From: Bacilli bacterium
Lineage (GTDB): Bacteria; Bacillota_I; Bacilli_A; RFN20; CAG-826
Length of the DNA: 51,421 nt
Direction: 5' to 3'
Assembly (NCBI GenBank): GCA_017651565.1
Contig: JAGCCQ010000044.1
Span: 1-51,421, forward strand
Below the pieces are notes generated by a model. The model ran no database searches and was not told the DNA's origin. It saw only the letters and a program-made list of their open reading frames with translations. How positions within the stretch are numbered: position 1 is the stretch's first letter; each line of letters begins with the position of its first letter. Below are positions 1 through 51,421 of the stretch, in pieces. A program made the translations under genes and the position numbers.

Positions 1-594
1 TGCAAATGGTTCTACAATACCTGATAACATTCCGAATAAGAACGCTTTTTTAGATGAACCAGTTCCGCTTTTAATTGGTAAAGATACAACTGCACCTTCT
101 GGGATATTTTGAATTCCAATACCAATTGCAAGTAACAAAGCGCCTAATAAAAGAACTTCATTATTTTGTTGAGATAAAGCAACGCCAAATGCAATACCAA
201 CAGATAAACCTTCTGGAACATTATGAATTGTTACAGCAAGGAACATCTTTGATGTCTTACTCATTGCATTTGTATGTAAACCTTCATCTTTATTCTCGCT
301 AACATGTAAATGTGGAACGATTTTATCAATTAACCATAAGAATCCAGCACCTAAAATAATTGAAATAGCCACTATTAACCAAGTTGGCATATAAGTAACC
401 TCAGATTCTAAAGCAGGTTTAATTAATGAGAAGAAAGATGCAGAAAGCATAACCCCAGCAGCAAAACCTGTAAAAATCTTGCTTAACTTTGGAGAAATCT
501 CCTTCTTTCTAATGAAGAAAACAAATGTAGCTCCTAAAGTTGTACAAACAAATATCAATAAAATTCCAATTACTGGATATAAAACTTCTTTCAT
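1..594 (-). CDS. ZIP family metal transporter, partial (C-terminus beyond window)
   Basis: The reading frame runs from ATG at 594 off the left edge, giving the first 198 residues of a membrane protein. It has an N-terminal hydrophobic segment, a histidine-containing loop (PHLHVSENKD), and the two signature metal-site helices of ZIP transporters, HNVPEGLSVG and QNIPEGAVVS. These histidine/glutamate helices form the binuclear metal centre in the GufA/ZupT-type subfamily, which imports divalent cations such as zinc. The start is set by GGAGG lying in the last codons of the upstream HMA gene, 7 nt away, so the two are translated as one operon. Metal specificity cannot be read from the sequence. 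The missing C-terminus is a window effect, not a truncation. Confidence 0.9.
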   Translation of the reverse strand, partial: MKEVLYPVIGILLIFVCTTLGATFVFFIRKKEISPKLSKIFTGFAAGVMLSASFFSLIKPALESEVTYMPTWLIVAISIILGAGFLWLIDKIVPHLHVSENKDEGLHTNAMSKTSKMFLAVTIHNVPEGLSVGIAFGVALSQQNNEVLLLGALLLAIGIGIQNIPEGAVVSLPIKSGTGSSKKAFLFGMLSGIVEPFA

Positions 595-601
595 ATTCTA
601 A

Positions 602-850
602 CTACCTCCAACCGAATAATTTCTTAATAGCTACTGTTCTTTCAAACAAGGTAACTCTATATCCAGTGGGTTTAAGAATATTTTCAAAATCAAATGAGTC
701 TAAGTTTTTCTCAGTGATAACCACAACACTATTCTTTAAATGTGATGCTTTAACTTTCTTAACTTTAATAGCTTTTCTAATCGCATCTTCAACGTGCATT
801 TCGCACATTCCGCATTTCATACCATCAATTCCTAAAATGTATTTATTCAT
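602..850 (-). CDS. Small heavy-metal-associated (HMA) domain protein
   Basis: An 82-residue protein with one ferredoxin-like HMA fold. The metal-binding loop GMKCGMCEMHVEDAIR sits near residue 9 and contains the CxxC pair of CopZ/Atx1-type chaperones, with an additional methionine-rich context. An upstream in-frame ATG at 874 would add eight residues, but GGAG lies 8 nt before the ATG at 850, so 850 is preferred. The C-terminal part beyond the usual 70-residue fold is basic (AIKKLFGWR). The gene ends 7 nt before the ZIP transporter start. HMA chaperones usually serve P-type ATPases or repressors, so pairing with a ZIP importer is less common; the protein may buffer or sense the imported metal. 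Metal identity is unknown. Confidence 0.85.
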   Translation of the reverse strand: MNKYILGIDGMKCGMCEMHVEDAIRKAIKVKKVKASHLKNSVVVITEKNLDSFDFENILKPTGYRVTLFERTVAIKKLFGWR

Positions 851-874
851 AATTAGTACTCCATTCTGCGACAA

Positions 875-894
875 TAGTTAGTTGCCGCTAACTA
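875..894. promoter_or_regulatory. Inverted repeat upstream of the HMA-ZIP operon
   Basis: TAGTTAG and CTAACTA form a perfect 7-bp inverted repeat with a 6-nt spacer, 25 nt upstream of the HMA start and just downstream of a TATAGT box on the minus strand. Position and symmetry suit a repressor operator; half-sites of this kind resemble DtxR/MntR-type boxes, but the regulator is not in the window. Inference only. Confidence 0.5.
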
Positions 895-935
895 CTATAA
901 CATTGTAAAGAACAAAATGGCAAACAAATAAAAAA

Positions 936-982
936 GTACCTCTTAAGAGGTACAAAAAAGATGCACCATCACGATGCATCTT
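936..982 (-). terminator. Tandem intrinsic terminators after the L15-domain gene
   Basis: Read on the minus strand there are two hairpins in a row. The first has an 8-bp stem (AAGATGCA/TGCATCTT, 958-982) followed by a run of T. The second is the 18-bp palindrome GTACCTCTTAAGAGGTAC (936-953) followed by TTTTTTATTT. Together they separate the gene at 988 from the HMA-ZIP operon. Confidence 0.85.
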
Positions 983-987
983 AATTT

Positions 988-3816
988 TTATTTGTATTCT
1001 TTAACAGTTCCACCCATTAAAGCAATCATCTTAACTGCTTGTAATGAGAAGTCATCTGCCTTAACAGTGAGCTTCTTATCAAGAACGCCTCTTGCAAGAA
1101 CTTTAATATAGTCTGTCTTTGCATTAATAAGTTTCTTTTCTTTTAATGATTCGAGATCTACAACATCACCATCATTGAAGTGTTTAGAAAGCATATCTAA
1201 GTTGATAACTTCTTTCTTTCCCATGTGTTTAACTTTACTCTTCTTGATGACAATGACTTCTTCAGCGACTTCATCGCTCATCATTTCATCTGCTTCTTGA
1301 ACAGAAACGTGTTCTAAGTGAGCTGGGATTTCAATATGATGTACTTCTTCAACAGGTTTTTCTTCTACTTTTGGCTCTTCAACTGGCTCTGGCTCTGGAG
1401 CAGGTTCTTCAGCAGGAGCTGGTGCTGGTTCGTTTTTATCTTTAACGCGAACTTTAAGTTCCTTAATTAAGCCCTTCTTGAGTAATGGCATAGTTTCTTC
1501 GTAAGGAATTCTATAGTCTTCATTAGGTTCATCGCCTTTTTCTGCTCCTACTTTACCCATTACCATGTCAATTAAATCTTTAGCGTAGTTATATCTTCTA
1601 TCGTTTTTAATACGATATAAGACTGGTACGTCTTCAAACTTCTTACCTTTAGCATCTTCTACTTTGTACTTAGGATCTAAGCCATCTTTAGCTAATGCGT
1701 AATAGAGACATAATGTTTTACCTCTAATAGCAAACTTAATTACGATTTCTCTACCAACATTAACTGCGTCATAATGCCATGAGACTCTACTATTTGCTTT
1801 CTTATATGCAAGTACGTAGTTCTTTAATCCTGTGTAGTAATCTTTAACTGCGTCTTCTGCTTGAGATAATTTTGCAGTGAACGATTTGATGAATCTAATC
1901 TCAAAGAGATTACCCTTAGCATCTTTTTCGACTAAGACAATATCACCATCGTTATTGACTTTAGATTCAACAATTTCCATACCTTCTTCTTTTGCAAGTT
2001 CTTGGTATGCTTCTTCTACTGGTGCTGGTTCTTCTTCGACAGGAGCTGGCTCTGGAGTTGGTTCTTCAACAGGAGCTGGAGCTGGTTCTTCAGCTGCTTC
2101 TGGTTTATTAACACGAATCTTTTGTTCCTTAATCAAGCCTTTCTTTAATAGAGGAATTGTCTCTTCATATGGAATACGGTAGTCTTCATTAGGAACTTCA
2201 CCTTTTTCTGCTCCTACTTTACCCATAACCATGTCAATTAAATCTTTAGCGTATTCACATCTTCTATCGTTCTTAATACGGTATAAGCATGGAACATCTT
2301 CATACTTCTTGCCTTTTGCATGTTCGACTTTATATTTAGGATCAAGTTCATCAACTTTTAAGCCGTAGTAAACACAAAGTGTTTTTCCCCTAACTGCGAA
2401 CTTAATAACCATATCTCTACCAACATTTACCGCGTCGTAATGCCATGAGACTCTGCTGTTAGCTTTCTTATGAGCAAGAACATAGTTCTTTAAGATTGTG
2501 TAGTAATCTTTCATTACGTCTTCTGCTTGAGACATCTTTGCAGTAAATGACTTAATGAATCTAATTTCGAAGATATTACCTTTAGCATCCTTTTCAACTA
2601 AGACGACGTCGCCATCATCGTTGACTTTAGATTCGACAATTTCCATGCCTTCTTCTTTAGCCAATTCTTCATAAGATTGTTCAACCACTTCTTCTTTTGG
2701 CTCTTCAACAGGTGCTGGAGCAGGTTCTTCAACTGGAACTGGTTGTTTAACACGAACTTTGAGTTCTTTTACTAAGCCCTTCTTGAGTAAAGCCATAGTA
2801 TCTTCATGAGGGATACGGTAATCTTCGTTTGGAATTTCACCTTTTTCTAGGCCAAGTTTAGCCATAACAATATCAATAAGGTCTTTAGCGTAGTCACGTC
2901 TTCTATCATTTTTAATACGATATAAGACAGGAACATCTTCGTATTTCTTGCCTTTAGCTTCTTCAACTTTGTACTTAGGATCTAATTCTTCACCCTTTAA
3001 ATCATAGTAAACACAAAGTGTTTTACCTCTGACTGCAAACTTAAGAGCCATATTTCTTCCAACATTAACTGCGTCGTAATGCCATGAGACTCTGCTATTT
3101 GCTTTCTTATATGCAAGAACGTAATTCTTTAATTCTGTGTAGTAATCCTTTGTTACATTTTCGGATTGAGAGAGTTTTGCTGTGAATGACTTAATGAATC
3201 TAATTTCGAAGATATTACCTTTAGCATCTTTTTCAACCAAAACGATATCGCCTTCATCATTGACCTTAGATTCAACAATTTCCATTCCTTCTTCTGGAAC
3301 AAGATCATCTACCATTGCTGCAGCAGGAATAGCTTCTTGTTTAGGTTCTTCGACAGGAGCAGGTTCTTCTGCGACAACTTCTTCTGGTTGTTCTGCTGGA
3401 ATTTCTTCTGCAACTTTCTCTTCTTCAGCGTTTTCGGCCAGAACTTCTTCAACGCCTTCTGCAGGTTGTTCTTCACCTTCTGCAGGAACTTCTTCACCTT
3501 CAGCTGGTTGTTCACCTTCAGTTTGAGGAGCAGCTTCTTCTTTTGATTCTGGTTTCGCATCGTAGTAACCTTTTTTGGCTCTAACTTGTACCAATACAAA
3601 TAAAAGGATAAATGCGACTACAACGATTGCAACGATTGCAATTAAGACTCCAAGAGGATTTCCTCCGCCTGCATCTTCAGCCATAAGTAATGGAAGAAAT
3701 CCTAAAAAGGACATCATTTTAATTCCATTTTTCGAGATGTCATACTCTTTCTTTGCGCCTGGAACACCATTACATTCCGATGACAAGTGGCTTTTTTTCA
3801 TCAATGATTTCTTCAT
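988..3816 (-). CDS. Membrane protein with three internal repeats and a C-terminal ribosomal L15-like domain
   Basis: A 942-residue protein. GGAGG 9 nt upstream favours the ATG at 3816 over one at 3840, which would include the ribosome site. Near residues 55-80 there is a strong membrane segment (GVLIAIVAIVVVAFILLFVL), followed by a Glu/Pro-rich linker. Three repeats of about 180 residues follow (DNA about 2749-3291, 2107-2653 and 1441-1990), each beginning EEGMEIVESKVN and ending LLKKGL-KE-KVRV, separated by PAPVEEP linkers. The last 85 residues (from KKEVINLDMLSKHFNDGD through KKLTVKADDFSLQAVK to GGTVKEY) closely resemble the C-terminal half of ribosomal protein uL15. The repeats I do not recognise. 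The domain order suggests a membrane-anchored, cytosol-facing protein, but topology and function are unknown. Confidence 0.85.
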   Translation of the reverse strand: MKKSLMKKSHLSSECNGVPGAKKEYDISKNGIKMMSFLGFLPLLMAEDAGGGNPLGVLIAIVAIVVVAFILLFVLVQVRAKKGYYDAKPESKEEAAPQTEGEQPAEGEEVPAEGEEQPAEGVEEVLAENAEEEKVAEEIPAEQPEEVVAEEPAPVEEPKQEAIPAAAMVDDLVPEEGMEIVESKVNDEGDIVLVEKDAKGNIFEIRFIKSFTAKLSQSENVTKDYYTELKNYVLAYKKANSRVSWHYDAVNVGRNMALKFAVRGKTLCVYYDLKGEELDPKYKVEEAKGKKYEDVPVLYRIKNDRRRDYAKDLIDIVMAKLGLEKGEIPNEDYRIPHEDTMALLKKGLVKELKVRVKQPVPVEEPAPAPVEEPKEEVVEQSYEELAKEEGMEIVESKVNDDGDVVLVEKDAKGNIFEIRFIKSFTAKMSQAEDVMKDYYTILKNYVLAHKKANSRVSWHYDAVNVGRDMVIKFAVRGKTLCVYYGLKVDELDPKYKVEHAKGKKYEDVPCLYRIKNDRRCEYAKDLIDMVMGKVGAEKGEVPNEDYRIPYEETIPLLKKGLIKEQKIRVNKPEAAEEPAPAPVEEPTPEPAPVEEEPAPVEEAYQELAKEEGMEIVESKVNNDGDIVLVEKDAKGNLFEIRFIKSFTAKLSQAEDAVKDYYTGLKNYVLAYKKANSRVSWHYDAVNVGREIVIKFAIRGKTLCLYYALAKDGLDPKYKVEDAKGKKFEDVPVLYRIKNDRRYNYAKDLIDMVMGKVGAEKGDEPNEDYRIPYEETMPLLKKGLIKELKVRVKDKNEPAPAPAEEPAPEPEPVEEPKVEEKPVEEVHHIEIPAHLEHVSVQEADEMMSDEVAEEVIVIKKSKVKHMGKKEVINLDMLSKHFNDGDVVDLESLKEKKLINAKTDYIKVLARGVLDKKLTVKADDFSLQAVKMIALMGGTVKEYK

Positions 3817-3840
3817 GCCTACCCCTCCAAAATTCATCAA

Positions 3841-4110
3841 TAATATAAAAAACGGTTAATTTTCGTAGTATAGCGCGATGTATATTAAGTTAATTTCATT
3901 GTATAACTAATCTAATGATTTGTTAATCATAATTCTTTATTTTTTCAACAAAAATGAGTAGTTGAAATTCGTTTTAATAAACATTTATTACTAATAAAGA
4001 AAAAAGTATCTTAAAAGATACTTAATTCACTATTCATAACAAATAAGAAAAATTTCTATTTTTAAAATTTCTTTGTTTGTTATACGTTTTTACACTTTTA
4101 TGACAGCAAC
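3841..4110. other. Intergenic region, AT-rich, with terminator
   Basis: No gene is visible. On the minus strand AAGTATCTTTTAAGATACTT (4004-4023) followed by TTTTCTTTATT is an intrinsic terminator for the peptidase gene. A second, weaker AT-rich hairpin (4036-4047 with 4071-4083) sits between the stop codon and this terminator. The right part towards 3841 should hold the promoter of the L15-domain gene; TATACT on the minus strand near 3870 is a candidate -10 box. Confidence 0.6.
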
Positions 4111-4782
4111 CTACTTCAAATAAAATATAGCGTTTTTATGAAAAGCACCATAAGCAAACCCAAAGTTTAAGAACAAAGGTATGCTTTCAAATGCTTCAAA
4201 CGTGGTTCTATCTAAGAAATCTGAAACACTTAGATTTTCAATATAGCCATATGGATTATATACAGTAACTTGATTTGAACAAATATCTAAGCCAGTTACT
4301 ACCGAGAAATGCAATGTCCACTCTTCCTCATATTTAGCAGCCCATTCTATAGCTACTGGATTGTTTTTTTCTAAAGATCCATGAATATCTTTTAACAAAA
4401 CATCATTATTTAAGTATGTTCTACTAACAAATTCCTTATTTTTGATAGAATCGTTGATTTCGTTATAGAAACCTTTTGTTGAGGAAGTAGAAACGCCACC
4501 ATTGTTTTTCTTATCTAAATCATCTTCTGTTATTTTCTCTCCATAGAATTCAGACATCATTTCAATAGTTGCGTATCCACAGGAAATATGCTGTTTTACT
4601 AGATTTATGCCTTCTACTTCAACTTTTTGGCTGTAGGTAGCATTATCCTTCATGTATTCCCATTCATTTTTAATACTGGCTGTTTTGACACCTAATATAG
4701 TAAAAGGTATCGCAAGTGCAAGTACGAGAGCACCTACAAATGAACAAACGCTAATAAGTATAATTTTATTTTTCGTTTTCAT
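4111..4782 (-). CDS. Membrane-anchored C39-like (papain-fold) peptidase
   Basis: A 223-residue protein with one N-terminal membrane segment (about residues 8-31), then an exported domain. The motif QHISCGYATIEMMSEFYG gives Gln64 and Cys68, LHFSVVTGLD gives His158, and VYNPYG gives Asn176, the Gln/Cys/His/Asn arrangement of the C39_2 peptidase family. In this group some members process peptides and others are stand-alone surface proteases; no transporter or leader peptide gene is adjacent, so a substrate cannot be named. No Shine-Dalgarno site precedes the ATG; instead TTGCTA, 16 nt, TATGTT lies 11 nt before it, suggesting a very short or absent 5' leader. An AACTAG/CTAGTT inverted repeat (4813-4829) overlaps the -35 region. 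Confidence 0.75.
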   Translation of the reverse strand: MKTKNKIILISVCSFVGALVLALAIPFTILGVKTASIKNEWEYMKDNATYSQKVEVEGINLVKQHISCGYATIEMMSEFYGEKITEDDLDKKNNGGVSTSSTKGFYNEINDSIKNKEFVSRTYLNNDVLLKDIHGSLEKNNPVAIEWAAKYEEEWTLHFSVVTGLDICSNQVTVYNPYGYIENLSVSDFLDRTTFEAFESIPLFLNFGFAYGAFHKNAIFYLK

Positions 4783-4907
4783 GCTTAAACTTTAACATAG
4801 TCGAAAAGTAATAACTAGCAACCCTAGTTGTCAAATTGAATCTTATTTGACTATTGTGGTTTGCATTATCTAGAAAGTCGCAACTATCGGTATCAAAAAT
4901 ACTTAAA

Positions 4908-5645
4908 TTATTCAATTATAGCTGCAGGATGAAGAATCTTTGGCTCATTAGGAGTTTTATTAGCGTATTTGAAATATTGATAACTAGAAAAATCGCGATA
5001 ACAAGGAAAACCATACGAAAAATTAATTTCAAGTGTGTCTTTTTCCATTAGAAATTTCAAAATAGTATAACCACCATCATTTGGCGCTATAAAATCATCG
5101 TATTTGCGGAAAGGCTCATTGAAGTAAAGATTGAGATTATAGTTGATATCGTCTTTATCAAAACTATCTATAACGTTAACACTATCTTCAGATGCATTAT
5201 ATGTCCCAGTTTCAATAGTAACTTTATACACAGTTGCACCATTTAATAGCTCGTAATTTGGAAATATTTCTTTTAATCTGTATTCTTTATCAGCAAAAAA
5301 TAAATCACTACTTATAGTAAGAACGGAACTTCCTAATATTGTGAATTCAAAAATTGCTAAACCATTTGAATCGTAATCAACAGGTTTCAATTTTTCATCA
5401 TCTAAATATGCATAGAAAGTAACATCGGTAACAGATTTTAGCTTGAATTTGAATTTATGTCCATTATCGTATTTCCCACTTCTCACATCACCTATAATAA
5501 GATCACTATCTCCATTAACAGTTAAATCACTTAATCCTTCAGGAGCAACATCTTTATTGTTAGATGCTCTTTGGTAGGAACCGCAACCGCCAATAGAAAA
5601 AGATAACAGTATCAAAGACAAAAACATTATTTTCTTGACTCGCAT
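4908..5645 (-). CDS. Lipoprotein of unknown function
   Basis: A 245-residue lipoprotein. The signal peptide ends in the lipobox IGGC (LLSFSIGGCGSYQ). GGGAGG 7 nt before the ATG at 5645 supports that start over 5660. The mature part is Asp/Lys-rich and appears beta-rich, with no catalytic motif that I recognise. It stands alone: a 125-nt gap separates it from the peptidase gene on the same strand and a long gene-free stretch lies upstream. Probably attached to the outer face of the membrane. Confidence 0.7.
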   Translation of the reverse strand: MRVKKIMFLSLILLSFSIGGCGSYQRASNNKDVAPEGLSDLTVNGDSDLIIGDVRSGKYDNGHKFKFKLKSVTDVTFYAYLDDEKLKPVDYDSNGLAIFEFTILGSSVLTISSDLFFADKEYRLKEIFPNYELLNGATVYKVTIETGTYNASEDSVNVIDSFDKDDINYNLNLYFNEPFRKYDDFIAPNDGGYTILKFLMEKDTLEINFSYGFPCYRDFSSYQYFKYANKTPNEPKILHPAAIIE

Positions 5646-5864
5646 AAATTTTCCTCCCATTAACTAAACGATTATAAGAGAATTAACTGTTCTGTTTTAA
5701 CTATAACACTACATTGTAATAATTAAGAGAAGATATGTTGAATTCTAGAAAAAGATGGATTAAATTTAACATTAATTTTGTGAATAAAAAGATAAATATA
5801 TAAGTATAAATATATATGCACTACTAAAAAACTACTAACACATATACAAACAATCATCTAGAAA

Positions 5865-6005
5865 CTTAATGAGATTTTATGGCGTAAAACTATAAGAAAA
5901 TATACGAAAAACCAATGGAAAATGGGCATTTTTGACTTGAAAACATATTACTTGGCAAAAAAGCTATTGTTTTTCCATGTTTTTCGGCCATAAAAGCATC
6001 AATAA
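5865..6005. repeat. Large nested inverted-repeat element (possible structured RNA or MITE-like remnant)
   Basis: The gene-free stretch 5661-6098 holds one ordered structure. A continuous right arm at 5971-5995 is complementary to three blocks on the left: TTTTATGGC (5875-5883), CGAAAAAC (5905-5912) and ATGGAAAA (5915-5922), with a 21-nt left-side insertion and a 2-nt bulge. Inside, GCATTTTTG (5926-5934) pairs with CAAAAAAGC (5956-5964) with one mismatch. The outer arms continue imperfectly to about 5865 and 6005. It could be an RNA gene, a miniature transposable element or a remnant; no open reading frame is present. Confidence 0.5.
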
Positions 6006-6007
6006 AA

Positions 6008-6034
6008 GGCAGTTCTGTAAGCTTTAGAACTGCC
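6008..6034 (-). terminator. Intrinsic terminator of the TetR-DUF998 operon
   Basis: GGCAGTTCT and AGAACTGCC form a 9-bp stem with a 9-nt loop; on the minus strand it is followed by TTTTATT. It lies 65 nt past the DUF998 stop codon. Confidence 0.85.
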
Positions 6035-6098
6035 ATTTCTCAAAATTATTTCTTGGTATTATTTTAGTAGATTATAATAAATTATGTATTTAGTGTTT

Positions 6099-6776
6099 TT
6101 AATTATTTTCTACACTAGTTTCTTGAACTATTTCAGTTTTGATCTCTACTTTAGATTTATATACCCATACGCCTACAATCGCTGTAAATGCTGTAGCAGA
6201 CATTGTTGAGAATCTTTCAAATATTCCAAATACTGCTTTAGGGATAATTGGAGTAGCCGATATAGCGCCAATCATCATCATTGCAAAGCAAACTATTGCT
6301 GATATAAACAATAATTTGCTGCCGTTTTTCTTATGTCCACCAATAATACAAAGTATTAAGCTAGATATAGAAAGTAATACAACTAGCATGGTTATAATAT
6401 AAACATGCATAATGTCCTGGAATGTACCTGCATATCCAGCCTCTGATAGCGGAAACATGGTATATCCAACATTAGATACTAATGTCATAGCAGTAAACAA
6501 ATAGATACCTAATTTAAGCAACTTATTATGATTAGATGAAGAGGCTACTAAAGTAGCAATCACCATTGTTAATAAGCTAAAGGCTTTATGGAATGCAGAT
6601 ATCGAATCCCATAATTTTAACGATGGAGCACCGTCCGCAGACAAATCACTACAAGCTTGTTGTAACCAGTTATAACCCGGATACGCTAAAGGTGCAAAAA
6701 TATTTGCACATAAATAGGATAAAAAGCTAACAATGCCTAATAATCCTAAAATATTAATAAGTTTTTTATTTTTCAC
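6099..6776 (-). CDS. DUF998 family membrane protein
   Basis: A 225-residue integral membrane protein with about six hydrophobic segments. The start of the protein and the motif YPGYNWLQQACSDLSADGAPS are typical of the DUF998 family, whose biochemical role is not established. The gene overlaps the end of the TetR gene by 11 nt, so it is co-transcribed with and probably repressed by it. A TetR partner is usual for efflux or envelope stress functions; that reading is inference. Confidence 0.8.
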   Translation of the reverse strand: MKNKKLINILGLLGIVSFLSYLCANIFAPLAYPGYNWLQQACSDLSADGAPSLKLWDSISAFHKAFSLLTMVIATLVASSSNHNKLLKLGIYLFTAMTLVSNVGYTMFPLSEAGYAGTFQDIMHVYIITMLVVLLSISSLILCIIGGHKKNGSKLLFISAIVCFAMMMIGAISATPIIPKAVFGIFERFSTMSATAFTAIVGVWVYKSKVEIKTEIVQETSVENN

Positions 6777-7347
6777 CTGTTTTACCTCTCAAAAAATTCT
6801 TTATGTAATCTTCTACCTTATAAGGCGTTTCGAGGCTTAGAGAGGCTGAATCGATATAAAAATCAACAAAATTATGCAAAGCAAATGTATATCCCACCGC
6901 TTCAACTTCAATGTTATCAATTTTTATCTTCCCTCTATTAACAAGTTCTTTGAATAGATAAGTTGTAGCAAATACCATTTTATTGGTTTCTTCTATAACC
7001 AACTCTTTTGCTTTATTATCAAAAGCTCTTTCTGAGTAGATAAGTTTATAGAAAGTGTTTAAATTTGGATTAGAACATATTTTCATATAGTTATAAAAAC
7101 TAGAAACTAGAATGTCATAAGCGCTTTTATTAAAATCAATTTCCATTGGAGTGACATTCTTTTTAGCGTTTTCTCTTAAAAACGCATACATTTTATCTAA
7201 CAAATCGTCTTTGTTAACGATGTGATTAAATAAAGAAGCTTTTCTAATCCCCACTCTGTCTGCAATCATTTGTAGACTTACATTTCCTAAGCCTTTCTTT
7301 GAAGCAAGTTCTAATGTTGCTAATATAATTTGTTCTAATCTTTCCAT
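6766..7347 (-). CDS. TetR family transcriptional repressor
   Basis: A 193-residue regulator with an N-terminal TetR helix-turn-helix (LASKKGLGNVSLQMIADRVGIRKASLFNHIVNK compressed across residues 14-46) and an all-helical ligand domain. GAGG lies 7 nt upstream of the ATG. A perfect operator sits between the -35 and -10 boxes of its own promoter (7366-7393), so autorepression and control of the overlapping DUF998 gene are likely. The inducer cannot be read from the sequence. Confidence 0.9.
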   Translation of the reverse strand: MERLEQIILATLELASKKGLGNVSLQMIADRVGIRKASLFNHIVNKDDLLDKMYAFLRENAKKNVTPMEIDFNKSAYDILVSSFYNYMKICSNPNLNTFYKLIYSERAFDNKAKELVIEETNKMVFATTYLFKELVNRGKIKIDNIEVEAVGYTFALHNFVDFYIDSASLSLETPYKVEDYIKNFLRGKTGEK

Positions 7348-7365
7348 CTCTTTACCTCGTGAATC

Positions 7366-7393
7366 ATTATACTACCGTTCGGTAGTTTGTCAA
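7366..7393 (-). promoter_or_regulatory. Promoter with TetR operator nested in the spacer
   Basis: On the minus strand a consensus -35 TTGACA (7388-7393) and -10 TATAAT (7366-7371) are 16 nt apart. Within and around the spacer lies the palindrome ACTACCGTTCGGTAGT (7371-7386), two 7-bp arms around 2 nt, the usual ACCG-NN-CGGT core of TetR/AcrR-type operators. Repressor bound here would block polymerase. Confidence 0.9.
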
Positions 7394-7414
7394 ATGTTGA
7401 GCATAATAAAAAAA

Positions 7415-7431
7415 GCCATATAAAATATGGC
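7415..7431 (-). terminator. Intrinsic terminator of the XRE/zinc-ribbon gene
   Basis: GCCATA/TATGGC hairpin followed on the minus strand by TTTTTTTATT, about 20 nt past the stop codon at 7453. Confidence 0.8.
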
Positions 7432-7452
7432 AATTTAGTATTTACTGTTACT

Positions 7453-7896
7453 TTAGTTTTTATTCCAGTGCTTTAAATTTGGTACAACCGCTTCCATATG
7501 AGCTCTAACTTGTTCTTTTGGCCATGCATCACTGGACATATGTTCCACACAGAAATCGATTAATTGTTCTTTGCTTGTATATGTGAATTCACCATCGTGA
7601 TAACACCACTTACAGTATTCTTCATTAAAGTCTCCATTAGGATCTTTAGATATAGTTGTGTCGTCCAAAGGCATTCCACAACATTGACAATACAATTGTC
7701 TAGGTGAGCCAAGCAATGTGTTAATTGATACATCAAATAATTTAGACAATAACTTTAACGTTTCTACATTTGGAGTTGTTTCACCAGTTTCCCACCTAGA
7801 AACAGCTTGTCTAGTTACCATTACTTTTTCCGCTAATTCTTCTTGGGAAAGTCCCTTTTCTGTTCTAAGTTTTAATAAAATATCTTTTGTTTCCAT
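7453..7896 (-). CDS. XRE-type helix-turn-helix regulator with C-terminal zinc ribbon
   Basis: A 147-residue protein. Residues 6-60 are a Cro/C1 helix-turn-helix (GLSQEELAEKVMVTRQAVSRWE). After a short linker comes a putative zinc-ribbon domain with CQCCGMPL and YCKWCYHDGEFTY. This domain pairing is widespread in Firmicutes; the second half probably acts as a sensor or partner-binding module. AGAGG precedes the ATG. It is a single-gene unit with its own terminator; an inverted repeat at 7942-7958 upstream may be its operator. The targets are not evident. Confidence 0.85.
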   Translation of the reverse strand: METKDILLKLRTEKGLSQEELAEKVMVTRQAVSRWETGETTPNVETLKLLSKLFDVSINTLLGSPRQLYCQCCGMPLDDTTISKDPNGDFNEEYCKWCYHDGEFTYTSKEQLIDFCVEHMSSDAWPKEQVRAHMEAVVPNLKHWNKN

Positions 7897-7941
7897 ATTC
7901 GTACCTCTGAAAACATCTTATCATTAGCTAGTTTTATAACA

Positions 7942-7958
7942 AGCAACCCGTTGTTGCT
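7942..7958. promoter_or_regulatory. Inverted repeat upstream of the XRE regulator
   Basis: AGCAAC and GTTGCT are 6-bp arms around a 5-nt spacer, 46 nt upstream of the XRE start codon, just downstream of a TATAAT-like box on the minus strand. A candidate autoregulatory operator. A related string (GCAACCCTAGTTG) occurs before the peptidase gene at 4818-4830. Confidence 0.45.
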
Positions 7959-7988
7959 ATCATTATAACAATCGAATGAGTAATAAAA

Positions 7989-8008
7989 AAGATTGATATA
8001 TCAATCTT
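7989..8008 (-). terminator. Intrinsic terminator overlapping the hydrolase stop codon
   Basis: AAGATTGATATATCAATCTT is a 20-bp perfect palindrome; on the minus strand a run of T follows. It overlaps the end of the cysteine hydrolase gene and closes the three-gene operon. Confidence 0.8.
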
Positions 8009-8534
8009 ATTTTTTGTTATCTAATAACTTCATAGCCTTTGTCATTGTGATACATTCAGCAATTCCAGGCCATATCCATTCATTAAAGAATTTATACGTT
8101 TTCTCTCCAGAAAGATAATCATTATCGAATGTTGAATTAGTTCCATGAGGTAAATATACTCTGTATCCTCTATCGAAAGCTGATTCAACAGTAGCGTCTA
8201 AACAGAATTCTGTTTGTAATCCTACTATCATTAATTCAGGATCATTAGATTCTTCTAAATATTCTTCAAACATCTTATTTGAGAAACAAGTTCTCACCTT
8301 TTTAACAAAGACTTTTTCGCCTTTCTTTGGTTTTACTTGTTCTGCGATTTCAAATGCTTCATCGCCTTCGCTTAAACCAGAACCTTCACCGTCATCATGC
8401 TGAATATAGATAACTTCTACTTTATTTTTTCTAGCACAATCGATTAATTTGCATACATTTTTCACAAATGAATCATATGAATACAAGTCTTCAACCACTA
8501 ATCCTTTTTGCATATCTACAACGATAAGTTTCAT
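8007..8534 (-). CDS. Isochorismatase-like cysteine hydrolase
   Basis: A 175-residue alpha/beta hydrolase of the isochorismatase/nicotinamidase superfamily. The catalytic triad residues are visible: Asp7 in VVDMQKG, a lysine near 79 in VFVKKVRTCF, and Cys111 in GLQTEFCLDATV. GGGAGG 8 nt before the ATG at 8534 decides the start. Members hydrolyse amides or ethers (nicotinamide, isochorismate, ureas); the substrate here is not clear. It lies 47 nt after the membrane flavodoxin gene on the same strand with a shared terminator, so it is probably the third gene of the TetR-controlled operon. Confidence 0.85.
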   Translation of the reverse strand: MKLIVVDMQKGLVVEDLYSYDSFVKNVCKLIDCARKNKVEVIYIQHDDGEGSGLSEGDEAFEIAEQVKPKKGEKVFVKKVRTCFSNKMFEEYLEESNDPELMIVGLQTEFCLDATVESAFDRGYRVYLPHGTNSTFDNDYLSGEKTYKFFNEWIWPGIAECITMTKAMKLLDNKK

Positions 8535-8581
8535 TGGATAATCCTCCCTAAACGGAATCAAACTTGATATCATTTATAGCA

Positions 8582-9481
8582 TTATTTTTTAAATGTATGA
8601 CCTAACATTGTTGTTTTTGAAGCTAGACAATTTATAGAAATTTGCTTTTCAATCTCTTTAATGGCGCCTTTTGGTAACCAAGGATTGAAATGATTAAAAA
8701 TCACATCTACTTTCTTATTTATAAGAACGTCTTTGTTTTTAATAACAAAATCTCTCATTGGAGCACACATTTTAAATACCCAAATAGGTGTTACAAGAAT
8801 AATTTTCTCATAGTTATTTATATCAACTTCTAATGGTAAAGTTTCCATTGACCACTTGTGCATTCCAAATCTTCCACACCACCAGAATCCTAATATCCCT
8901 TTAGTTCTTTCTTTGGTTTTAAGTCCAACAATATATGCGTTTTCATTATTTGCAGCTTCATAAGCTATCTTTTTTGTGTAGTTCATTCTAGAAAAATAGA
9001 CGACTAATGTTTTTGAATCTTTATTTATATTTTTGTAATCATCTTCATTAAACTTGAAGTTAACTTGATTAAAACACACTAATGCCATATAGCCAGTAAT
9101 TAACTGTAAGCACCCAACTGTGAAATATATAATATCTAAAGCATTCATTGGGAACATAACGAATTGAATAATAATCCAAAGCATTAATGTAAAACCAAAT
9201 ATAGTTCCTAATACATAACCCAGCTTTTTATTCATAAATATCAAAACCGTAGCGGTTATGTTGCTAATTCCATTAATGATAATGAGCATTATTCCTGAAA
9301 AAATATAATCTTGGAATAATACTTCACTGAATGGAAGAATCTCGAAATAAGGAAGCATGTTTTCCATATGCAATATAGTTCCATCTGGCTTAATTAACAT
9401 GCATATTCCACCTACTAATGCGCCAATTCCGACAAACAATGTGAAAAACAGCAATATCCCTTTGTGAGTCTTTAATTTCAT
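8582..9481 (-). CDS. Four-helix membrane protein fused to a flavodoxin-like domain
   Basis: A 299-residue protein. The first 140 residues carry about four membrane segments. A cytosolic flavodoxin-like domain follows: TLVVYFSRMNYTKKIAYEAA is the FMN phosphate-binding first strand and loop (S-R-x-x-x-T-K), and ILVTPIWVFKMCAPMRDFV matches the second FMN loop (TPIW). A role in electron transfer to membrane partners is plausible. It starts 5 nt after the TetR gene ends and is controlled with it. The fusion of a small membrane domain to a flavodoxin is unusual enough to note. Confidence 0.75.
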   Translation of the reverse strand: MKLKTHKGILLFFTLFVGIGALVGGICMLIKPDGTILHMENMLPYFEILPFSEVLFQDYIFSGIMLIIINGISNITATVLIFMNKKLGYVLGTIFGFTLMLWIIIQFVMFPMNALDIIYFTVGCLQLITGYMALVCFNQVNFKFNEDDYKNINKDSKTLVVYFSRMNYTKKIAYEAANNENAYIVGLKTKERTKGILGFWWCGRFGMHKWSMETLPLEVDINNYEKIILVTPIWVFKMCAPMRDFVIKNKDVLINKKVDVIFNHFNPWLPKGAIKEIEKQISINCLASKTTMLGHTFKK

Positions 9482-9486
9482 TTTTA

Positions 9487-10071
9487 TTACCTCATTAATT
9501 TATTTACTAAATACTCAATATATCTATTTCTATCTTCAACTTTTGATAAATCAAAGTTTAAAATTTTTGGATCTGTTAAAGATCTTAAAAACGCAACCTG
9601 CATGGATGTAGTTAGCAAAAACGATATTCTTTCTTTCTCTTCTTGATTATCAATCGCGTCTCCTATTACTGCAGAAAATCCTCTTAAAGAGAAATATGAA
9701 CTACAATCATTAGAGTAGTTTTTATAATCGTCTAAAATAGAAACTCTAGAAATAGAAGGCTGCTCAAAAAAGAAGCCAAATACTCTTTGTGCTGTCTTTG
9801 TTAATCTCATTTTTCCTTTTTCAAACTTACTTAAAGACTCATCTACATCCATAGTAGGTTTGAAGCTATTAACTATATTGCTAATAATTCTTTGTACACA
9901 TTCAGTAATTAATTTATCTTTATCACCAAAATGATAATTGATTAATCCAACAGAGACACCACTTCTACTAGCAATATCTCTAATAGTTACTTTTTCAACA
10001 TCACCGTTATTTTCTTTAATCAATGCTGTTGTGATAGCGATTAATTCTTCTTTGCAATTCTTAACATTCAT
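9487..10071 (-). CDS. TetR family transcriptional repressor
   Basis: A 194-residue TetR regulator. The helix-turn-helix is IRDIASRSGVSVGLINYHF followed by GDKDKLI, ending near residue 55. The C-terminal domain resembles no ligand class that I know. It heads an operon with the membrane flavodoxin protein and the cysteine hydrolase. The 17-bp palindrome in its promoter (10092-10108) is the probable operator for autorepression. Confidence 0.9.
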   Translation of the reverse strand: MNVKNCKEELIAITTALIKENNGDVEKVTIRDIASRSGVSVGLINYHFGDKDKLITECVQRIISNIVNSFKPTMDVDESLSKFEKGKMRLTKTAQRVFGFFFEQPSISRVSILDDYKNYSNDCSSYFSLRGFSAVIGDAIDNQEEKERISFLLTTSMQVAFLRSLTDPKILNFDLSKVEDRNRYIEYLVNKLMR

Positions 10072-10086
10072 AAATAAACCTATAAC

Positions 10087-10115
10087 ACAATACTAAACAT
10101 TGTTCAGTTTTACAA
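10087..10115 (-). promoter_or_regulatory. Promoter with TetR operator in the spacer
   Basis: Minus-strand -35 TTGTAA (10110-10115) and -10 TATTGT (10087-10092) are 17 nt apart. The spacer is almost filled by ACTAAACATTGTTCAGT (10092-10108), a 17-bp imperfect palindrome (ACTRAACAWTGTTYAGT). Same architecture as the 7366-7393 promoter. Confidence 0.8.
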
Positions 10116-10140
10116 GTATAAAATTGTTCGAAAAATAAAA

Positions 10141-10155
10141 AAGCCCAAAGGGCTT
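10141..10155 (-). terminator. Intrinsic terminator of the lipoprotein gene
   Basis: AAGCCC-AAA-GGGCTT hairpin followed on the minus strand by TTTTATTTTTCG, directly after the stop codon at 10157. Confidence 0.85.
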
Positions 10156-10156
10156 C

Positions 10157-10924
10157 CTATTTTGGTAACTGGCCTTTTAAACTTCTAAAACTAAATTTAC
10201 AATTTTTAACAATTTCATAAGTTGTCAGGTTTGGTAGGTCATCTTCTGAATAAATGCTAAACTTTGTTTCACTATAAAATCTAATTTTGCCACGTTCATT
10301 TCTAAACTCATATCTACTAAATGAATTTAGCTCTTCAGTATCAAAGTTAGCTTCTTTAAATCGCAAATTTTTTAAATTTACTAAAGTCCAAAACACATCA
10401 GTAACATCTTTTTCACCATCTTCCAGGTCGTATGCCTTCATATCAGTTACAGCACTACTCATAAAATATAGACGTCCTTCATCTTTTGATAATGTAGGAA
10501 ATCTCGTATTACTTACCTTGTAATACTCGCCATTTCTATATGTAATACCATCTGAAAAACCAAAATAATGATACACATATTGTTTTGGATTTTGTCCAAC
10601 GCTTGGAATAGCAATTTCCAAAGAGAAATTCGCAGAACCAGGGGCAATATCGTCTTTTGTTTTTTCAAAAGATAGACTATTTAAATATGAAAGAACTGTT
10701 TCAAAATCTTCCTTAGCAGTGCTATATCTTTCAGAATTAAAATTAATTAAAGAAGGAGTAACAGTTTCGTTAGATGCTTTATAAATGATTTCGCAAGGAA
10801 ACTCGCTATCTTCAACATAGGCAATTGTTTTTACCCAAGGAAATAAATCGCTAGCTGTCTTTTTGCATGCAGTTAAGCATAAGAAACTTAATAATGTTAC
10901 GAATAAATATTTTCTCTTTTTCAT
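10157..10924 (-). CDS. Lipoprotein of unknown function
   Basis: A 255-residue lipoprotein. Signal peptide with lipobox LTAC (SFLCLTACKKTAS); GGGAG 7 nt before the ATG. The mature protein has no motif that I recognise; it is rich in charged and aromatic residues and looks globular. It is monocistronic, with its own terminator and a terminator-like hairpin upstream separating it from the CmpB gene. Expected outside the membrane. Confidence 0.7.
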   Translation of the reverse strand: MKKRKYLFVTLLSFLCLTACKKTASDLFPWVKTIAYVEDSEFPCEIIYKASNETVTPSLINFNSERYSTAKEDFETVLSYLNSLSFEKTKDDIAPGSANFSLEIAIPSVGQNPKQYVYHYFGFSDGITYRNGEYYKVSNTRFPTLSKDEGRLYFMSSAVTDMKAYDLEDGEKDVTDVFWTLVNLKNLRFKEANFDTEELNSFSRYEFRNERGKIRFYSETKFSIYSEDDLPNLTTYEIVKNCKFSFRSLKGQLPK

Positions 10925-10957
10925 AAGGGTTCTCCCTACAAATAAAACGACTACAAA

Positions 10958-10994
10958 AAATAATTCTGCTCAAAATTTTTATAACGAATTATTT
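10958..10994 (-). terminator. Probable terminator of the tocopherol-cyclase/CmpB operon
   Basis: AAATAATTC (10958-10966) pairs with GAATTATTT (10986-10994) across a 19-nt loop; on the minus strand a T run follows. It overlaps the CmpB stop codon. The AT-rich stem makes this less certain than the others. Confidence 0.55.
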
Positions 10995-11606
10995 ACTTTT
11001 TGAGGAATCTAGTTTCTTCTTGAGTTCTTTTTTAAACTCCTCGAAACGTAAATCTCTGTATTCTTTGAATTCTTTTAGTTTAGTAGCAAGGTGAATTGAG
11101 TAAGCAAAGTCTACAACCATCGCTCCAACTACTCCACCTACGAAATATGTATAGATTAAGTTTTCACTAATCCAAGAAATACTTTGTACTAAGAATGGGT
11201 TTAATAAGAAATAATATAAAGAACCAACTGCCAACCATATAACAGAAAATATAGGACATATAATTCCCATAATATTTCCTTTTCTATTTGAGTAATCCCA
11301 AAGTTTAATCTTAAATCCTTTAATAAAAATTAAACCCGCAATAAATTCATCGAGAGTCATAGCTACACCGATGATAATAATTCTAATTAATACTTCAGCA
11401 AAGCCGTTATCTATTCCTAAAGGAATATTGCTTAATCCATATAGTAAAATAACACCAAATCCATAAATAGGTAGATATGGTCCAGTAAGAAAACCTGGAT
11501 TCATCCATTTCTTTTGAGAAATATATCTTCTAAAAAATAGTTCAATGCACCAGCCAAGCAATGAACCAATAACGAATAATGTAGAAATAATTACTAGATA
11601 TTTCAT
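10989..11606 (-). CDS. CmpB-type putative ABC transporter membrane protein (PF06541-like)
   Basis: A 205-residue protein with five or six membrane segments. The opening GSLLGWCIELFFRRYISQKKWMN joined to GFLTGPYLPIYGFGVILLYG is the hallmark of the CmpB/DUF1113 family, often annotated as an ABC transporter permease without firm proof. The C-terminal tail (LKEFKEYRDLRFEEFKKELKKKL) is a charged helix. Its ATG overlaps the stop of the tocopherol-cyclase-like gene (4 nt, ATGA), so translation is coupled. No ATPase gene is nearby, which argues against a classical transporter. Confidence 0.8.
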   Translation of the reverse strand: MKYLVIISTLFVIGSLLGWCIELFFRRYISQKKWMNPGFLTGPYLPIYGFGVILLYGLSNIPLGIDNGFAEVLIRIIIIGVAMTLDEFIAGLIFIKGFKIKLWDYSNRKGNIMGIICPIFSVIWLAVGSLYYFLLNPFLVQSISWISENLIYTYFVGGVVGAMVVDFAYSIHLATKLKEFKEYRDLRFEEFKKELKKKLDSSKSK

Positions 11607-12724
11607 TCAGTAAATTCTCCATATTCACAGCCAACATTACTAGCTTCAATAACATCTACAATCTTATTTTTATGATAAAGCGTTATAGTTCCTTTACCAT
11701 TTCCACCGTTCCATAACTTATTATGTCTTTTTCTTCCATCCGGAGCTTCATAGTTAATCAATAACATATCTTCTTTCTTGCAAGAAATATCCGCAACCAT
11801 TTTACCTCTCCATGTTTTTTGTTCTACATGCCACAAAATTTCATTTTCAGTTTCTTTAGATTCAAATTTAGTTCTAGTATTTGTCCAAAACTTAGAGAAA
11901 TTAAATTCAAAACATCTACCTTCATAATAAAAAGCAGATAATAATTTTCTATTTAAAGCAATAAAACCAACTTTAGGTTTACCACCACCAATATCAAAAA
12001 CGCTATTCTCTAATTTCTTTCCTGTTATCTTAGAAACTAGATTATTAGAAGATAGCCAAACCCATGGAGAAGTAAAATCTTTTCCCCAGTTTTTATCAGC
12101 ATATCCATAACTCTTTTCAGGAATTACTTCATATTCTTCTCCATCTAACGTAATGGTGCCTTCAAAAGTAGATTTCATACCTTCTGCGTGCCAAAACATT
12201 TCAAATAATTGAAGTTTTCTAAATAAAGAAGACGCTCCATATCCAACATTAAATGGAACAATCTTATTTATTTTAAGATCCCATGACATTTCTCCATAAT
12301 CAGACATATATTCTGGATGATTAATAGCGTCTTCTTTATTTACTTTAACCACACCAGATGTATGTTTTTCATCTAAATAGCAATCTCCTGCAGTAACTGA
12401 AAAAGGAGCTTTTGCGTTAATGGAAATATCTTTATAAGCGAAGAAACGATGCAATTGGAGATGTTTTTTACCCCAACAACCAACATTAACCATTAAATAT
12501 GATGGTCTAATGCCTTTTTCTTTATTCTCTTTAAGTTGGCCGAATACTGGTTCATCTTTAGCTAACTTAGGATTGCATAAGAAAAATTCAATATAGAATG
12601 GTTTTTCTTCACCTGTCTTTTTGTTGTACGCAGTAAAAGAATGCCACCACCAATCGTAACCTTTCTTAGCTTGTCCTCCAAATAATTGAAACTCGTTTCT
12701 TTTTATATCCGATTTATTAAACAT
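11603..12724 (-). CDS. Tocopherol cyclase-like protein
   Basis: A 373-residue soluble protein without signal peptide. It shows the plan of the tocopherol cyclase family (PF14249): YDWWWHSFTAYNKKTGEEKP near the N-terminus, FWHAEGMKSTFEGTITLDG in the middle, and the signature SYGYADKNWGKDF followed by SPWVWLSSNN. The plant and cyanobacterial enzymes close the chromanol ring of vitamin E. Bacilli of this kind do not make tocopherol, so the real substrate is probably another lipid or the protein is not an enzyme. GGTGATA precedes the ATG. It is translationally coupled to the CmpB gene, which suggests a joint membrane-related role. Confidence 0.75.
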   Translation of the reverse strand: MFNKSDIKRNEFQLFGGQAKKGYDWWWHSFTAYNKKTGEEKPFYIEFFLCNPKLAKDEPVFGQLKENKEKGIRPSYLMVNVGCWGKKHLQLHRFFAYKDISINAKAPFSVTAGDCYLDEKHTSGVVKVNKEDAINHPEYMSDYGEMSWDLKINKIVPFNVGYGASSLFRKLQLFEMFWHAEGMKSTFEGTITLDGEEYEVIPEKSYGYADKNWGKDFTSPWVWLSSNNLVSKITGKKLENSVFDIGGGKPKVGFIALNRKLLSAFYYEGRCFEFNFSKFWTNTRTKFESKETENEILWHVEQKTWRGKMVADISCKKEDMLLINYEAPDGRKRHNKLWNGGNGKGTITLYHKNKIVDVIEASNVGCEYGEFTE

Positions 12725-12746
12725 ATTATCACCATAGTTATTATAG

Positions 12747-12760
12747 TTCTATACATAGAA
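12747..12760. promoter_or_regulatory. Short palindrome in the tocopherol-cyclase promoter region
   Basis: TTCTAT/ATAGAA (6-bp arms, 2-nt spacer) overlaps a minus-strand TATAAT at about 12741-12747, 20-30 nt before the ATG. Possible operator; could be chance in AT-rich DNA. Confidence 0.35.
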
Positions 12761-12778
12761 AATGTGGCAAAAATAAAA

Positions 12779-12798
12779 GAGAGCACTCTAGTGCCCTC
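12779..12798 (-). terminator. Intrinsic terminator of the large lipoprotein gene
   Basis: GAGGGCAC-TAGA-GTGCTCTC on the minus strand (one G-U pair), then TTTTATTTTT. It lies 20 nt past the stop at 12818. Confidence 0.85.
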
Positions 12799-12817
12799 TA
12801 GTAAAATAGTTTAGTAA

Positions 12818-15022
12818 TTATGCTATCTTCTCAACTCTTAATATCAAAGTGTTTTTATTGATATAGAAATTATATGTACCTGTTTGAGTAACATAATATA
12901 AAATCGATGAATTTGTGATATATGTTTGACTATCAGATGCAATTGAAGCAGTCACCGAGTTCCTGTTTGAATCATAAATACAGAAATAACCGGTATTATC
13001 TGAAATAGTCATATCTAATAAACATAATTCATTACTGTTATTTGGATTTACAGTTAACCTTTTATTCCCATACTTACTGAAGTATATAGAACCACCAGTC
13101 AATTCTGTTGGAACATATGGAACATCTTCTTCAATTGAAATAATGTCCAAAGAAAGAACTTTAGTTGTCAAATCGAGTTTGATATTAAATGTCCCTACTT
13201 TATCAAAATAAACCATAGATAATCCACTAGGGCCAATTACGTGCCAAATAGAAGAGTCGATGCTTGGATCTAAAGTGACTTCTAAGTAGTTATTTGAAGC
13301 ATCCATAAAAGCAATATAATAATTCTTTTCGCTTGTATAGTTTTCGTATAATGCCACATTATTTGAATCAACAGTCATTGGTAAAATAGAGCCTTTAGAG
13401 TACATCCATGGTCCTGTAGAAATAGGCCCAACTCCAGTTTGTTCATATATATGAATATCATTTAAGGCTGGAGTATAAACAATTGATATATCTACTTTCT
13501 TCAATGCTTTAATATAGCTTCCATCAATAACAAATTTTGCGGAAGGTTCTTCGACATCTAAAGAAACAAGATGATCAGAAGCAATAATTGAATCATTAGT
13601 GTTATCTTTTAAATTAAATTCTTCATTTGCATCTAAAGAAATAGTTTGCGTAAAGATATGTAAACCGTTATTTTCAATATAAGAAACAACATCATCTTTA
13701 TTAATTGTGCATTCATGAGTGATATACCACATTGTTCCGGTATATATTTCAGTTCCTTGCTCTATTTCGTTATCAGTTAAATTTTCGCCAATTCTTCCTG
13801 AATTATAATTCACACTTACTGATGAAGTGTTATTTGGAGCGAATGCTTTAGTGATAGAAATCTTCTTATTTCCACCTCTATCGAATTCAAAACCATATCT
13901 TGCTTGATAATCAATTACAATTTCATCGTTTATACCTTTATGGAAATCATATGTATTCCATGTAGTATCATCATCTAAATCATCGAAATCATATACTGTA
14001 TTAGTGTCATTATCAATAACAGCAACTACATCATTTGGATTTAAATAAGCATAACCATAAATGTATGTTTGTTTACTTGATTCAAAGTAAGTAACGTTAT
14101 TCATTGGATAAACGTTATTGTTAATTTTTATAACAATACCGTCATATTTAAATCCAGAAACACTTAAATATAAGCCATTAGGATTACCTTCAATAGTTAC
14201 TTCGCCATTATCAACATCATTATGAACTTTACGTTCTTCTGTAATATTTGAGTTAGTATCAGGATGATAAGAAAATGTTTTATCAGTGCTGCCTTTAGGC
14301 ATAACTGTAATAACATCATCTTTATTAAGTGAAACATCACTAATCTTCCACTCAATATAATTGTTTGGTTTGTCAGTTCTAGTAAAATCACCTACTGCAG
14401 TACCATTAACACCTAAAGATAAGTCAGTATCTAATAATGGTAATGAAACATCAGTTAATTCTTTATTGTTTGCATCAAAGTTCTTGCCACAACCAGCACA
14501 GCGATAATATTCAACATTACCTTGATAGAAGAATGTAGATTCAACTGCGTCAACTTTACTTAAAACGTGAGTATGTGGAAGAGGAGCTAATCTAACATCA
14601 TAAGTTTGAGTAGTAAATGCAGTGTTTTCAAAGTTAACTGTGTATCTACCTGCACCACCATCTTCTTCTGTTGGAGCTGTTGTTACTGTGTATGTAGAAT
14701 TTTTAGTTTCGGTCTCTTTATGAGTACTATCTGCTGTGCAAACTCTTTCGGCAGTACAAGAAGTATAATCTTCTCTCCAAGTGTAAGTTGGATTACCCCA
14801 AGTATGTTCATGAGTTACTGTACCACCGTTATCATCGTTTCCAGTATTATTTCCACCTGATTCACCAGAACTGTTATCTTCAGTTCCAGAATTAGTTCCG
14901 CCATTATCTTGGCTTTCTTGAGTTGGATTGTCATTTTTCTTCGGTGTTTCTTTGTTATCACAACCAACTAATGCTATGGTTGCCAATAAACACAAAGGTA
15001 AAATAGATCTGAATTTTTTCAT
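12818..15022 (-). CDS. Large surface lipoprotein, repeat-containing, unknown function
   Basis: A 734-residue lipoprotein: signal peptide with lipobox LVGC (ATIALVGCDNKE), then a Ser/Gly/Asn/Thr/Asp-rich spacer to about residue 70. Next come modules seen in many gut surface proteins: a Cys-containing unit HTWGNPTYTW..TAERVCTA and a unit HTHVLSKVDA..YYRCAGCGKNF. The remainder is beta-rich with no enzyme motif. GAGGGG precedes the ATG. It lies directly downstream of the two-component operon with a terminator (15079-15096) between, so it may be a separate unit; regulation by that system is only a guess from position. Confidence 0.75.
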   Translation of the reverse strand: MKKFRSILPLCLLATIALVGCDNKETPKKNDNPTQESQDNGGTNSGTEDNSSGESGGNNTGNDDNGGTVTHEHTWGNPTYTWREDYTSCTAERVCTADSTHKETETKNSTYTVTTAPTEEDGGAGRYTVNFENTAFTTQTYDVRLAPLPHTHVLSKVDAVESTFFYQGNVEYYRCAGCGKNFDANNKELTDVSLPLLDTDLSLGVNGTAVGDFTRTDKPNNYIEWKISDVSLNKDDVITVMPKGSTDKTFSYHPDTNSNITEERKVHNDVDNGEVTIEGNPNGLYLSVSGFKYDGIVIKINNNVYPMNNVTYFESSKQTYIYGYAYLNPNDVVAVIDNDTNTVYDFDDLDDDTTWNTYDFHKGINDEIVIDYQARYGFEFDRGGNKKISITKAFAPNNTSSVSVNYNSGRIGENLTDNEIEQGTEIYTGTMWYITHECTINKDDVVSYIENNGLHIFTQTISLDANEEFNLKDNTNDSIIASDHLVSLDVEEPSAKFVIDGSYIKALKKVDISIVYTPALNDIHIYEQTGVGPISTGPWMYSKGSILPMTVDSNNVALYENYTSEKNYYIAFMDASNNYLEVTLDPSIDSSIWHVIGPSGLSMVYFDKVGTFNIKLDLTTKVLSLDIISIEEDVPYVPTELTGGSIYFSKYGNKRLTVNPNNSNELCLLDMTISDNTGYFCIYDSNRNSVTASIASDSQTYITNSSILYYVTQTGTYNFYINKNTLILRVEKIA

Positions 15023-15078
15023 AAATAAAACCCCTCGCTGTCCAAGTATTATTTTCTAATATTATATAGCAAAAAAAT

Positions 15079-15096
15079 ATGTGCCAACTGGCACAT
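15079..15096 (-). terminator. Intrinsic terminator of the two-component operon
   Basis: ATGTGCCA/TGGCACAT hairpin followed on the minus strand by ATTTTTTTGC, 18 nt past the response-regulator stop codon. Confidence 0.85.
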
Positions 15097-15114
15097 TTAT
15101 TTAGTATATAAGAA

Positions 15115-15744
15115 CTATTTCTTATTATTTACGACAATTCCGAGTCGTACTGCTTCAGCAACAAGCTCAGTTCTAGTATGAAATCCTGTTTTAGCCAATA
15201 AGTTTTCTACATGTCTTTTTACGGTTCCAGCAGAAACATAAAGTCTATCAGCAATTTCTTGATTAGAATCACCTGTAAGCATCTCTTTTAAGATTTCTAA
15301 TTCTCTTTCAGTTAAATCGTGATTGGTGACATTTCCTAATTTCACCAAAGGTGTTTCATTAGGATAAATATGTTCTCCAGCCATTGTTCGATCAATAATT
15401 TCAATAATGTTTTCTTTGTTTTCGTCTTTGTACCAGAAAGAATCAATTCCGATTTCTTTCGCTCTTTTAATCCAAGAATATTCTGGCAATGAAGTAACAA
15501 TAATAATTTTGATATTTGGAAACTCTTTTTTAATTTCTTCTGCCGCAACTAAGCCACTATTTCCTTGGAAAGTATAAACGTCCATTAATATGAGGTCTAC
15601 AGGTTTATTTTGACAATACGCTAAAGCTAAAGAAGCATCATTTAAAGAAGCTTGATGAGCATAATTTGGGTTAGATGAAATATAAATCTCAAATAACTGT
15701 CTAGGCATTTGTTGATCTTCAACTATCAATACTTTAAATGGCAT
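15115..15744 (-). CDS. NarL/LuxR-family response regulator
   Basis: A 209-residue two-domain regulator. The receiver domain has the acidic pair Glu9-Asp10, the phospho-acceptor Asp55 in LILMDVYTFQG, the conserved Thr in IIIVTSLPEY and Lys in FWYKDE. The C-terminal LuxR-type helix-turn-helix reads LTERELEILKEMLTGDSNQE, then IADRLYVSAGTVKRHVENLL. GAGG 6 nt before the ATG at 15744 sets the start; an upstream TTG is unlikely. It overlaps the kinase gene by 11 nt, so the two form a cognate pair. The target promoters are unknown. Confidence 0.92.
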   Translation of the reverse strand: MPFKVLIVEDQQMPRQLFEIYISSNPNYAHQASLNDASLALAYCQNKPVDLILMDVYTFQGNSGLVAAEEIKKEFPNIKIIIVTSLPEYSWIKRAKEIGIDSFWYKDENKENIIEIIDRTMAGEHIYPNETPLVKLGNVTNHDLTERELEILKEMLTGDSNQEIADRLYVSAGTVKRHVENLLAKTGFHTRTELVAEAVRLGIVVNNKK

Positions 15745-16969
15745 CTTTAACCTCAATTCTTAAAATAAATTGTCCATTATTGATTATAGACATTTTTCCA
15801 TTTAATTCGTTAACACGTTTTTCAATGTTAGTTAGTCCGCCACCTTTGATTATACCTTTGGAATCAGGAATATTTTCATTAGAAAAAATCATAACAATTT
15901 CGTCTTTTTCTTTACTAATTCTAACTGTTAATTTTTTACTCTTTGTGTGCTTTGCGATGTTTAATAAAGACTCTTTAGTGACTGCCACAAATAAAGAGGT
16001 AATTTTCTCGTTTTCTTCCACTAAAGAATAATCATCACAATCTATAGAAACACCGATTGCATCAGACAAAATTGTTAAGTCATTAATAAAGTCTGCGTTA
16101 GCACTTGTTTCAGTTTCTTTACTAAGCAATAATGCGTTATTTTTCCATTTAGAAAGTAATTTTTCTGCTTCTTTTTTATCGTAATTATTTAAGAGATAAC
16201 TACTTTGTAAAACTAGGGAATTCATTTCGTTATGAATATTAACTTTTGCGGATAAGATTTCCTTATGTCTCACTACTTCCAAAGTCTCTTCATTATAGGC
16301 AGCAAGTTCTTTATTCATTTCAGAAATCTTCTTGTTATCTTCCGCTAAGATATTGTTTTTATTAACTAGTTCAGTAACATCTAATGCGATAAGTTCTGTA
16401 ACTATTTGAGAATCACTATTATTGAGGTTTACTTTCTTGTCTAAGAACTTAAATGACATTCCGTTTGATAGAGTAATTGTTTGATCTTTAACTAGTTTTA
16501 AGAACGTATGGCCATTTAAAACGTAGTTTTTTGTTAATAATGTAGCAATCTCTTCCATTATCTTATTAATTAAAAGACATGCGCCATCTTCATCAAAATA
16601 TAGGAATCCATCATTAGAAGAGTCAAATCCTTTAATAATGGAACTTGAAGAAACATGCGTGCTTAAATACTTAAAGAATCTTATTACAAATAATGGGATT
16701 ACTAGAGTAATCAAAGATAAAACAATAATATACACATATAAAGGAAGTTCAGCAAACCAAGTACTTAAACTGTCCGTTCCACCTTTAATAAACGAAACCA
16801 TTCCTTGCGCTATAAATGTTAGAATTGCAGCAACAAAAACCAACAATCCAAAACGAACGTATTTTTTCAAGAAGAAATAACGGATTCCAAAGAATGAATA
16901 AACCCCAAATAAACCTACTAACCAAGTAAAGATAAACGCAATCATGCCAAAAGAATAAGAACTAATCAT
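15734..16969 (-). CDS. Sensor histidine kinase (NarL-partner type)
   Basis: A 411-residue kinase. Three membrane segments occupy residues 5-100, a PAS-like region about 110-200, then a coiled coil (NILAEDNKKISEMNKELAAY). The phosphorylation helix RHKEILSAKVNIHNEMNSLV carries the likely acceptor His246. The ATPase domain has a recognisable N box (KESLLNIAKHTKSKKL) and G box (IKGGGLTNIEKRVNELNGKM). It overlaps the upstream pseudokinase gene by 8 nt and the regulator by 11 nt. The signal sensed is not evident; only short extracytoplasmic loops are present, so membrane or intramembrane cues are plausible. Confidence 0.9.
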   Translation of the reverse strand: MISSYSFGMIAFIFTWLVGLFGVYSFFGIRYFFLKKYVRFGLLVFVAAILTFIAQGMVSFIKGGTDSLSTWFAELPLYVYIIVLSLITLVIPLFVIRFFKYLSTHVSSSSIIKGFDSSNDGFLYFDEDGACLLINKIMEEIATLLTKNYVLNGHTFLKLVKDQTITLSNGMSFKFLDKKVNLNNSDSQIVTELIALDVTELVNKNNILAEDNKKISEMNKELAAYNEETLEVVRHKEILSAKVNIHNEMNSLVLQSSYLLNNYDKKEAEKLLSKWKNNALLLSKETETSANADFINDLTILSDAIGVSIDCDDYSLVEENEKITSLFVAVTKESLLNIAKHTKSKKLTVRISKEKDEIVMIFSNENIPDSKGIIKGGGLTNIEKRVNELNGKMSIINNGQFILRIEVKDAI

Positions 16970-18575
16970 TTTTCTCCTCCTTTTGGAATATTACAAAGTA
17001 AATATCATCTTCTTGTTTGATAGAAGTGTATTTACTTTCATCAAGTTTTTCTACTTTTCCTTCAATATTTATCTTAACTATATAATCCTTATTAAATATA
17101 GCTGTAACACCTGTAATGGTTTTGAAATTATTTATAATAGCTTGTCCAATATTTGTATAAATTTCTAATAACTTTTTAGAATCATATATTCCTTTTGCTG
17201 AACCCACTATTGCAGTCTTAATATTAAGCTTTTCTAAATAACGCAAAAGTTCATTAATAGATAAGAAAAGTTCGTTTAAATCGATTTCTTTGTTTTCTTT
17301 TGATAAAAGTTTTAAGTTAGCGAATCTTTTAATATAGATACTTAAAAGCAAGATTATAAGAACATTTTTCCCAAATAGCGAATCGTCTTTCCTAACTTCT
17401 TTAGATAGTTCAATAATTCTAGAAGATTCACTTAAAACATCCTTCGCAATTTCATCATAAATCTTATTCTTTTCCGTTAAGGAAAGTTGTTCTTCTTTTA
17501 AGTTACTAATAAGAAGATTTAATTGTTCTTCTTCTTTTAATCTATCGTTAATTTCACTAAGTTCTTTATAGACTTCATTTAAGTCAGAAATATTACTAAT
17601 CCATGTGATTTTCCCGCCTGGAATCGATGCGTTTTGATACAAGTAATTTCCTACAATCTCTTGAGGTTCATCACTTTCTAAAATTAAGCCGCTATCTGCG
17701 TTTTGATATACAACCTTATTAGATTTATCTAATATAAATGCTGGTAAAGACATATTTTGGAAGATATTTTTATAGTTTCTATTAACCGCAATAATGCGTA
17801 AATCAATTAAAGAAAGAATGTATCCAGCAGTCATAAAACAAATAGTTTCAGGGAACTCACATAACATAGACATTCCATTAATTTTTGGTCTTAAGTTAAA
17901 CATATACAAAACAACATAAATTAAACCTAAAAGTAATGGTATAAGAGATAAATATGCGCGACGTTTTCCTTTAACAATTTGACATTGTTTAAAGAAAACT
18001 ACGAAAGAGGCGATAAATAAAACTGCGACATACGCAAGCGCAATATAATAAATTGCTCCATGTTTATAATCACTGTCCCAGTTAACAAATCCTTCTTTAA
18101 ATCTAAAAGCAGTTTGATGTAAATCGTTTAATGAAATTAAAACCGTTAATAGTAAAGAAATAGATCCCGCGATTACATAAATTAATAAAACACTTCTTTT
18201 ATGAGTCTCATAATAGTTAGCTAAAGAAGCGACTAACATGAAAAAAGGTATAAATAAAATTGGTAAATAATATAAATACCATAGATGTCTAGACACTACT
18301 TCTATCTTAGTAAAACCACCATATTTCAAAACTCTAAATAAAGTTAATAAAAACATCAAAGAGGAAATAGCTAGTAAGCATCTCTTCTGCTTTGAATAAG
18401 AAACATTAATATTAAAATATAAAATCAGTAATATAGATAAAAATATATAAATAAAAGATGAAACAACAAGTTTGCTGTTTATTAAATCAATTCCAAATTG
18501 GAAAAGACCACAAAAAAGATAAATACCTAATATAGAAAGATTAACTAATATTACGGTTGGTATTTTCTTTTTCAT
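16962..18575 (-). CDS. Seven-TM sensor protein with degenerate kinase-like C-terminus
   Basis: A 537-residue protein. Seven or eight membrane segments (residues 8-265) resemble the 7TM N-terminal domain found on some histidine kinases. A PAS-like region follows (FQNMSLPAFILDKSNKVVYQ), then a coiled coil and a domain shaped like a kinase core (YTNIGQAIINNFKTITGVTA). It lacks a convincing acceptor histidine in the helix SESSRIIELSKEVRKDDS and has no glycine-rich G box, so it is probably catalytically inactive. It overlaps the active kinase gene by 8 nt. The arrangement suggests a receptor that controls the downstream kinase, perhaps as a heterodimer. Confidence 0.75.
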   Translation of the reverse strand: MKKKIPTVILVNLSILGIYLFCGLFQFGIDLINSKLVVSSFIYIFLSILLILYFNINVSYSKQKRCLLAISSLMFLLTLFRVLKYGGFTKIEVVSRHLWYLYYLPILFIPFFMLVASLANYYETHKRSVLLIYVIAGSISLLLTVLISLNDLHQTAFRFKEGFVNWDSDYKHGAIYYIALAYVAVLFIASFVVFFKQCQIVKGKRRAYLSLIPLLLGLIYVVLYMFNLRPKINGMSMLCEFPETICFMTAGYILSLIDLRIIAVNRNYKNIFQNMSLPAFILDKSNKVVYQNADSGLILESDEPQEIVGNYLYQNASIPGGKITWISNISDLNEVYKELSEINDRLKEEEQLNLLISNLKEEQLSLTEKNKIYDEIAKDVLSESSRIIELSKEVRKDDSLFGKNVLIILLLSIYIKRFANLKLLSKENKEIDLNELFLSINELLRYLEKLNIKTAIVGSAKGIYDSKKLLEIYTNIGQAIINNFKTITGVTAIFNKDYIVKINIEGKVEKLDESKYTSIKQEDDIYFVIFQKEEKND

Positions 18576-18577
18576 CT

Positions 18578-18964
18578 TTATGATTCTTCGATACCAATAC
18601 TAATACTTTTATATTTGTTTTTAGTAGCGTATTTATATGAATCGCTCTTTTTAATAGCGCTATATATATCTTCATCAATAGAATCGCTCCAAATCTCATC
18701 ATATAGTTTTGTATTAAAAGAATCTGGGGCAAAGCAAAGCTTAACAAAGACTTGATAATACTCATCGTCTTCGCTTTCATATTGTCGAATTAAGTTGAAA
18801 TAAAATATATTTTCACCAGTGAAATCATATGCTCCTGTTTCGAAAAGAATGCATTCTTCTTCATCATTAGTTGGGATTTCACACATTTGTTTAAAAATAT
18901 CTATGATTTCATCGATAGACATTCCTTCTTTTATATTTGCTTTTAAAAATTCGACTAATCCCAT
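18578..18964 (-). CDS. Small acidic protein, first gene of the signalling operon
   Basis: A 128-residue, strongly acidic soluble protein with no motif I recognise (MGLVEFLKANIKEGMSIDEI at the start). It ends 2 nt before the pseudokinase start, so it is likely co-transcribed with the three signalling genes. There is no Shine-Dalgarno site; a minus-strand TATAAT ends 9 nt before the ATG with TTGATA further upstream, suggesting a leaderless or nearly leaderless transcript. Its role may be regulatory within the operon, but nothing in the sequence proves it. Confidence 0.7.
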   Translation of the reverse strand: MGLVEFLKANIKEGMSIDEIIDIFKQMCEIPTNDEEECILFETGAYDFTGENIFYFNLIRQYESEDDEYYQVFVKLCFAPDSFNTKLYDEIWSDSIDEDIYSAIKKSDSYKYATKNKYKSISIGIEES

Positions 18965-19033
18965 ATGAAAATTATTATAAATATTAATTGTCTATATCAA
19001 GGATAAATTTGTAAATTACCACATACTAATAAA

Positions 19034-19567
19034 TTATCGAATCTTAATCCAATATCTTCTAGTTACCACTTCACCATATTCATCTGAATTAGAAACTTTA
19101 TTCTCTAATACACCACCATTATTCTCTATTACTTTAGCGGATCCAATATTGTCGTCGTCACATGTAACAAGAACTTTATCTTCTTTAACTAATTCTTTTG
19201 CTTTAATTAATCCTAATCTAAGGAGTTCAGTTCCGTATCCTTGTCTCCAATATTTTGGATTAATGCCATAACCGATATGTCCACCAATAGATAAAAGAGC
19301 AGGTGTTAATTCTACTCTTATATGAATTACGCCAATGAATTTATCATCATCAACACCAAAATAGTCATAAGAAACGACTCTATTTGGTTTCAACTTAGTT
19401 TTATCACGATGATCTTTCATTTTTTGAATAATATCTACACTATCAATATCATTAAAAATCAGGTTACGTTGATTCATTTCGCCGTTTTTAATTTTATTAA
19501 AAGATAAAAGATATGCTTCTTTATACTGTTCTAAATATTTTTCATCACCATCAATAAGTCTTAACAT
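19034..19567 (-). CDS. GNAT family N-acetyltransferase
   Basis: A 177-residue acetyltransferase. The acetyl-CoA binding motif A is GHIGYGINPKYWRQGYGTEL, with R/Q-x-x-G-x-G/A as RQGYGT; a later VTCDDDNIGSAKVIENNGG matches motif B. The fold and length suit the RimJ/RimL-like subgroup that acetylates protein N-termini or small molecules. No Shine-Dalgarno site; TTTACA, 16 nt, TATAAT ends 10 nt before the ATG. It is divergent from the VWA lipoprotein gene. Substrate unknown. Confidence 0.85.
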   Translation of the reverse strand: MLRLIDGDEKYLEQYKEAYLLSFNKIKNGEMNQRNLIFNDIDSVDIIQKMKDHRDKTKLKPNRVVSYDYFGVDDDKFIGVIHIRVELTPALLSIGGHIGYGINPKYWRQGYGTELLRLGLIKAKELVKEDKVLVTCDDDNIGSAKVIENNGGVLENKVSNSDEYGEVVTRRYWIKIR

Positions 19568-19577
19568 ACATATGTTT

Positions 19578-19605
19578 ATTATAAGGTTAGTAGCATGTTT
19601 GTAAA
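19578..19605 (-). promoter_or_regulatory. Leaderless-type promoter of the GNAT gene
   Basis: TTTACA (-35), a 16-nt spacer and TATAAT (-10) precede the ATG at 19567 by 10 nt. Transcription would start about 4 nt before the ATG, leaving no room for a ribosome site. Confidence 0.7.
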
Positions 19606-19705
19606 CGCAAATAAGATAATATGTGCTATTATATTGAAAATAATTTTAAATATTTTGAACAGATATACATTTACACATCGTTATATTTGGTGAGAGGTAG
19701 AAATT

Positions 19706-20977
19706 ATGAAAACAAAAGTTAAATATCTATTAGGGGCATCAATTCTTTTTTTATTAGCAGGCTGTGCAGCTAACGATGCACCTTGGGGTGGAAACGATGA
19801 ACCTTATGACGCAAGCTCAAAAGGTGAAGCAGCAACAGGAGATTACTACACTCCTACTCCAAGTGAAGATGTATCTACTAAAAAAACTACGAACAGTGAT
19901 GCCAATCAAGCATCAGCACAAGATAATCTTCCAAAATCAGGCCAGATAACTTGCTCTGCAGTTGACGATAATAGCAATTATACTTATTGGAACGAATTAT
20001 GCTTCTCTACTGATTACAACAATAGAAATCCCGTTGGATTTAGTAGATATGTAAATTCTTATGATTTTAATACAAAAAATCGTGTAGAACTTAATATCAT
20101 CAACGGTAAAAACATCAAAGTTTCTCTTAAAGACGCTCAAATGCAAGCATATGTAGATAATTTCCATAAAGCATATTTATTCCCTACTGCTTCTGCTGCT
20201 AGTTATGAGGTAGAAATCAGTTATGTAGATTCTAATAATCAAAGTCAAACAATCGATAAAACAGTTAAAGATGGCGATATCATCGATTTAGAGCAAACAT
20301 TCACCACTAACACTAATATGCAAATCATGTTTGTTATTGATGCCACTGGTTCAATGGGTGATGAACTTAGTTATTTAAAAGCTGAAATTGATGACATCAT
20401 TACTAAAGTAAAAGATGCAAACCAAACAGCAAATATAGAATTATCAATTCTCATGTATCGTGATACGACAGATGAATATTTAACTAGATATAGTGATTTC
20501 TCCACTGATATCGAGGCTCAAAAAGCATTCCTTCTTGAACAAACTGCAAAAGCAGGCGGAGATAGGCCAGAAGCTGTTGACGAAGCATTATCTTTAGCAA
20601 TGGAAAAACAATGGAACGAAAATGCTACAAAGTTATTAATCCATGTCGCAGATGCTCCAGCACACGATGCAGATGTTCCACGTTGGAATACAGCAGTTCT
20701 AGATGCAGCATCTAAAGGAATTAAAATCTTAACTGTTGGTTGTTCTGGAATTGATAAGAAAACCGAATATTTATTCAGAAGTCAATCCATTATTACCGGT
20801 GGTCAATACATCTATCTTACAGATGATTCAAAAATCGGCAATAGTCATCTTGAAGCTTCCACAGAACACTCTGTTACAGTCGAATACTTAAACTCCTGCT
20901 TAGTTAGATTAATCACTGGTTACTTCAAAGGAATTCATATTAATCCAATTCCATACCATCAAGATGCAAAAGCATAG
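19706..20977 (+). CDS. Lipoprotein with von Willebrand factor A domain
   Basis: A 423-residue lipoprotein: lipobox LAGC at Cys20, then a low-complexity Ser/Thr/Asp spacer to about residue 75. The VWA domain begins with the metal-site motif MFVIDATGSMGDELS (a DxTGS form of the MIDAS), continues with ILMYRDTTDEY, AGGDRPEAVDEALSLA and LLIHVADAPAHDAD, and ends near residue 390. All expected MIDAS positions are present, so ion-dependent binding is likely. GAGAGG precedes the ATG. A surface ligand-binding role is inferred; the partner is unknown. It is the only plus-strand gene in the first 29 kb and has its own terminator. Confidence 0.88.
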   Translation: MKTKVKYLLGASILFLLAGCAANDAPWGGNDEPYDASSKGEAATGDYYTPTPSEDVSTKKTTNSDANQASAQDNLPKSGQITCSAVDDNSNYTYWNELCFSTDYNNRNPVGFSRYVNSYDFNTKNRVELNIINGKNIKVSLKDAQMQAYVDNFHKAYLFPTASAASYEVEISYVDSNNQSQTIDKTVKDGDIIDLEQTFTTNTNMQIMFVIDATGSMGDELSYLKAEIDDIITKVKDANQTANIELSILMYRDTTDEYLTRYSDFSTDIEAQKAFLLEQTAKAGGDRPEAVDEALSLAMEKQWNENATKLLIHVADAPAHDADVPRWNTAVLDAASKGIKILTVGCSGIDKKTEYLFRSQSIITGGQYIYLTDDSKIGNSHLEASTEHSVTVEYLNSCLVRLITGYFKGIHINPIPYHQDAKA

Positions 20978-21000
20978 ATTTATATATTAAAAACAAAAAT

Positions 21001-21023
21001 TGGTCTTATCTGAAATAAGGCCA
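21001..21023 (+). terminator. Intrinsic terminator of the VWA lipoprotein gene
   Basis: TGGTCTTAT/ATAAGGCCA stem (one G-U pair) with a short loop, followed by TTTTTATT on the plus strand. Confidence 0.85.
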
Positions 21024-21055
21024 TTTTTATTCATAAATAAATAGTTTTGTTAATA

Positions 21056-21502
21056 TTACTTCGTTTTCTTAATTAAGAATGCAGAATGATACGTCATATC
21101 GTTATCATCAACATAGAATTTTAGAGCCCTTTTATAATCCTTAGTTGATGTACCTAAAACAATATATTTAACGTTATCTTTTACCTCATTTTCTATTATT
21201 GAAAAGAGGGTTTTTCCAATGCCTTTACTACGGTAGCTAGGAACAACATATAATTCCTCGACTTCAAAGCATTTATCCCCTACTTCTATGTATGATCTTT
21301 TTTGATCCTCAATGAAATACTTACCCATGATATAGCCGACCAACTTATCATCGTCATAAGCTACATACAAAGGTTCGTGTAAATCGTCTTTTGTATTTCC
21401 AACAAGACCAAAGGTACAATCCTCATCTTCCCACATTTTAGAAAGTTTAATAAGGTCTGCAATTTCTCTTTCATCTAAAATAGCTTTTTTATACGTAATC
21501 AT
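21056..21502 (-). CDS. GNAT family N-acetyltransferase
   Basis: A 148-residue acetyltransferase. Motif A is EELYVVPSYRSKGIGKTLFS (RSKGIG matches the R/Q-x-x-G-x-G/A acetyl-CoA loop); ALKFYVDDNDMTYHSAFLIK forms the C-terminal strand pair. It lies 30 nt after the unknown gene at 21533 and is probably co-transcribed. No strong ribosome site is visible. Substrate unknown. Confidence 0.85.
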   Translation of the reverse strand: MITYKKAILDEREIADLIKLSKMWEDEDCTFGLVGNTKDDLHEPLYVAYDDDKLVGYIMGKYFIEDQKRSYIEVGDKCFEVEELYVVPSYRSKGIGKTLFSIIENEVKDNVKYIVLGTSTKDYKRALKFYVDDNDMTYHSAFLIKKTK

Positions 21503-21532
21503 AGATTTATTTTTAACACTTTCTAGAAAATT

Positions 21533-22135
21533 TTAATAAAGCAACCTTCCCAAAGATACTTTGTTTCTCTTAGCATAAAAAATAGCTTTAACTAAACCAG
21601 TACACTCTTCTTCTTTAACTTCTTGAACATTGATTCTCGTTTGACCTTCAATAGTCTTAATTAATCTATTTTCTTTGCCAAGTATCAATAAATTGATTTC
21701 ATCATCTTCAATTTGTATTTCCCATACTTTTTCTTTGGTATTTAAACCAACTTTTATTAATAATTCATTCGCATCGTTTTGAATATCTTTCTTATATGGA
21801 GCATTGAATTCTATGTTTTCGTTTTTATAAATGTTAAAAAGTCGACTCAATTTATCAGAAGAATTTGAAAAATCTACTCCAACTTTACGGTAAGTTGAGC
21901 CCATAAAATCAACTAAATAATCTGGCCCCACTATTTCATCTAGTTGACGTTCATATTTATCCAAATCATCCAAAGAAACAGAATCATCTTTTAGATTAAA
22001 ACGTAGAATGATAAAACCAAAATAAGGAACAACAATATATTCTTCAAAAACTATTTTGTGATTAGTAAGTTTATCTATTGTTACTTTTATTTTAGTTATG
22101 TGGTTATTGAATATTTCGCTGTCAGTAAACATCAT
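21533..22135 (-). CDS. Protein of unknown function
   Basis: A 200-residue soluble protein without signal peptide or membrane segment. I recognise no family. It has a mixed alpha/beta pattern with acidic and basic patches (WEIQIEDDEINLLILGKENR). The start is one of two adjacent ATG codons; no ribosome site precedes them and a TACAAT box lies 6 nt upstream, again suggesting a leaderless transcript. It is followed after 30 nt by a GNAT gene. Confidence 0.6.
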   Translation of the reverse strand: MMFTDSEIFNNHITKIKVTIDKLTNHKIVFEEYIVVPYFGFIILRFNLKDDSVSLDDLDKYERQLDEIVGPDYLVDFMGSTYRKVGVDFSNSSDKLSRLFNIYKNENIEFNAPYKKDIQNDANELLIKVGLNTKEKVWEIQIEDDEINLLILGKENRLIKTIEGQTRINVQEVKEEECTGLVKAIFYAKRNKVSLGRLLY

Positions 22136-22394
22136 ATTTTCATTGTATTTTAATATTGTAATAGATGCTACTTTTTAAATAAAAACAGTACCGATTTGTA
22201 TCGATGCTGTAGTTAATGTTTGAAAAATAAACGCAAGAAATAATACAAATAAGACACTTCTTGCAAATAAATGATACACCCTCCAAAAAATGGGACAGTT
22301 TTTACTTATAATGGTACACCTTTTCTGTCATCAACCAGATTACAGAATCCAATTTAGCGATAAAGTAGGCTTTTTTGTATGTTTCTAAGTTTGA
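22136..22394. other. Intergenic region with terminator and possible insertion-sequence end fragments
   Basis: On the minus strand a terminator for the hydrolase gene lies at 22185-22210: an 11-bp stem (ACAGCATCGAT with ATCGGTACTGT, one mismatch and one wobble) plus TTTTTATTT. Between 22263 and 22325 there are two related strings, ATGATACACCCTCC and ATGGTACACCTTTT, the first followed by CAAAAAATGGGACAG. They look like terminal repeats of an IS3-like element, but no transposase remains. No gene is visible. Confidence 0.5.
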
Positions 22395-23387
22395 TTAATC
22401 TCCTAATTCCTTAATAAAAAGTTTTATTTCTTCCGCGACTCTTTCATATTCAATAATATGCAAGCAATGGCCTGCTGATGAATAGACAAGTTTTCCTTTT
22501 TTTGAAGCATTGACTAACTCAATATGGGCGTCTAACCATTTCTTATCTCCATCTTCCATTTCATGACCTGCTTCTTGATTAATAAACCATTCAGGAACAT
22601 CCACAAATTGAAGAGTTGGTTGAGTAGGAAGAGGCTTATTATTAATCACTGCTTTGGATTTTTCGTTGTTAAAGTTTAATTCCTCACTATAGATATCGTA
22701 ATTGCTTTCGTTCTTTGTGCCGAGTGCTTTGAGTAATCGAACTTCTTTTTTAGTTAATAATTCTTTAATTTTTGGTCTAAACCAATGTCGAGTCCACCCT
22801 GCAACTCTTAATACATTCACGTAAAAAGCTTCCCACTTCCAATATTTAAGGTTCCAATTATCAACATAGGCAGCAAGATTGGTATCAAAACCAATAAATG
22901 CTTTAACTTCATCAGGATAGTTTTGTTCCCAATATTCAACTTCGTTTCCTCCGTTAGAGTGAGCGCAGATAATGTATGGGCCTTTAATTCCTAATTTAGA
23001 GAAAGCTTGGCGGTATTCATCAACAATGGTTTTAAAATCACGTTTATATTTCACAATATCGCTTTGTCCATACCCAAATTTTTCCGGAACGACAATCTTG
23101 TAATCACCCTCCAATTTCGAATACAACGGCTTAAATTCTAAGATTGGTGAATTGCTACCAAGACCAGGAAGAAAAACTAATGTATGTTTTCCTTCGCCTT
23201 TGACCAGCACACTCATCTTATGACCGTTAACTTCAACAAACTCTCCAATAGGTGTATTAACAAGTTTTTTATCTCTTAATCTAAGAATTGAGTTAACTAA
23301 TATTGATATAAACCACACTAATAAAAAAAACGGGAAAAATACGATTATTCCGATTATCTTTAAAATTTTTAATACTTTATCTTTCAT
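22395..23387 (-). CDS. Membrane-anchored alpha/beta hydrolase
   Basis: A 330-residue protein. One N-terminal membrane segment (residues 9-35) precedes an alpha/beta hydrolase fold. FLPGLGSNSP is the oxyanion loop, ICAHSNGGNE holds the nucleophile serine in an AHSNG elbow (the usual GxSxG with Ala first), and SAGHCLHIIEY carries the catalytic histidine. GGGAG lies 9 nt before the ATG. Probably faces outside or sits on the membrane. Substrate unknown; the group includes lipases, esterases and lactonases. Confidence 0.82.
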   Translation of the reverse strand: MKDKVLKILKIIGIIVFFPFFLLVWFISILVNSILRLRDKKLVNTPIGEFVEVNGHKMSVLVKGEGKHTLVFLPGLGSNSPILEFKPLYSKLEGDYKIVVPEKFGYGQSDIVKYKRDFKTIVDEYRQAFSKLGIKGPYIICAHSNGGNEVEYWEQNYPDEVKAFIGFDTNLAAYVDNWNLKYWKWEAFYVNVLRVAGWTRHWFRPKIKELLTKKEVRLLKALGTKNESNYDIYSEELNFNNEKSKAVINNKPLPTQPTLQFVDVPEWFINQEAGHEMEDGDKKWLDAHIELVNASKKGKLVYSSAGHCLHIIEYERVAEEIKLFIKELGD

Positions 23388-23450
23388 TTTTTAAAACTCC
23401 CGTTTTCTACTTCTAATATAAATTAACATATCTTTTTATTTCAGCTGCCT

Positions 23451-23936
23451 TTATAGTTTTATAACCGCGTTAATATCTTCGCCCTGTTCTCCAATCTCTT
23501 GAAACCCCATTGATAGATATAGATTTCTTGCCGTTATGTTTTCTTTATCGTAACAAATCCAACAATACTCAGCTTTACCATGTGGGAATGTTTTAATAAA
23601 ATCTAAAGCGAGTTTTACCGCTTCTCTTCCATACCCTCTACCTTGGTATCTCTTATCAATCATAATTCTCCAAAGAAAATAGTTATTCTTAGCAATCTCA
23701 GGTGCTTCTGGATCATCACACACTTCACTATAATCATAGGCAATAAGAAGAAAACCAACTGGTTTTTTGTCATTATAAATACCAAACGGATAGACCGCTC
23801 CTTTAGTTTTATTACCGGTATAGGCATGAAGCATACTCCATACATTATCAGCAACAAATCTCTTTTGGTCTCTTCTTGTTTTTAAAAACATTACATCCCA
23901 AGCGTTATATTTATCTAATTCTACTAAATGAATCAT
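23451..23936 (-). CDS. GNAT family N-acetyltransferase
   Basis: A 161-residue acetyltransferase. Motif A is FLWRIMIDKRYQGRGYGREA (QGRGYG loop), then ENITARNLYLSMGFQEIGEQ as motif B. The frame stays open upstream to 24083, but that stretch runs through the terminator and tRNA gene and is not coding; the ATG at 23936 is the real start. A TACAAT box lies 6 nt before it and there is no ribosome site. Substrate unknown. Confidence 0.85.
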   Translation of the reverse strand: MIHLVELDKYNAWDVMFLKTRRDQKRFVADNVWSMLHAYTGNKTKGAVYPFGIYNDKKPVGFLLIAYDYSEVCDDPEAPEIAKNNYFLWRIMIDKRYQGRGYGREAVKLALDFIKTFPHGKAEYCWICYDKENITARNLYLSMGFQEIGEQGEDINAVIKL

Positions 23937-23986
23937 ATATTTATTGTAATTTGATAATGCAATAAAAAACACTTTTTTAACAAAAA

Positions 23987-24011
23987 ACAGTCCTGAATGT
24001 ATCAAGACTGT
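23987..24011 (-). terminator. Intrinsic terminator of the rpsU-tRNA unit
   Basis: ACAGTCCTGA pairs with TCAAGACTGT (10 bp with one wobble, 5-nt loop); on the minus strand TTTTTTG follows. It lies 10 nt beyond the tRNA 3' end. It resembles the terminator at 22185-22210. Confidence 0.8.
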
Positions 24012-24021
24012 AGTTATCGAT

Positions 24022-24097
24022 TGGTTGCGGAGGCAGGATTTGAACGCTGCGACCTCCAGGTTATGGGCCTGATGAGCTACCACTGCTCTACTCCGCG
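24022..24097 (-). tRNA. Initiator tRNA-fMet (CAU), atypical
   Basis: A 76-nt tRNA on the minus strand with encoded ACCA. The acceptor arms CGCGGAG and CTCCGCA leave C1 opposite A72 unpaired, the mark of bacterial initiator tRNA, and most of the rest matches Bacillus fMet. Departures: the anticodon stem has A29-T41 where G-C is usual (TCAGG/CCTGG); the loop CCCATAA has C at position 33 in place of the near-universal T; the D loop is short (AGTGGTA); the T stem has an extra C (GCAGCG before TTCAAAT), which must bulge. The gene lies 43 nt downstream of rpsU on the same strand, without a terminator between them. Confidence 0.88.
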
Positions 24098-24104
24098 ATG
24101 TCTA

Positions 24105-24117
24105 AGGCCCATAACCT
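24105..24117. repeat. 13-nt inverted copy of the anticodon arm in the tRNA 5' leader
   Basis: AGGCCCATAACCT at 24105-24117 is the exact reverse complement of 24058-24070, the anticodon arm of the initiator tRNA. In the transcript, the 5' leader (8-20 nt upstream of the mature end) could pair perfectly over 13 nt with the anticodon arm. Confidence 0.85.
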
Positions 24118-24140
24118 ATTCGGAATGAGCCAATTTGTAA

Positions 24141-24317
24141 TTACTTACGGTTTTTTCTGCGAGCATTCTCACTCTTAACTTTTCTCTTTAATGACTTTTT
24201 AAGGAAGAATTCTCTCTTTTTTGCTTCTTGGATAGTTCCAGCCTTATTTACTTGACGTTTGAATTTACGTAAAGCATCATCTAAAGTTTCGTTTTCACGT
24301 ACTACGATTTTTGGCAT
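24141..24317 (-). CDS. rpsU: 30S ribosomal protein bS21
   Basis: A 58-residue basic protein, [20 protein letters not shown] at the start and [11 protein letters not shown] at the end, matching bS21 of Firmicutes in length and sequence. It binds the 30S platform near the anti-Shine-Dalgarno region of 16S rRNA and aids initiation. A strong ribosome site (AGGAGGTGA) lies 6 nt before the ATG. An 8-bp inverted repeat (24345-24352 with 24372-24379) lies in the leader. It precedes the initiator tRNA gene, so two initiation components may share a transcript. Confidence 0.95.
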
Positions 24318-24394
24318 CTTTCTTCACCTCCTCAGCAAAATTCAGCGTTATTACTCTACACTTTATTAATAAATAACGCAAGCATTAAATAAAA

Positions 24395-25030
24395 TTAAAT
24401 AATTTTTGTACCGTTGCTAGTGCCAATACGTGTAGCGCCTGCTTCTACCATAGCGAGTAAATCTTCATGAGTTCTTACTCCGCCAGAAGCTTTAACGCCC
24501 ATATCAGGACCAACTGTTTTTCTCATTAGAGCAACGTCTGCTGCTGTTGCACCACCAGTTGAAAAACCAGTAGATGTTTTGACAAAGTCAGCACCTGCAT
24601 TTTTAGCAGCGATACATGCTCTAACTTTTTCATCATCAGTTAATAAACAAGTTTCGATAATAACTTTTAGAACTTTATTACCCGCAACTTCTTTAAGAAG
24701 TTTAATTTCTTCTTCAACATAGTCATCATTGCCGTTTTTAAGCATACCAACGTTGATAACCATATCAATTTCATCAGCGCCTTGATTAATAGCTAATTTA
24801 GCTTCGTCAACTTTAGTTCTTGTTAAGTTCATTCCTAAAGGGAAACCAATGACTGTACAGACTTTAACATCCGATTCTTTTAAGCATTCACTTGCAAGAG
24901 GAACATATGCAGGATTAACGCATACTGACATAAAGTCATATTGTTTTGCTTCTTCGCAAAGCTTAACAATTTGTTCAGGAGTTGCATCCTGCTTTAAAAG
25001 TGTGTGATCGATTAATTTATTATATTTCAT
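24395..25030 (-). CDS. deoC: Deoxyribose-phosphate aldolase
   Basis: A 211-residue class I aldolase splitting 2-deoxyribose 5-phosphate into glyceraldehyde 3-phosphate and acetaldehyde, allowing deoxynucleoside use. Family signatures are clear: [19 protein letters not shown] at the N-terminus, [17 protein letters not shown], the Schiff-base lysine in [16 protein letters not shown], and [14 protein letters not shown] near the C-terminus. Usual length for the family. No other deo gene is adjacent; the acetaldehyde product could feed AdhE, encoded elsewhere in this window. Confidence 0.95.
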
Positions 25031-25068
25031 ATATTTAACCTCGCTTAGTTATTATACATAAAATAAAA

Positions 25069-25082
25069 AGGTCTTTCGACCT
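25069..25082 (-). terminator. Intrinsic terminator of rpmF
   Basis: AGGTC-GAAA-GACCT on the minus strand, a 5-bp stem with GNRA tetraloop, followed by TTTTTATTTTATG. Two nt past the rpmF stop codon. Confidence 0.85.
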
Positions 25083-25084
25083 AA

Positions 25085-25294
25085 TTATTTGCTTTTCTTT
25101 GCGTCAGTTTTAACAACCTTGCCGTTTAAGTATGTTGCTTTACCTGCGTAATAGCCACATTTTGGACAGACATGGTGAGATTTAATCATTGCACCACATT
25201 GTGGGCATGTAACTAAGCCAGAAACACTTAACTTGAAGTGTGTTCTTCTCATTCTTTTTCTTGTTTTACTAATTCTTCTTTGTGGGACTGCCAT
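25085..25294 (-). CDS. rpmF: 50S ribosomal protein bL32
   Basis: A 69-residue basic protein beginning [19 protein letters not shown], as in bL32. It is the zinc-binding form with both cysteine pairs (CPQCG and CPKCG). AGGAGG 7 nt before the ATG at 25294 sets the start; an in-frame ATG at 25318 would place the ribosome site inside the gene. Slightly longer than usual at the C-terminus ([11 protein letters not shown]). Monocistronic with its own terminator. Confidence 0.95.
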
Positions 25295-25382
25295 AACTAT
25301 TCCTCCTAAAAACCTCAATAACTATATCAATTTATATAGTATGAGTCAATCGTTTTTAAGACATCTTATAGGAAAATGGAAA

Positions 25383-26663
25383 TTATTTCGATTCAATCAT
25401 ACTTTTTTCTATCTGAACACTTATTTCGTTACCAACTTGATTACTATGTAATCCCTTTAGTTCGATTTCAACATAGTTTGTAAGTTTTCCATAGTTGATA
25501 TCGTTTTCTTCGTCATATTTCTCAATTAAAGCTTTCATGGTTTTGCCCACCATTTTCTCTTTAAATACGTTATGTAGCTCGCTGGAAATACCCATTAATA
25601 CGCTTACACGTGATGATTTTACTTGTGGAGATACTTGATTAGGGAATTTAGCTGCAGGTGTTCCTTCGCGAGCGCTATATGGGAATACGTGTATTTGATC
25701 AAAGCACTCTTTTGCAACATTACAAGTTGCTTCGAAATCTAAATCTGTTTCTCCAGGGAAGCCAACAATGATATCTGTTGTGATTCCAACATCAGGGATT
25801 TCTTTTCTAATAGTTTTGATTTTTTCGATGAATTCAGAAGATGTATATTTCCTATTCATTCTTCTTAAAATTTCATCACTTCCTGCTTGCAATGGAATGT
25901 GTAAATGTTTAGCAATATTGTCTCTATTTTTGATTAATTCAATTAACCTACTATCGATTTCACTAGCTTCAATAGAAGAGATTCTTAAACTTCTTAATCC
26001 TTCAAGACTAGAGAGTTGATCAACTAACTCAGAAAAAGTGACTCCATCAACATCTTGGCCATACCCACCAACGTGGATTCCAGTGAGTATAATTTCTTTA
26101 TATCCTTGGCTAATTAAATACTTAGCTTCTTCAATGATATTTTCTAACTTTCTGCTTCTCATTTGCCCACGTCTATATGGAATGATGCAGTATGTACAGA
26201 AGTTATTACAACCATCTTGAATTTTTAAATACGCTCTTACATTTTCCGTATAAGAAGTAATGCCTAATTCTTCATAAGCATACTTTCTTGTATTTTCATC
26301 AACTTTAACAATATTTTGTTTTGTTAAAATGTATTGATTTATTAATTTAGGTATATCAGAACGGTATTTTGTGCCTATTAAGATGTTTGGATTAATCTCT
26401 TCAGCAATATATTTAAAGTTACCTTGTGAATAACATCCCATAACAACACTGATTGCGTTAGGATATGTCTTCATAAACTTTCTAATATGTTGTCTAGATT
26501 TTTGATCTGCAGTAGCTGTAACACTACAAGTATTGATAATAATTACATCAGGATTTTTATCATCTTGAGTGTATCCTAAAGAAATCAATTTTGAAGCAAG
26601 AGCGCTACATTCATAAGAGTTAACTTTGCAACCAAGAGAAAAAACTTTGAACTTCATAATCAT
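25383..26663 (-). CDS. mtaB: tRNA t6A37 methylthiotransferase MtaB
   Basis: A 426-residue radical-SAM methylthiotransferase converting t6A37 to ms2t6A in ANN-decoding tRNAs. The N-terminal domain has three cluster cysteines (SLGCKVNSYE, INTCSVT, VVMGCYSQ). The radical-SAM motif is DGCNNFCTYCIIPYRRG. LHIPLQAGSDEILRRMNRKY and IIVGFPGETD follow, with a TRAM-like C-terminus. KVNSYE instead of TQMN-type sequence separates it from MiaB. The start is among ATGs at 26666-26657; 26663 is best spaced from GGAG. It overlaps or abuts rsmE, as in many Firmicutes. Confidence 0.93.
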   Translation of the reverse strand: MIMKFKVFSLGCKVNSYECSALASKLISLGYTQDDKNPDVIIINTCSVTATADQKSRQHIRKFMKTYPNAISVVMGCYSQGNFKYIAEEINPNILIGTKYRSDIPKLINQYILTKQNIVKVDENTRKYAYEELGITSYTENVRAYLKIQDGCNNFCTYCIIPYRRGQMRSRKLENIIEEAKYLISQGYKEIILTGIHVGGYGQDVDGVTFSELVDQLSSLEGLRSLRISSIEASEIDSRLIELIKNRDNIAKHLHIPLQAGSDEILRRMNRKYTSSEFIEKIKTIRKEIPDVGITTDIIVGFPGETDLDFEATCNVAKECFDQIHVFPYSAREGTPAAKFPNQVSPQVKSSRVSVLMGISSELHNVFKEKMVGKTMKALIEKYDEENDINYGKLTNYVEIELKGLHSNQVGNEISVQIEKSMIESK

Positions 26664-27370
26664 CATTTCTCCAATTGATTTGCAATAACACTTAATGCAT
26701 AAACTGCAGCGGTTTCAGTTCTTAAAATTCTATTCCCCAGTGAAATATTTTTAAAGCCAAATTCATTTAATAATTTAACCTCTTTTTCTTCTATTCCACC
26801 TTCAGGTCCTATAAAGATTCCTACACTATTTTCATCTCCAGAAATTGTAAAAGAAGGCGAGTGTTGAGACTCTTCTTCATAAGCAACAAAAGATACTTCT
26901 TCATTATTGACTTTACCTAATTGATCAACATTAAAAGGACCTACTATTTCAGGCACAATCAAACGATGACATTGTTCAGCAGCTTCCTTAGCAATCTTAA
27001 CAAATCTAGCAATTTTCTTATCGACGTCTTTACCATCATACTTAACAACGCATCTTTTTGAAGAAACAAAAACAATTTTAGAAACTCCGAGTTCAGTTGC
27101 TTTCTGAACTACGAAATCGTTTTTGTCTCCTTTTGAAAGGCAGTAATACAAAGTGACCTTGCATTTAAGTTCACTATTATCATCAAGATTTTCAATAGGG
27201 TTTATTTCGAGTGGAGAGGCCTTTGAAATTTCAGCAAGAAATAACTTACCGCCGCTTACAACTTCAATTTTTTCTCCGATTTTTGCCCTTAAAACGTTTA
27301 AAAGATGATGAACATCATCATCTTCTAGAATTACTCTCTCATTTATAATTTCTGCAAAATATCTTTGCAT
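26663..27370 (-). CDS. rsmE: 16S rRNA (uracil1498-N3)-methyltransferase RsmE
   Basis: A 235-residue SPOUT-class methyltransferase. N-terminal PUA-like domain with VHHLLNVLRAKIGEKIEVV, then the knotted domain with KGDKNDFVVQKATELGVSKI, FIGPEGGIEEKEV and SLGNRILRTETAAVYAL, which form the SAM pocket. It methylates U1498 of 16S rRNA. Its ATG overlaps the stop codon of the upstream zinc-ribbon membrane gene (TAATG) and its end meets mtaB, so the three genes form an operon. Confidence 0.94.
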   Translation of the reverse strand: MQRYFAEIINERVILEDDDVHHLLNVLRAKIGEKIEVVSGGKLFLAEISKASPLEINPIENLDDNSELKCKVTLYYCLSKGDKNDFVVQKATELGVSKIVFVSSKRCVVKYDGKDVDKKIARFVKIAKEAAEQCHRLIVPEIVGPFNVDQLGKVNNEEVSFVAYEEESQHSPSFTISGDENSVGIFIGPEGGIEEKEVKLLNEFGFKNISLGNRILRTETAAVYALSVIANQLEK

Positions 27371-27807
27371 TACCTAACAAATTCCCCAAATCCGTCTTTC
27401 AGAGAATCTTTAAAATATAATTCAATTCCTACTAGAGCGTTAACAAAATACATGATGATGATGTTCAAGATGATAACAATAATCGCTGGTTCAACTTTCA
27501 AAACTAAGTAGAATAACACAAACGACATTCCAAAATAAGCTAAGTTTAAGAGTAAGCAGATAATGCCTTTCCTAATTGCGTGAAGGTAAAAGAATGGAAG
27601 TCCTGTAAACCCCGCAATAAAAGAATAGAAAAGCATTGTTGATTTCTTTTTAACACGGAAGTCTCTATTTTGCTCCATGTTAATGAAACTTGTCATTTCT
27701 ACTGTATCACTTGTTACGCCCTCTAATGGATTTTTTGTTCCACAAACTGGGCAAACATCTTTATCAAATTTAGTTAATCTAGCACCACAATTTCTACAAG
27801 CTGGCAT
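27370..27807 (-). CDS. Zinc-ribbon membrane protein
   Basis: A 145-residue protein. An N-terminal zinc ribbon (CRNCGARLTKFDKDVCPVCG) is followed by a polar linker and about three membrane segments from residue 58. The first hairpin (FYSFIAGFTGLPFFYLHAIRKG) resembles TM2-type domains. It leads the rsmE-mtaB operon with a 1-nt stop/start overlap. Function unknown. Confidence 0.75.
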   Translation of the reverse strand: MPACRNCGARLTKFDKDVCPVCGTKNPLEGVTSDTVEMTSFINMEQNRDFRVKKKSTMLFYSFIAGFTGLPFFYLHAIRKGIICLLLNLAYFGMSFVLFYLVLKVEPAIIVIILNIIIMYFVNALVGIELYFKDSLKDGFGEFVR

Positions 27808-27931
27808 AATTTATTTTCTTTCGAATTTATCTTTAACATTTATTTTTTACAAATAAATTGTATTGTTTTTCTTTACTCAAATATTTTAAATGATTTTAAT
27901 TATTTTTCAAATAAAACAAACTTGAAATATT

Positions 27932-28978
27932 TTAGAAGCACTTCTCTTTTCTATTTTTCTTACAATTAGCCATATTTGGACAGTGATAACACACTTCATT
28001 TTCACTAATGGAGTTATTTTCAAAGAAAGAAACCACATTATTAATTGTTGTTTCTGCAATATTATCTAGAGCTTCGTTGGTTAAAAAAGCTTGATGAGAA
28101 GTAATAATTACATTAGGCATAGCGATAAGTTGAAGTAAAATATTATCATCCATAATATGATTTGATTTATCAACGAAGAAGATATCACTTTCTTCTTCAT
28201 AAACATCTAAACATGCACCTGAAATCTTACGCGATTTAATTGCGTCAAGCAAAGCTTGAGCGTCAATTAATCCGCCTCTAGAAGTATTAACAATAATTAC
28301 ATTCTTTTTCATCTTGTCTAAGGCGGATTTATTGATCATATGATAATTTTCTTCTGTTAAAGGACAGTGAAGAGAAATGTAATCACTCTTAGAGAAAAGC
28401 TCATCTAGCTCAACATAGTTAACCCCATCAATATTTGAAGGGTATTTATCATACGCTAAAACCTTCATTCCAAAGCCTTTCGCAATATCAATGAATACTT
28501 TTCCGATTTTTCCAGTGCCGATAACCCCAACAGTTTTACTATGTAAATCGCTTCCTGTAAACCCCACTAATGAAAAGTTATAATCTTTAATGCGGTTATA
28601 GGCTTTGTGAATACGTCTATTACTTGTTTGTAACATAGCAAAAGCAAATTCAGCAACAGCGTAAGGAGAGTATGCTGGAACTCTATAAACATGGATTCTA
28701 GAAAATGCATATTTTATATCAACATTGTTATAACCAGCACATCTTAAAAAGATAGCTTTAACGCCAAACTCAATAACCTTGTCGATAACTACGTTATCGA
28801 TTGTATCATTAACAAACGCGATAACTCCATCGCTACCTTTAGCTAAAGACGCAGTATCAGCGTTTAATTTTGTTTCTAAATATTTAATAGATATATTAGT
28901 TAAATTGTGGTCCTTTAAATAAGTATCAAAAGAGACACGATCATATTCTTTTGTGTCGAAGAAAGTTAAATTAATCAT
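27932..28978 (-). CDS. ldhA: D-lactate dehydrogenase (D-2-hydroxyacid dehydrogenase family)
   Basis: A 348-residue NAD-dependent enzyme reducing pyruvate to D-lactate, regenerating NAD in fermentation. VGVIGTGKIGKVFIDIAKGF is the dinucleotide-binding motif; catalytic residues lie in NTSRGGLID (Arg), the DVYEEESDIFF region (Glu) and ITSHQAFLT (His). YSPYAVAEFAFAML is typical of the LdhA/VanH subgroup. The C-terminus ends in a cysteine-rich tail (CYHCPNMANCKKNRKEKC). AGGAGG precedes the ATG and a promoter is visible at 28999-29027. Other 2-hydroxyacids are possible substrates. Confidence 0.9.
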   Translation of the reverse strand: MINLTFFDTKEYDRVSFDTYLKDHNLTNISIKYLETKLNADTASLAKGSDGVIAFVNDTIDNVVIDKVIEFGVKAIFLRCAGYNNVDIKYAFSRIHVYRVPAYSPYAVAEFAFAMLQTSNRRIHKAYNRIKDYNFSLVGFTGSDLHSKTVGVIGTGKIGKVFIDIAKGFGMKVLAYDKYPSNIDGVNYVELDELFSKSDYISLHCPLTEENYHMINKSALDKMKKNVIIVNTSRGGLIDAQALLDAIKSRKISGACLDVYEEESDIFFVDKSNHIMDDNILLQLIAMPNVIITSHQAFLTNEALDNIAETTINNVVSFFENNSISENEVCYHCPNMANCKKNRKEKCF

Positions 28979-28998
28979 ATTAATTCCTCCTAACTTAG

Positions 28999-29027
28999 TT
29001 ATAGGTAAAAATAAACCTCAAATCAAG
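28999..29027 (-). promoter_or_regulatory. Promoter of the D-lactate dehydrogenase gene
   Basis: Minus-strand -35 TTGATT (29022-29027) and -10 TATAAC (28999-29004), 17 nt apart, 20 nt before the start codon, with AGGAGG in the short leader. The remaining gap to 29140 is AT-rich and holds no gene. Confidence 0.7.
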
Positions 29028-29140
29028 CAAAATGCTTTTATTTATATATTAATATTCAAATATATAACTAATTAAATAATATATAATTATCCTTATAGGA
29101 TACCATTTCATATTTGATCAAAATTTTTTATCGAAAAATG

Positions 29141-29287
29141 TTGAATAGCATTAAATAATCGGTAATAATATAGATGTCAAATAGAAAACTATTCGATATC
29201 GCTACTTGGTATGCGATTCATAAATTGCCAACGACGAAATTTTTGTCGCTAGTCGGCTGCGATGAATAAAAAGCCGATTTTTTTGTG
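29141..29287 (+). ncRNA. cptI: Type III antitoxin RNA (CptI-like): promoter, two pseudoknot repeats, terminator
   Basis: Immediately before the CptN-like toxin gene lie two tandem repeats starting at 29200 and 29247 (CGCTA; period 47 nt, second copy about 6 nt shorter). Each folds as an H-type pseudoknot. Repeat 1: TCGC 29199-29202 with GCGA 29213-29216, and TTGGT 29206-29210 with GCCAA 29227-29231. Repeat 2: TCGC 29246-29249 with GCGA 29259-29262, and TCGGC 29253-29257 with GCCGA 29273-29277. Between copies a T-A pair becomes C-G and a T-G pair becomes C-G, so pairing is kept. Both loops share ATAAA. The second repeat's GCCGA is followed by seven T, forming the terminator before the toxin. 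Upstream TTGAAT (29141) and TAATAA (29163) suit a promoter. The mature RNA ends cannot be read. Confidence 0.85.
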
Positions 29288-29289
29288 CA

Positions 29290-29769
29290 ATGAATTTTGA
29301 GAAAAAGTCTTACTACTTTATCAAAGATAAATTTTTCATTTTTGCTAATGATGTTTTTCTTTTGGGCAATAAAGAAAACGGTCATGGAAGGCCTTGCTTA
29401 TTAATAGAAATAGAAAATAAAATTTTGTGGTTTGTACCAATTAGTTCAAAAATTGAAAAATATAAAAAATTATATGCTAAAAAATTAAAGAAATATGGAT
29501 TTTGTAACACCATTATTTTTGGAACGTTATTTGATAAAGAATGTGTTTTCCTTTTACAAAATATGTTTCCGGTAACACAAAAATATGTAAAAACTATTTA
29601 CCTAGACCGTGTACAAAAGGTGCCTATTTCCATTGAACACAATCTATTCAAACAAATTGCTTCTCGTTTTAATCAAATACTGGATTTAGTCAGAAAAGGA
29701 AATAAAAGCTTGGTATTTCCCAACATACTCGAAATAGAAAGAAGATTAAAAGATGAGTTGATTAAATAA
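29290..29769 (+). CDS. cptN: Type III toxin-antitoxin endoribonuclease toxin, CptN/ToxN-like
   Basis: A 159-residue basic protein with the core of CptIN family toxins: NGHGRPCLLIEIENKILWFV, PISSKIEKYKKLYAKKLKKYG, TIIFGTLFDKECVFLLQNMF, PVTQKYV and KSLVFPNILEIERRLKDEL. These toxins are RNases of the ToxN fold that cut mRNA and are held inactive in a complex with their repeat RNA, which the toxin itself processes. It starts 3 nt past the antitoxin terminator and has no ribosome site (GTGCAATG), consistent with low read-through expression. The full-length frame is intact. A stability or phage-defence role is known for the class, not shown here. Confidence 0.88.
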   Translation: MNFEKKSYYFIKDKFFIFANDVFLLGNKENGHGRPCLLIEIENKILWFVPISSKIEKYKKLYAKKLKKYGFCNTIIFGTLFDKECVFLLQNMFPVTQKYVKTIYLDRVQKVPISIEHNLFKQIASRFNQILDLVRKGNKSLVFPNILEIERRLKDELIK

Positions 29770-29778
29770 GCATTGCAT

Positions 29779-29830
29779 TTGACCAAAAAGTATTTTACTT
29801 GTAAAATCTATTTAGTGTTTGTTTAAACAA
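29779..29830 (+). promoter_or_regulatory. Promoter and palindrome of the acyltransferase-symporter operon
   Basis: -35 TTGACC (29779-29784) and -10 TAAAAT (29802-29807) are 17 nt apart. TTGTTTAAACAA (29819-29830), a perfect 12-bp palindrome, overlaps the predicted start of transcription and could be a repressor site. Confidence 0.65.
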
Positions 29831-29833
29831 TTT

Positions 29834-31048
29834 ATGGGTAAGACAAAAAAGAAAAATCAAGTTGTCCTAAAAAGACACTCATTCTATAGAGCATTAGTGT
29901 TTCCTTTTATTAAGCTTATGGCATTAATGAAAGGATATAAGAATAAAAGCCATTTTAAGATTAGAAAAGGTGAAAGTTATTTAGTTCTTTCAAATCACCA
30001 AACAGATTTTGATGGAATTTTCATAATGCTTTCTTTTAATAAGATGCTTTATCCTGTCGCTACAGATACTGTAATGTCTAATGGGTTTACTTCTAAAGTA
30101 ATTCACCACTGTTTTGGATTAATTCCAAAGAAAAAAGGTACTGTAGACTTTGAAGCTAATAAGAAAATGTTTAGATGTTTTATGGAAGGTGGATCACTTC
30201 TTTTATTCCCAGAAGGAAATAGAAGCTACGCTGAATTCCAATTTTCATTCACTAAAGGTTTTGCTAAGTTTGTAAAAACACTTAAAAGAGACGTTATCTT
30301 ATTTAATTTCCATGGAGGAACAGGTTCTTATCCAAGATTTACGTCTAAAAGACGTAAAGGTCCTTTCTATGGTAAAATTCGCAAAATCTTAAGATATGAA
30401 GATATTAAAGATATGCCTGATGATGAACTTTATGAATTAATTAGTTTGAATCTTAAAGTTTATGATTCTGAGTCTAACGCTAAATATATCTCTAAAAATA
30501 GAGCAGAATATTTAGAAAGAATGTTCTTCGTTTGCCCTAAGTGTGGTAAAGTCGAATGTTTATATTCAGAAGGTAATTACATAAAATGTAAAGAATGTGG
30601 ATTTGAAGCAGAATATACTGAAGATTTACATCTTATTCCAAATGATAAAGAAGTCAAAATTAATAAGATGTTAGATTGGTTTAATTATCAAATCCGTTAT
30701 ATCAATAATTTAGAAGTTAAAGATGGAGTTATTTTCTCTGATGAAGATGTAGAGTTATACGCTACTGAAATATTCAAAAAGAGAAGATTAGTTACTAAAG
30801 GTAAATTAGAATTATACAAAGACAAAATGATTGTTAATGACTTTGTCATTGACATTAAAGATATTAGGAATGCATCACCTACTGGAACGAGAAAGTTAGG
30901 TTTTACAGTAGAGGATCAAGATTATTTTATTATCGGCTCTGAACGTTTTAATTCACTAAAATACGTATTTATGTTTAATAAATTAGAAACTAAAATGAAG
31001 GAATCAGGTGTAGATATTTATTATAGTCTTGAAGAAAGAAAAGAATAA
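29834..31048 (+). CDS. PlsC-like acyltransferase with zinc ribbon and C-terminal extra domain
   Basis: A 404-residue protein. The lysophosphatidate acyltransferase-like domain (residues 1-210) has the catalytic motif SNHQTDFDGI (H-x4-D) and the substrate motif LLFPEGNRSY. A zinc ribbon follows (CPKCGKVECLY with KCKECGFEAEY), then about 140 residues ending in a beta-rich, PH-like part (GKLELYKDKMIVNDFVIDIK). A TTG at 29819 is in frame, but the ATG at 29834 is preferred; it has no ribosome site. TTGACC, 17 nt, TAAAAT (29779-29807) is the promoter and the palindrome TTGTTTAAACAA (29819-29830) lies just past the expected start point. Likely membrane phospholipid synthesis or acyl remodelling. Confidence 0.85.
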   Translation: MGKTKKKNQVVLKRHSFYRALVFPFIKLMALMKGYKNKSHFKIRKGESYLVLSNHQTDFDGIFIMLSFNKMLYPVATDTVMSNGFTSKVIHHCFGLIPKKKGTVDFEANKKMFRCFMEGGSLLLFPEGNRSYAEFQFSFTKGFAKFVKTLKRDVILFNFHGGTGSYPRFTSKRRKGPFYGKIRKILRYEDIKDMPDDELYELISLNLKVYDSESNAKYISKNRAEYLERMFFVCPKCGKVECLYSEGNYIKCKECGFEAEYTEDLHLIPNDKEVKINKMLDWFNYQIRYINNLEVKDGVIFSDEDVELYATEIFKKRRLVTKGKLELYKDKMIVNDFVIDIKDIRNASPTGTRKLGFTVEDQDYFIIGSERFNSLKYVFMFNKLETKMKESGVDIYYSLEERKE

Positions 31049-31053
31049 ATTTT

Positions 31054-32481
31054 ATGTGGGATTTTTCAATTAAAAACTATGAGTCAGTATGGGCAGTATT
31101 GCTCCAAATTTTTGGTATTATCGCTTTTATTTTAGTCGGCAATATTTTAAGAAGAGTTATTCCTTTTCTTAAGAAATCATTTATTCCATCCTCTTTAATA
31201 GGAGGAGTGCTGTTATTAATAATCAATATTATTTGCGAAAAAGCATTTAACTATCCAATTATTAATAAAGACTTAATGAAAATAGTAACCTATCACGCTC
31301 TTGCAATTGGCTTTATTGCAATGACTTTAAAAAGTAATAAAACAATGAAAAAGAAAGAGCTTGGTAAAAAAGCTGTACAAAATGGTTTAATAACAGGAAG
31401 TGTCTATATGCTTCAAGCAGCATTTGGTATAGCTGTAGTATTAATATTTTTTGCAGCAGGAAAAGCTATTTTCTATGATGTAGGCGTAATATTACCATTG
31501 TCCTTTGGTCAAGGTCCTGGCAATGCTCTTACTTGGGATATGAATTTTTCTAATCCAGAACATATGGCTAGTATTGGCGCAGAAGGAATTATGGATACAG
31601 AAGGTAACTTTGGTTTAACTATGGCTAGCATTGGTTTCATTGTATCTTCTGTAGTAGGTGTTGGTTATATTAACTATTTTAGAATTAAAGGTAAAATCTC
31701 TAGACCACAAGAAGATAATTTAGACGAAGAAATTGAGTTTGTATCTGATGAAGAAATTTCAAAAAGAAGCGCTAATTTAGGAATTCAATTAGGTTTAATT
31801 GGCATTGCATATTTAGCTACATTTGGAATTATGTGTGCTTTATCATTCTCTGAATTTACAAGTTCTATTGCATGGGGATTTAACTTCATCTTTGGCGTTC
31901 TCACTGCTACATTAGTTAAATTAATTGTTAGAGCACTGCATAAAAAGAACGTTATTAAAAATGAAATTATTAATAACCGTCAAATGAGTAAAGTCAGTGA
32001 CTTTGCATTCGATTTAATGATTATTGCTGGTGTTGCCGCTATAGATATTGAAGATATGATGAGGTATATCTGGGTAATTATTGCATTAAGTATTGTTGGC
32101 ACAATTGTTACTTATACATATGTAAGATTGATGACTAGAAAAGTATTTAAAGGTTATGAACACGATATGTTTTTAGTTAACTTTGGAACGCTTACTGGTA
32201 CTGCAAGTAATGGTATGATTCTCTTAAGAGAAAGCGATCCACATTTCGAAAGAGATTCCGCCACTATCTTTATTGTTTCTCAATTACCTGCAATGATTGC
32301 GGTTGCTCCGCTTTTATTAATGTTAAACTTCTCTGCTAAGTCTTTAACAAATTGTATAATCGCAATGGGAATATTCTTCTTATTGGCAGTTATATACACA
32401 ATCGCAATATTGATAATTCAAAAGAAAGCAAAAGAAAAAGAAATTGAAACAAGTCAAGAAATAAAAGAAGCAGAGAATTAA
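31054..32481 (+). CDS. Sodium/glutamate symporter family protein (GltS-like)
   Basis: A 475-residue membrane transporter with 10-12 hydrophobic segments in two inverted halves. Conserved re-entrant motifs are LPLSFGQGPGNALTWDMNF in the first half and NFGTLTGTASNGMILLRESD in the second, as in GltS (PF03616). A cytoplasmic acidic loop (residues 210-235) separates the halves. GltS imports glutamate with sodium; changes in the first motif leave the substrate open. It starts 5 nt after the acyltransferase ends and shares its promoter and terminator. Confidence 0.82.
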   Translation: MWDFSIKNYESVWAVLLQIFGIIAFILVGNILRRVIPFLKKSFIPSSLIGGVLLLIINIICEKAFNYPIINKDLMKIVTYHALAIGFIAMTLKSNKTMKKKELGKKAVQNGLITGSVYMLQAAFGIAVVLIFFAAGKAIFYDVGVILPLSFGQGPGNALTWDMNFSNPEHMASIGAEGIMDTEGNFGLTMASIGFIVSSVVGVGYINYFRIKGKISRPQEDNLDEEIEFVSDEEISKRSANLGIQLGLIGIAYLATFGIMCALSFSEFTSSIAWGFNFIFGVLTATLVKLIVRALHKKNVIKNEIINNRQMSKVSDFAFDLMIIAGVAAIDIEDMMRYIWVIIALSIVGTIVTYTYVRLMTRKVFKGYEHDMFLVNFGTLTGTASNGMILLRESDPHFERDSATIFIVSQLPAMIAVAPLLLMLNFSAKSLTNCIIAMGIFFLLAVIYTIAILIIQKKAKEKEIETSQEIKEAEN

Positions 32482-32490
32482 TTCTCTGCT
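32469..32490. terminator. Bidirectional terminator between convergent genes
   Basis: A 22-bp perfect palindrome: AGCAGAGAATT and its complement. On the plus strand CTTATTTTTT follows (for the symporter); on the minus strand TCTTTTATTTC follows (for the surface operon). It overlaps the symporter stop codon. Confidence 0.9.
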
Positions 32491-32491
32491 C

Positions 32492-35400
32492 TTATTTTTT
32501 ATAATAAGCTTTTAACTCAGCTGCGCTATTAAACAAAATGTATGAATGAGTTGCACCATTTTCTGTATATTCAATCCAGAATTTACAAGGATTCTTATCA
32601 ATGGCGATATTGCTCATTCTATCATTATCATAGTCATCTCGACTTCTAACTAAATAATAAACATTTGTATCTTTTAAATATTGAGAAGGATAACGGTTAG
32701 CGTTATAGCCAACATTGTCCCATAAGTGTAACTCATCTTTGATTTTCATAGTTTGATTAGTGAAAATCTTATTTCCTTCACTGTATGTATATTGGGCAGT
32801 TTCACCAATCAAAACCGCACCATCTGTTTGTGCTCTAGTGCCATGGAAAATGCTATAGTTATCACCAATCTTAGGCCCGCTTGAATACCATGAACCAATA
32901 TCGTCATAATCGATACCTAAATAAAATTTTGCTTGGCTATCAGTTGTTCTTCCTGAGTCCCTACCGGAGACCATAGGTAAATGGAAATACTTTAATTTAG
33001 AACAATTTCTAAATGCACCTCTACCAATTGTGGTTAATTGTGTAGCTTGGCTTAAGTCAACAACGCCTTTGGTGATAACTTCTTTTGTTGCGTCTGGATC
33101 TGCAAATAATGTAGAAACATTTTCATATGTCAAACCCTCATAATCGCTGTAGCGATAATAAGTATAAGTTGTAGAACCATCAGTCATTGTTTCTAAGTTA
33201 CTGCAACCCTCAAAAGCGCCAAAACCAATCTTCTTAATCCCGGTTGGTATTGCGCATGAAGATAAATCAAAAGTAGTCATGCTTGTGCAGTTAGCAAAAG
33301 CGCCAAAGTTATCAAGCCATCTATAGAAATAATGTCTATTGGCCATGTTACCTTGGAAAACACTACCGAGGTTACTATATTCTGTTGTGCTAAATTCATA
33401 GGATGTGCTGAAATCTTTTGGAGCCATATCATAGACGCTATAGTTTGCGCTCGTAGTCCAAACATCATCTCCAGTTTCAGGAGCTGCTGCAATATACTTT
33501 AATCCAGCTACACCTGTTATTTGAGTAATACTGGTACTCTTGTTAAATGCGCCACCGTAAATAGTTGAAACTGTAGTTGGCAATGTAACAGAAGTATATT
33601 TGGTGTTAGCAAGTGCTCTAGCACCGATAGCAACAATGTTATCTCCATTAATAGAAACAGAGCTTAAATCTAATGCCTGATTTTTGTTTGGTGCAGAATA
33701 TAACAAAGTCTTTGTAGCTGTATCATACATAGCGTCATCAATATAAGAGAAAACGCTGCCACTTCCATCAAATTCTGAAATAGAAACAGTATCATTGCTA
33801 GCAACTAAGAACGCACTATTTCCCATCATATTCATGCCGCTAGAAAGTGTTACTTTTTGGAAATCGTTATTAAAGAATGCTAATTCTTCAACTTTAGTTA
33901 CAGTGCTTGGTAAGAAACAAATATTAGTTTTTGGAGTAACTCCGGTATCGGTTACTTCAACACCATTATCTTTATAAGTAACGATATCAATGCCATTAGT
34001 TCCACAACTATAGAAAGCACGATCTCTAATAGTGGTTACGTTTGCTGGAAGAATGATTTTTTCACTAGGAAGCGCATCGTTTGATAAAGTTCCAAACGAT
34101 GAGGAACCAATCATATCGATTGGCGTGCCTCCTACATTCCATGTAGTCATATCAATACATGAAAGTCCACTTCCATAGCACTTAGTAACAATATATTTAT
34201 TATTCTTCTTTAGTAAAGCCGCGCAGTTAGAATAATCATCTGTTGGATTATCAGAAAGTGCACCAGTAGTTAAATTAACATATTTAATAGTTCCTGAAAT
34301 TGTCCAATCAGCATTGAAATAAGTAGGAACAACAGATCTACCAATAACGTCTTCTCTACGAGTATTTCCATCTGTTGTAGGAGCGTAAACTTTATCATCG
34401 TTGCTTCTAAGATATTCATTACTATAAGTTCTAGGATCGGAGTTCCAAACATAATATTTTTGTTGTCTGCTTCTTCTTACTGGCGCATCTTCTCCATCAA
34501 CATAAATAACTACATCTCTAAATTCACATGAACCATCAGGAGAGTTACCACTTCCACAAACATAGAAAATTGATTGAGATTCACCGCCACCATTAGCACC
34601 GTTATCATATGTGGACCAAATGAAAATATCATCTTCCTTGTTGTATAAGTATCTAGATAAGAAGATTTCCTTCAATTTAGAGCAACCTTCAAACATGCCT
34701 GCACCTAAACGCAGCATTTTCTTAGTTGCTTTAAATCTTAGTAGATTTTCACAGTTAGCAAAACAATATCTACCAAAACCTATTCTAGGGTTATCCGACG
34801 CTTGCCAGCCCTTATTTTGAGTAGGATTAACCCCACCTAAATCTTGCATTGTTACGTATTTAATAAGAGGGCAATGTTCAAATGCATTCATTCCAACACA
34901 CCAGTTTTGTTTATTAAAGTTACCTGAAGGTTGAACTTCATAAACCGCACCATCAGACATTGATTTAGGAAGAATTAAGTCTAAGGTGCCTTTATATTGG
35001 CTCGCTGCGTTTATTCCTAAATATGAGAAAGCATAACTGCCAATAAGTTTTAGGTTTGCTGTGTTATAGTTGAAATCAACACCAATAGCTTTTCTAAAGT
35101 TTCTAAATGCAGAATTGCCAATATACCACATACAAGAAGGAATATTAATCACGCTTGTATATGAATCGTTATTGCCGTTTCCATAGAAAGCTTCATGCCC
35201 AATTTCGTGTAAATGAGTGCAAGCACTAAAATCAATTGTTTTTAGTTTCTTACATCCTTTAAAAGCTTGCTTACAGATTTGGACAAGTTCTGAATTAAAT
35301 ACAACACCTTCTAAATTAGTATCGTTTGTGAAAGCTTGTTCAGAAATAACTTTTACTGGCGAGCCATCAATTGTTTCAGGGATAGTAACTACTTTAGTTG

Positions 35401-36538
35401 TGGCATTATAATCCGCAGTAGATTCACTTGGAGTTTCCCATTTGAATATTGTTACATACTCTTGAGAAGGACTTTCGAGTACCTTATTACTAACACCATT
35501 ATCTGTGCCATTATATTTAATAGGCACATTTTGTTTAAAATAAACAAATCCTAAATGATTATCGTCCATTGTAATCTGACTTTGCGTCTCTCTAATAGGA
35601 ACATAGTCAGCTATTTCATCATCTAAGTTAGTTGCAACGTGCTTTTTACGGTAGATAGTTCCGCCTTCAAAAGCAGCATCTAAATCAGCAGCGTAGCCAT
35701 TGTAATAAATTCTTAAATTATTACATTGTGCGAATGCGTATTTCTCAATATTAGTAACGTTAGATTCAAAATACATGATTGTAAATTTTGCACAATCTGA
35801 GAATGCATATTTACGGATAGCGATTTCATTAACGCCATTATTTACTGGAAGATATAAACCACTAATTTCCTTACAGTTCATGAAAGCGCTATCACCGATT
35901 TCTGCTAAATTAGCAGGGAAATCGAACTTTTTAAGTTTTATACAAGAAGTGAATGCATGGTCTCCAATAATATAAGGATTATTTTCAAAGAAATTTGTGT
36001 CGTTTCTATGGTTTTCGATATAAGAAGCAACACCACTCATATCAATGGTTACAAGATTTCTACAGTCCATGAATGAAGATGGACCAACACCATGAATACA
36101 CTTTTCAGGCATTGCAAAGGACGTAATGTTTTGACATGAATAGAATGCTTCAGCTTTAATTTCCTCTATGTTATTGCCTGCAAAAGTAATACTAGAGAAA
36201 TTGCAGAAACGGAATCCACATTCAGCAATTGCTTTTACTTGGTATGTAATTGTTTCATTTTCAACTTCTTTTGTAACTGTTTGAGGGATAGTTAAAGTAC
36301 CTTCTGAATCTTCAATGTTCTTTGCCCAACCAATGGAACAAATGTTTTGGTTATTTGCACTTTGTAATGGATAGCAAATGAAATTCTCAGTTGTTGAATC
36401 AATAAAAGAAGGCTTTGTAGTGTCAGTATTATAGTAATCAATAAAGCTAGCGACTGTGTAAGAGATGCCTAAAAAGGATGATACAGCCATAAAGCTAATC
36501 AATGGAGAAATTAATAGAAATAGTTTTTTATTCTTCAT
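32492..36538 (-). CDS. Giant BspA-type leucine-rich repeat surface protein
   Basis: A 1348-residue exported protein with an N-terminal membrane/signal segment (residues 5-32). Most of its length is LRR_5 (BspA/TpLRR) repeats, for example IGDHAFTSCIKLKKFDFPAN and IGDSAFMNCKEISGLYLP, with the recurring pattern I-x-x-x-A-F-x-x-C. In Bacteroidetes, Treponema and Trichomonas such proteins mediate adhesion. There is no LPXTG motif; the N-terminal segment may anchor it. It is the third gene of the operon behind the c-di-GMP riboswitch, starting 3 nt after the previous stop. It ends at the bidirectional terminator. Confidence 0.88.
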   Translation of the reverse strand: MKNKKLFLLISPLISFMAVSSFLGISYTVASFIDYYNTDTTKPSFIDSTTENFICYPLQSANNQNICSIGWAKNIEDSEGTLTIPQTVTKEVENETITYQVKAIAECGFRFCNFSSITFAGNNIEEIKAEAFYSCQNITSFAMPEKCIHGVGPSSFMDCRNLVTIDMSGVASYIENHRNDTNFFENNPYIIGDHAFTSCIKLKKFDFPANLAEIGDSAFMNCKEISGLYLPVNNGVNEIAIRKYAFSDCAKFTIMYFESNVTNIEKYAFAQCNNLRIYYNGYAADLDAAFEGGTIYRKKHVATNLDDEIADYVPIRETQSQITMDDNHLGFVYFKQNVPIKYNGTDNGVSNKVLESPSQEYVTIFKWETPSESTADYNATTKVVTIPETIDGSPVKVISEQAFTNDTNLEGVVFNSELVQICKQAFKGCKKLKTIDFSACTHLHEIGHEAFYGNGNNDSYTSVINIPSCMWYIGNSAFRNFRKAIGVDFNYNTANLKLIGSYAFSYLGINAASQYKGTLDLILPKSMSDGAVYEVQPSGNFNKQNWCVGMNAFEHCPLIKYVTMQDLGGVNPTQNKGWQASDNPRIGFGRYCFANCENLLRFKATKKMLRLGAGMFEGCSKLKEIFLSRYLYNKEDDIFIWSTYDNGANGGGESQSIFYVCGSGNSPDGSCEFRDVVIYVDGEDAPVRRSRQQKYYVWNSDPRTYSNEYLRSNDDKVYAPTTDGNTRREDVIGRSVVPTYFNADWTISGTIKYVNLTTGALSDNPTDDYSNCAALLKKNNKYIVTKCYGSGLSCIDMTTWNVGGTPIDMIGSSSFGTLSNDALPSEKIILPANVTTIRDRAFYSCGTNGIDIVTYKDNGVEVTDTGVTPKTNICFLPSTVTKVEELAFFNNDFQKVTLSSGMNMMGNSAFLVASNDTVSISEFDGSGSVFSYIDDAMYDTATKTLLYSAPNKNQALDLSSVSINGDNIVAIGARALANTKYTSVTLPTTVSTIYGGAFNKSTSITQITGVAGLKYIAAAPETGDDVWTTSANYSVYDMAPKDFSTSYEFSTTEYSNLGSVFQGNMANRHYFYRWLDNFGAFANCTSMTTFDLSSCAIPTGIKKIGFGAFEGCSNLETMTDGSTTYTYYRYSDYEGLTYENVSTLFADPDATKEVITKGVVDLSQATQLTTIGRGAFRNCSKLKYFHLPMVSGRDSGRTTDSQAKFYLGIDYDDIGSWYSSGPKIGDNYSIFHGTRAQTDGAVLIGETAQYTYSEGNKIFTNQTMKIKDELHLWDNVGYNANRYPSQYLKDTNVYYLVRSRDDYDNDRMSNIAIDKNPCKFWIEYTENGATHSYILFNSAAELKAYYKK

Positions 36539-36541
36539 AAG

Positions 36542-39500
36542 CTAAGGCCCCCATACAGTAAATGTTTGATATGGTCCGCTATATAAATCGGTACCTAATA
36601 TCGGAGATTCATTATTAATAACAAACCGTGGATTGCTCTTTCGATCATAGAATAGTAAGTATGTAATAAAGTCATTGAAACGAGCTCTAATATAAACGTT
36701 GTTACTTACAGTTGTAGTATCAACAACCATTTTTCCTACTAAATCAGTGAAATTACCACTGAAAGAGAAGTTAGCAAAGAAACTATTGTCATTCAGGTTA
36801 AATGGGTTTGTGACTGGGTCTTTTAATAAGAAGTCAACATCCATAACAGTATTACCAAGTGTCGTCATGTTGATTTCGCCTAAATCACCATTAGTTTGTC
36901 CTTGAACACAAACGTAATATAATCTTGCGCTTGTGTGACCTGTTTTCTTAGAAGAACCGATAACGTAAGTTCCTCTAGGAAGTTTGAAGATATGACCAAA
37001 TAAGAAACTACCATGAGTCATATTTCCACCTTGAGGAAGAACTTCACCTGCGGTATTAGTTTCACCAGTTGATGAATATGGGAAGAATCTACCCATGTTA
37101 TAACTTCCAGTGTTGCTATTTCCTGTAGAAGCCATTGTGTATAGTTCTTCAGGAGTAGAAGGTGAATTTGGATCATATCTATAAATACTGATATCTCCAC
37201 CACATCCTGCGATAGAAACATTCGCACCATTAGGATTTTCAATTGTGAATGCAACTGATTTTTCAGGATAGTACTTAGTTTCTCCGTTAACTGTATATTG
37301 TTTTGGAGTGGTTGGCTGACCAATCAACATGTAACTATTAAGTCCAGTAACAGGTCTAGTAGAATCTTGTGAGAATTGGACTTTAAAACCAAATCCTTTA
37401 TTTCTCCAACTGATTGGCTTGCCTAATTTATCAATTAAAATTGATGATAAGTAATTCTTTAAGAATTCACTATCAGTATCATACATGTAGTTATAAAGCT
37501 CGTTACCTTTTTTGAAGTTAGCAGCTTCAGTTAAATCTAATTTGAATAAGTAGTTAAAATCTCTTGAGAATGGATATCTAAAAGAACCAACGTTAGAGAA
37601 ACTTGGTAATGTGTTCATGATTAGAGGAGAGAATGTATTTCCTTTATTCCAATCAGCTTCAGCAGTTGAGAAATAAATTGCAGTTTTTGGAGTGGAATCA
37701 TAAATAATAGAACAATCTCCAATAGTATTACGCCAACTCAATGCATCTAAACTATGGTTATTTTCAATAGAGCTATATGCAGTAACAATCTTAAATACAC
37801 CTAAACCACGATTCTCATTCGAAGAAGTTCCATCACAGATAACTTTATTAGGAGCAAAATCAACAGAATTCATTTTCGTATCAAAGCTATTTCCACTAGG
37901 AAATGTATAATCACTACCAGAACCGACGTTATTTTCTATAATATCACCCTGACCACCAGCAGAAGTAATGTAGTGTTTATAAGGCGAAGCAGTATCGCAT
38001 CTTAAGTATTCTTTGTATAAATCAAAAGTTTCTTGAGTAGCACCTCTAGGTCCATATTTCCCTTCTCCGTCTACATGATCAACCGCATAGGAAATAAAAG
38101 TTTTTTGGGTACTAGTAAAGTTGCCATTTGAGTCACAAATGTAATTATATCCAGCAATTGTTTGATCTCCTGCTTGGAACGGCTCACGAATTAAAGAATA
38201 AATATGTGAAAAGTTTAAAACACCAGTCTCACCATTACTTGTCGCACCAAATTGAGGATTGATGTCACTAATAACGTTTAAACCAGTTTTTCCGATTAAA
38301 CCGCTTTCACTTTGTGTTTCAATGTTATGTAAATTTTCATCGTTAGAATTAAACAACAAAGTACCGTTATAAACATAACTTCTAACAACATTGCCATCAG
38401 CGTGTCCGACGAGATAACCAACGTTATTTCCGTGACCATTATTGATTGGGTTATTGCCTGCACCAATAACGTGATCACAGGTAATAATTAGTGATAATAC
38501 TAATGGTCCATTATCTACTATAGGAGCGTGTCTTACTTCAACATTATAACTTTGGATAACTCTAGAGTATTTATAACCATTCAATTTGATACTAGCAACA
38601 AGGGAAATATCGAAATTCATTCTGACTGGTGTGGAGTCATTAAATTCCACTGGCAGATTGTCTAAATCAACAATTAAGTTGTTAGTATTTTTTTCATTTA
38701 CCATCACCCCTGCAGATGTCGAAACTGAGTACTCAATATTATGATTATTTATGGTTGGGAAACTAGGAATAAGTTTAGCTTTTAAGATGCGTTCTCCATC
38801 GAATTGACTTGTTGCATCATCTACTACTTCAGACTTACCTAACAAGTCATCAACACTAAATGGTTCAACACTCTTTAAGTCATGATTGTGGTTTGCTTCT
38901 TCATATGTAGAAACAAGAGTTAAAGTAGCTAATTCAAAGTTTTCTGCGTTTTGAGAAAAGATATCATCTATCTCTTGAGAGTATAAGAAATTTTCTTCTC
39001 CACTAGTCGAATAACCATAAGAAGAAATTTCCAAATCTTTACAAATAACATTCTTAACTGTGCTTGTATAAGCAGTATATCCGAACATACCAATATCTTC
39101 TGGATTACCTGCTACTCTAAGCCCAACTATAGGAATGAAGTTACCATCAAATTCTCCATAAAATGGAGTGCCTTCATTTCCAATAGGAAGCAAAGGATTA
39201 GTTGCACAGAAACTAGTTAAGTCCAAAACATCAACCTTAACATCACCATCTAAACATTTAGGTCCTTCTGCTTCATATCCTTCAAAAACATGTCCAACAC
39301 GGAAATATGTTTTTTCAGGGAAAACACCAAGGTTTTGTAAACGAGTTAAGTTATAGAAATGAAGCGGAGTAACGATTTCATGAGGATATTGTTCTGTACC
39401 ATCACCAATATATCCATCACCACGATAGAAATATTCTCTTAAACCAACACTACCATCTACGTTTTGGTCTGGCGCGCGCGTATTAGAATAAAACCAAGCA

Positions 39501-39589
39501 AAAGAAATAACTGCTAAAGTAACTGGCACTGAGTTACCAATTATACAGCCTATTAATAATTTGGTCAGTTTCTTTCTATGTACGCTCAT
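36542..39589 (-). CDS. Large exported surface protein
   Basis: A 1015-residue protein with one N-terminal hydrophobic segment (residues 10-32, ending SFAWFYSNTRAP, reminiscent of TasA/camelysin-type leaders ending AWF). After it comes a GLUG-like region: PFYGEFDGNFIPIVGLRV followed by IGMFGYTAYTSTVKNVICKD, a pattern of beta-helix adhesins. The rest is beta-rich with many Asn/Gly/Ser. It lies 7 nt after the third gene's neighbour upstream and 3 nt before the LRR gene. A surface adhesin or fibre component is likely, not proven. Confidence 0.75.
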   Translation of the reverse strand: MSVHRKKLTKLLIGCIIGNSVPVTLAVISFAWFYSNTRAPDQNVDGSVGLREYFYRGDGYIGDGTEQYPHEIVTPLHFYNLTRLQNLGVFPEKTYFRVGHVFEGYEAEGPKCLDGDVKVDVLDLTSFCATNPLLPIGNEGTPFYGEFDGNFIPIVGLRVAGNPEDIGMFGYTAYTSTVKNVICKDLEISSYGYSTSGEENFLYSQEIDDIFSQNAENFELATLTLVSTYEEANHNHDLKSVEPFSVDDLLGKSEVVDDATSQFDGERILKAKLIPSFPTINNHNIEYSVSTSAGVMVNEKNTNNLIVDLDNLPVEFNDSTPVRMNFDISLVASIKLNGYKYSRVIQSYNVEVRHAPIVDNGPLVLSLIITCDHVIGAGNNPINNGHGNNVGYLVGHADGNVVRSYVYNGTLLFNSNDENLHNIETQSESGLIGKTGLNVISDINPQFGATSNGETGVLNFSHIYSLIREPFQAGDQTIAGYNYICDSNGNFTSTQKTFISYAVDHVDGEGKYGPRGATQETFDLYKEYLRCDTASPYKHYITSAGGQGDIIENNVGSGSDYTFPSGNSFDTKMNSVDFAPNKVICDGTSSNENRGLGVFKIVTAYSSIENNHSLDALSWRNTIGDCSIIYDSTPKTAIYFSTAEADWNKGNTFSPLIMNTLPSFSNVGSFRYPFSRDFNYLFKLDLTEAANFKKGNELYNYMYDTDSEFLKNYLSSILIDKLGKPISWRNKGFGFKVQFSQDSTRPVTGLNSYMLIGQPTTPKQYTVNGETKYYPEKSVAFTIENPNGANVSIAGCGGDISIYRYDPNSPSTPEELYTMASTGNSNTGSYNMGRFFPYSSTGETNTAGEVLPQGGNMTHGSFLFGHIFKLPRGTYVIGSSKKTGHTSARLYYVCVQGQTNGDLGEINMTTLGNTVMDVDFLLKDPVTNPFNLNDNSFFANFSFSGNFTDLVGKMVVDTTTVSNNVYIRARFNDFITYLLFYDRKSNPRFVINNESPILGTDLYSGPYQTFTVWGP

Positions 39590-39596
39590 ATTTAAG

Positions 39597-40463
39597 TCAC
39601 ACTAAATCTACACTGAAGACATAATCATTTATGCCTAATCTATTTTCTACCGCTAAGTTTCTAGCATATTTTTCTAGCTCTGAAGGAGCATAGTTAACAT
39701 TGATATAGAATGTTGCTCTACCATTAACAAAGTTAAGAGTCTTTAAATTTTGTTCATCATGAATAGCTATTTGAGATGGCTTAGGATTTGATTCATAGAA
39801 ATTTGCATGTGTAGCGCTTTCTTCTGATAGATAAGAAATCTTGTAGAAAAGTTCATCATATCCAGTAAGAGTTGTATTCTCTACATCATCAATATGACTT
39901 GGATAATAAGTTTTACCTGTTACCGCAGTTAAATCACTTGGAGTATAAATATCAAAATCAACACAGTCAGAAAGATAGAAATCTGACTCAGAAGTCTTCG
40001 CCTTATTCAATAAATCCGCGAATACTTCTAGTCCTGCAGTAATATTTCCTGCAGATACCTCAACAATAAATACTGCATTACAGTATAAATCTCTCAAATC
40101 AGTACCTAATTCAACTAAAACAGGATCAAACAAATTCATTGTTTGAGGGTTACCATTAGCGTCTTCGAAACGCTCGTGGCCAACACCACTTACATAATCA
40201 TAAACATTTACTGAACCATCTTCTGGTTTTAAGTAAAGAGACTCTCCATCTACGATTGGGTAATTGAATTTACAAAGTCTAATTGATTCAATCACAATTC
40301 CATCATTTTTAGCAGAAACAACAATGCCATCAGTTTCCACTTTTTGATTAGTGAAAAACCACGCTGCAGTACCTGAAATAAGGGAGCCAAAAGAAACCAC
40401 AGTTGCAGTAACTGCGCTAGCTATTTTTAATTTTCTAAGTGTTAATTTAGACCAGTTTTTCAT
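39597..40463 (-). CDS. Exported protein with TasA/camelysin-like leader, first gene of the riboswitch operon
   Basis: A 288-residue protein. The leader (residues 10-38) ends SLISGTAAWFFTNQKVETDG, resembling SipW-processed TasA/camelysin leaders, followed by a beta-rich domain. No SipW peptidase is in the window. The nearest ribosome site (GGGAG at 40480-40484) lies 16 nt before the ATG, which is longer than usual and lies in the loop of an 8-bp hairpin (AGCCAGTT with AACTGGCT). A c-di-GMP-I riboswitch is upstream. Probably a fibre or matrix subunit made at a particular c-di-GMP level. Confidence 0.75.
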   Translation of the reverse strand: MKNWSKLTLRKLKIASAVTATVVSFGSLISGTAAWFFTNQKVETDGIVVSAKNDGIVIESIRLCKFNYPIVDGESLYLKPEDGSVNVYDYVSGVGHERFEDANGNPQTMNLFDPVLVELGTDLRDLYCNAVFIVEVSAGNITAGLEVFADLLNKAKTSESDFYLSDCVDFDIYTPSDLTAVTGKTYYPSHIDDVENTTLTGYDELFYKISYLSEESATHANFYESNPKPSQIAIHDEQNLKTLNFVNGRATFYINVNYAPSELEKYARNLAVENRLGINDYVFSVDLV

Positions 40464-40485
40464 GAAATAAGCCAGTTATCTCCCT

Positions 40486-40626
40486 TTACCGAAGGCAACT
40501 GGCTATCTTGTGTTAAATATGCATGAAAATCCCAATTGTTTTTATCAATTGAGGTTACTGGCTATCTTACAAAGACCCTATAGTTTTGCGTCGCCGAATT
40601 CCTTCGGTTTTGCTTTTTACTCTACT
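40486..40626 (-). promoter_or_regulatory. c-di-GMP-I (GEMM) riboswitch controlling the surface operon
   Basis: On the minus strand AGCAAAACC, a GNRA-capped hairpin CCGAA-GGAA-TTCGG, the hallmark GACGCAAA, then GGGTCTT and AAGATAGCCAGT match the c-di-GMP-I aptamer core. The 3' half occurs twice: AAGATAGCCAGTAACC (complement of 40553-40568) and AAGATAGCCAGTTGCC (complement of 40494-40509), identical at 14 of 16 positions, 59 nt apart. Between them is an 8-bp hairpin (CTCAATTG/CAATTGGG) followed by ATTTTC, a possible terminator. The second copy's AGCCAGTT can also pair with AACTGGCT next to the start codon. Switching direction cannot be predicted by eye. Confidence 0.88.
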
Positions 40627-40629
40627 TAT

Positions 40630-40658
40630 TTTTTATCATATATATTAATATATGTCAA
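40630..40658 (-). promoter_or_regulatory. Promoter of the riboswitch-surface operon
   Basis: Minus-strand consensus -35 TTGACA (40653-40658) and -10 TAAAAA (40630-40635, with TGA just upstream as an extended -10), 17 nt apart. Transcription would begin near 40623, directly at the aptamer. Confidence 0.75.
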
Positions 40659-40659
40659 A

Positions 40660-40889
40660 TTTTATGCGAAAATTTTAAGACATTTTTGCGAAAAATAAAT
40701 TTTGGAATATCTCCTTATATCATAAGATATAAGAAAAAATTTGGCAAAAATGCAAAAATTTAATAAATACACATATTTATATTAGAAATATGCATTTAAA
40801 TTATTGGAATTTTTGCTCAAATTTTCCTCATTTTAAGCATAGTAATCATAATGAAACAAAAAGATAGTACACTTTTTATAAAGAAAAAA
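40660..40889. other. AT-rich intergenic region
   Basis: No gene is visible. A perfect 8-bp hairpin, CTTATATC-ATAA-GATATAAG, lies at 40714-40733; on neither strand is it followed by a good T run except AAAAAATTT on the plus strand. Purpose unknown. Confidence 0.5.
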
Positions 40890-40911
40890 CGATGTGTTTT
40901 CCAGCACATCG
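40890..40911 (-). terminator. Intrinsic terminator of adhE
   Basis: CGATGTG/CACATCG hairpin (7 bp, 8-nt loop) followed on the minus strand by TTTTTTCTTT, 25 nt past the adhE stop codon. Confidence 0.88.
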
Positions 40912-40935
40912 TTTGTCAAATTTGATTAAATTTTT

Positions 40936-43728
40936 CTAGTAGAGTTTAGTTAGAATTTTCTTCATATCTTCAACTAATGGAACTCTTGGGTTTGCAGGAG
41001 AACATTGATCTTCAAATGCTAACATACAAACTTCATCCATCTTAGCGAAGTATTCTTCTTTATCAATACCTAAACCAGAGAATCTAGTTTCTAAGCCGAT
41101 ATCTTTACTTAAATCTTCACATGCTTTAGCAAGTGCTTCTACAGCTTCAGCTTTGTTCTTATATTTAAGTTCTAACATCTTAGCGATTTCTGTATATTTT
41201 TCATCTGCTACATACTTATTGTATTTAGGCCATACAGATAATTTAGTAGGAACTTGTCCATTATATCTAATTACTTCTGGAAGTAAGATAGAACAAGTAT
41301 ATCCGTGTACAGTATGGAATTCTGCACCAATCTTATGAGCTAATGAGTGAGTCATACCTAAGAATGCATTAGCAAATGCCATACCTGCAATAGTAGCAGC
41401 ATTATGCATTTTTTCACGAGCTTCTAAGTCATGTTTACCGTCTTTTACAGCTCTTGGCAAGTATTTAAATACTAATTCAATAGCCTTCAAGGCTAAACCA
41501 TCAGTAAAGTCATTAGCCATAACTGAAACATAAGCTTCAATTGCGTGAGTTAATACATCCATTCCAGTCATAGCAGTTGCTTTAGCAGGAAGGTTAGTTG
41601 TGAACTCAGGATCAACAATAGCGATTGTAGGAGTTAATGAGTAGTCAGTTAATGGATATTTCTTGTTATTTGCTTTATCGGAAATAACTGCGAAAGGAGT
41701 AACTTCGCTACCAGTACCTGATGTTGTAGGAATACAAATTAACTTACTCTTAGCACCTAATTCAGGATATTTAAAAGCACGTTTTCTAATATCCATAAAC
41801 TTTTGTTTTAAGTCATCAAAGTTGACTTCTGGATGTTCGTAGAATAACCACATACCTTTAGCAGCGTCCATAACACTACCACCACCCAACGCAATAATTG
41901 TGTCAGGTTTGAAGGTCTTCATTAACTCAGTACCTCTTTTTACTGTAGTGATATCTGGATCTGGTTCGACATCACAGAATAACTGCATTTCTACTTTATT
42001 ATTTCTTGTGTTAAGTTCATCACAAATCTTAGTGAAGAAACCTAATTCAACCATGCTAGCATCTGTAACAATGAAAGCTTTATCTAATTGCTTACAATCG
42101 TGTAAGTATTGAATAGAATTTCTTTCAAAATATATTTTTCTTGGTACTTTAAACCATTGCATATTGTTTCTCCTTTTTGCTACCTTCTTAATATTAAGAA
42201 GATTAATAGCACTAACGTTACCGCCTACACTGTTGTGCCCGTATGAGCCACAACCTAAAGTTAAGGAAGGTAAAAGTGAATTGTAAATATTACCAATTCC
42301 ACCGAAAGTTGAAGGAGAATTCCATAAAATTCTCATTGCAGGAACATAGTCACCAAATTTAACTGATAAGGCTTGGTCTTTACAGTGAATAGCAGCACTA
42401 TGGCCTAAACCATTAAAGTTAACTGAATCATATGCATAATTAAAGCCCATTACTTCATCATTAACTTTATAGAAAGCTAATACTGGAGAAAGCTTTTCTC
42501 TGCTTAATGGCTCTTTAGGACCAATGCCATCACAGAAAGCACCTAAAAGAACAGTGTCTTTAGGAACATCAAATCCAGCATTTTTAGCGATTATATAAGC
42601 TGATTTGCCAACTGCTTCTGAATTTAATCTAGCATTTTCTACACCAGCATCACCATTAGCATATCCAAACATATATCTAGAAAGTTTTGCTTTTTCTTCT
42701 TCGTTTACAAAATAAACTTTGAATTTCTTGAATAAAGCAATCGCACTATCATATATATCCTTATCAATAATAATATTTTGTTCAGAAGCACAAATCATTC
42801 CGTTATCAAATGATTTAGAAAGAACAATATCATTAACAGCTTGTTCTAAATTAGCTGATTTATTTATATAGCTAGGAACATTACCAGCACCAACACCAAG
42901 AGCAGGTTTACCGCAGCTATAAGCTGCTTTAACCATTGCGTTACCACCAGTAGCTAAAATAGTAGCAACATCTTTATGATTCATTAATAAATTAGTTGCT
43001 TCCATAGATACATTTTCAATCCATTGGATGCAGTTTTCTGGAGCGCCTGCCTTAACAGCAGCGTCTCTCATAATTTCTGCAGCCATCTTAGATGATTTAA
43101 ATGCATTTGGATGGAAAGAGAAGATAATTGGGTTTCTTGTCTTAAGACAAATTAAACATTTAAATATAACAGTTGAAGTAGGATTAGTTACTGGAGTGAT
43201 ACCACAAACAACTCCTAAAGGTTCTGCGAGTTCTACAATACCTGTAACAGGATCTTCTGAAATCTTACCAACTGTTTTAAGTTGAGACATATTATTAACA
43301 ACATATTCGCAAGCGAATAAATTCTTAGTTGCTTTATCTTCAAAGACACCTTTTTGAGTTTCTTCTACTGCAGCTTTTGCTAAACTACCATGATGGTCAA
43401 GACCAGCAACAGAACACTTAGAAACAATATAATCAATTTTAGTTTGATCAAAAGTTGAGAAATCTTGTAATGCTTTAACTGCTTTAGCAACTAAATCATT
43501 CACTTCGCTTTCACTACTGTTAACTTTGTTAACACCATTTCTTTTATCATCTAAAGCTTTGCGGTATAAATCAACTTCGTCAGCTTTAAGATATTTACTT
43601 CTTGTTTTGCCTTCTTGGTCTCTCCATTGAAGATAAACCCTAGTTTTTCCATTTATAGTCTTATTGACAATACTACATTTAGGAAGTTTATCTAATTCTT
43701 GAGAAATTTTTTCTTCCATTTTTTCCAT
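40936..43728 (-). CDS. adhE: Bifunctional aldehyde-alcohol dehydrogenase AdhE with extra N-terminal domain
   Basis: A 930-residue enzyme reducing acetyl-CoA to acetaldehyde and ethanol. The aldehyde dehydrogenase half has AEPLGVVCGITPVTNPTSTV, LGVGAGNVPSYI and the catalytic cysteine in FDNGMICASEQN. The linker ends at MQWFKVPRKIYFERNSIQYL; the iron alcohol dehydrogenase half has IALGGGSVMDAAKGMW, PTTSGTGSEVTPFAV, and iron ligands in GMDVLTHAIEAY and MTHSLAHKIGAEFHTVHG. The first 70 residues (GKTRVYLQWRDQEGKTRSKY) precede the usual AdhE start and resemble a small domain found near transposase- or recombinase-type proteins; canonical AdhE is about 870-890 residues. AGGAG precedes the ATG. Confidence 0.94.
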   Translation of the reverse strand: MEKMEEKISQELDKLPKCSIVNKTINGKTRVYLQWRDQEGKTRSKYLKADEVDLYRKALDDKRNGVNKVNSSESEVNDLVAKAVKALQDFSTFDQTKIDYIVSKCSVAGLDHHGSLAKAAVEETQKGVFEDKATKNLFACEYVVNNMSQLKTVGKISEDPVTGIVELAEPLGVVCGITPVTNPTSTVIFKCLICLKTRNPIIFSFHPNAFKSSKMAAEIMRDAAVKAGAPENCIQWIENVSMEATNLLMNHKDVATILATGGNAMVKAAYSCGKPALGVGAGNVPSYINKSANLEQAVNDIVLSKSFDNGMICASEQNIIIDKDIYDSAIALFKKFKVYFVNEEEKAKLSRYMFGYANGDAGVENARLNSEAVGKSAYIIAKNAGFDVPKDTVLLGAFCDGIGPKEPLSREKLSPVLAFYKVNDEVMGFNYAYDSVNFNGLGHSAAIHCKDQALSVKFGDYVPAMRILWNSPSTFGGIGNIYNSLLPSLTLGCGSYGHNSVGGNVSAINLLNIKKVAKRRNNMQWFKVPRKIYFERNSIQYLHDCKQLDKAFIVTDASMVELGFFTKICDELNTRNNKVEMQLFCDVEPDPDITTVKRGTELMKTFKPDTIIALGGGSVMDAAKGMWLFYEHPEVNFDDLKQKFMDIRKRAFKYPELGAKSKLICIPTTSGTGSEVTPFAVISDKANNKKYPLTDYSLTPTIAIVDPEFTTNLPAKATAMTGMDVLTHAIEAYVSVMANDFTDGLALKAIELVFKYLPRAVKDGKHDLEAREKMHNAATIAGMAFANAFLGMTHSLAHKIGAEFHTVHGYTCSILLPEVIRYNGQVPTKLSVWPKYNKYVADEKYTEIAKMLELKYKNKAEAVEALAKACEDLSKDIGLETRFSGLGIDKEEYFAKMDEVCMLAFEDQCSPANPRVPLVEDMKKILTKLY

Positions 43729-43740
43729 AAAATTTTGCTC

Positions 43741-43755
43741 CTAATAAATTATTAG
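43741..43755. promoter_or_regulatory. Palindrome in the adhE leader
   Basis: CTAATAAATTATTAG, a 15-bp palindrome with one central base, covers the AGGAG site about 10 nt before the start codon. It could be an operator or form an RNA hairpin hiding the ribosome site. No Rex-type site (TTGTGAA...TTCACAA) is visible. Confidence 0.4.
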
Positions 43756-43765
43756 TACAAAAAAT

Positions 43766-43788
43766 CCTCAAAATCAATAGTTTTGAGG
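43766..43788 (-). terminator. Terminator-like hairpin upstream of adhE
   Basis: CCTCAAAA/TTTTGAGG stem with a 7-nt loop, followed on the minus strand by ATTTTTTG. It ends the upstream four-TM gene. A second CCTCAAAA (43793-43800) could also pair with the same 3' arm, so attenuation is possible. Confidence 0.7.
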
Positions 43789-43846
43789 TTTATTTTGAGG
43801 TTTATTAAATTTTTAATCTTTTGTAATCTCCATTTTAGCGAGAACA

Positions 43847-44269
43847 CTAGGAAAAAATTACAAAATCAAAAATAATTTCTATGACTGTTACCACAATGTA
43901 AAAAATAATTGCAGCATTAGAAGAATCTTCGCCATATTCTCTTTTTCTTTTAATAATATATCCTATAGCAACCATTAAAAATCCGATAGAAACTGCTTCG
44001 GATATGATTATTCCAGTAAGCAAACCTATTAAATTATTATTTCCTGCAATGCCTATAATAGCTATAGCTATTCCAATAATATTAAAAAATACCGAGCCAC
44101 ACGCTCCTACCAATTGTGTAGTTGAATATTCTTCGTAACTTTTCTTATCTTCTATTGATAAGAGCAATAGAAATATCGAAAGAAACAAATAGATGCCAGT
44201 TCCAATTAGTAAGAAAATAAAAATATCGTTATCGCCTGTTCTTATTAAAGAATATAAATTGAAGCCCAT
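43847..44269 (-). CDS. Four-TM membrane protein of unknown function
   Basis: A 140-residue integral membrane protein with four hydrophobic segments (about residues 16-38, 52-72, 80-102, 117-138) and short polar loops (SIEDKKSYEEYSTTQ). I recognise no family. GAGGGGG lies 8 nt before the ATG. It stands 77 nt downstream of the sugar transferase start region's end on the same strand and before the adhE terminator; probably its own unit. Confidence 0.65.
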   Translation of the reverse strand: MGFNLYSLIRTGDNDIFIFLLIGTGIYLFLSIFLLLLSIEDKKSYEEYSTTQLVGACGSVFFNIIGIAIAIIGIAGNNNLIGLLTGIIISEAVSIGFLMVAIGYIIKRKREYGEDSSNAAIIFYIVVTVIEIIFDFVIFS

Positions 44270-44324
44270 ATTCTTTACCCCCTCATTATCAATAAAAATT
44301 CAAATTAATTAATATTATTATTAA

Positions 44325-44936
44325 TTATCTAGCGCCGTCATTTCCTTTGCAAACGCCAAATATTGTTTGAAAAAACAGTTTCATATCTAGCCACAAGCTA
44401 ATATTTTTTACGTATTCATAATCAAATTTAGCTTTTTCAGCAGGATTATGATTCCTTTTCATTTTAACTTGAGCTAATCCTGATAACCCAGGTTTAACAT
44501 TATATGCATTAGGAGTATATTTTTCTCTTTCGACGATTAATTCTTCTTCATTTACAGCAGCGCCTGGTCTAGGACCAATAAAAGCCATATTTCCACCTAA
44601 AATATTAAACAACTGCAATGTTTCATCAATAGATGAAACTCTTAAGAATTTACCAAATCCTGTTTCCATATCTTTTTGTGCATTTTCTTGCATATCAGAA
44701 GGAGCTAAATTAGGATTTGCATTATATTTCATGCTTCTAAATTTAACTAAACTGAAAACTTTCTTTTTCTTTCCAATTCTTTTTTGCACAAAAAATGGGT
44801 GGCCTTTAGTCACTATTGTGTTAACAGGTATTACCCACCACCACAAAAGAACAAAACAAAAAACTATACCAATTAAAGAACCAACAATTCCGATTAATCT
44901 TTTAAAAGGTAGATAGAATTTTTGACGTCTCGACAT
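44325..44936 (-). CDS. Initiating sugar transferase (bacterial sugar transferase, PF02397)
   Basis: A 203-residue protein. One membrane segment (about residues 12-38) precedes a conserved catalytic domain: FSLVKFRSMKYNAN, FGKFLRVSSIDETLQLFNIL, GNMAFIGPRPGA and NVKPGLSGLAQVKMKRN. These enzymes move a sugar phosphate from a nucleotide sugar to undecaprenyl phosphate to begin capsule or exopolysaccharide units. A TTG at 44942 is in frame but ATG at 44936 is preferred. There is no ribosome site; TTGATA, 17 nt, TATAAT ends 10 nt before ATG. It may work with the polysaccharide genes at 48-51 kb. Confidence 0.9.
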   Translation of the reverse strand: MSRRQKFYLPFKRLIGIVGSLIGIVFCFVLLWWWVIPVNTIVTKGHPFFVQKRIGKKKKVFSLVKFRSMKYNANPNLAPSDMQENAQKDMETGFGKFLRVSSIDETLQLFNILGGNMAFIGPRPGAAVNEEELIVEREKYTPNAYNVKPGLSGLAQVKMKRNHNPAEKAKFDYEYVKNISLWLDMKLFFQTIFGVCKGNDGAR

Positions 44937-44946
44937 AATCAAAAGT

Positions 44947-44975
44947 ATTATAAATTAACCCACATATGTTATCAA
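44947..44975 (-). promoter_or_regulatory. Leaderless-type promoter of the sugar transferase gene
   Basis: Minus-strand TTGATA (-35), 17-nt spacer, TATAAT (-10), then 10 nt to the ATG at 44936. One of the best promoters in the window, with no room for a Shine-Dalgarno site. Confidence 0.75.
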
Positions 44976-45020
44976 GATAATACACGTACTATTTTATTTT
45001 TAATTTAATTGAAAATAAAA

Positions 45021-45041
45021 ACTCCCTCATATTAAGGGAGT
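45021..45041 (-). terminator. Intrinsic terminator of the tRNA pair
   Basis: ACTCCCT/AGGGAGT hairpin (7 bp, 7-nt loop) followed on the minus strand by TTTTATTTTC, 14 nt past the tRNA-Ser 3' end. Confidence 0.88.
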
Positions 45042-45054
45042 ATTTCTTTCAAAG

Positions 45055-45146
45055 TGGCGGAGAATTAGAGATTCGAACTCTAGCGAGGCTTGCACCTCCT
45101 ATCGGTTTTCAAGACCGACCCCTTCAACCAGCTTGGGTAATTCTCC
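45055..45146 (-). tRNA. tRNA-Ser (UGA)
   Basis: A 92-nt class II tRNA with encoded GCCA. Acceptor GGAGAAT/ATTCTCC, anticodon loop CTTGAAA (TGA, with the normal T33), long variable arm (TAGGAGGTGCAAGCCTCGC), T loop TTCGAAT. Regular in every arm. It follows the CAU tRNA after 13 nt and shares its transcript. Confidence 0.95.
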
Positions 45147-45159
45147 GTATTTAATAATT

Positions 45160-45234
45160 TGGTGGACCAGGTAGATCCCGACACTACAACCACTCCGTTA
45201 TGGGCGGAGAGCTCTTCCTTTGAGCTACTGGTCC
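45160..45234 (-). tRNA. tRNA with CAU anticodon, probably tRNA-Ile2 (or elongator Met), aberrant T arm
   Basis: A 75-nt tRNA with encoded ACCA. Acceptor GGACCAG/CTGGTCC, D stem GCTC/GAGC and anticodon stem CTCCG/CGGAG pair perfectly; anticodon CAT. GGACC at positions 1-5 and A73 resemble tRNA-Ile2, whose C34 is changed to lysidine by TilS to read AUA, rather than elongator Met. Oddities: the loop CCCATAA has C33, as in the initiator tRNA here; the T arm is GTAGT-GTCGGGA-TCTAC, with a T-T mismatch, G54 for T54 and G58 for the invariant A58. It may be a functional oddity or a decaying gene. Confidence 0.75.
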
Positions 45235-45278
45235 AGCGGTTGCGATAATGATATTAACACAATCTTATAAAAGATTCA

Positions 45279-45791
45279 TTAAATAATTTCTTTTTTATTC
45301 AAATTTTTATATTTGGTGAATCTGATTTCTATATCTCCATCCATAATCGGTGTTCCTTCGTCTATACAAACGAAGCTAGGATTTTCATCAATTCTGTCGA
45401 AGAAAACTTCAGCGCCACCATCCTTATTAACTTTGGTCAAGTATACCATGTCAACATATGGGAGTGTTTGTCTATAAATTGAAGCACCACCAATTACAAA
45501 AACATCATCTTCTTTTCCATAGTCATTAATACATTTTAAAAATTCTTCAAAACTATGGACACAAACAGTTCCTTCGTAATTATGTGTTGGATCTTGAGCT
45601 AAAACAATATTAGTTCTATTCTTTAATGGTTTACTTCCAGGAAAAGAAAGTAGGGTATTTTCTCCCATACAAACAGCATGGCCTTTTGTAGTTTCTCTAA
45701 AGAATTTCATATCTAAAGGAAGATTGAACAAAAGCCCATTCTTTTTTCCTATTCCGTAATTAATGTCACAGTTTAGAATCGAAATAATCAT
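45279..45791 (-). CDS. folA: Dihydrofolate reductase
   Basis: A 170-residue enzyme reducing dihydrofolate with NADPH. MIISILNCDINYGIGKKNGL is the usual N-terminus, NLPLDMKFFRETTKGHAVCM contains the active-site Asp helix, and DVFVIGGASIYRQTLPYVDM the NADPH loop. GENTLLSFPGSKPLKNRTNI replaces the common GRKTxxS, a modest variation. It starts 2 nt after thyA ends; the two form the classic thymidylate operon, in which FolA recycles the dihydrofolate made by ThyA. Confidence 0.92.
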   Translation of the reverse strand: MIISILNCDINYGIGKKNGLLFNLPLDMKFFRETTKGHAVCMGENTLLSFPGSKPLKNRTNIVLAQDPTHNYEGTVCVHSFEEFLKCINDYGKEDDVFVIGGASIYRQTLPYVDMVYLTKVNKDGGAEVFFDRIDENPSFVCIDEGTPIMDGDIEIRFTKYKNLNKKEII

Positions 45792-45793
45792 AA

Positions 45794-46624
45794 CTAAATA
45801 GCTACAGGAATTTTCTTATCGAGTTTTTCATATTCATAATCGATAAGTTCGAAATCTTCTACTTTAAAATCATAGAAGTTTTTAACATTAGGATTAATCT
45901 TTAATTTAGGTGCTGGATGTTGAGGCTTTGCAATAACTTCCTTAACTAAATCAATATGTCTATCGTAGATATGTGCATCAGCAATAACATGAACAAGAGT
46001 ACCTGCTTTAAGTCCAGAAACTTGTGCAAACATCATTAATAATAATGAATATTGCAATACATTCCAGTTGTTTGCAGTTAACATGTCGTTACTTCTTTGG
46101 TTTAAAATTCCGTTTAAAGTATCACCACTAACATTGAAAGTCATTGAGTATGCACATGGATATAAATTCATTTCATGCAAATCTTCAAAGTTATAAATAT
46201 TTGTCATAATTCTTCTACTTTGAGGATTGTGTTTTAAGTCATATAAAACTCTGTCAACTTGATCAAATTCACCTTCTGGATAAATTGATTTTTTAGCTAA
46301 TTGATAGCCATATGCTTTTCCGATTGAGCCATTTTCATCAGCCCATGAGTCCCAAATATGAGAATTTAAATCATGAATGTTGTTGCTCTTTTTTTGCCAA
46401 ATCCAAAGCAATTCATCTAAGCAAGATTTAAAAGCAGTTCTTCTAATTGTTAAAATTGGAAGTTCCTCTTGTAGGTTATATCTGTTAACAATACAAAACC
46501 TCTTAACAGTGTGCGCTTTTGTTCCATCTTCCCAATGAGGACGGACATCTAAATCAGTATCCCAGAAACCATTTTCCATGATATCTTTCATGTTCTCTAC
46601 AAAAATTTTATCTGCTTTTGACAT
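45794..46624 (-). CDS. thyA: Thymidylate synthase
   Basis: A 276-residue enzyme methylating dUMP to dTMP with methylene-tetrahydrofolate. The catalytic nucleophile is Cys157 in NLYPCAYSMTFNVSGDTL; the PQSRRIMTNIYN arginines and QRSNDMLTANNWNVLQYSLL bind phosphate and dUMP; HVIADAHIYDRHID is the C-terminal substrate motif. Ala replaces the usual His after the catalytic Cys, as in other Firmicute/Mollicute variants with the TANNWNV motif. GGGAGG precedes the ATG. First gene of the thyA-folA operon, divergent from the CDF gene. Confidence 0.93.
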   Translation of the reverse strand: MSKADKIFVENMKDIMENGFWDTDLDVRPHWEDGTKAHTVKRFCIVNRYNLQEELPILTIRRTAFKSCLDELLWIWQKKSNNIHDLNSHIWDSWADENGSIGKAYGYQLAKKSIYPEGEFDQVDRVLYDLKHNPQSRRIMTNIYNFEDLHEMNLYPCAYSMTFNVSGDTLNGILNQRSNDMLTANNWNVLQYSLLLMMFAQVSGLKAGTLVHVIADAHIYDRHIDLVKEVIAKPQHPAPKLKINPNVKNFYDFKVEDFELIDYEYEKLDKKIPVAI

Positions 46625-46654
46625 ATGAATTTACCTCCCTAATATCTTAAAGGT

Positions 46655-46672
46655 TTTATTTTATAAAATAAA
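46655..46672. promoter_or_regulatory. 18-bp palindrome between thyA and the CDF gene
   Basis: TTTATTTTATAAAATAAA is perfectly palindromic and lies in the 90-nt divergent intergenic region, upstream of the CDF -10 box TATAAT. It may be an operator shared by both genes, or chance in an A/T-only stretch. Confidence 0.4.
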
Positions 46673-46714
46673 GAAATTTAACTCCTTATTTTTAAGTAGT
46701 ATTATAATGGAAAC

Positions 46715-47893
46715 ATGGTTACTTTATTAAGAAAAATTTTTATTAAAAATTATGATAAAGTTAATGACCCAAAAGTTAGAGAAAAACATGGATTATTAGC
46801 ATCTATTGGTGGAATTTTCACCAACATTGTTTTGTTTGTAATTAAACTAATTATTGGTATTTTTGCAGGATCTATGGCAATTATTTCAGATGCTATCAAT
46901 AACTTAACCGATTTAATTTCGTGTGTTGTATCTCTATTTGGCTTTAAATTAGCAAATAAACCAGCCGATGAAGATCATCCATATGGTCACGAAAGACTTG
47001 AATACATTACAGGAATGATTGTTTCATTCATTATCATCGCTGTAGGCATATTACTTTGCTATACATCTGTTAAATCATTAATAAATAAAGAAATAGATCC
47101 TACTTTCACTATTGCTTCATTTATTGTTTTAGGTGTCGCTATTGTTGGAAAAATATTATTGGGATTATTTTATAATGGCATCGGTAATGCTATTAATTCT
47201 GTGTCTATCAAAGCTAGTAGACAAGATAGTTTTAATGATGCAATATCTACAACTGTAGTATTGATAGCCACTATTATTAAATTTTTTATTCCTAGTTTAT
47301 GGTGGTTGGATCCTGCTTTATCTATAGCAATTAGTTTATTTATTCTCTATTCAGGTATAAAGCTTGTTGGTGAAACCGTTTCTCCATTAATTGGACTAAC
47401 TCCTGATAGCGAATTTGTTCAAAGCATAACCAAAGAAGTTCTTTCAAATAAAGAAGTCCTAGGTGTTCACGATGTTATTTGCCATTCATATGGGCCAAGT
47501 AAAATCTTTATGACACTTCACGTAGAAGTTGATGGATATGCAAATATTATGGAAATTCATGATGTTATCGATAACATTGAAATGTCTATAGGCAAAAAAT
47601 TTGGGGTGGAAATAACTATCCATATGGATCCAATAGATACAAAAAACGAAGAAATACCTATTATTAGAAAACAAATATCAGAAGTTTTATCTAAAATAGA
47701 TAAAAGAATAACATTCCATGACTTAAGATTAGTCTCTGGACCTACTCACACTAATGTATTATTTGACGTAGTAATTCCTGTTTCTTTAAAAATAAATATA
47801 GATTATTTACATAATTTAATTAAAGAAAATGTAAAAGTCTCAAACAAAAAATATAACTTTATAATAAAAAATGACACTAATTATACCTGCTAA
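46715..47893 (+). CDS. Cation diffusion facilitator transporter
   Basis: A 392-residue CDF exporter with six membrane segments (residues 28-225) and a cytoplasmic ferredoxin-like domain. Metal-site residues: SDAINNLTDLIS in TM2 (D-x3-N form), ADEDHPYGHERLEYITG at the start of TM3, and RQDSFNDAISTTVV in TM5 (D-x3-D). The N in TM2 resembles manganese-exporting MntE-type CDFs, but zinc or iron cannot be excluded. The C-terminal domain is longer than usual by about 90 residues. TATAAT ends 6 nt before the ATG, so the transcript is probably leaderless. Its terminator overlaps the last codons. Confidence 0.9.
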   Translation: MVTLLRKIFIKNYDKVNDPKVREKHGLLASIGGIFTNIVLFVIKLIIGIFAGSMAIISDAINNLTDLISCVVSLFGFKLANKPADEDHPYGHERLEYITGMIVSFIIIAVGILLCYTSVKSLINKEIDPTFTIASFIVLGVAIVGKILLGLFYNGIGNAINSVSIKASRQDSFNDAISTTVVLIATIIKFFIPSLWWLDPALSIAISLFILYSGIKLVGETVSPLIGLTPDSEFVQSITKEVLSNKEVLGVHDVICHSYGPSKIFMTLHVEVDGYANIMEIHDVIDNIEMSIGKKFGVEITIHMDPIDTKNEEIPIIRKQISEVLSKIDKRITFHDLRLVSGPTHTNVLFDVVIPVSLKINIDYLHNLIKENVKVSNKKYNFIIKNDTNYTC

Positions 47894-47910
47894 AGGTTAG
47901 TGTCATTTTT
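47867..47910. terminator. Bidirectional terminator after the CDF gene
   Basis: AAATGACACTAA and TTAGTGTCATTT form a 12-bp stem with a 16-nt loop that holds the CDF stop codon. Both strands have T-rich tails, serving the CDF gene and the convergent SDR gene. Confidence 0.88.
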
Positions 47911-47937
47911 TAGAAAATAAATATAGATTAATTTAAT

Positions 47938-48936
47938 TTAATTTAATTTATAAATGTCGTAAGTTCTTTTTAAACCTTCAGACACGGTATAAAGAGGTTT
48001 ATATCCAATATTTTTAATCTTGGTATTATCTAACAATGCGTTCATAGCTTGTGAAGCATTTGGATTATCTTCAATATCATAAACCACACGCTTTCCGCCT
48101 AAAGAAGCTATAAACTCCGCATATTGTCCAAGAGTCATGCCATCATAATCTGCTGAAATGTTGTAAGCCTCGCCTGAGATGCCATCAAGCAACACCTTAA
48201 GTATTCCTGAAGCTGCATCAGCAATATATACGTAAGAATATTTTTGCAAGCCTTTACTCTTTAAAACTATATCCTCACCATTAACTGCATTTCTTATGAA
48301 TTGTGCCATTGCTTTTGAATCTTTTTTGGTTTTATCCGCTCCAAAAACTCTAGCTAATCTGAAAACGCAAGATTCAATTCCATATTGTTGAGCAAATGAT
48401 TGACATAACGATTCAGAAACTCTTTTTGCTTCGTTATAACCAGCTCTTGCTGTATTACAGTTGATATAACCCGAATATAGTTCATCCATTGGTTCATTCT
48501 TTCCGTCACCATAAATTTCACATGATGAAGCAAGAACAAATCTTTCTGAGTGCTTTTCTTTTGCTAAATTTAGTAAATTAAATGCCCCAAAAACATTACC
48601 TGTTATTGTTCCAACAGGGTCTGTTTTATATTGTTCCGGATGAGTGTTAGAAGCCATATGAAGAATAAAATCTACATTTCCATCTATTTGAACAGGATTA
48701 CATATATCACGCTTCAAATATGTTACTGTTTCATCGTTTTCTAACTCGTTAAATGCGATGCTGATAACTTTAATTCCTTGATTATAGTTTTGGTTTCTAT
48801 ATCTTAAAACATTACATAAAAAAGTACCGATAAACCCAGTTCCACCGCTAATAACTAATGTTTTATTGTTTAATTTATTCCAATTATATGGAAGTTCAGC
48901 AACATTTTTAATGTCTTCTAATTCTAATTTATTCAT
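47938..48936 (-). CDS. NAD-dependent sugar epimerase/dehydratase (extended SDR)
   Basis: A 332-residue extended short-chain dehydrogenase. SGGTGFIGTFLCNVL is the NAD motif (GGTGFIG), ILHMASNTHPEQY follows, VLASSCEIYGDGKN holds the Ser, and AGYNEAKRVSESL the catalytic Tyr-x3-Lys. The fold suits nucleotide-sugar epimerases, dehydratases or UDP-glucuronate decarboxylases; the substrate is not clear. It overlaps the IspD/TarI-like gene by 8 nt. Together with LicD and WecB it belongs to an envelope-polysaccharide set. Confidence 0.85.
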   Translation of the reverse strand: MNKLELEDIKNVAELPYNWNKLNNKTLVISGGTGFIGTFLCNVLRYRNQNYNQGIKVISIAFNELENDETVTYLKRDICNPVQIDGNVDFILHMASNTHPEQYKTDPVGTITGNVFGAFNLLNLAKEKHSERFVLASSCEIYGDGKNEPMDELYSGYINCNTARAGYNEAKRVSESLCQSFAQQYGIESCVFRLARVFGADKTKKDSKAMAQFIRNAVNGEDIVLKSKGLQKYSYVYIADAASGILKVLLDGISGEAYNISADYDGMTLGQYAEFIASLGGKRVVYDIEDNPNASQAMNALLDNTKIKNIGYKPLYTVSEGLKRTYDIYKLN

Positions 48937-49636
48937 TTGTCTTTCCTATCATAGCTTCAAAAACTTCTAAATCTCCAGGAGTAGTAAGTTTAATGTTTCT
49001 ATCAGAACCTTTAGCAAAGTACAATCTTACACCGAGTTCTACCATCATTGTATTGGTGTATGATGAACCATAAATTCCAATTTGCTTTTCAAACGCTTCG
49101 CGATATTTATCAAGCAAAAGCTTATATTTGTAACATTGAGGGGTAGATACCCTTCTTAAAGTTTCTCTTGGAATATATTTAACAGTAGAAATTTCATCAT
49201 CAACTAAGAAAATTTGTTCGTTATATGGCAATGACGAAACAGCATTTCCATATTGATTGCATTTATTAATTAAATCATCCAATATGCTACTTTCAACTAA
49301 CGGTCTAATTCCATCATGAACAATGATATTATCATTAGGATCAGCAATTCCTTCTAGATTATAAACGCCATTTCTAATAGATTCTTGGCAAGTTGATCCG
49401 CCTTTCACTATCCATTTTAATTTATTAATGCCGTATTTTTCTTTATAAGACCAGACATCATCTTCCCAACCTTCAATGCAAACTACTTCAATTTCATCAA
49501 TTAAAGGATGATTTTGAAAAGATTCCAAAGTATAACTTAAAATAGGTCTGTTTTTAACATTAACAAACTGTTTTGGGACATTTAAACCCATTCTAGTTCC
49601 AGTGCCACCTGCAATAATAATTGCAATGTTTTTCAT
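48929..49636 (-). CDS. IspD/TarI-family cytidylyltransferase
   Basis: A 235-residue nucleotidyltransferase using CTP. IIIAGGTGTRMGLNVPKQFV is the CTP-binding loop, VKGGSTCQESIRNGV and NIIVHDGIRPLVESSI match the catalytic core, STPQCYKYKLLLDKY and RNIKLTTPGDLEVF end the fold. The family includes IspD (isoprenoid) and TarI (CDP-ribitol for teichoic acid). The company of LicD and an SDR favours the teichoic/capsule role; no other isoprenoid gene is present. It overlaps the SDR gene by 8 nt. Confidence 0.82.
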   Translation of the reverse strand: MKNIAIIIAGGTGTRMGLNVPKQFVNVKNRPILSYTLESFQNHPLIDEIEVVCIEGWEDDVWSYKEKYGINKLKWIVKGGSTCQESIRNGVYNLEGIADPNDNIIVHDGIRPLVESSILDDLINKCNQYGNAVSSLPYNEQIFLVDDEISTVKYIPRETLRRVSTPQCYKYKLLLDKYREAFEKQIGIYGSSYTNTMMVELGVRLYFAKGSDRNIKLTTPGDLEVFEAMIGKTNE

Positions 49637-49657
49637 ATTCTCTTCTTTCTCTAAACA

Positions 49658-50464
49658 CTATTCGTCAAAATATGATTTATTTAAATCTAATAAAATAAAA
49701 TCGTGTTGAATGCCTCTTTTTTCAACAGGAGGTAACTCTTTCCAATTATGATATATTCTTGTTAGATATTCATCAAAGAATTCAGGCCCTTTAATTTTTA
49801 AATGCTCAAAATCATATTCTTTTGGCGTTCCGAAAAGTCTTTTTTCTGTTATCTCTTTGCTCCCGTAGGAACCATTAAAATTGCAAACATATTCACTATT
49901 TTCATAACTGTATTTAGAAAAAAGACGATCAATTTTTAAAGAACTTTTTTTAATGTTATAAAAGGGAATCATTCTAGAAGCAATAATCAAAGCGTTTTTA
50001 TACCACTTTCTTTGTTTTCTTACGGCAAACATACTAGCTTTATATAAAATAGACTTTCTTGAACATTTTCTATAAATTTTAGAAGCTTCTTTGTAATTAT
50101 TGCCTGCTCCATCCAATGGAAAAACATCAATATACAATCCTCTTTTAATATTATGTCTTTGTCTCTCGATAAGCGTAGTATCTACATCATAAAGTTTTGA
50201 AAAAGAATATAAAAAGTCTTTATTCTTTTCATAAGGAGTTTCTAAAACATAATGATCACGTTTTTCTTTGAACAATTCAATTAATCTATTATATTCAGGT
50301 CTTGGAATAGCAATATCAATATCATCATCCCAAGGAATAAACCCTTTGTGTCTCACAGCTCCGAGCAAAGTTCCGCCTACAGCATAATATGTTATATTAT
50401 TTGCATCCAAAAACTTCGTAAACCACGAAAACATTTCTAATAATTTTTTTTGCATTTCAGTCAT
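49658..50464 (-). CDS. LicD family phosphotransferase
   Basis: A 268-residue LicD-type enzyme. The nucleotidyltransferase-like core is plain: YYAVGGTLLGAVRHKGFIPW, then DDDIDIAIPRPEYNRL with the metal-binding aspartates. LicD proteins move phosphocholine, phosphoethanolamine or ribitol phosphate onto surface polysaccharides. AGGT lies 8 nt before the ATG and TATAAT further upstream. It precedes the cytidylyltransferase gene by 21 nt, which could supply its CDP-linked donor. Confidence 0.88.
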   Translation of the reverse strand: MTEMQKKLLEMFSWFTKFLDANNITYYAVGGTLLGAVRHKGFIPWDDDIDIAIPRPEYNRLIELFKEKRDHYVLETPYEKNKDFLYSFSKLYDVDTTLIERQRHNIKRGLYIDVFPLDGAGNNYKEASKIYRKCSRKSILYKASMFAVRKQRKWYKNALIIASRMIPFYNIKKSSLKIDRLFSKYSYENSEYVCNFNGSYGSKEITEKRLFGTPKEYDFEHLKIKGPEFFDEYLTRIYHNWKELPPVEKRGIQHDFILLDLNKSYFDE

Positions 50465-50551
50465 TTTGATATACCTAATTTATTATAATACTTTTTTGCT
50501 AATTAAACACGCCAATTAAGATAAAACCATCTCAAAATATGCAATAGTGTT

Positions 50552-51421
50552 TTAAATTAAGAATTCTTCGAACTCTTTTCCTTCTAAAATATCAGCGATT
50601 CTTTCGCACGCATGCCCGTCCCCATACGGATTAGCAGCTTGTGCCATTTTTTCATATTCTTCTCGACTATTCAATAATTTTGAAAACTCTTTATAAATTT
50701 TTTCTTCTTCTGTACCAACGAGTTTTAATGTTCCAGCTTCAATTCCTTCAGGTCTTTCTGTAGTATCTCTCATTACAAGTACAGGAACTCCATAAGCAGG
50801 TGCTTCCTCTTGAATTCCACCGCTATCTGTCAAAATTAAATATGCTCTTGATTCGAAATTGTGACAGTCAAACACTTCGATAGGTTCGATAATATGTATT
50901 CTATCGCAATTGCCTAGTTCTTCATCTGCAGCTTTTCTAACAAGAGGATTCATATGAATTGGATAAACTGCTTTTACATCAAGGTGCTCATCAAGGACTC
51001 GACGTATAGCACGAAACATATTATGCATTGGGATACCTAGATTTTCTCTTCTGTGCGCAGTAATAAATACCAACTTATCATTTCCTACCCAAGTTAATTC
51101 TTTGTGAGTATAGTCCTTTTTAACAGTATGAGCCATAGCATCAATTACAGTGTTACCTGTAACATAAATTGTGTCCTCTGCTTTTCCTTCATTTAATAAA
51201 TTTTGTTTTGCTTTTCTAGTAGGAGCAAAATTATATTTTGCTATTAATCCAATAGATTGGCGATTAAATTCTTCTGGATAAGGACTGTAAATATTATATG
51301 TACGTAAGCCAGCTTCAACATGGCCTACAGGAATTTTTAAGTAAAAAGCAGCAAGAGCAGTTGCAAATGCTGTCGAAGTATCGCCATGCACTAAAACAAC
51401 ATCGGGTTTAATTTCTTCTAA
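50552..51421 (-). CDS. wecB: UDP-N-acetylglucosamine 2-epimerase, partial (N-terminus beyond window)
   Basis: The last 289 residues of a non-hydrolysing UDP-GlcNAc 2-epimerase, which makes UDP-ManNAc for teichoic acid linkage units or capsules. Motifs: VVLVHGDTSTAFATALAAFY, VGHVEAGLRTYNIYSPYPEE, FNRQ, ITAHRRENLGIPM, TDSGGIQEEAPAYGVPVLVM and RDTTERPEGIEAGTLKLVG, with the expected His, Asp and Glu residues of the active site. The frame stays open through position 51421, so a GTG at 51391 is an internal valine, not a start. Missing part is a window effect. Confidence 0.95.
   Translation of the reverse strand, partial: LEEIKPDVVLVHGDTSTAFATALAAFYLKIPVGHVEAGLRTYNIYSPYPEEFNRQSIGLIAKYNFAPTRKAKQNLLNEGKAEDTIYVTGNTVIDAMAHTVKKDYTHKELTWVGNDKLVFITAHRRENLGIPMHNMFRAIRRVLDEHLDVKAVYPIHMNPLVRKAADEELGNCDRIHIIEPIEVFDCHNFESRAYLILTDSGGIQEEAPAYGVPVLVMRDTTERPEGIEAGTLKLVGTEEEKIYKEFSKLLNSREEYEKMAQAANPYGDGHACERIADILEGKEFEEFLI

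Follow-up and report, generated by a model that had tools for sequence, protein, structure and literature searches.

Riboswitches are usually described as one aptamer followed by one expression platform, or as whole aptamers arranged in tandem. The leader described here raises the question of how a c-di-GMP-I aptamer with a single 5' half is served by two copies of its 3' half, and which copy belongs to the ligand-binding fold. One 5' half with two competing 3' halves would represent a third, compact type of arrangement, whose outcome would be decided by strand exchange between copies of an aptamer strand.

The leader lies on the minus strand of the window (the whole stretch of 51,421 nucleotides analysed), between an adhE-like gene (40936-43728) and a three-gene operon (32492-40463), and holds one c-di-GMP-I aptamer. 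A first reading, made from the sequence alone, had proposed a c-di-GMP-I riboswitch with a duplicated 3' half at this place, and the GEMM-I model agrees: RF01051 matches 40550-40624 (minus strand) with 48.1 bits against a gathering score of 35 (E 2e-06). No second RF01051 match was found in the leader, even at a permissive threshold. The features expected of the family, namely P2 with a GNRA loop, the GACGCAAA core, and P3, are present. The promoter scan requires a T at the end of the -10 element and did not flag the TTGACA/TAAAAA pair listed below; the position of the -10-like TAAAAA predicts a transcription start near 40623. The parts of the leader are as follows, "split" denoting loci with one 5' half and two 3' halves.

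40653-40658, minus strand: -35 element TTGACA, assigned by eye; the 17-nt spacer is kept in the orthologue of genome G001.
40630-40635, minus strand: -10-like TAAAAA with TGA before it, assigned by eye and kept in the G001 orthologue.
40620-40622, minus strand: 5' strand of P1, GAG, found in 18/18 split loci versus 8/117 single-copy loci.
40594-40607, minus strand: P2 hairpin with GNRA loop; 100% of cells paired and compensatory changes at three pairs over 18 loci.
40572-40592, minus strand: 5' half of the aptamer core, GACGCAAAACTATAGGGTCTT (pocket and 5' strand of P3), from the RF01051 match; near-invariant across split loci.
40553-40568, minus strand: copy 1 of the 3' half, AAGATAGCCAGTAACC, with A at 40556 in place of a conserved U.
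40526-40556, minus strand: hairpin HP1, whose 5' arm is the tail of copy 1, followed by TTTT; 98.9% of cells paired over 18 loci, terminator-like in the scan.
40494-40509, minus strand: copy 2 of the 3' half, AAGATAGCCAGTTGCC, canonical by consensus and pairing over 18 loci.
40480-40487, minus strand: purine run AAAGGGAG, seen in the sequence, in the loop between copy 2 and the anti-copy; a weak Shine-Dalgarno by distance.
40470-40477, minus strand: anti-copy (third partner) AACTGGCT, the 3' arm of hairpin HP2; it forms a 9-bp run with copy 2 and a 7-bp run with copy 1.

The 3' half is thus present twice, 14/16 bases identical and 59 nt apart (40568-40553 and 40509-40494), and the third partner (40477-40470) adjoins the start codon, lying a few nt ahead of the ATG at 40463; on both points the sequence-only reading was right. 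It had also let the third partner enclose the ribosome site. A purine run does lie between copy 2 and the third partner, but it is ~16 nt from the ATG and therefore a poor Shine-Dalgarno by distance.

Distribution and relatives of the split layout

Loci were collected by a two-TAGCCAG pattern, then by order-wide and model-based searches. With the pattern, the split layout came to light in a single congener and, within the family, in numerous species of another genus. Altogether, 21 loci with this layout were found in 14 genomes, which belong to two genera (G000 and G001 of genus g1; G165-G169 and G171-G177 of genus g25), so that the second 3' half, whose conservation in orthologous leaders had been proposed as a check, is indeed conserved. 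A covariance model built from 18 of the 21 loci matches all 21 over their full length with 131-167 bits; the other matches listed reach at most 81 bits and span approximately the length of a single-copy riboswitch, except for two in genus g7 (G110 and G118). The 18/18 counts given here come from the 18 aligned loci and are not independent, because all 21 loci are related.

The split layout precedes two gene families, AWF-motif proteins like those of the window and basic membrane proteins of the MYD..RRRRR type. In the latter family, orthologous leaders with one 3' half (in G026 and at another locus of the window's genome) and with two differ by a clean insertion of ~60 nt, the terminator and the downstream leader being alike. 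Because both forms occur naturally, what the insertion does to the threshold, the leak or the steepness is directly testable. Past the terminator, MYD-type leaders (e.g. L086, L087, and L039) keep the stretch GGATGATAGGCA.CTGGCTTTTATTTC..CCCATTGGGACAAA over many genera; it lies well ahead of the ATG and includes a CCCATTGGGACA element.

In a wide GTDB scan with AGGGYCT..YAGCCAG..YAGCCAG, the upstream aptamer core was present in 0/118 loci among the matches listed, and those matches contain no evidence for the split layout outside the order. The class-level pattern gave five matches besides the window's own; three are c-di-GMP-I riboswitches, each of them a complete tandem. Close tandems of complete c-di-GMP-I riboswitches were seen at L341 (G528), L342 (G499), and L338 (G553), and at L341 each of the two aptamers has its own, nearly identical terminator. 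Among the relatives, L044 was considered as a double-3'-half case and rejected as a false double. At L037 (G029:C20), a weak c-di-GMP-I match (5008-5086) located 490 nt upstream of a full one (5499-5578) appears to overlap an open reading frame.

A leader in G110 (L354, G110:C16, ~162-235) has a canonical 3' half with its own terminator and then a second, 3'-half-like stretch, AGATAGCCGGCTAC, able to pair with a GTAGC next to the start codon, as in a transcription check followed by a translation check. It is possibly an independent second case of a doubled 3' half. The leader of a relative, G118 (L355), is without a full second copy.

With other c-di-GMP-I (GEMM-I) members of RF01051, the leader shares the 5' half, the GNRA-capped P2, the GACGCAAA core, P3, and a terminator that uses the 3' half. 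It differs from them in having two alternative 3' halves that a conserved hairpin separates, a copy 1 that is off-consensus at the pocket-closing position, and an A at position 20. Tandem c-di-GMP-I riboswitches are common, with 347 doublets and 12 triplets (PMC9481103), and include Bc3-5 of B. thuringiensis (PMC4759541). Like these, the leader repeats sensing elements of one class before a gene, for which a steeper response would be expected; unlike these, it has a single 5' half instead of two complete aptamers, and as a result at most one complete aptamer can exist at any time. The survey of tandems discarded overlapping matches as false positives (PMC9481103); lone or overlapping Rfam matches can conceal split designs. 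The c-di-GMP-I riboswitch Bc1, which has a dual terminator, resembles the leader in its one aptamer and two successive terminator-like hairpins; a second 3' half is not mentioned in its abstract, whereas in the leader both hairpins overlap in sequence with a 3' half of their own (PMC11218506). In the open literature, subscription papers aside, nothing similar was found to one 5' half with two alternative 3' halves, or to duplicated or partial aptamers. On sequence grounds, the leader is best classed as a c-di-GMP-I member, by the model and by copy 2, that is not a tandem by definition and whose architecture appears to be new.

Pairing partners of the two copies

Among single-copy aptamers of the relatives, 116/117 have U as the second base downstream of AGCCAG. 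In the Rfam model, this U pairs with the last A of GACGCAAA and thereby closes P3 at the ligand pocket. Copy 2 carries this U and the C next to it at 18/18 loci and forms the A-U pair, whereas copy 1 carries A at 18/18 loci, which leaves an unpaired A.A. In the inner P3 helix, pairing reaches 98.6% with copy 2 versus 56.9% with copy 1. The GAG of P1 pairs with the tails of both copies. Two variable outer positions of P1 co-vary with the tail of copy 2, both sides having changed in 7 cells; this covariation (0.188 versus 0.065 in shuffles, a value reached by 0/500 of them) is support and not proof, because the shuffles keep relatedness in. Between P1 and copy 1, covariation was not found in the 18 loci, where the tail of copy 1 never varies, and pairing of the 5' half with copy 1 in P3 has no covariation support, the P3 strands being almost invariant.

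Copy 2 is thus the canonical half. The pocket-closing U, the P3 pairing, and the P1 covariation together indicate that it is copy 2 that completes the aptamer and that copy 1 is an altered version. The sequence-only reading had likewise seen better agreement with the aptamer consensus in the second copy. Its further point, that copy 2 can extend P3, is real in genus g1, although the pocket-closing pair and the P1 covariation are better evidence for copy 2. A pairing between copy 1 and copy 2, proposed by RNAalifold, was dropped: nearly all of its columns are invariant, and they show no covariation.

Each copy also has a second partner. Copy 1 contributes its tail, AACCUC, as the 5' arm to HP1 (40556-40526), which shows compensatory changes towards its loop and is followed by an invariant TTTT at 18/18 loci. 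HP1 is flagged by the terminator scan in the window and sits at the tail of the 3' half, a place that the terminator occupies in many single-copy relatives. With its conserved UUUU, it may be an earlier, leaky checkpoint.

The second partner of copy 2 is the stretch around AACTGGCT, with which it pairs over 9 bp (copy 1 over 7). The third partner pairs better with copy 2 in 17/18 loci and equally well with both copies in one; HP2 measures 9-11 bp at roughly half of the loci. The orthologue in the congener carries TTTTTT after the third partner, which is thus a terminator arm; the U-tract, clear in that orthologue, is interrupted in the window (TTATTTC). Copy 2 is followed by a terminator-like layout (anti-3'-half and U-tract) in 15/18 aligned split loci. 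In the other three (G171, G173b, and G175b), the tail faces the start site and HP2 is not a terminator. As the window's U-tract is interrupted and HP2 is no terminator at these three loci, the level of control may differ between loci.

A terminator that shares the 3' half of the aptamer is an ON-switch (anti-termination) design. HP2 shares sequence with the aptamer in this manner, through the 9-bp run between copy 2 and the anti-copy, and in single-copy relatives an anti-3'-half is followed by a U-tract in 62/115 cases versus 10.6 expected in shuffles. By analogy with the architecture of these relatives, the split leader would be an ON switch as well. The earlier suggestion of competing folds instead of a simple on/off terminator therefore holds in part. 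Copy 2 does have alternative pairings, but the conserved HP1 between the copies had been overlooked, and the output would still be an ordinary ON/OFF decision reached by an unusual route, because the third partner is a terminator arm (a start-site hairpin in three loci).

Proposed order of pairing, ligand, and alternative readings

Nearest-neighbour energies were calculated with P2 and HP1 held, leaving tertiary contacts and ligand energy out of the calculation. When copy 2 has been made and the HP2 arm has not, the copy-2 fold is favoured in 18/18 loci (-0.4 to -4.0 kcal/mol); once the HP2 arm is made, copy 1 together with HP2 is favoured in 18/18 (+0.6 to +11.3 kcal/mol). In unconstrained equilibrium folding, mean pairing is 0.62 with copy 1, then 0.55 with copy 2 (versus 0.06), and finally 0.84 in HP2; at several loci, such folds give the 5' strand different partners. 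Folding both alternatives, as had been advised at the outset, thus yields the order copy 1, copy 2, HP2. This order suggests that the RNA would pass three stages, with the ligand decision falling between copy 2 and the HP2 arm. The same energies (mean +0.9 kcal/mol) do not support a role of copy 1 as a placeholder that stabilises the OFF state.

We lean towards an ON-type c-di-GMP-I riboswitch whose single 5' half is shared by two 3' halves, one after the other. The order of pairing and the hand-over, as predicted from the nearest-neighbour energies, would be as follows. The 5' half would pair with copy 1 once this is transcribed. HP1 would then fold and take up the AACCUC tail of copy 1, including the C meant to contact the ligand. 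Aligned with Vc2, this C would correspond to C92. C92 is a ligand contact in the published structure (PMC3764141). Lacking the conserved U, and with its tail occupied by HP1, copy 1 would be at best a weak aptamer. Copy 2 would next emerge with its canonical tail (YURCC and the P1 strand) and displace copy 1; in the resulting ligand-binding aptamer, copy 1 and HP1 would lie in a loop within P3. With c-di-GMP bound, copy 2 would be kept in the aptamer and the operon read; without ligand, copy 2 would pair with AACUGGCU to form the terminator or start-site hairpin, and the operon would be off. Strand displacement during transcription decides several riboswitches, among them yxjA purine (PMC9756952) and pfl ZTP (PMC10085676). 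There, a strand of the expression platform invades the aptamer, whereas here a second copy of an aptamer strand would invade.

By analogy with the riboswitch family, the ligand would be c-di-GMP. The window's genome, a 74%-complete assembly, has four c-di-GMP-I aptamers and six GGDEF matches, the latter being only an indirect pointer to c-di-GMP binding. Position 20, a ligand contact, is A and not G in the window. The same A occurs in 15/18 split and 64/117 single-copy members of the family, and is not diagnostic in this family. Elsewhere, A at position 20 marks c-AMP-GMP variants (PMC9481103), so the ligand may differ from c-di-GMP. Aptamers with A and with G at this position occur within one genome; mixed sensing of c-di-GMP and c-AMP-GMP in the family is possible on this basis.

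A second reading, possible but more doubtful, makes copy 1 a working, weaker aptamer that must hold ligand to block termination at HP1. After the polymerase has passed, a late-forming HP1 would drive the 5' half onto copy 2, and ligand would be needed again against HP2. One sensor half would in that case be used twice, in a ligand check with copy 1 at HP1, a strand exchange, and a second check with copy 2 at HP2; such two-step proofreading, which we put forward tentatively, would give a tight OFF state and a steep response from one sensor half read twice. The place of HP1, its terminator-like form, and the UUUU at 18/18 loci are in keeping with this, but the U-tract is short. The GAG of P1 is complementary to the CUC of copy 1 at 18/18 loci, including three with a changed copy 2 tail, yet the conserved U is absent from copy 1 at all loci. 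By nearest-neighbour energies, leaving AACCUC out of HP1 carries a penalty of only +3.2 to +4.2 kcal/mol in genus g1, but +7 to +11.6 kcal/mol in genus g25. The leader of G110, where a canonical copy with its own terminator precedes a 3'-half-like stretch at the start site, fits such a two-step scheme; it is, however, one genome, and its relative G118 is without the second copy.

It is unlikely that the leader is a decayed tandem, i.e. two full riboswitches of which the second lost its 5' half, so that copy 1 works and copy 2 merely feeds the terminator. Complete close tandems of c-di-GMP-I riboswitches do exist in the class, one of them before a similar AWF-type gene, and on inspection HP1 is placed where a second P2 would be. 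However, copy 2 has retained the aptamer consensus, and its tail co-varies with the 5' strand in P1, both needless for a plain terminator arm, and it is copy 1, not copy 2, that departs from the consensus. As history, loss of the second 5' half from a tandem may still be the origin of the split layout.

We give very little credence to an inverted logic, in which ligand bound to copy 1 would keep the 5' half off copy 2 and let HP2 form, making c-di-GMP an OFF signal. Tight binding by copy 1 would indeed free copy 2 for HP2, with its 9-11 bp in about half of the loci, but copy 1 is without the conserved U, its tail is taken by HP1, and the single-copy relatives are of the ON type. A chance repeat within an ordinary riboswitch, single-copy switches being the family norm, is scarcely credible and is refuted by conservation at 21 loci in two genera.

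The operon behind the leader

A surface-protein operon of about 8 kb had been noted behind the riboswitch, and three closely spaced minus-strand genes (32492-40463, ~8 kb) make it up:

39597-40463, minus strand: gene 1, 288 aa, membrane-anchored, with AWF motif; homologues at other c-di-GMP-I loci.
36542-39589, minus strand: gene 2, 1015 aa, N-terminal hydrophobic segment with AWF motif; no family match.
32492-36538, minus strand: gene 3, 1348 aa, BspA-type leucine-rich repeats (PF13306).

Genes 1 and 2 match no Pfam or NCBIfam family above cut-off. A fold search with the 288-aa protein gave nothing significant, the best matches being adhesin beta-sandwiches (E 2e-03, TM ~0.15). At the start of both proteins (36542-40463) is a hydrophobic segment with AWF at its end; many products of the family's other c-di-GMP-I loci share this feature.
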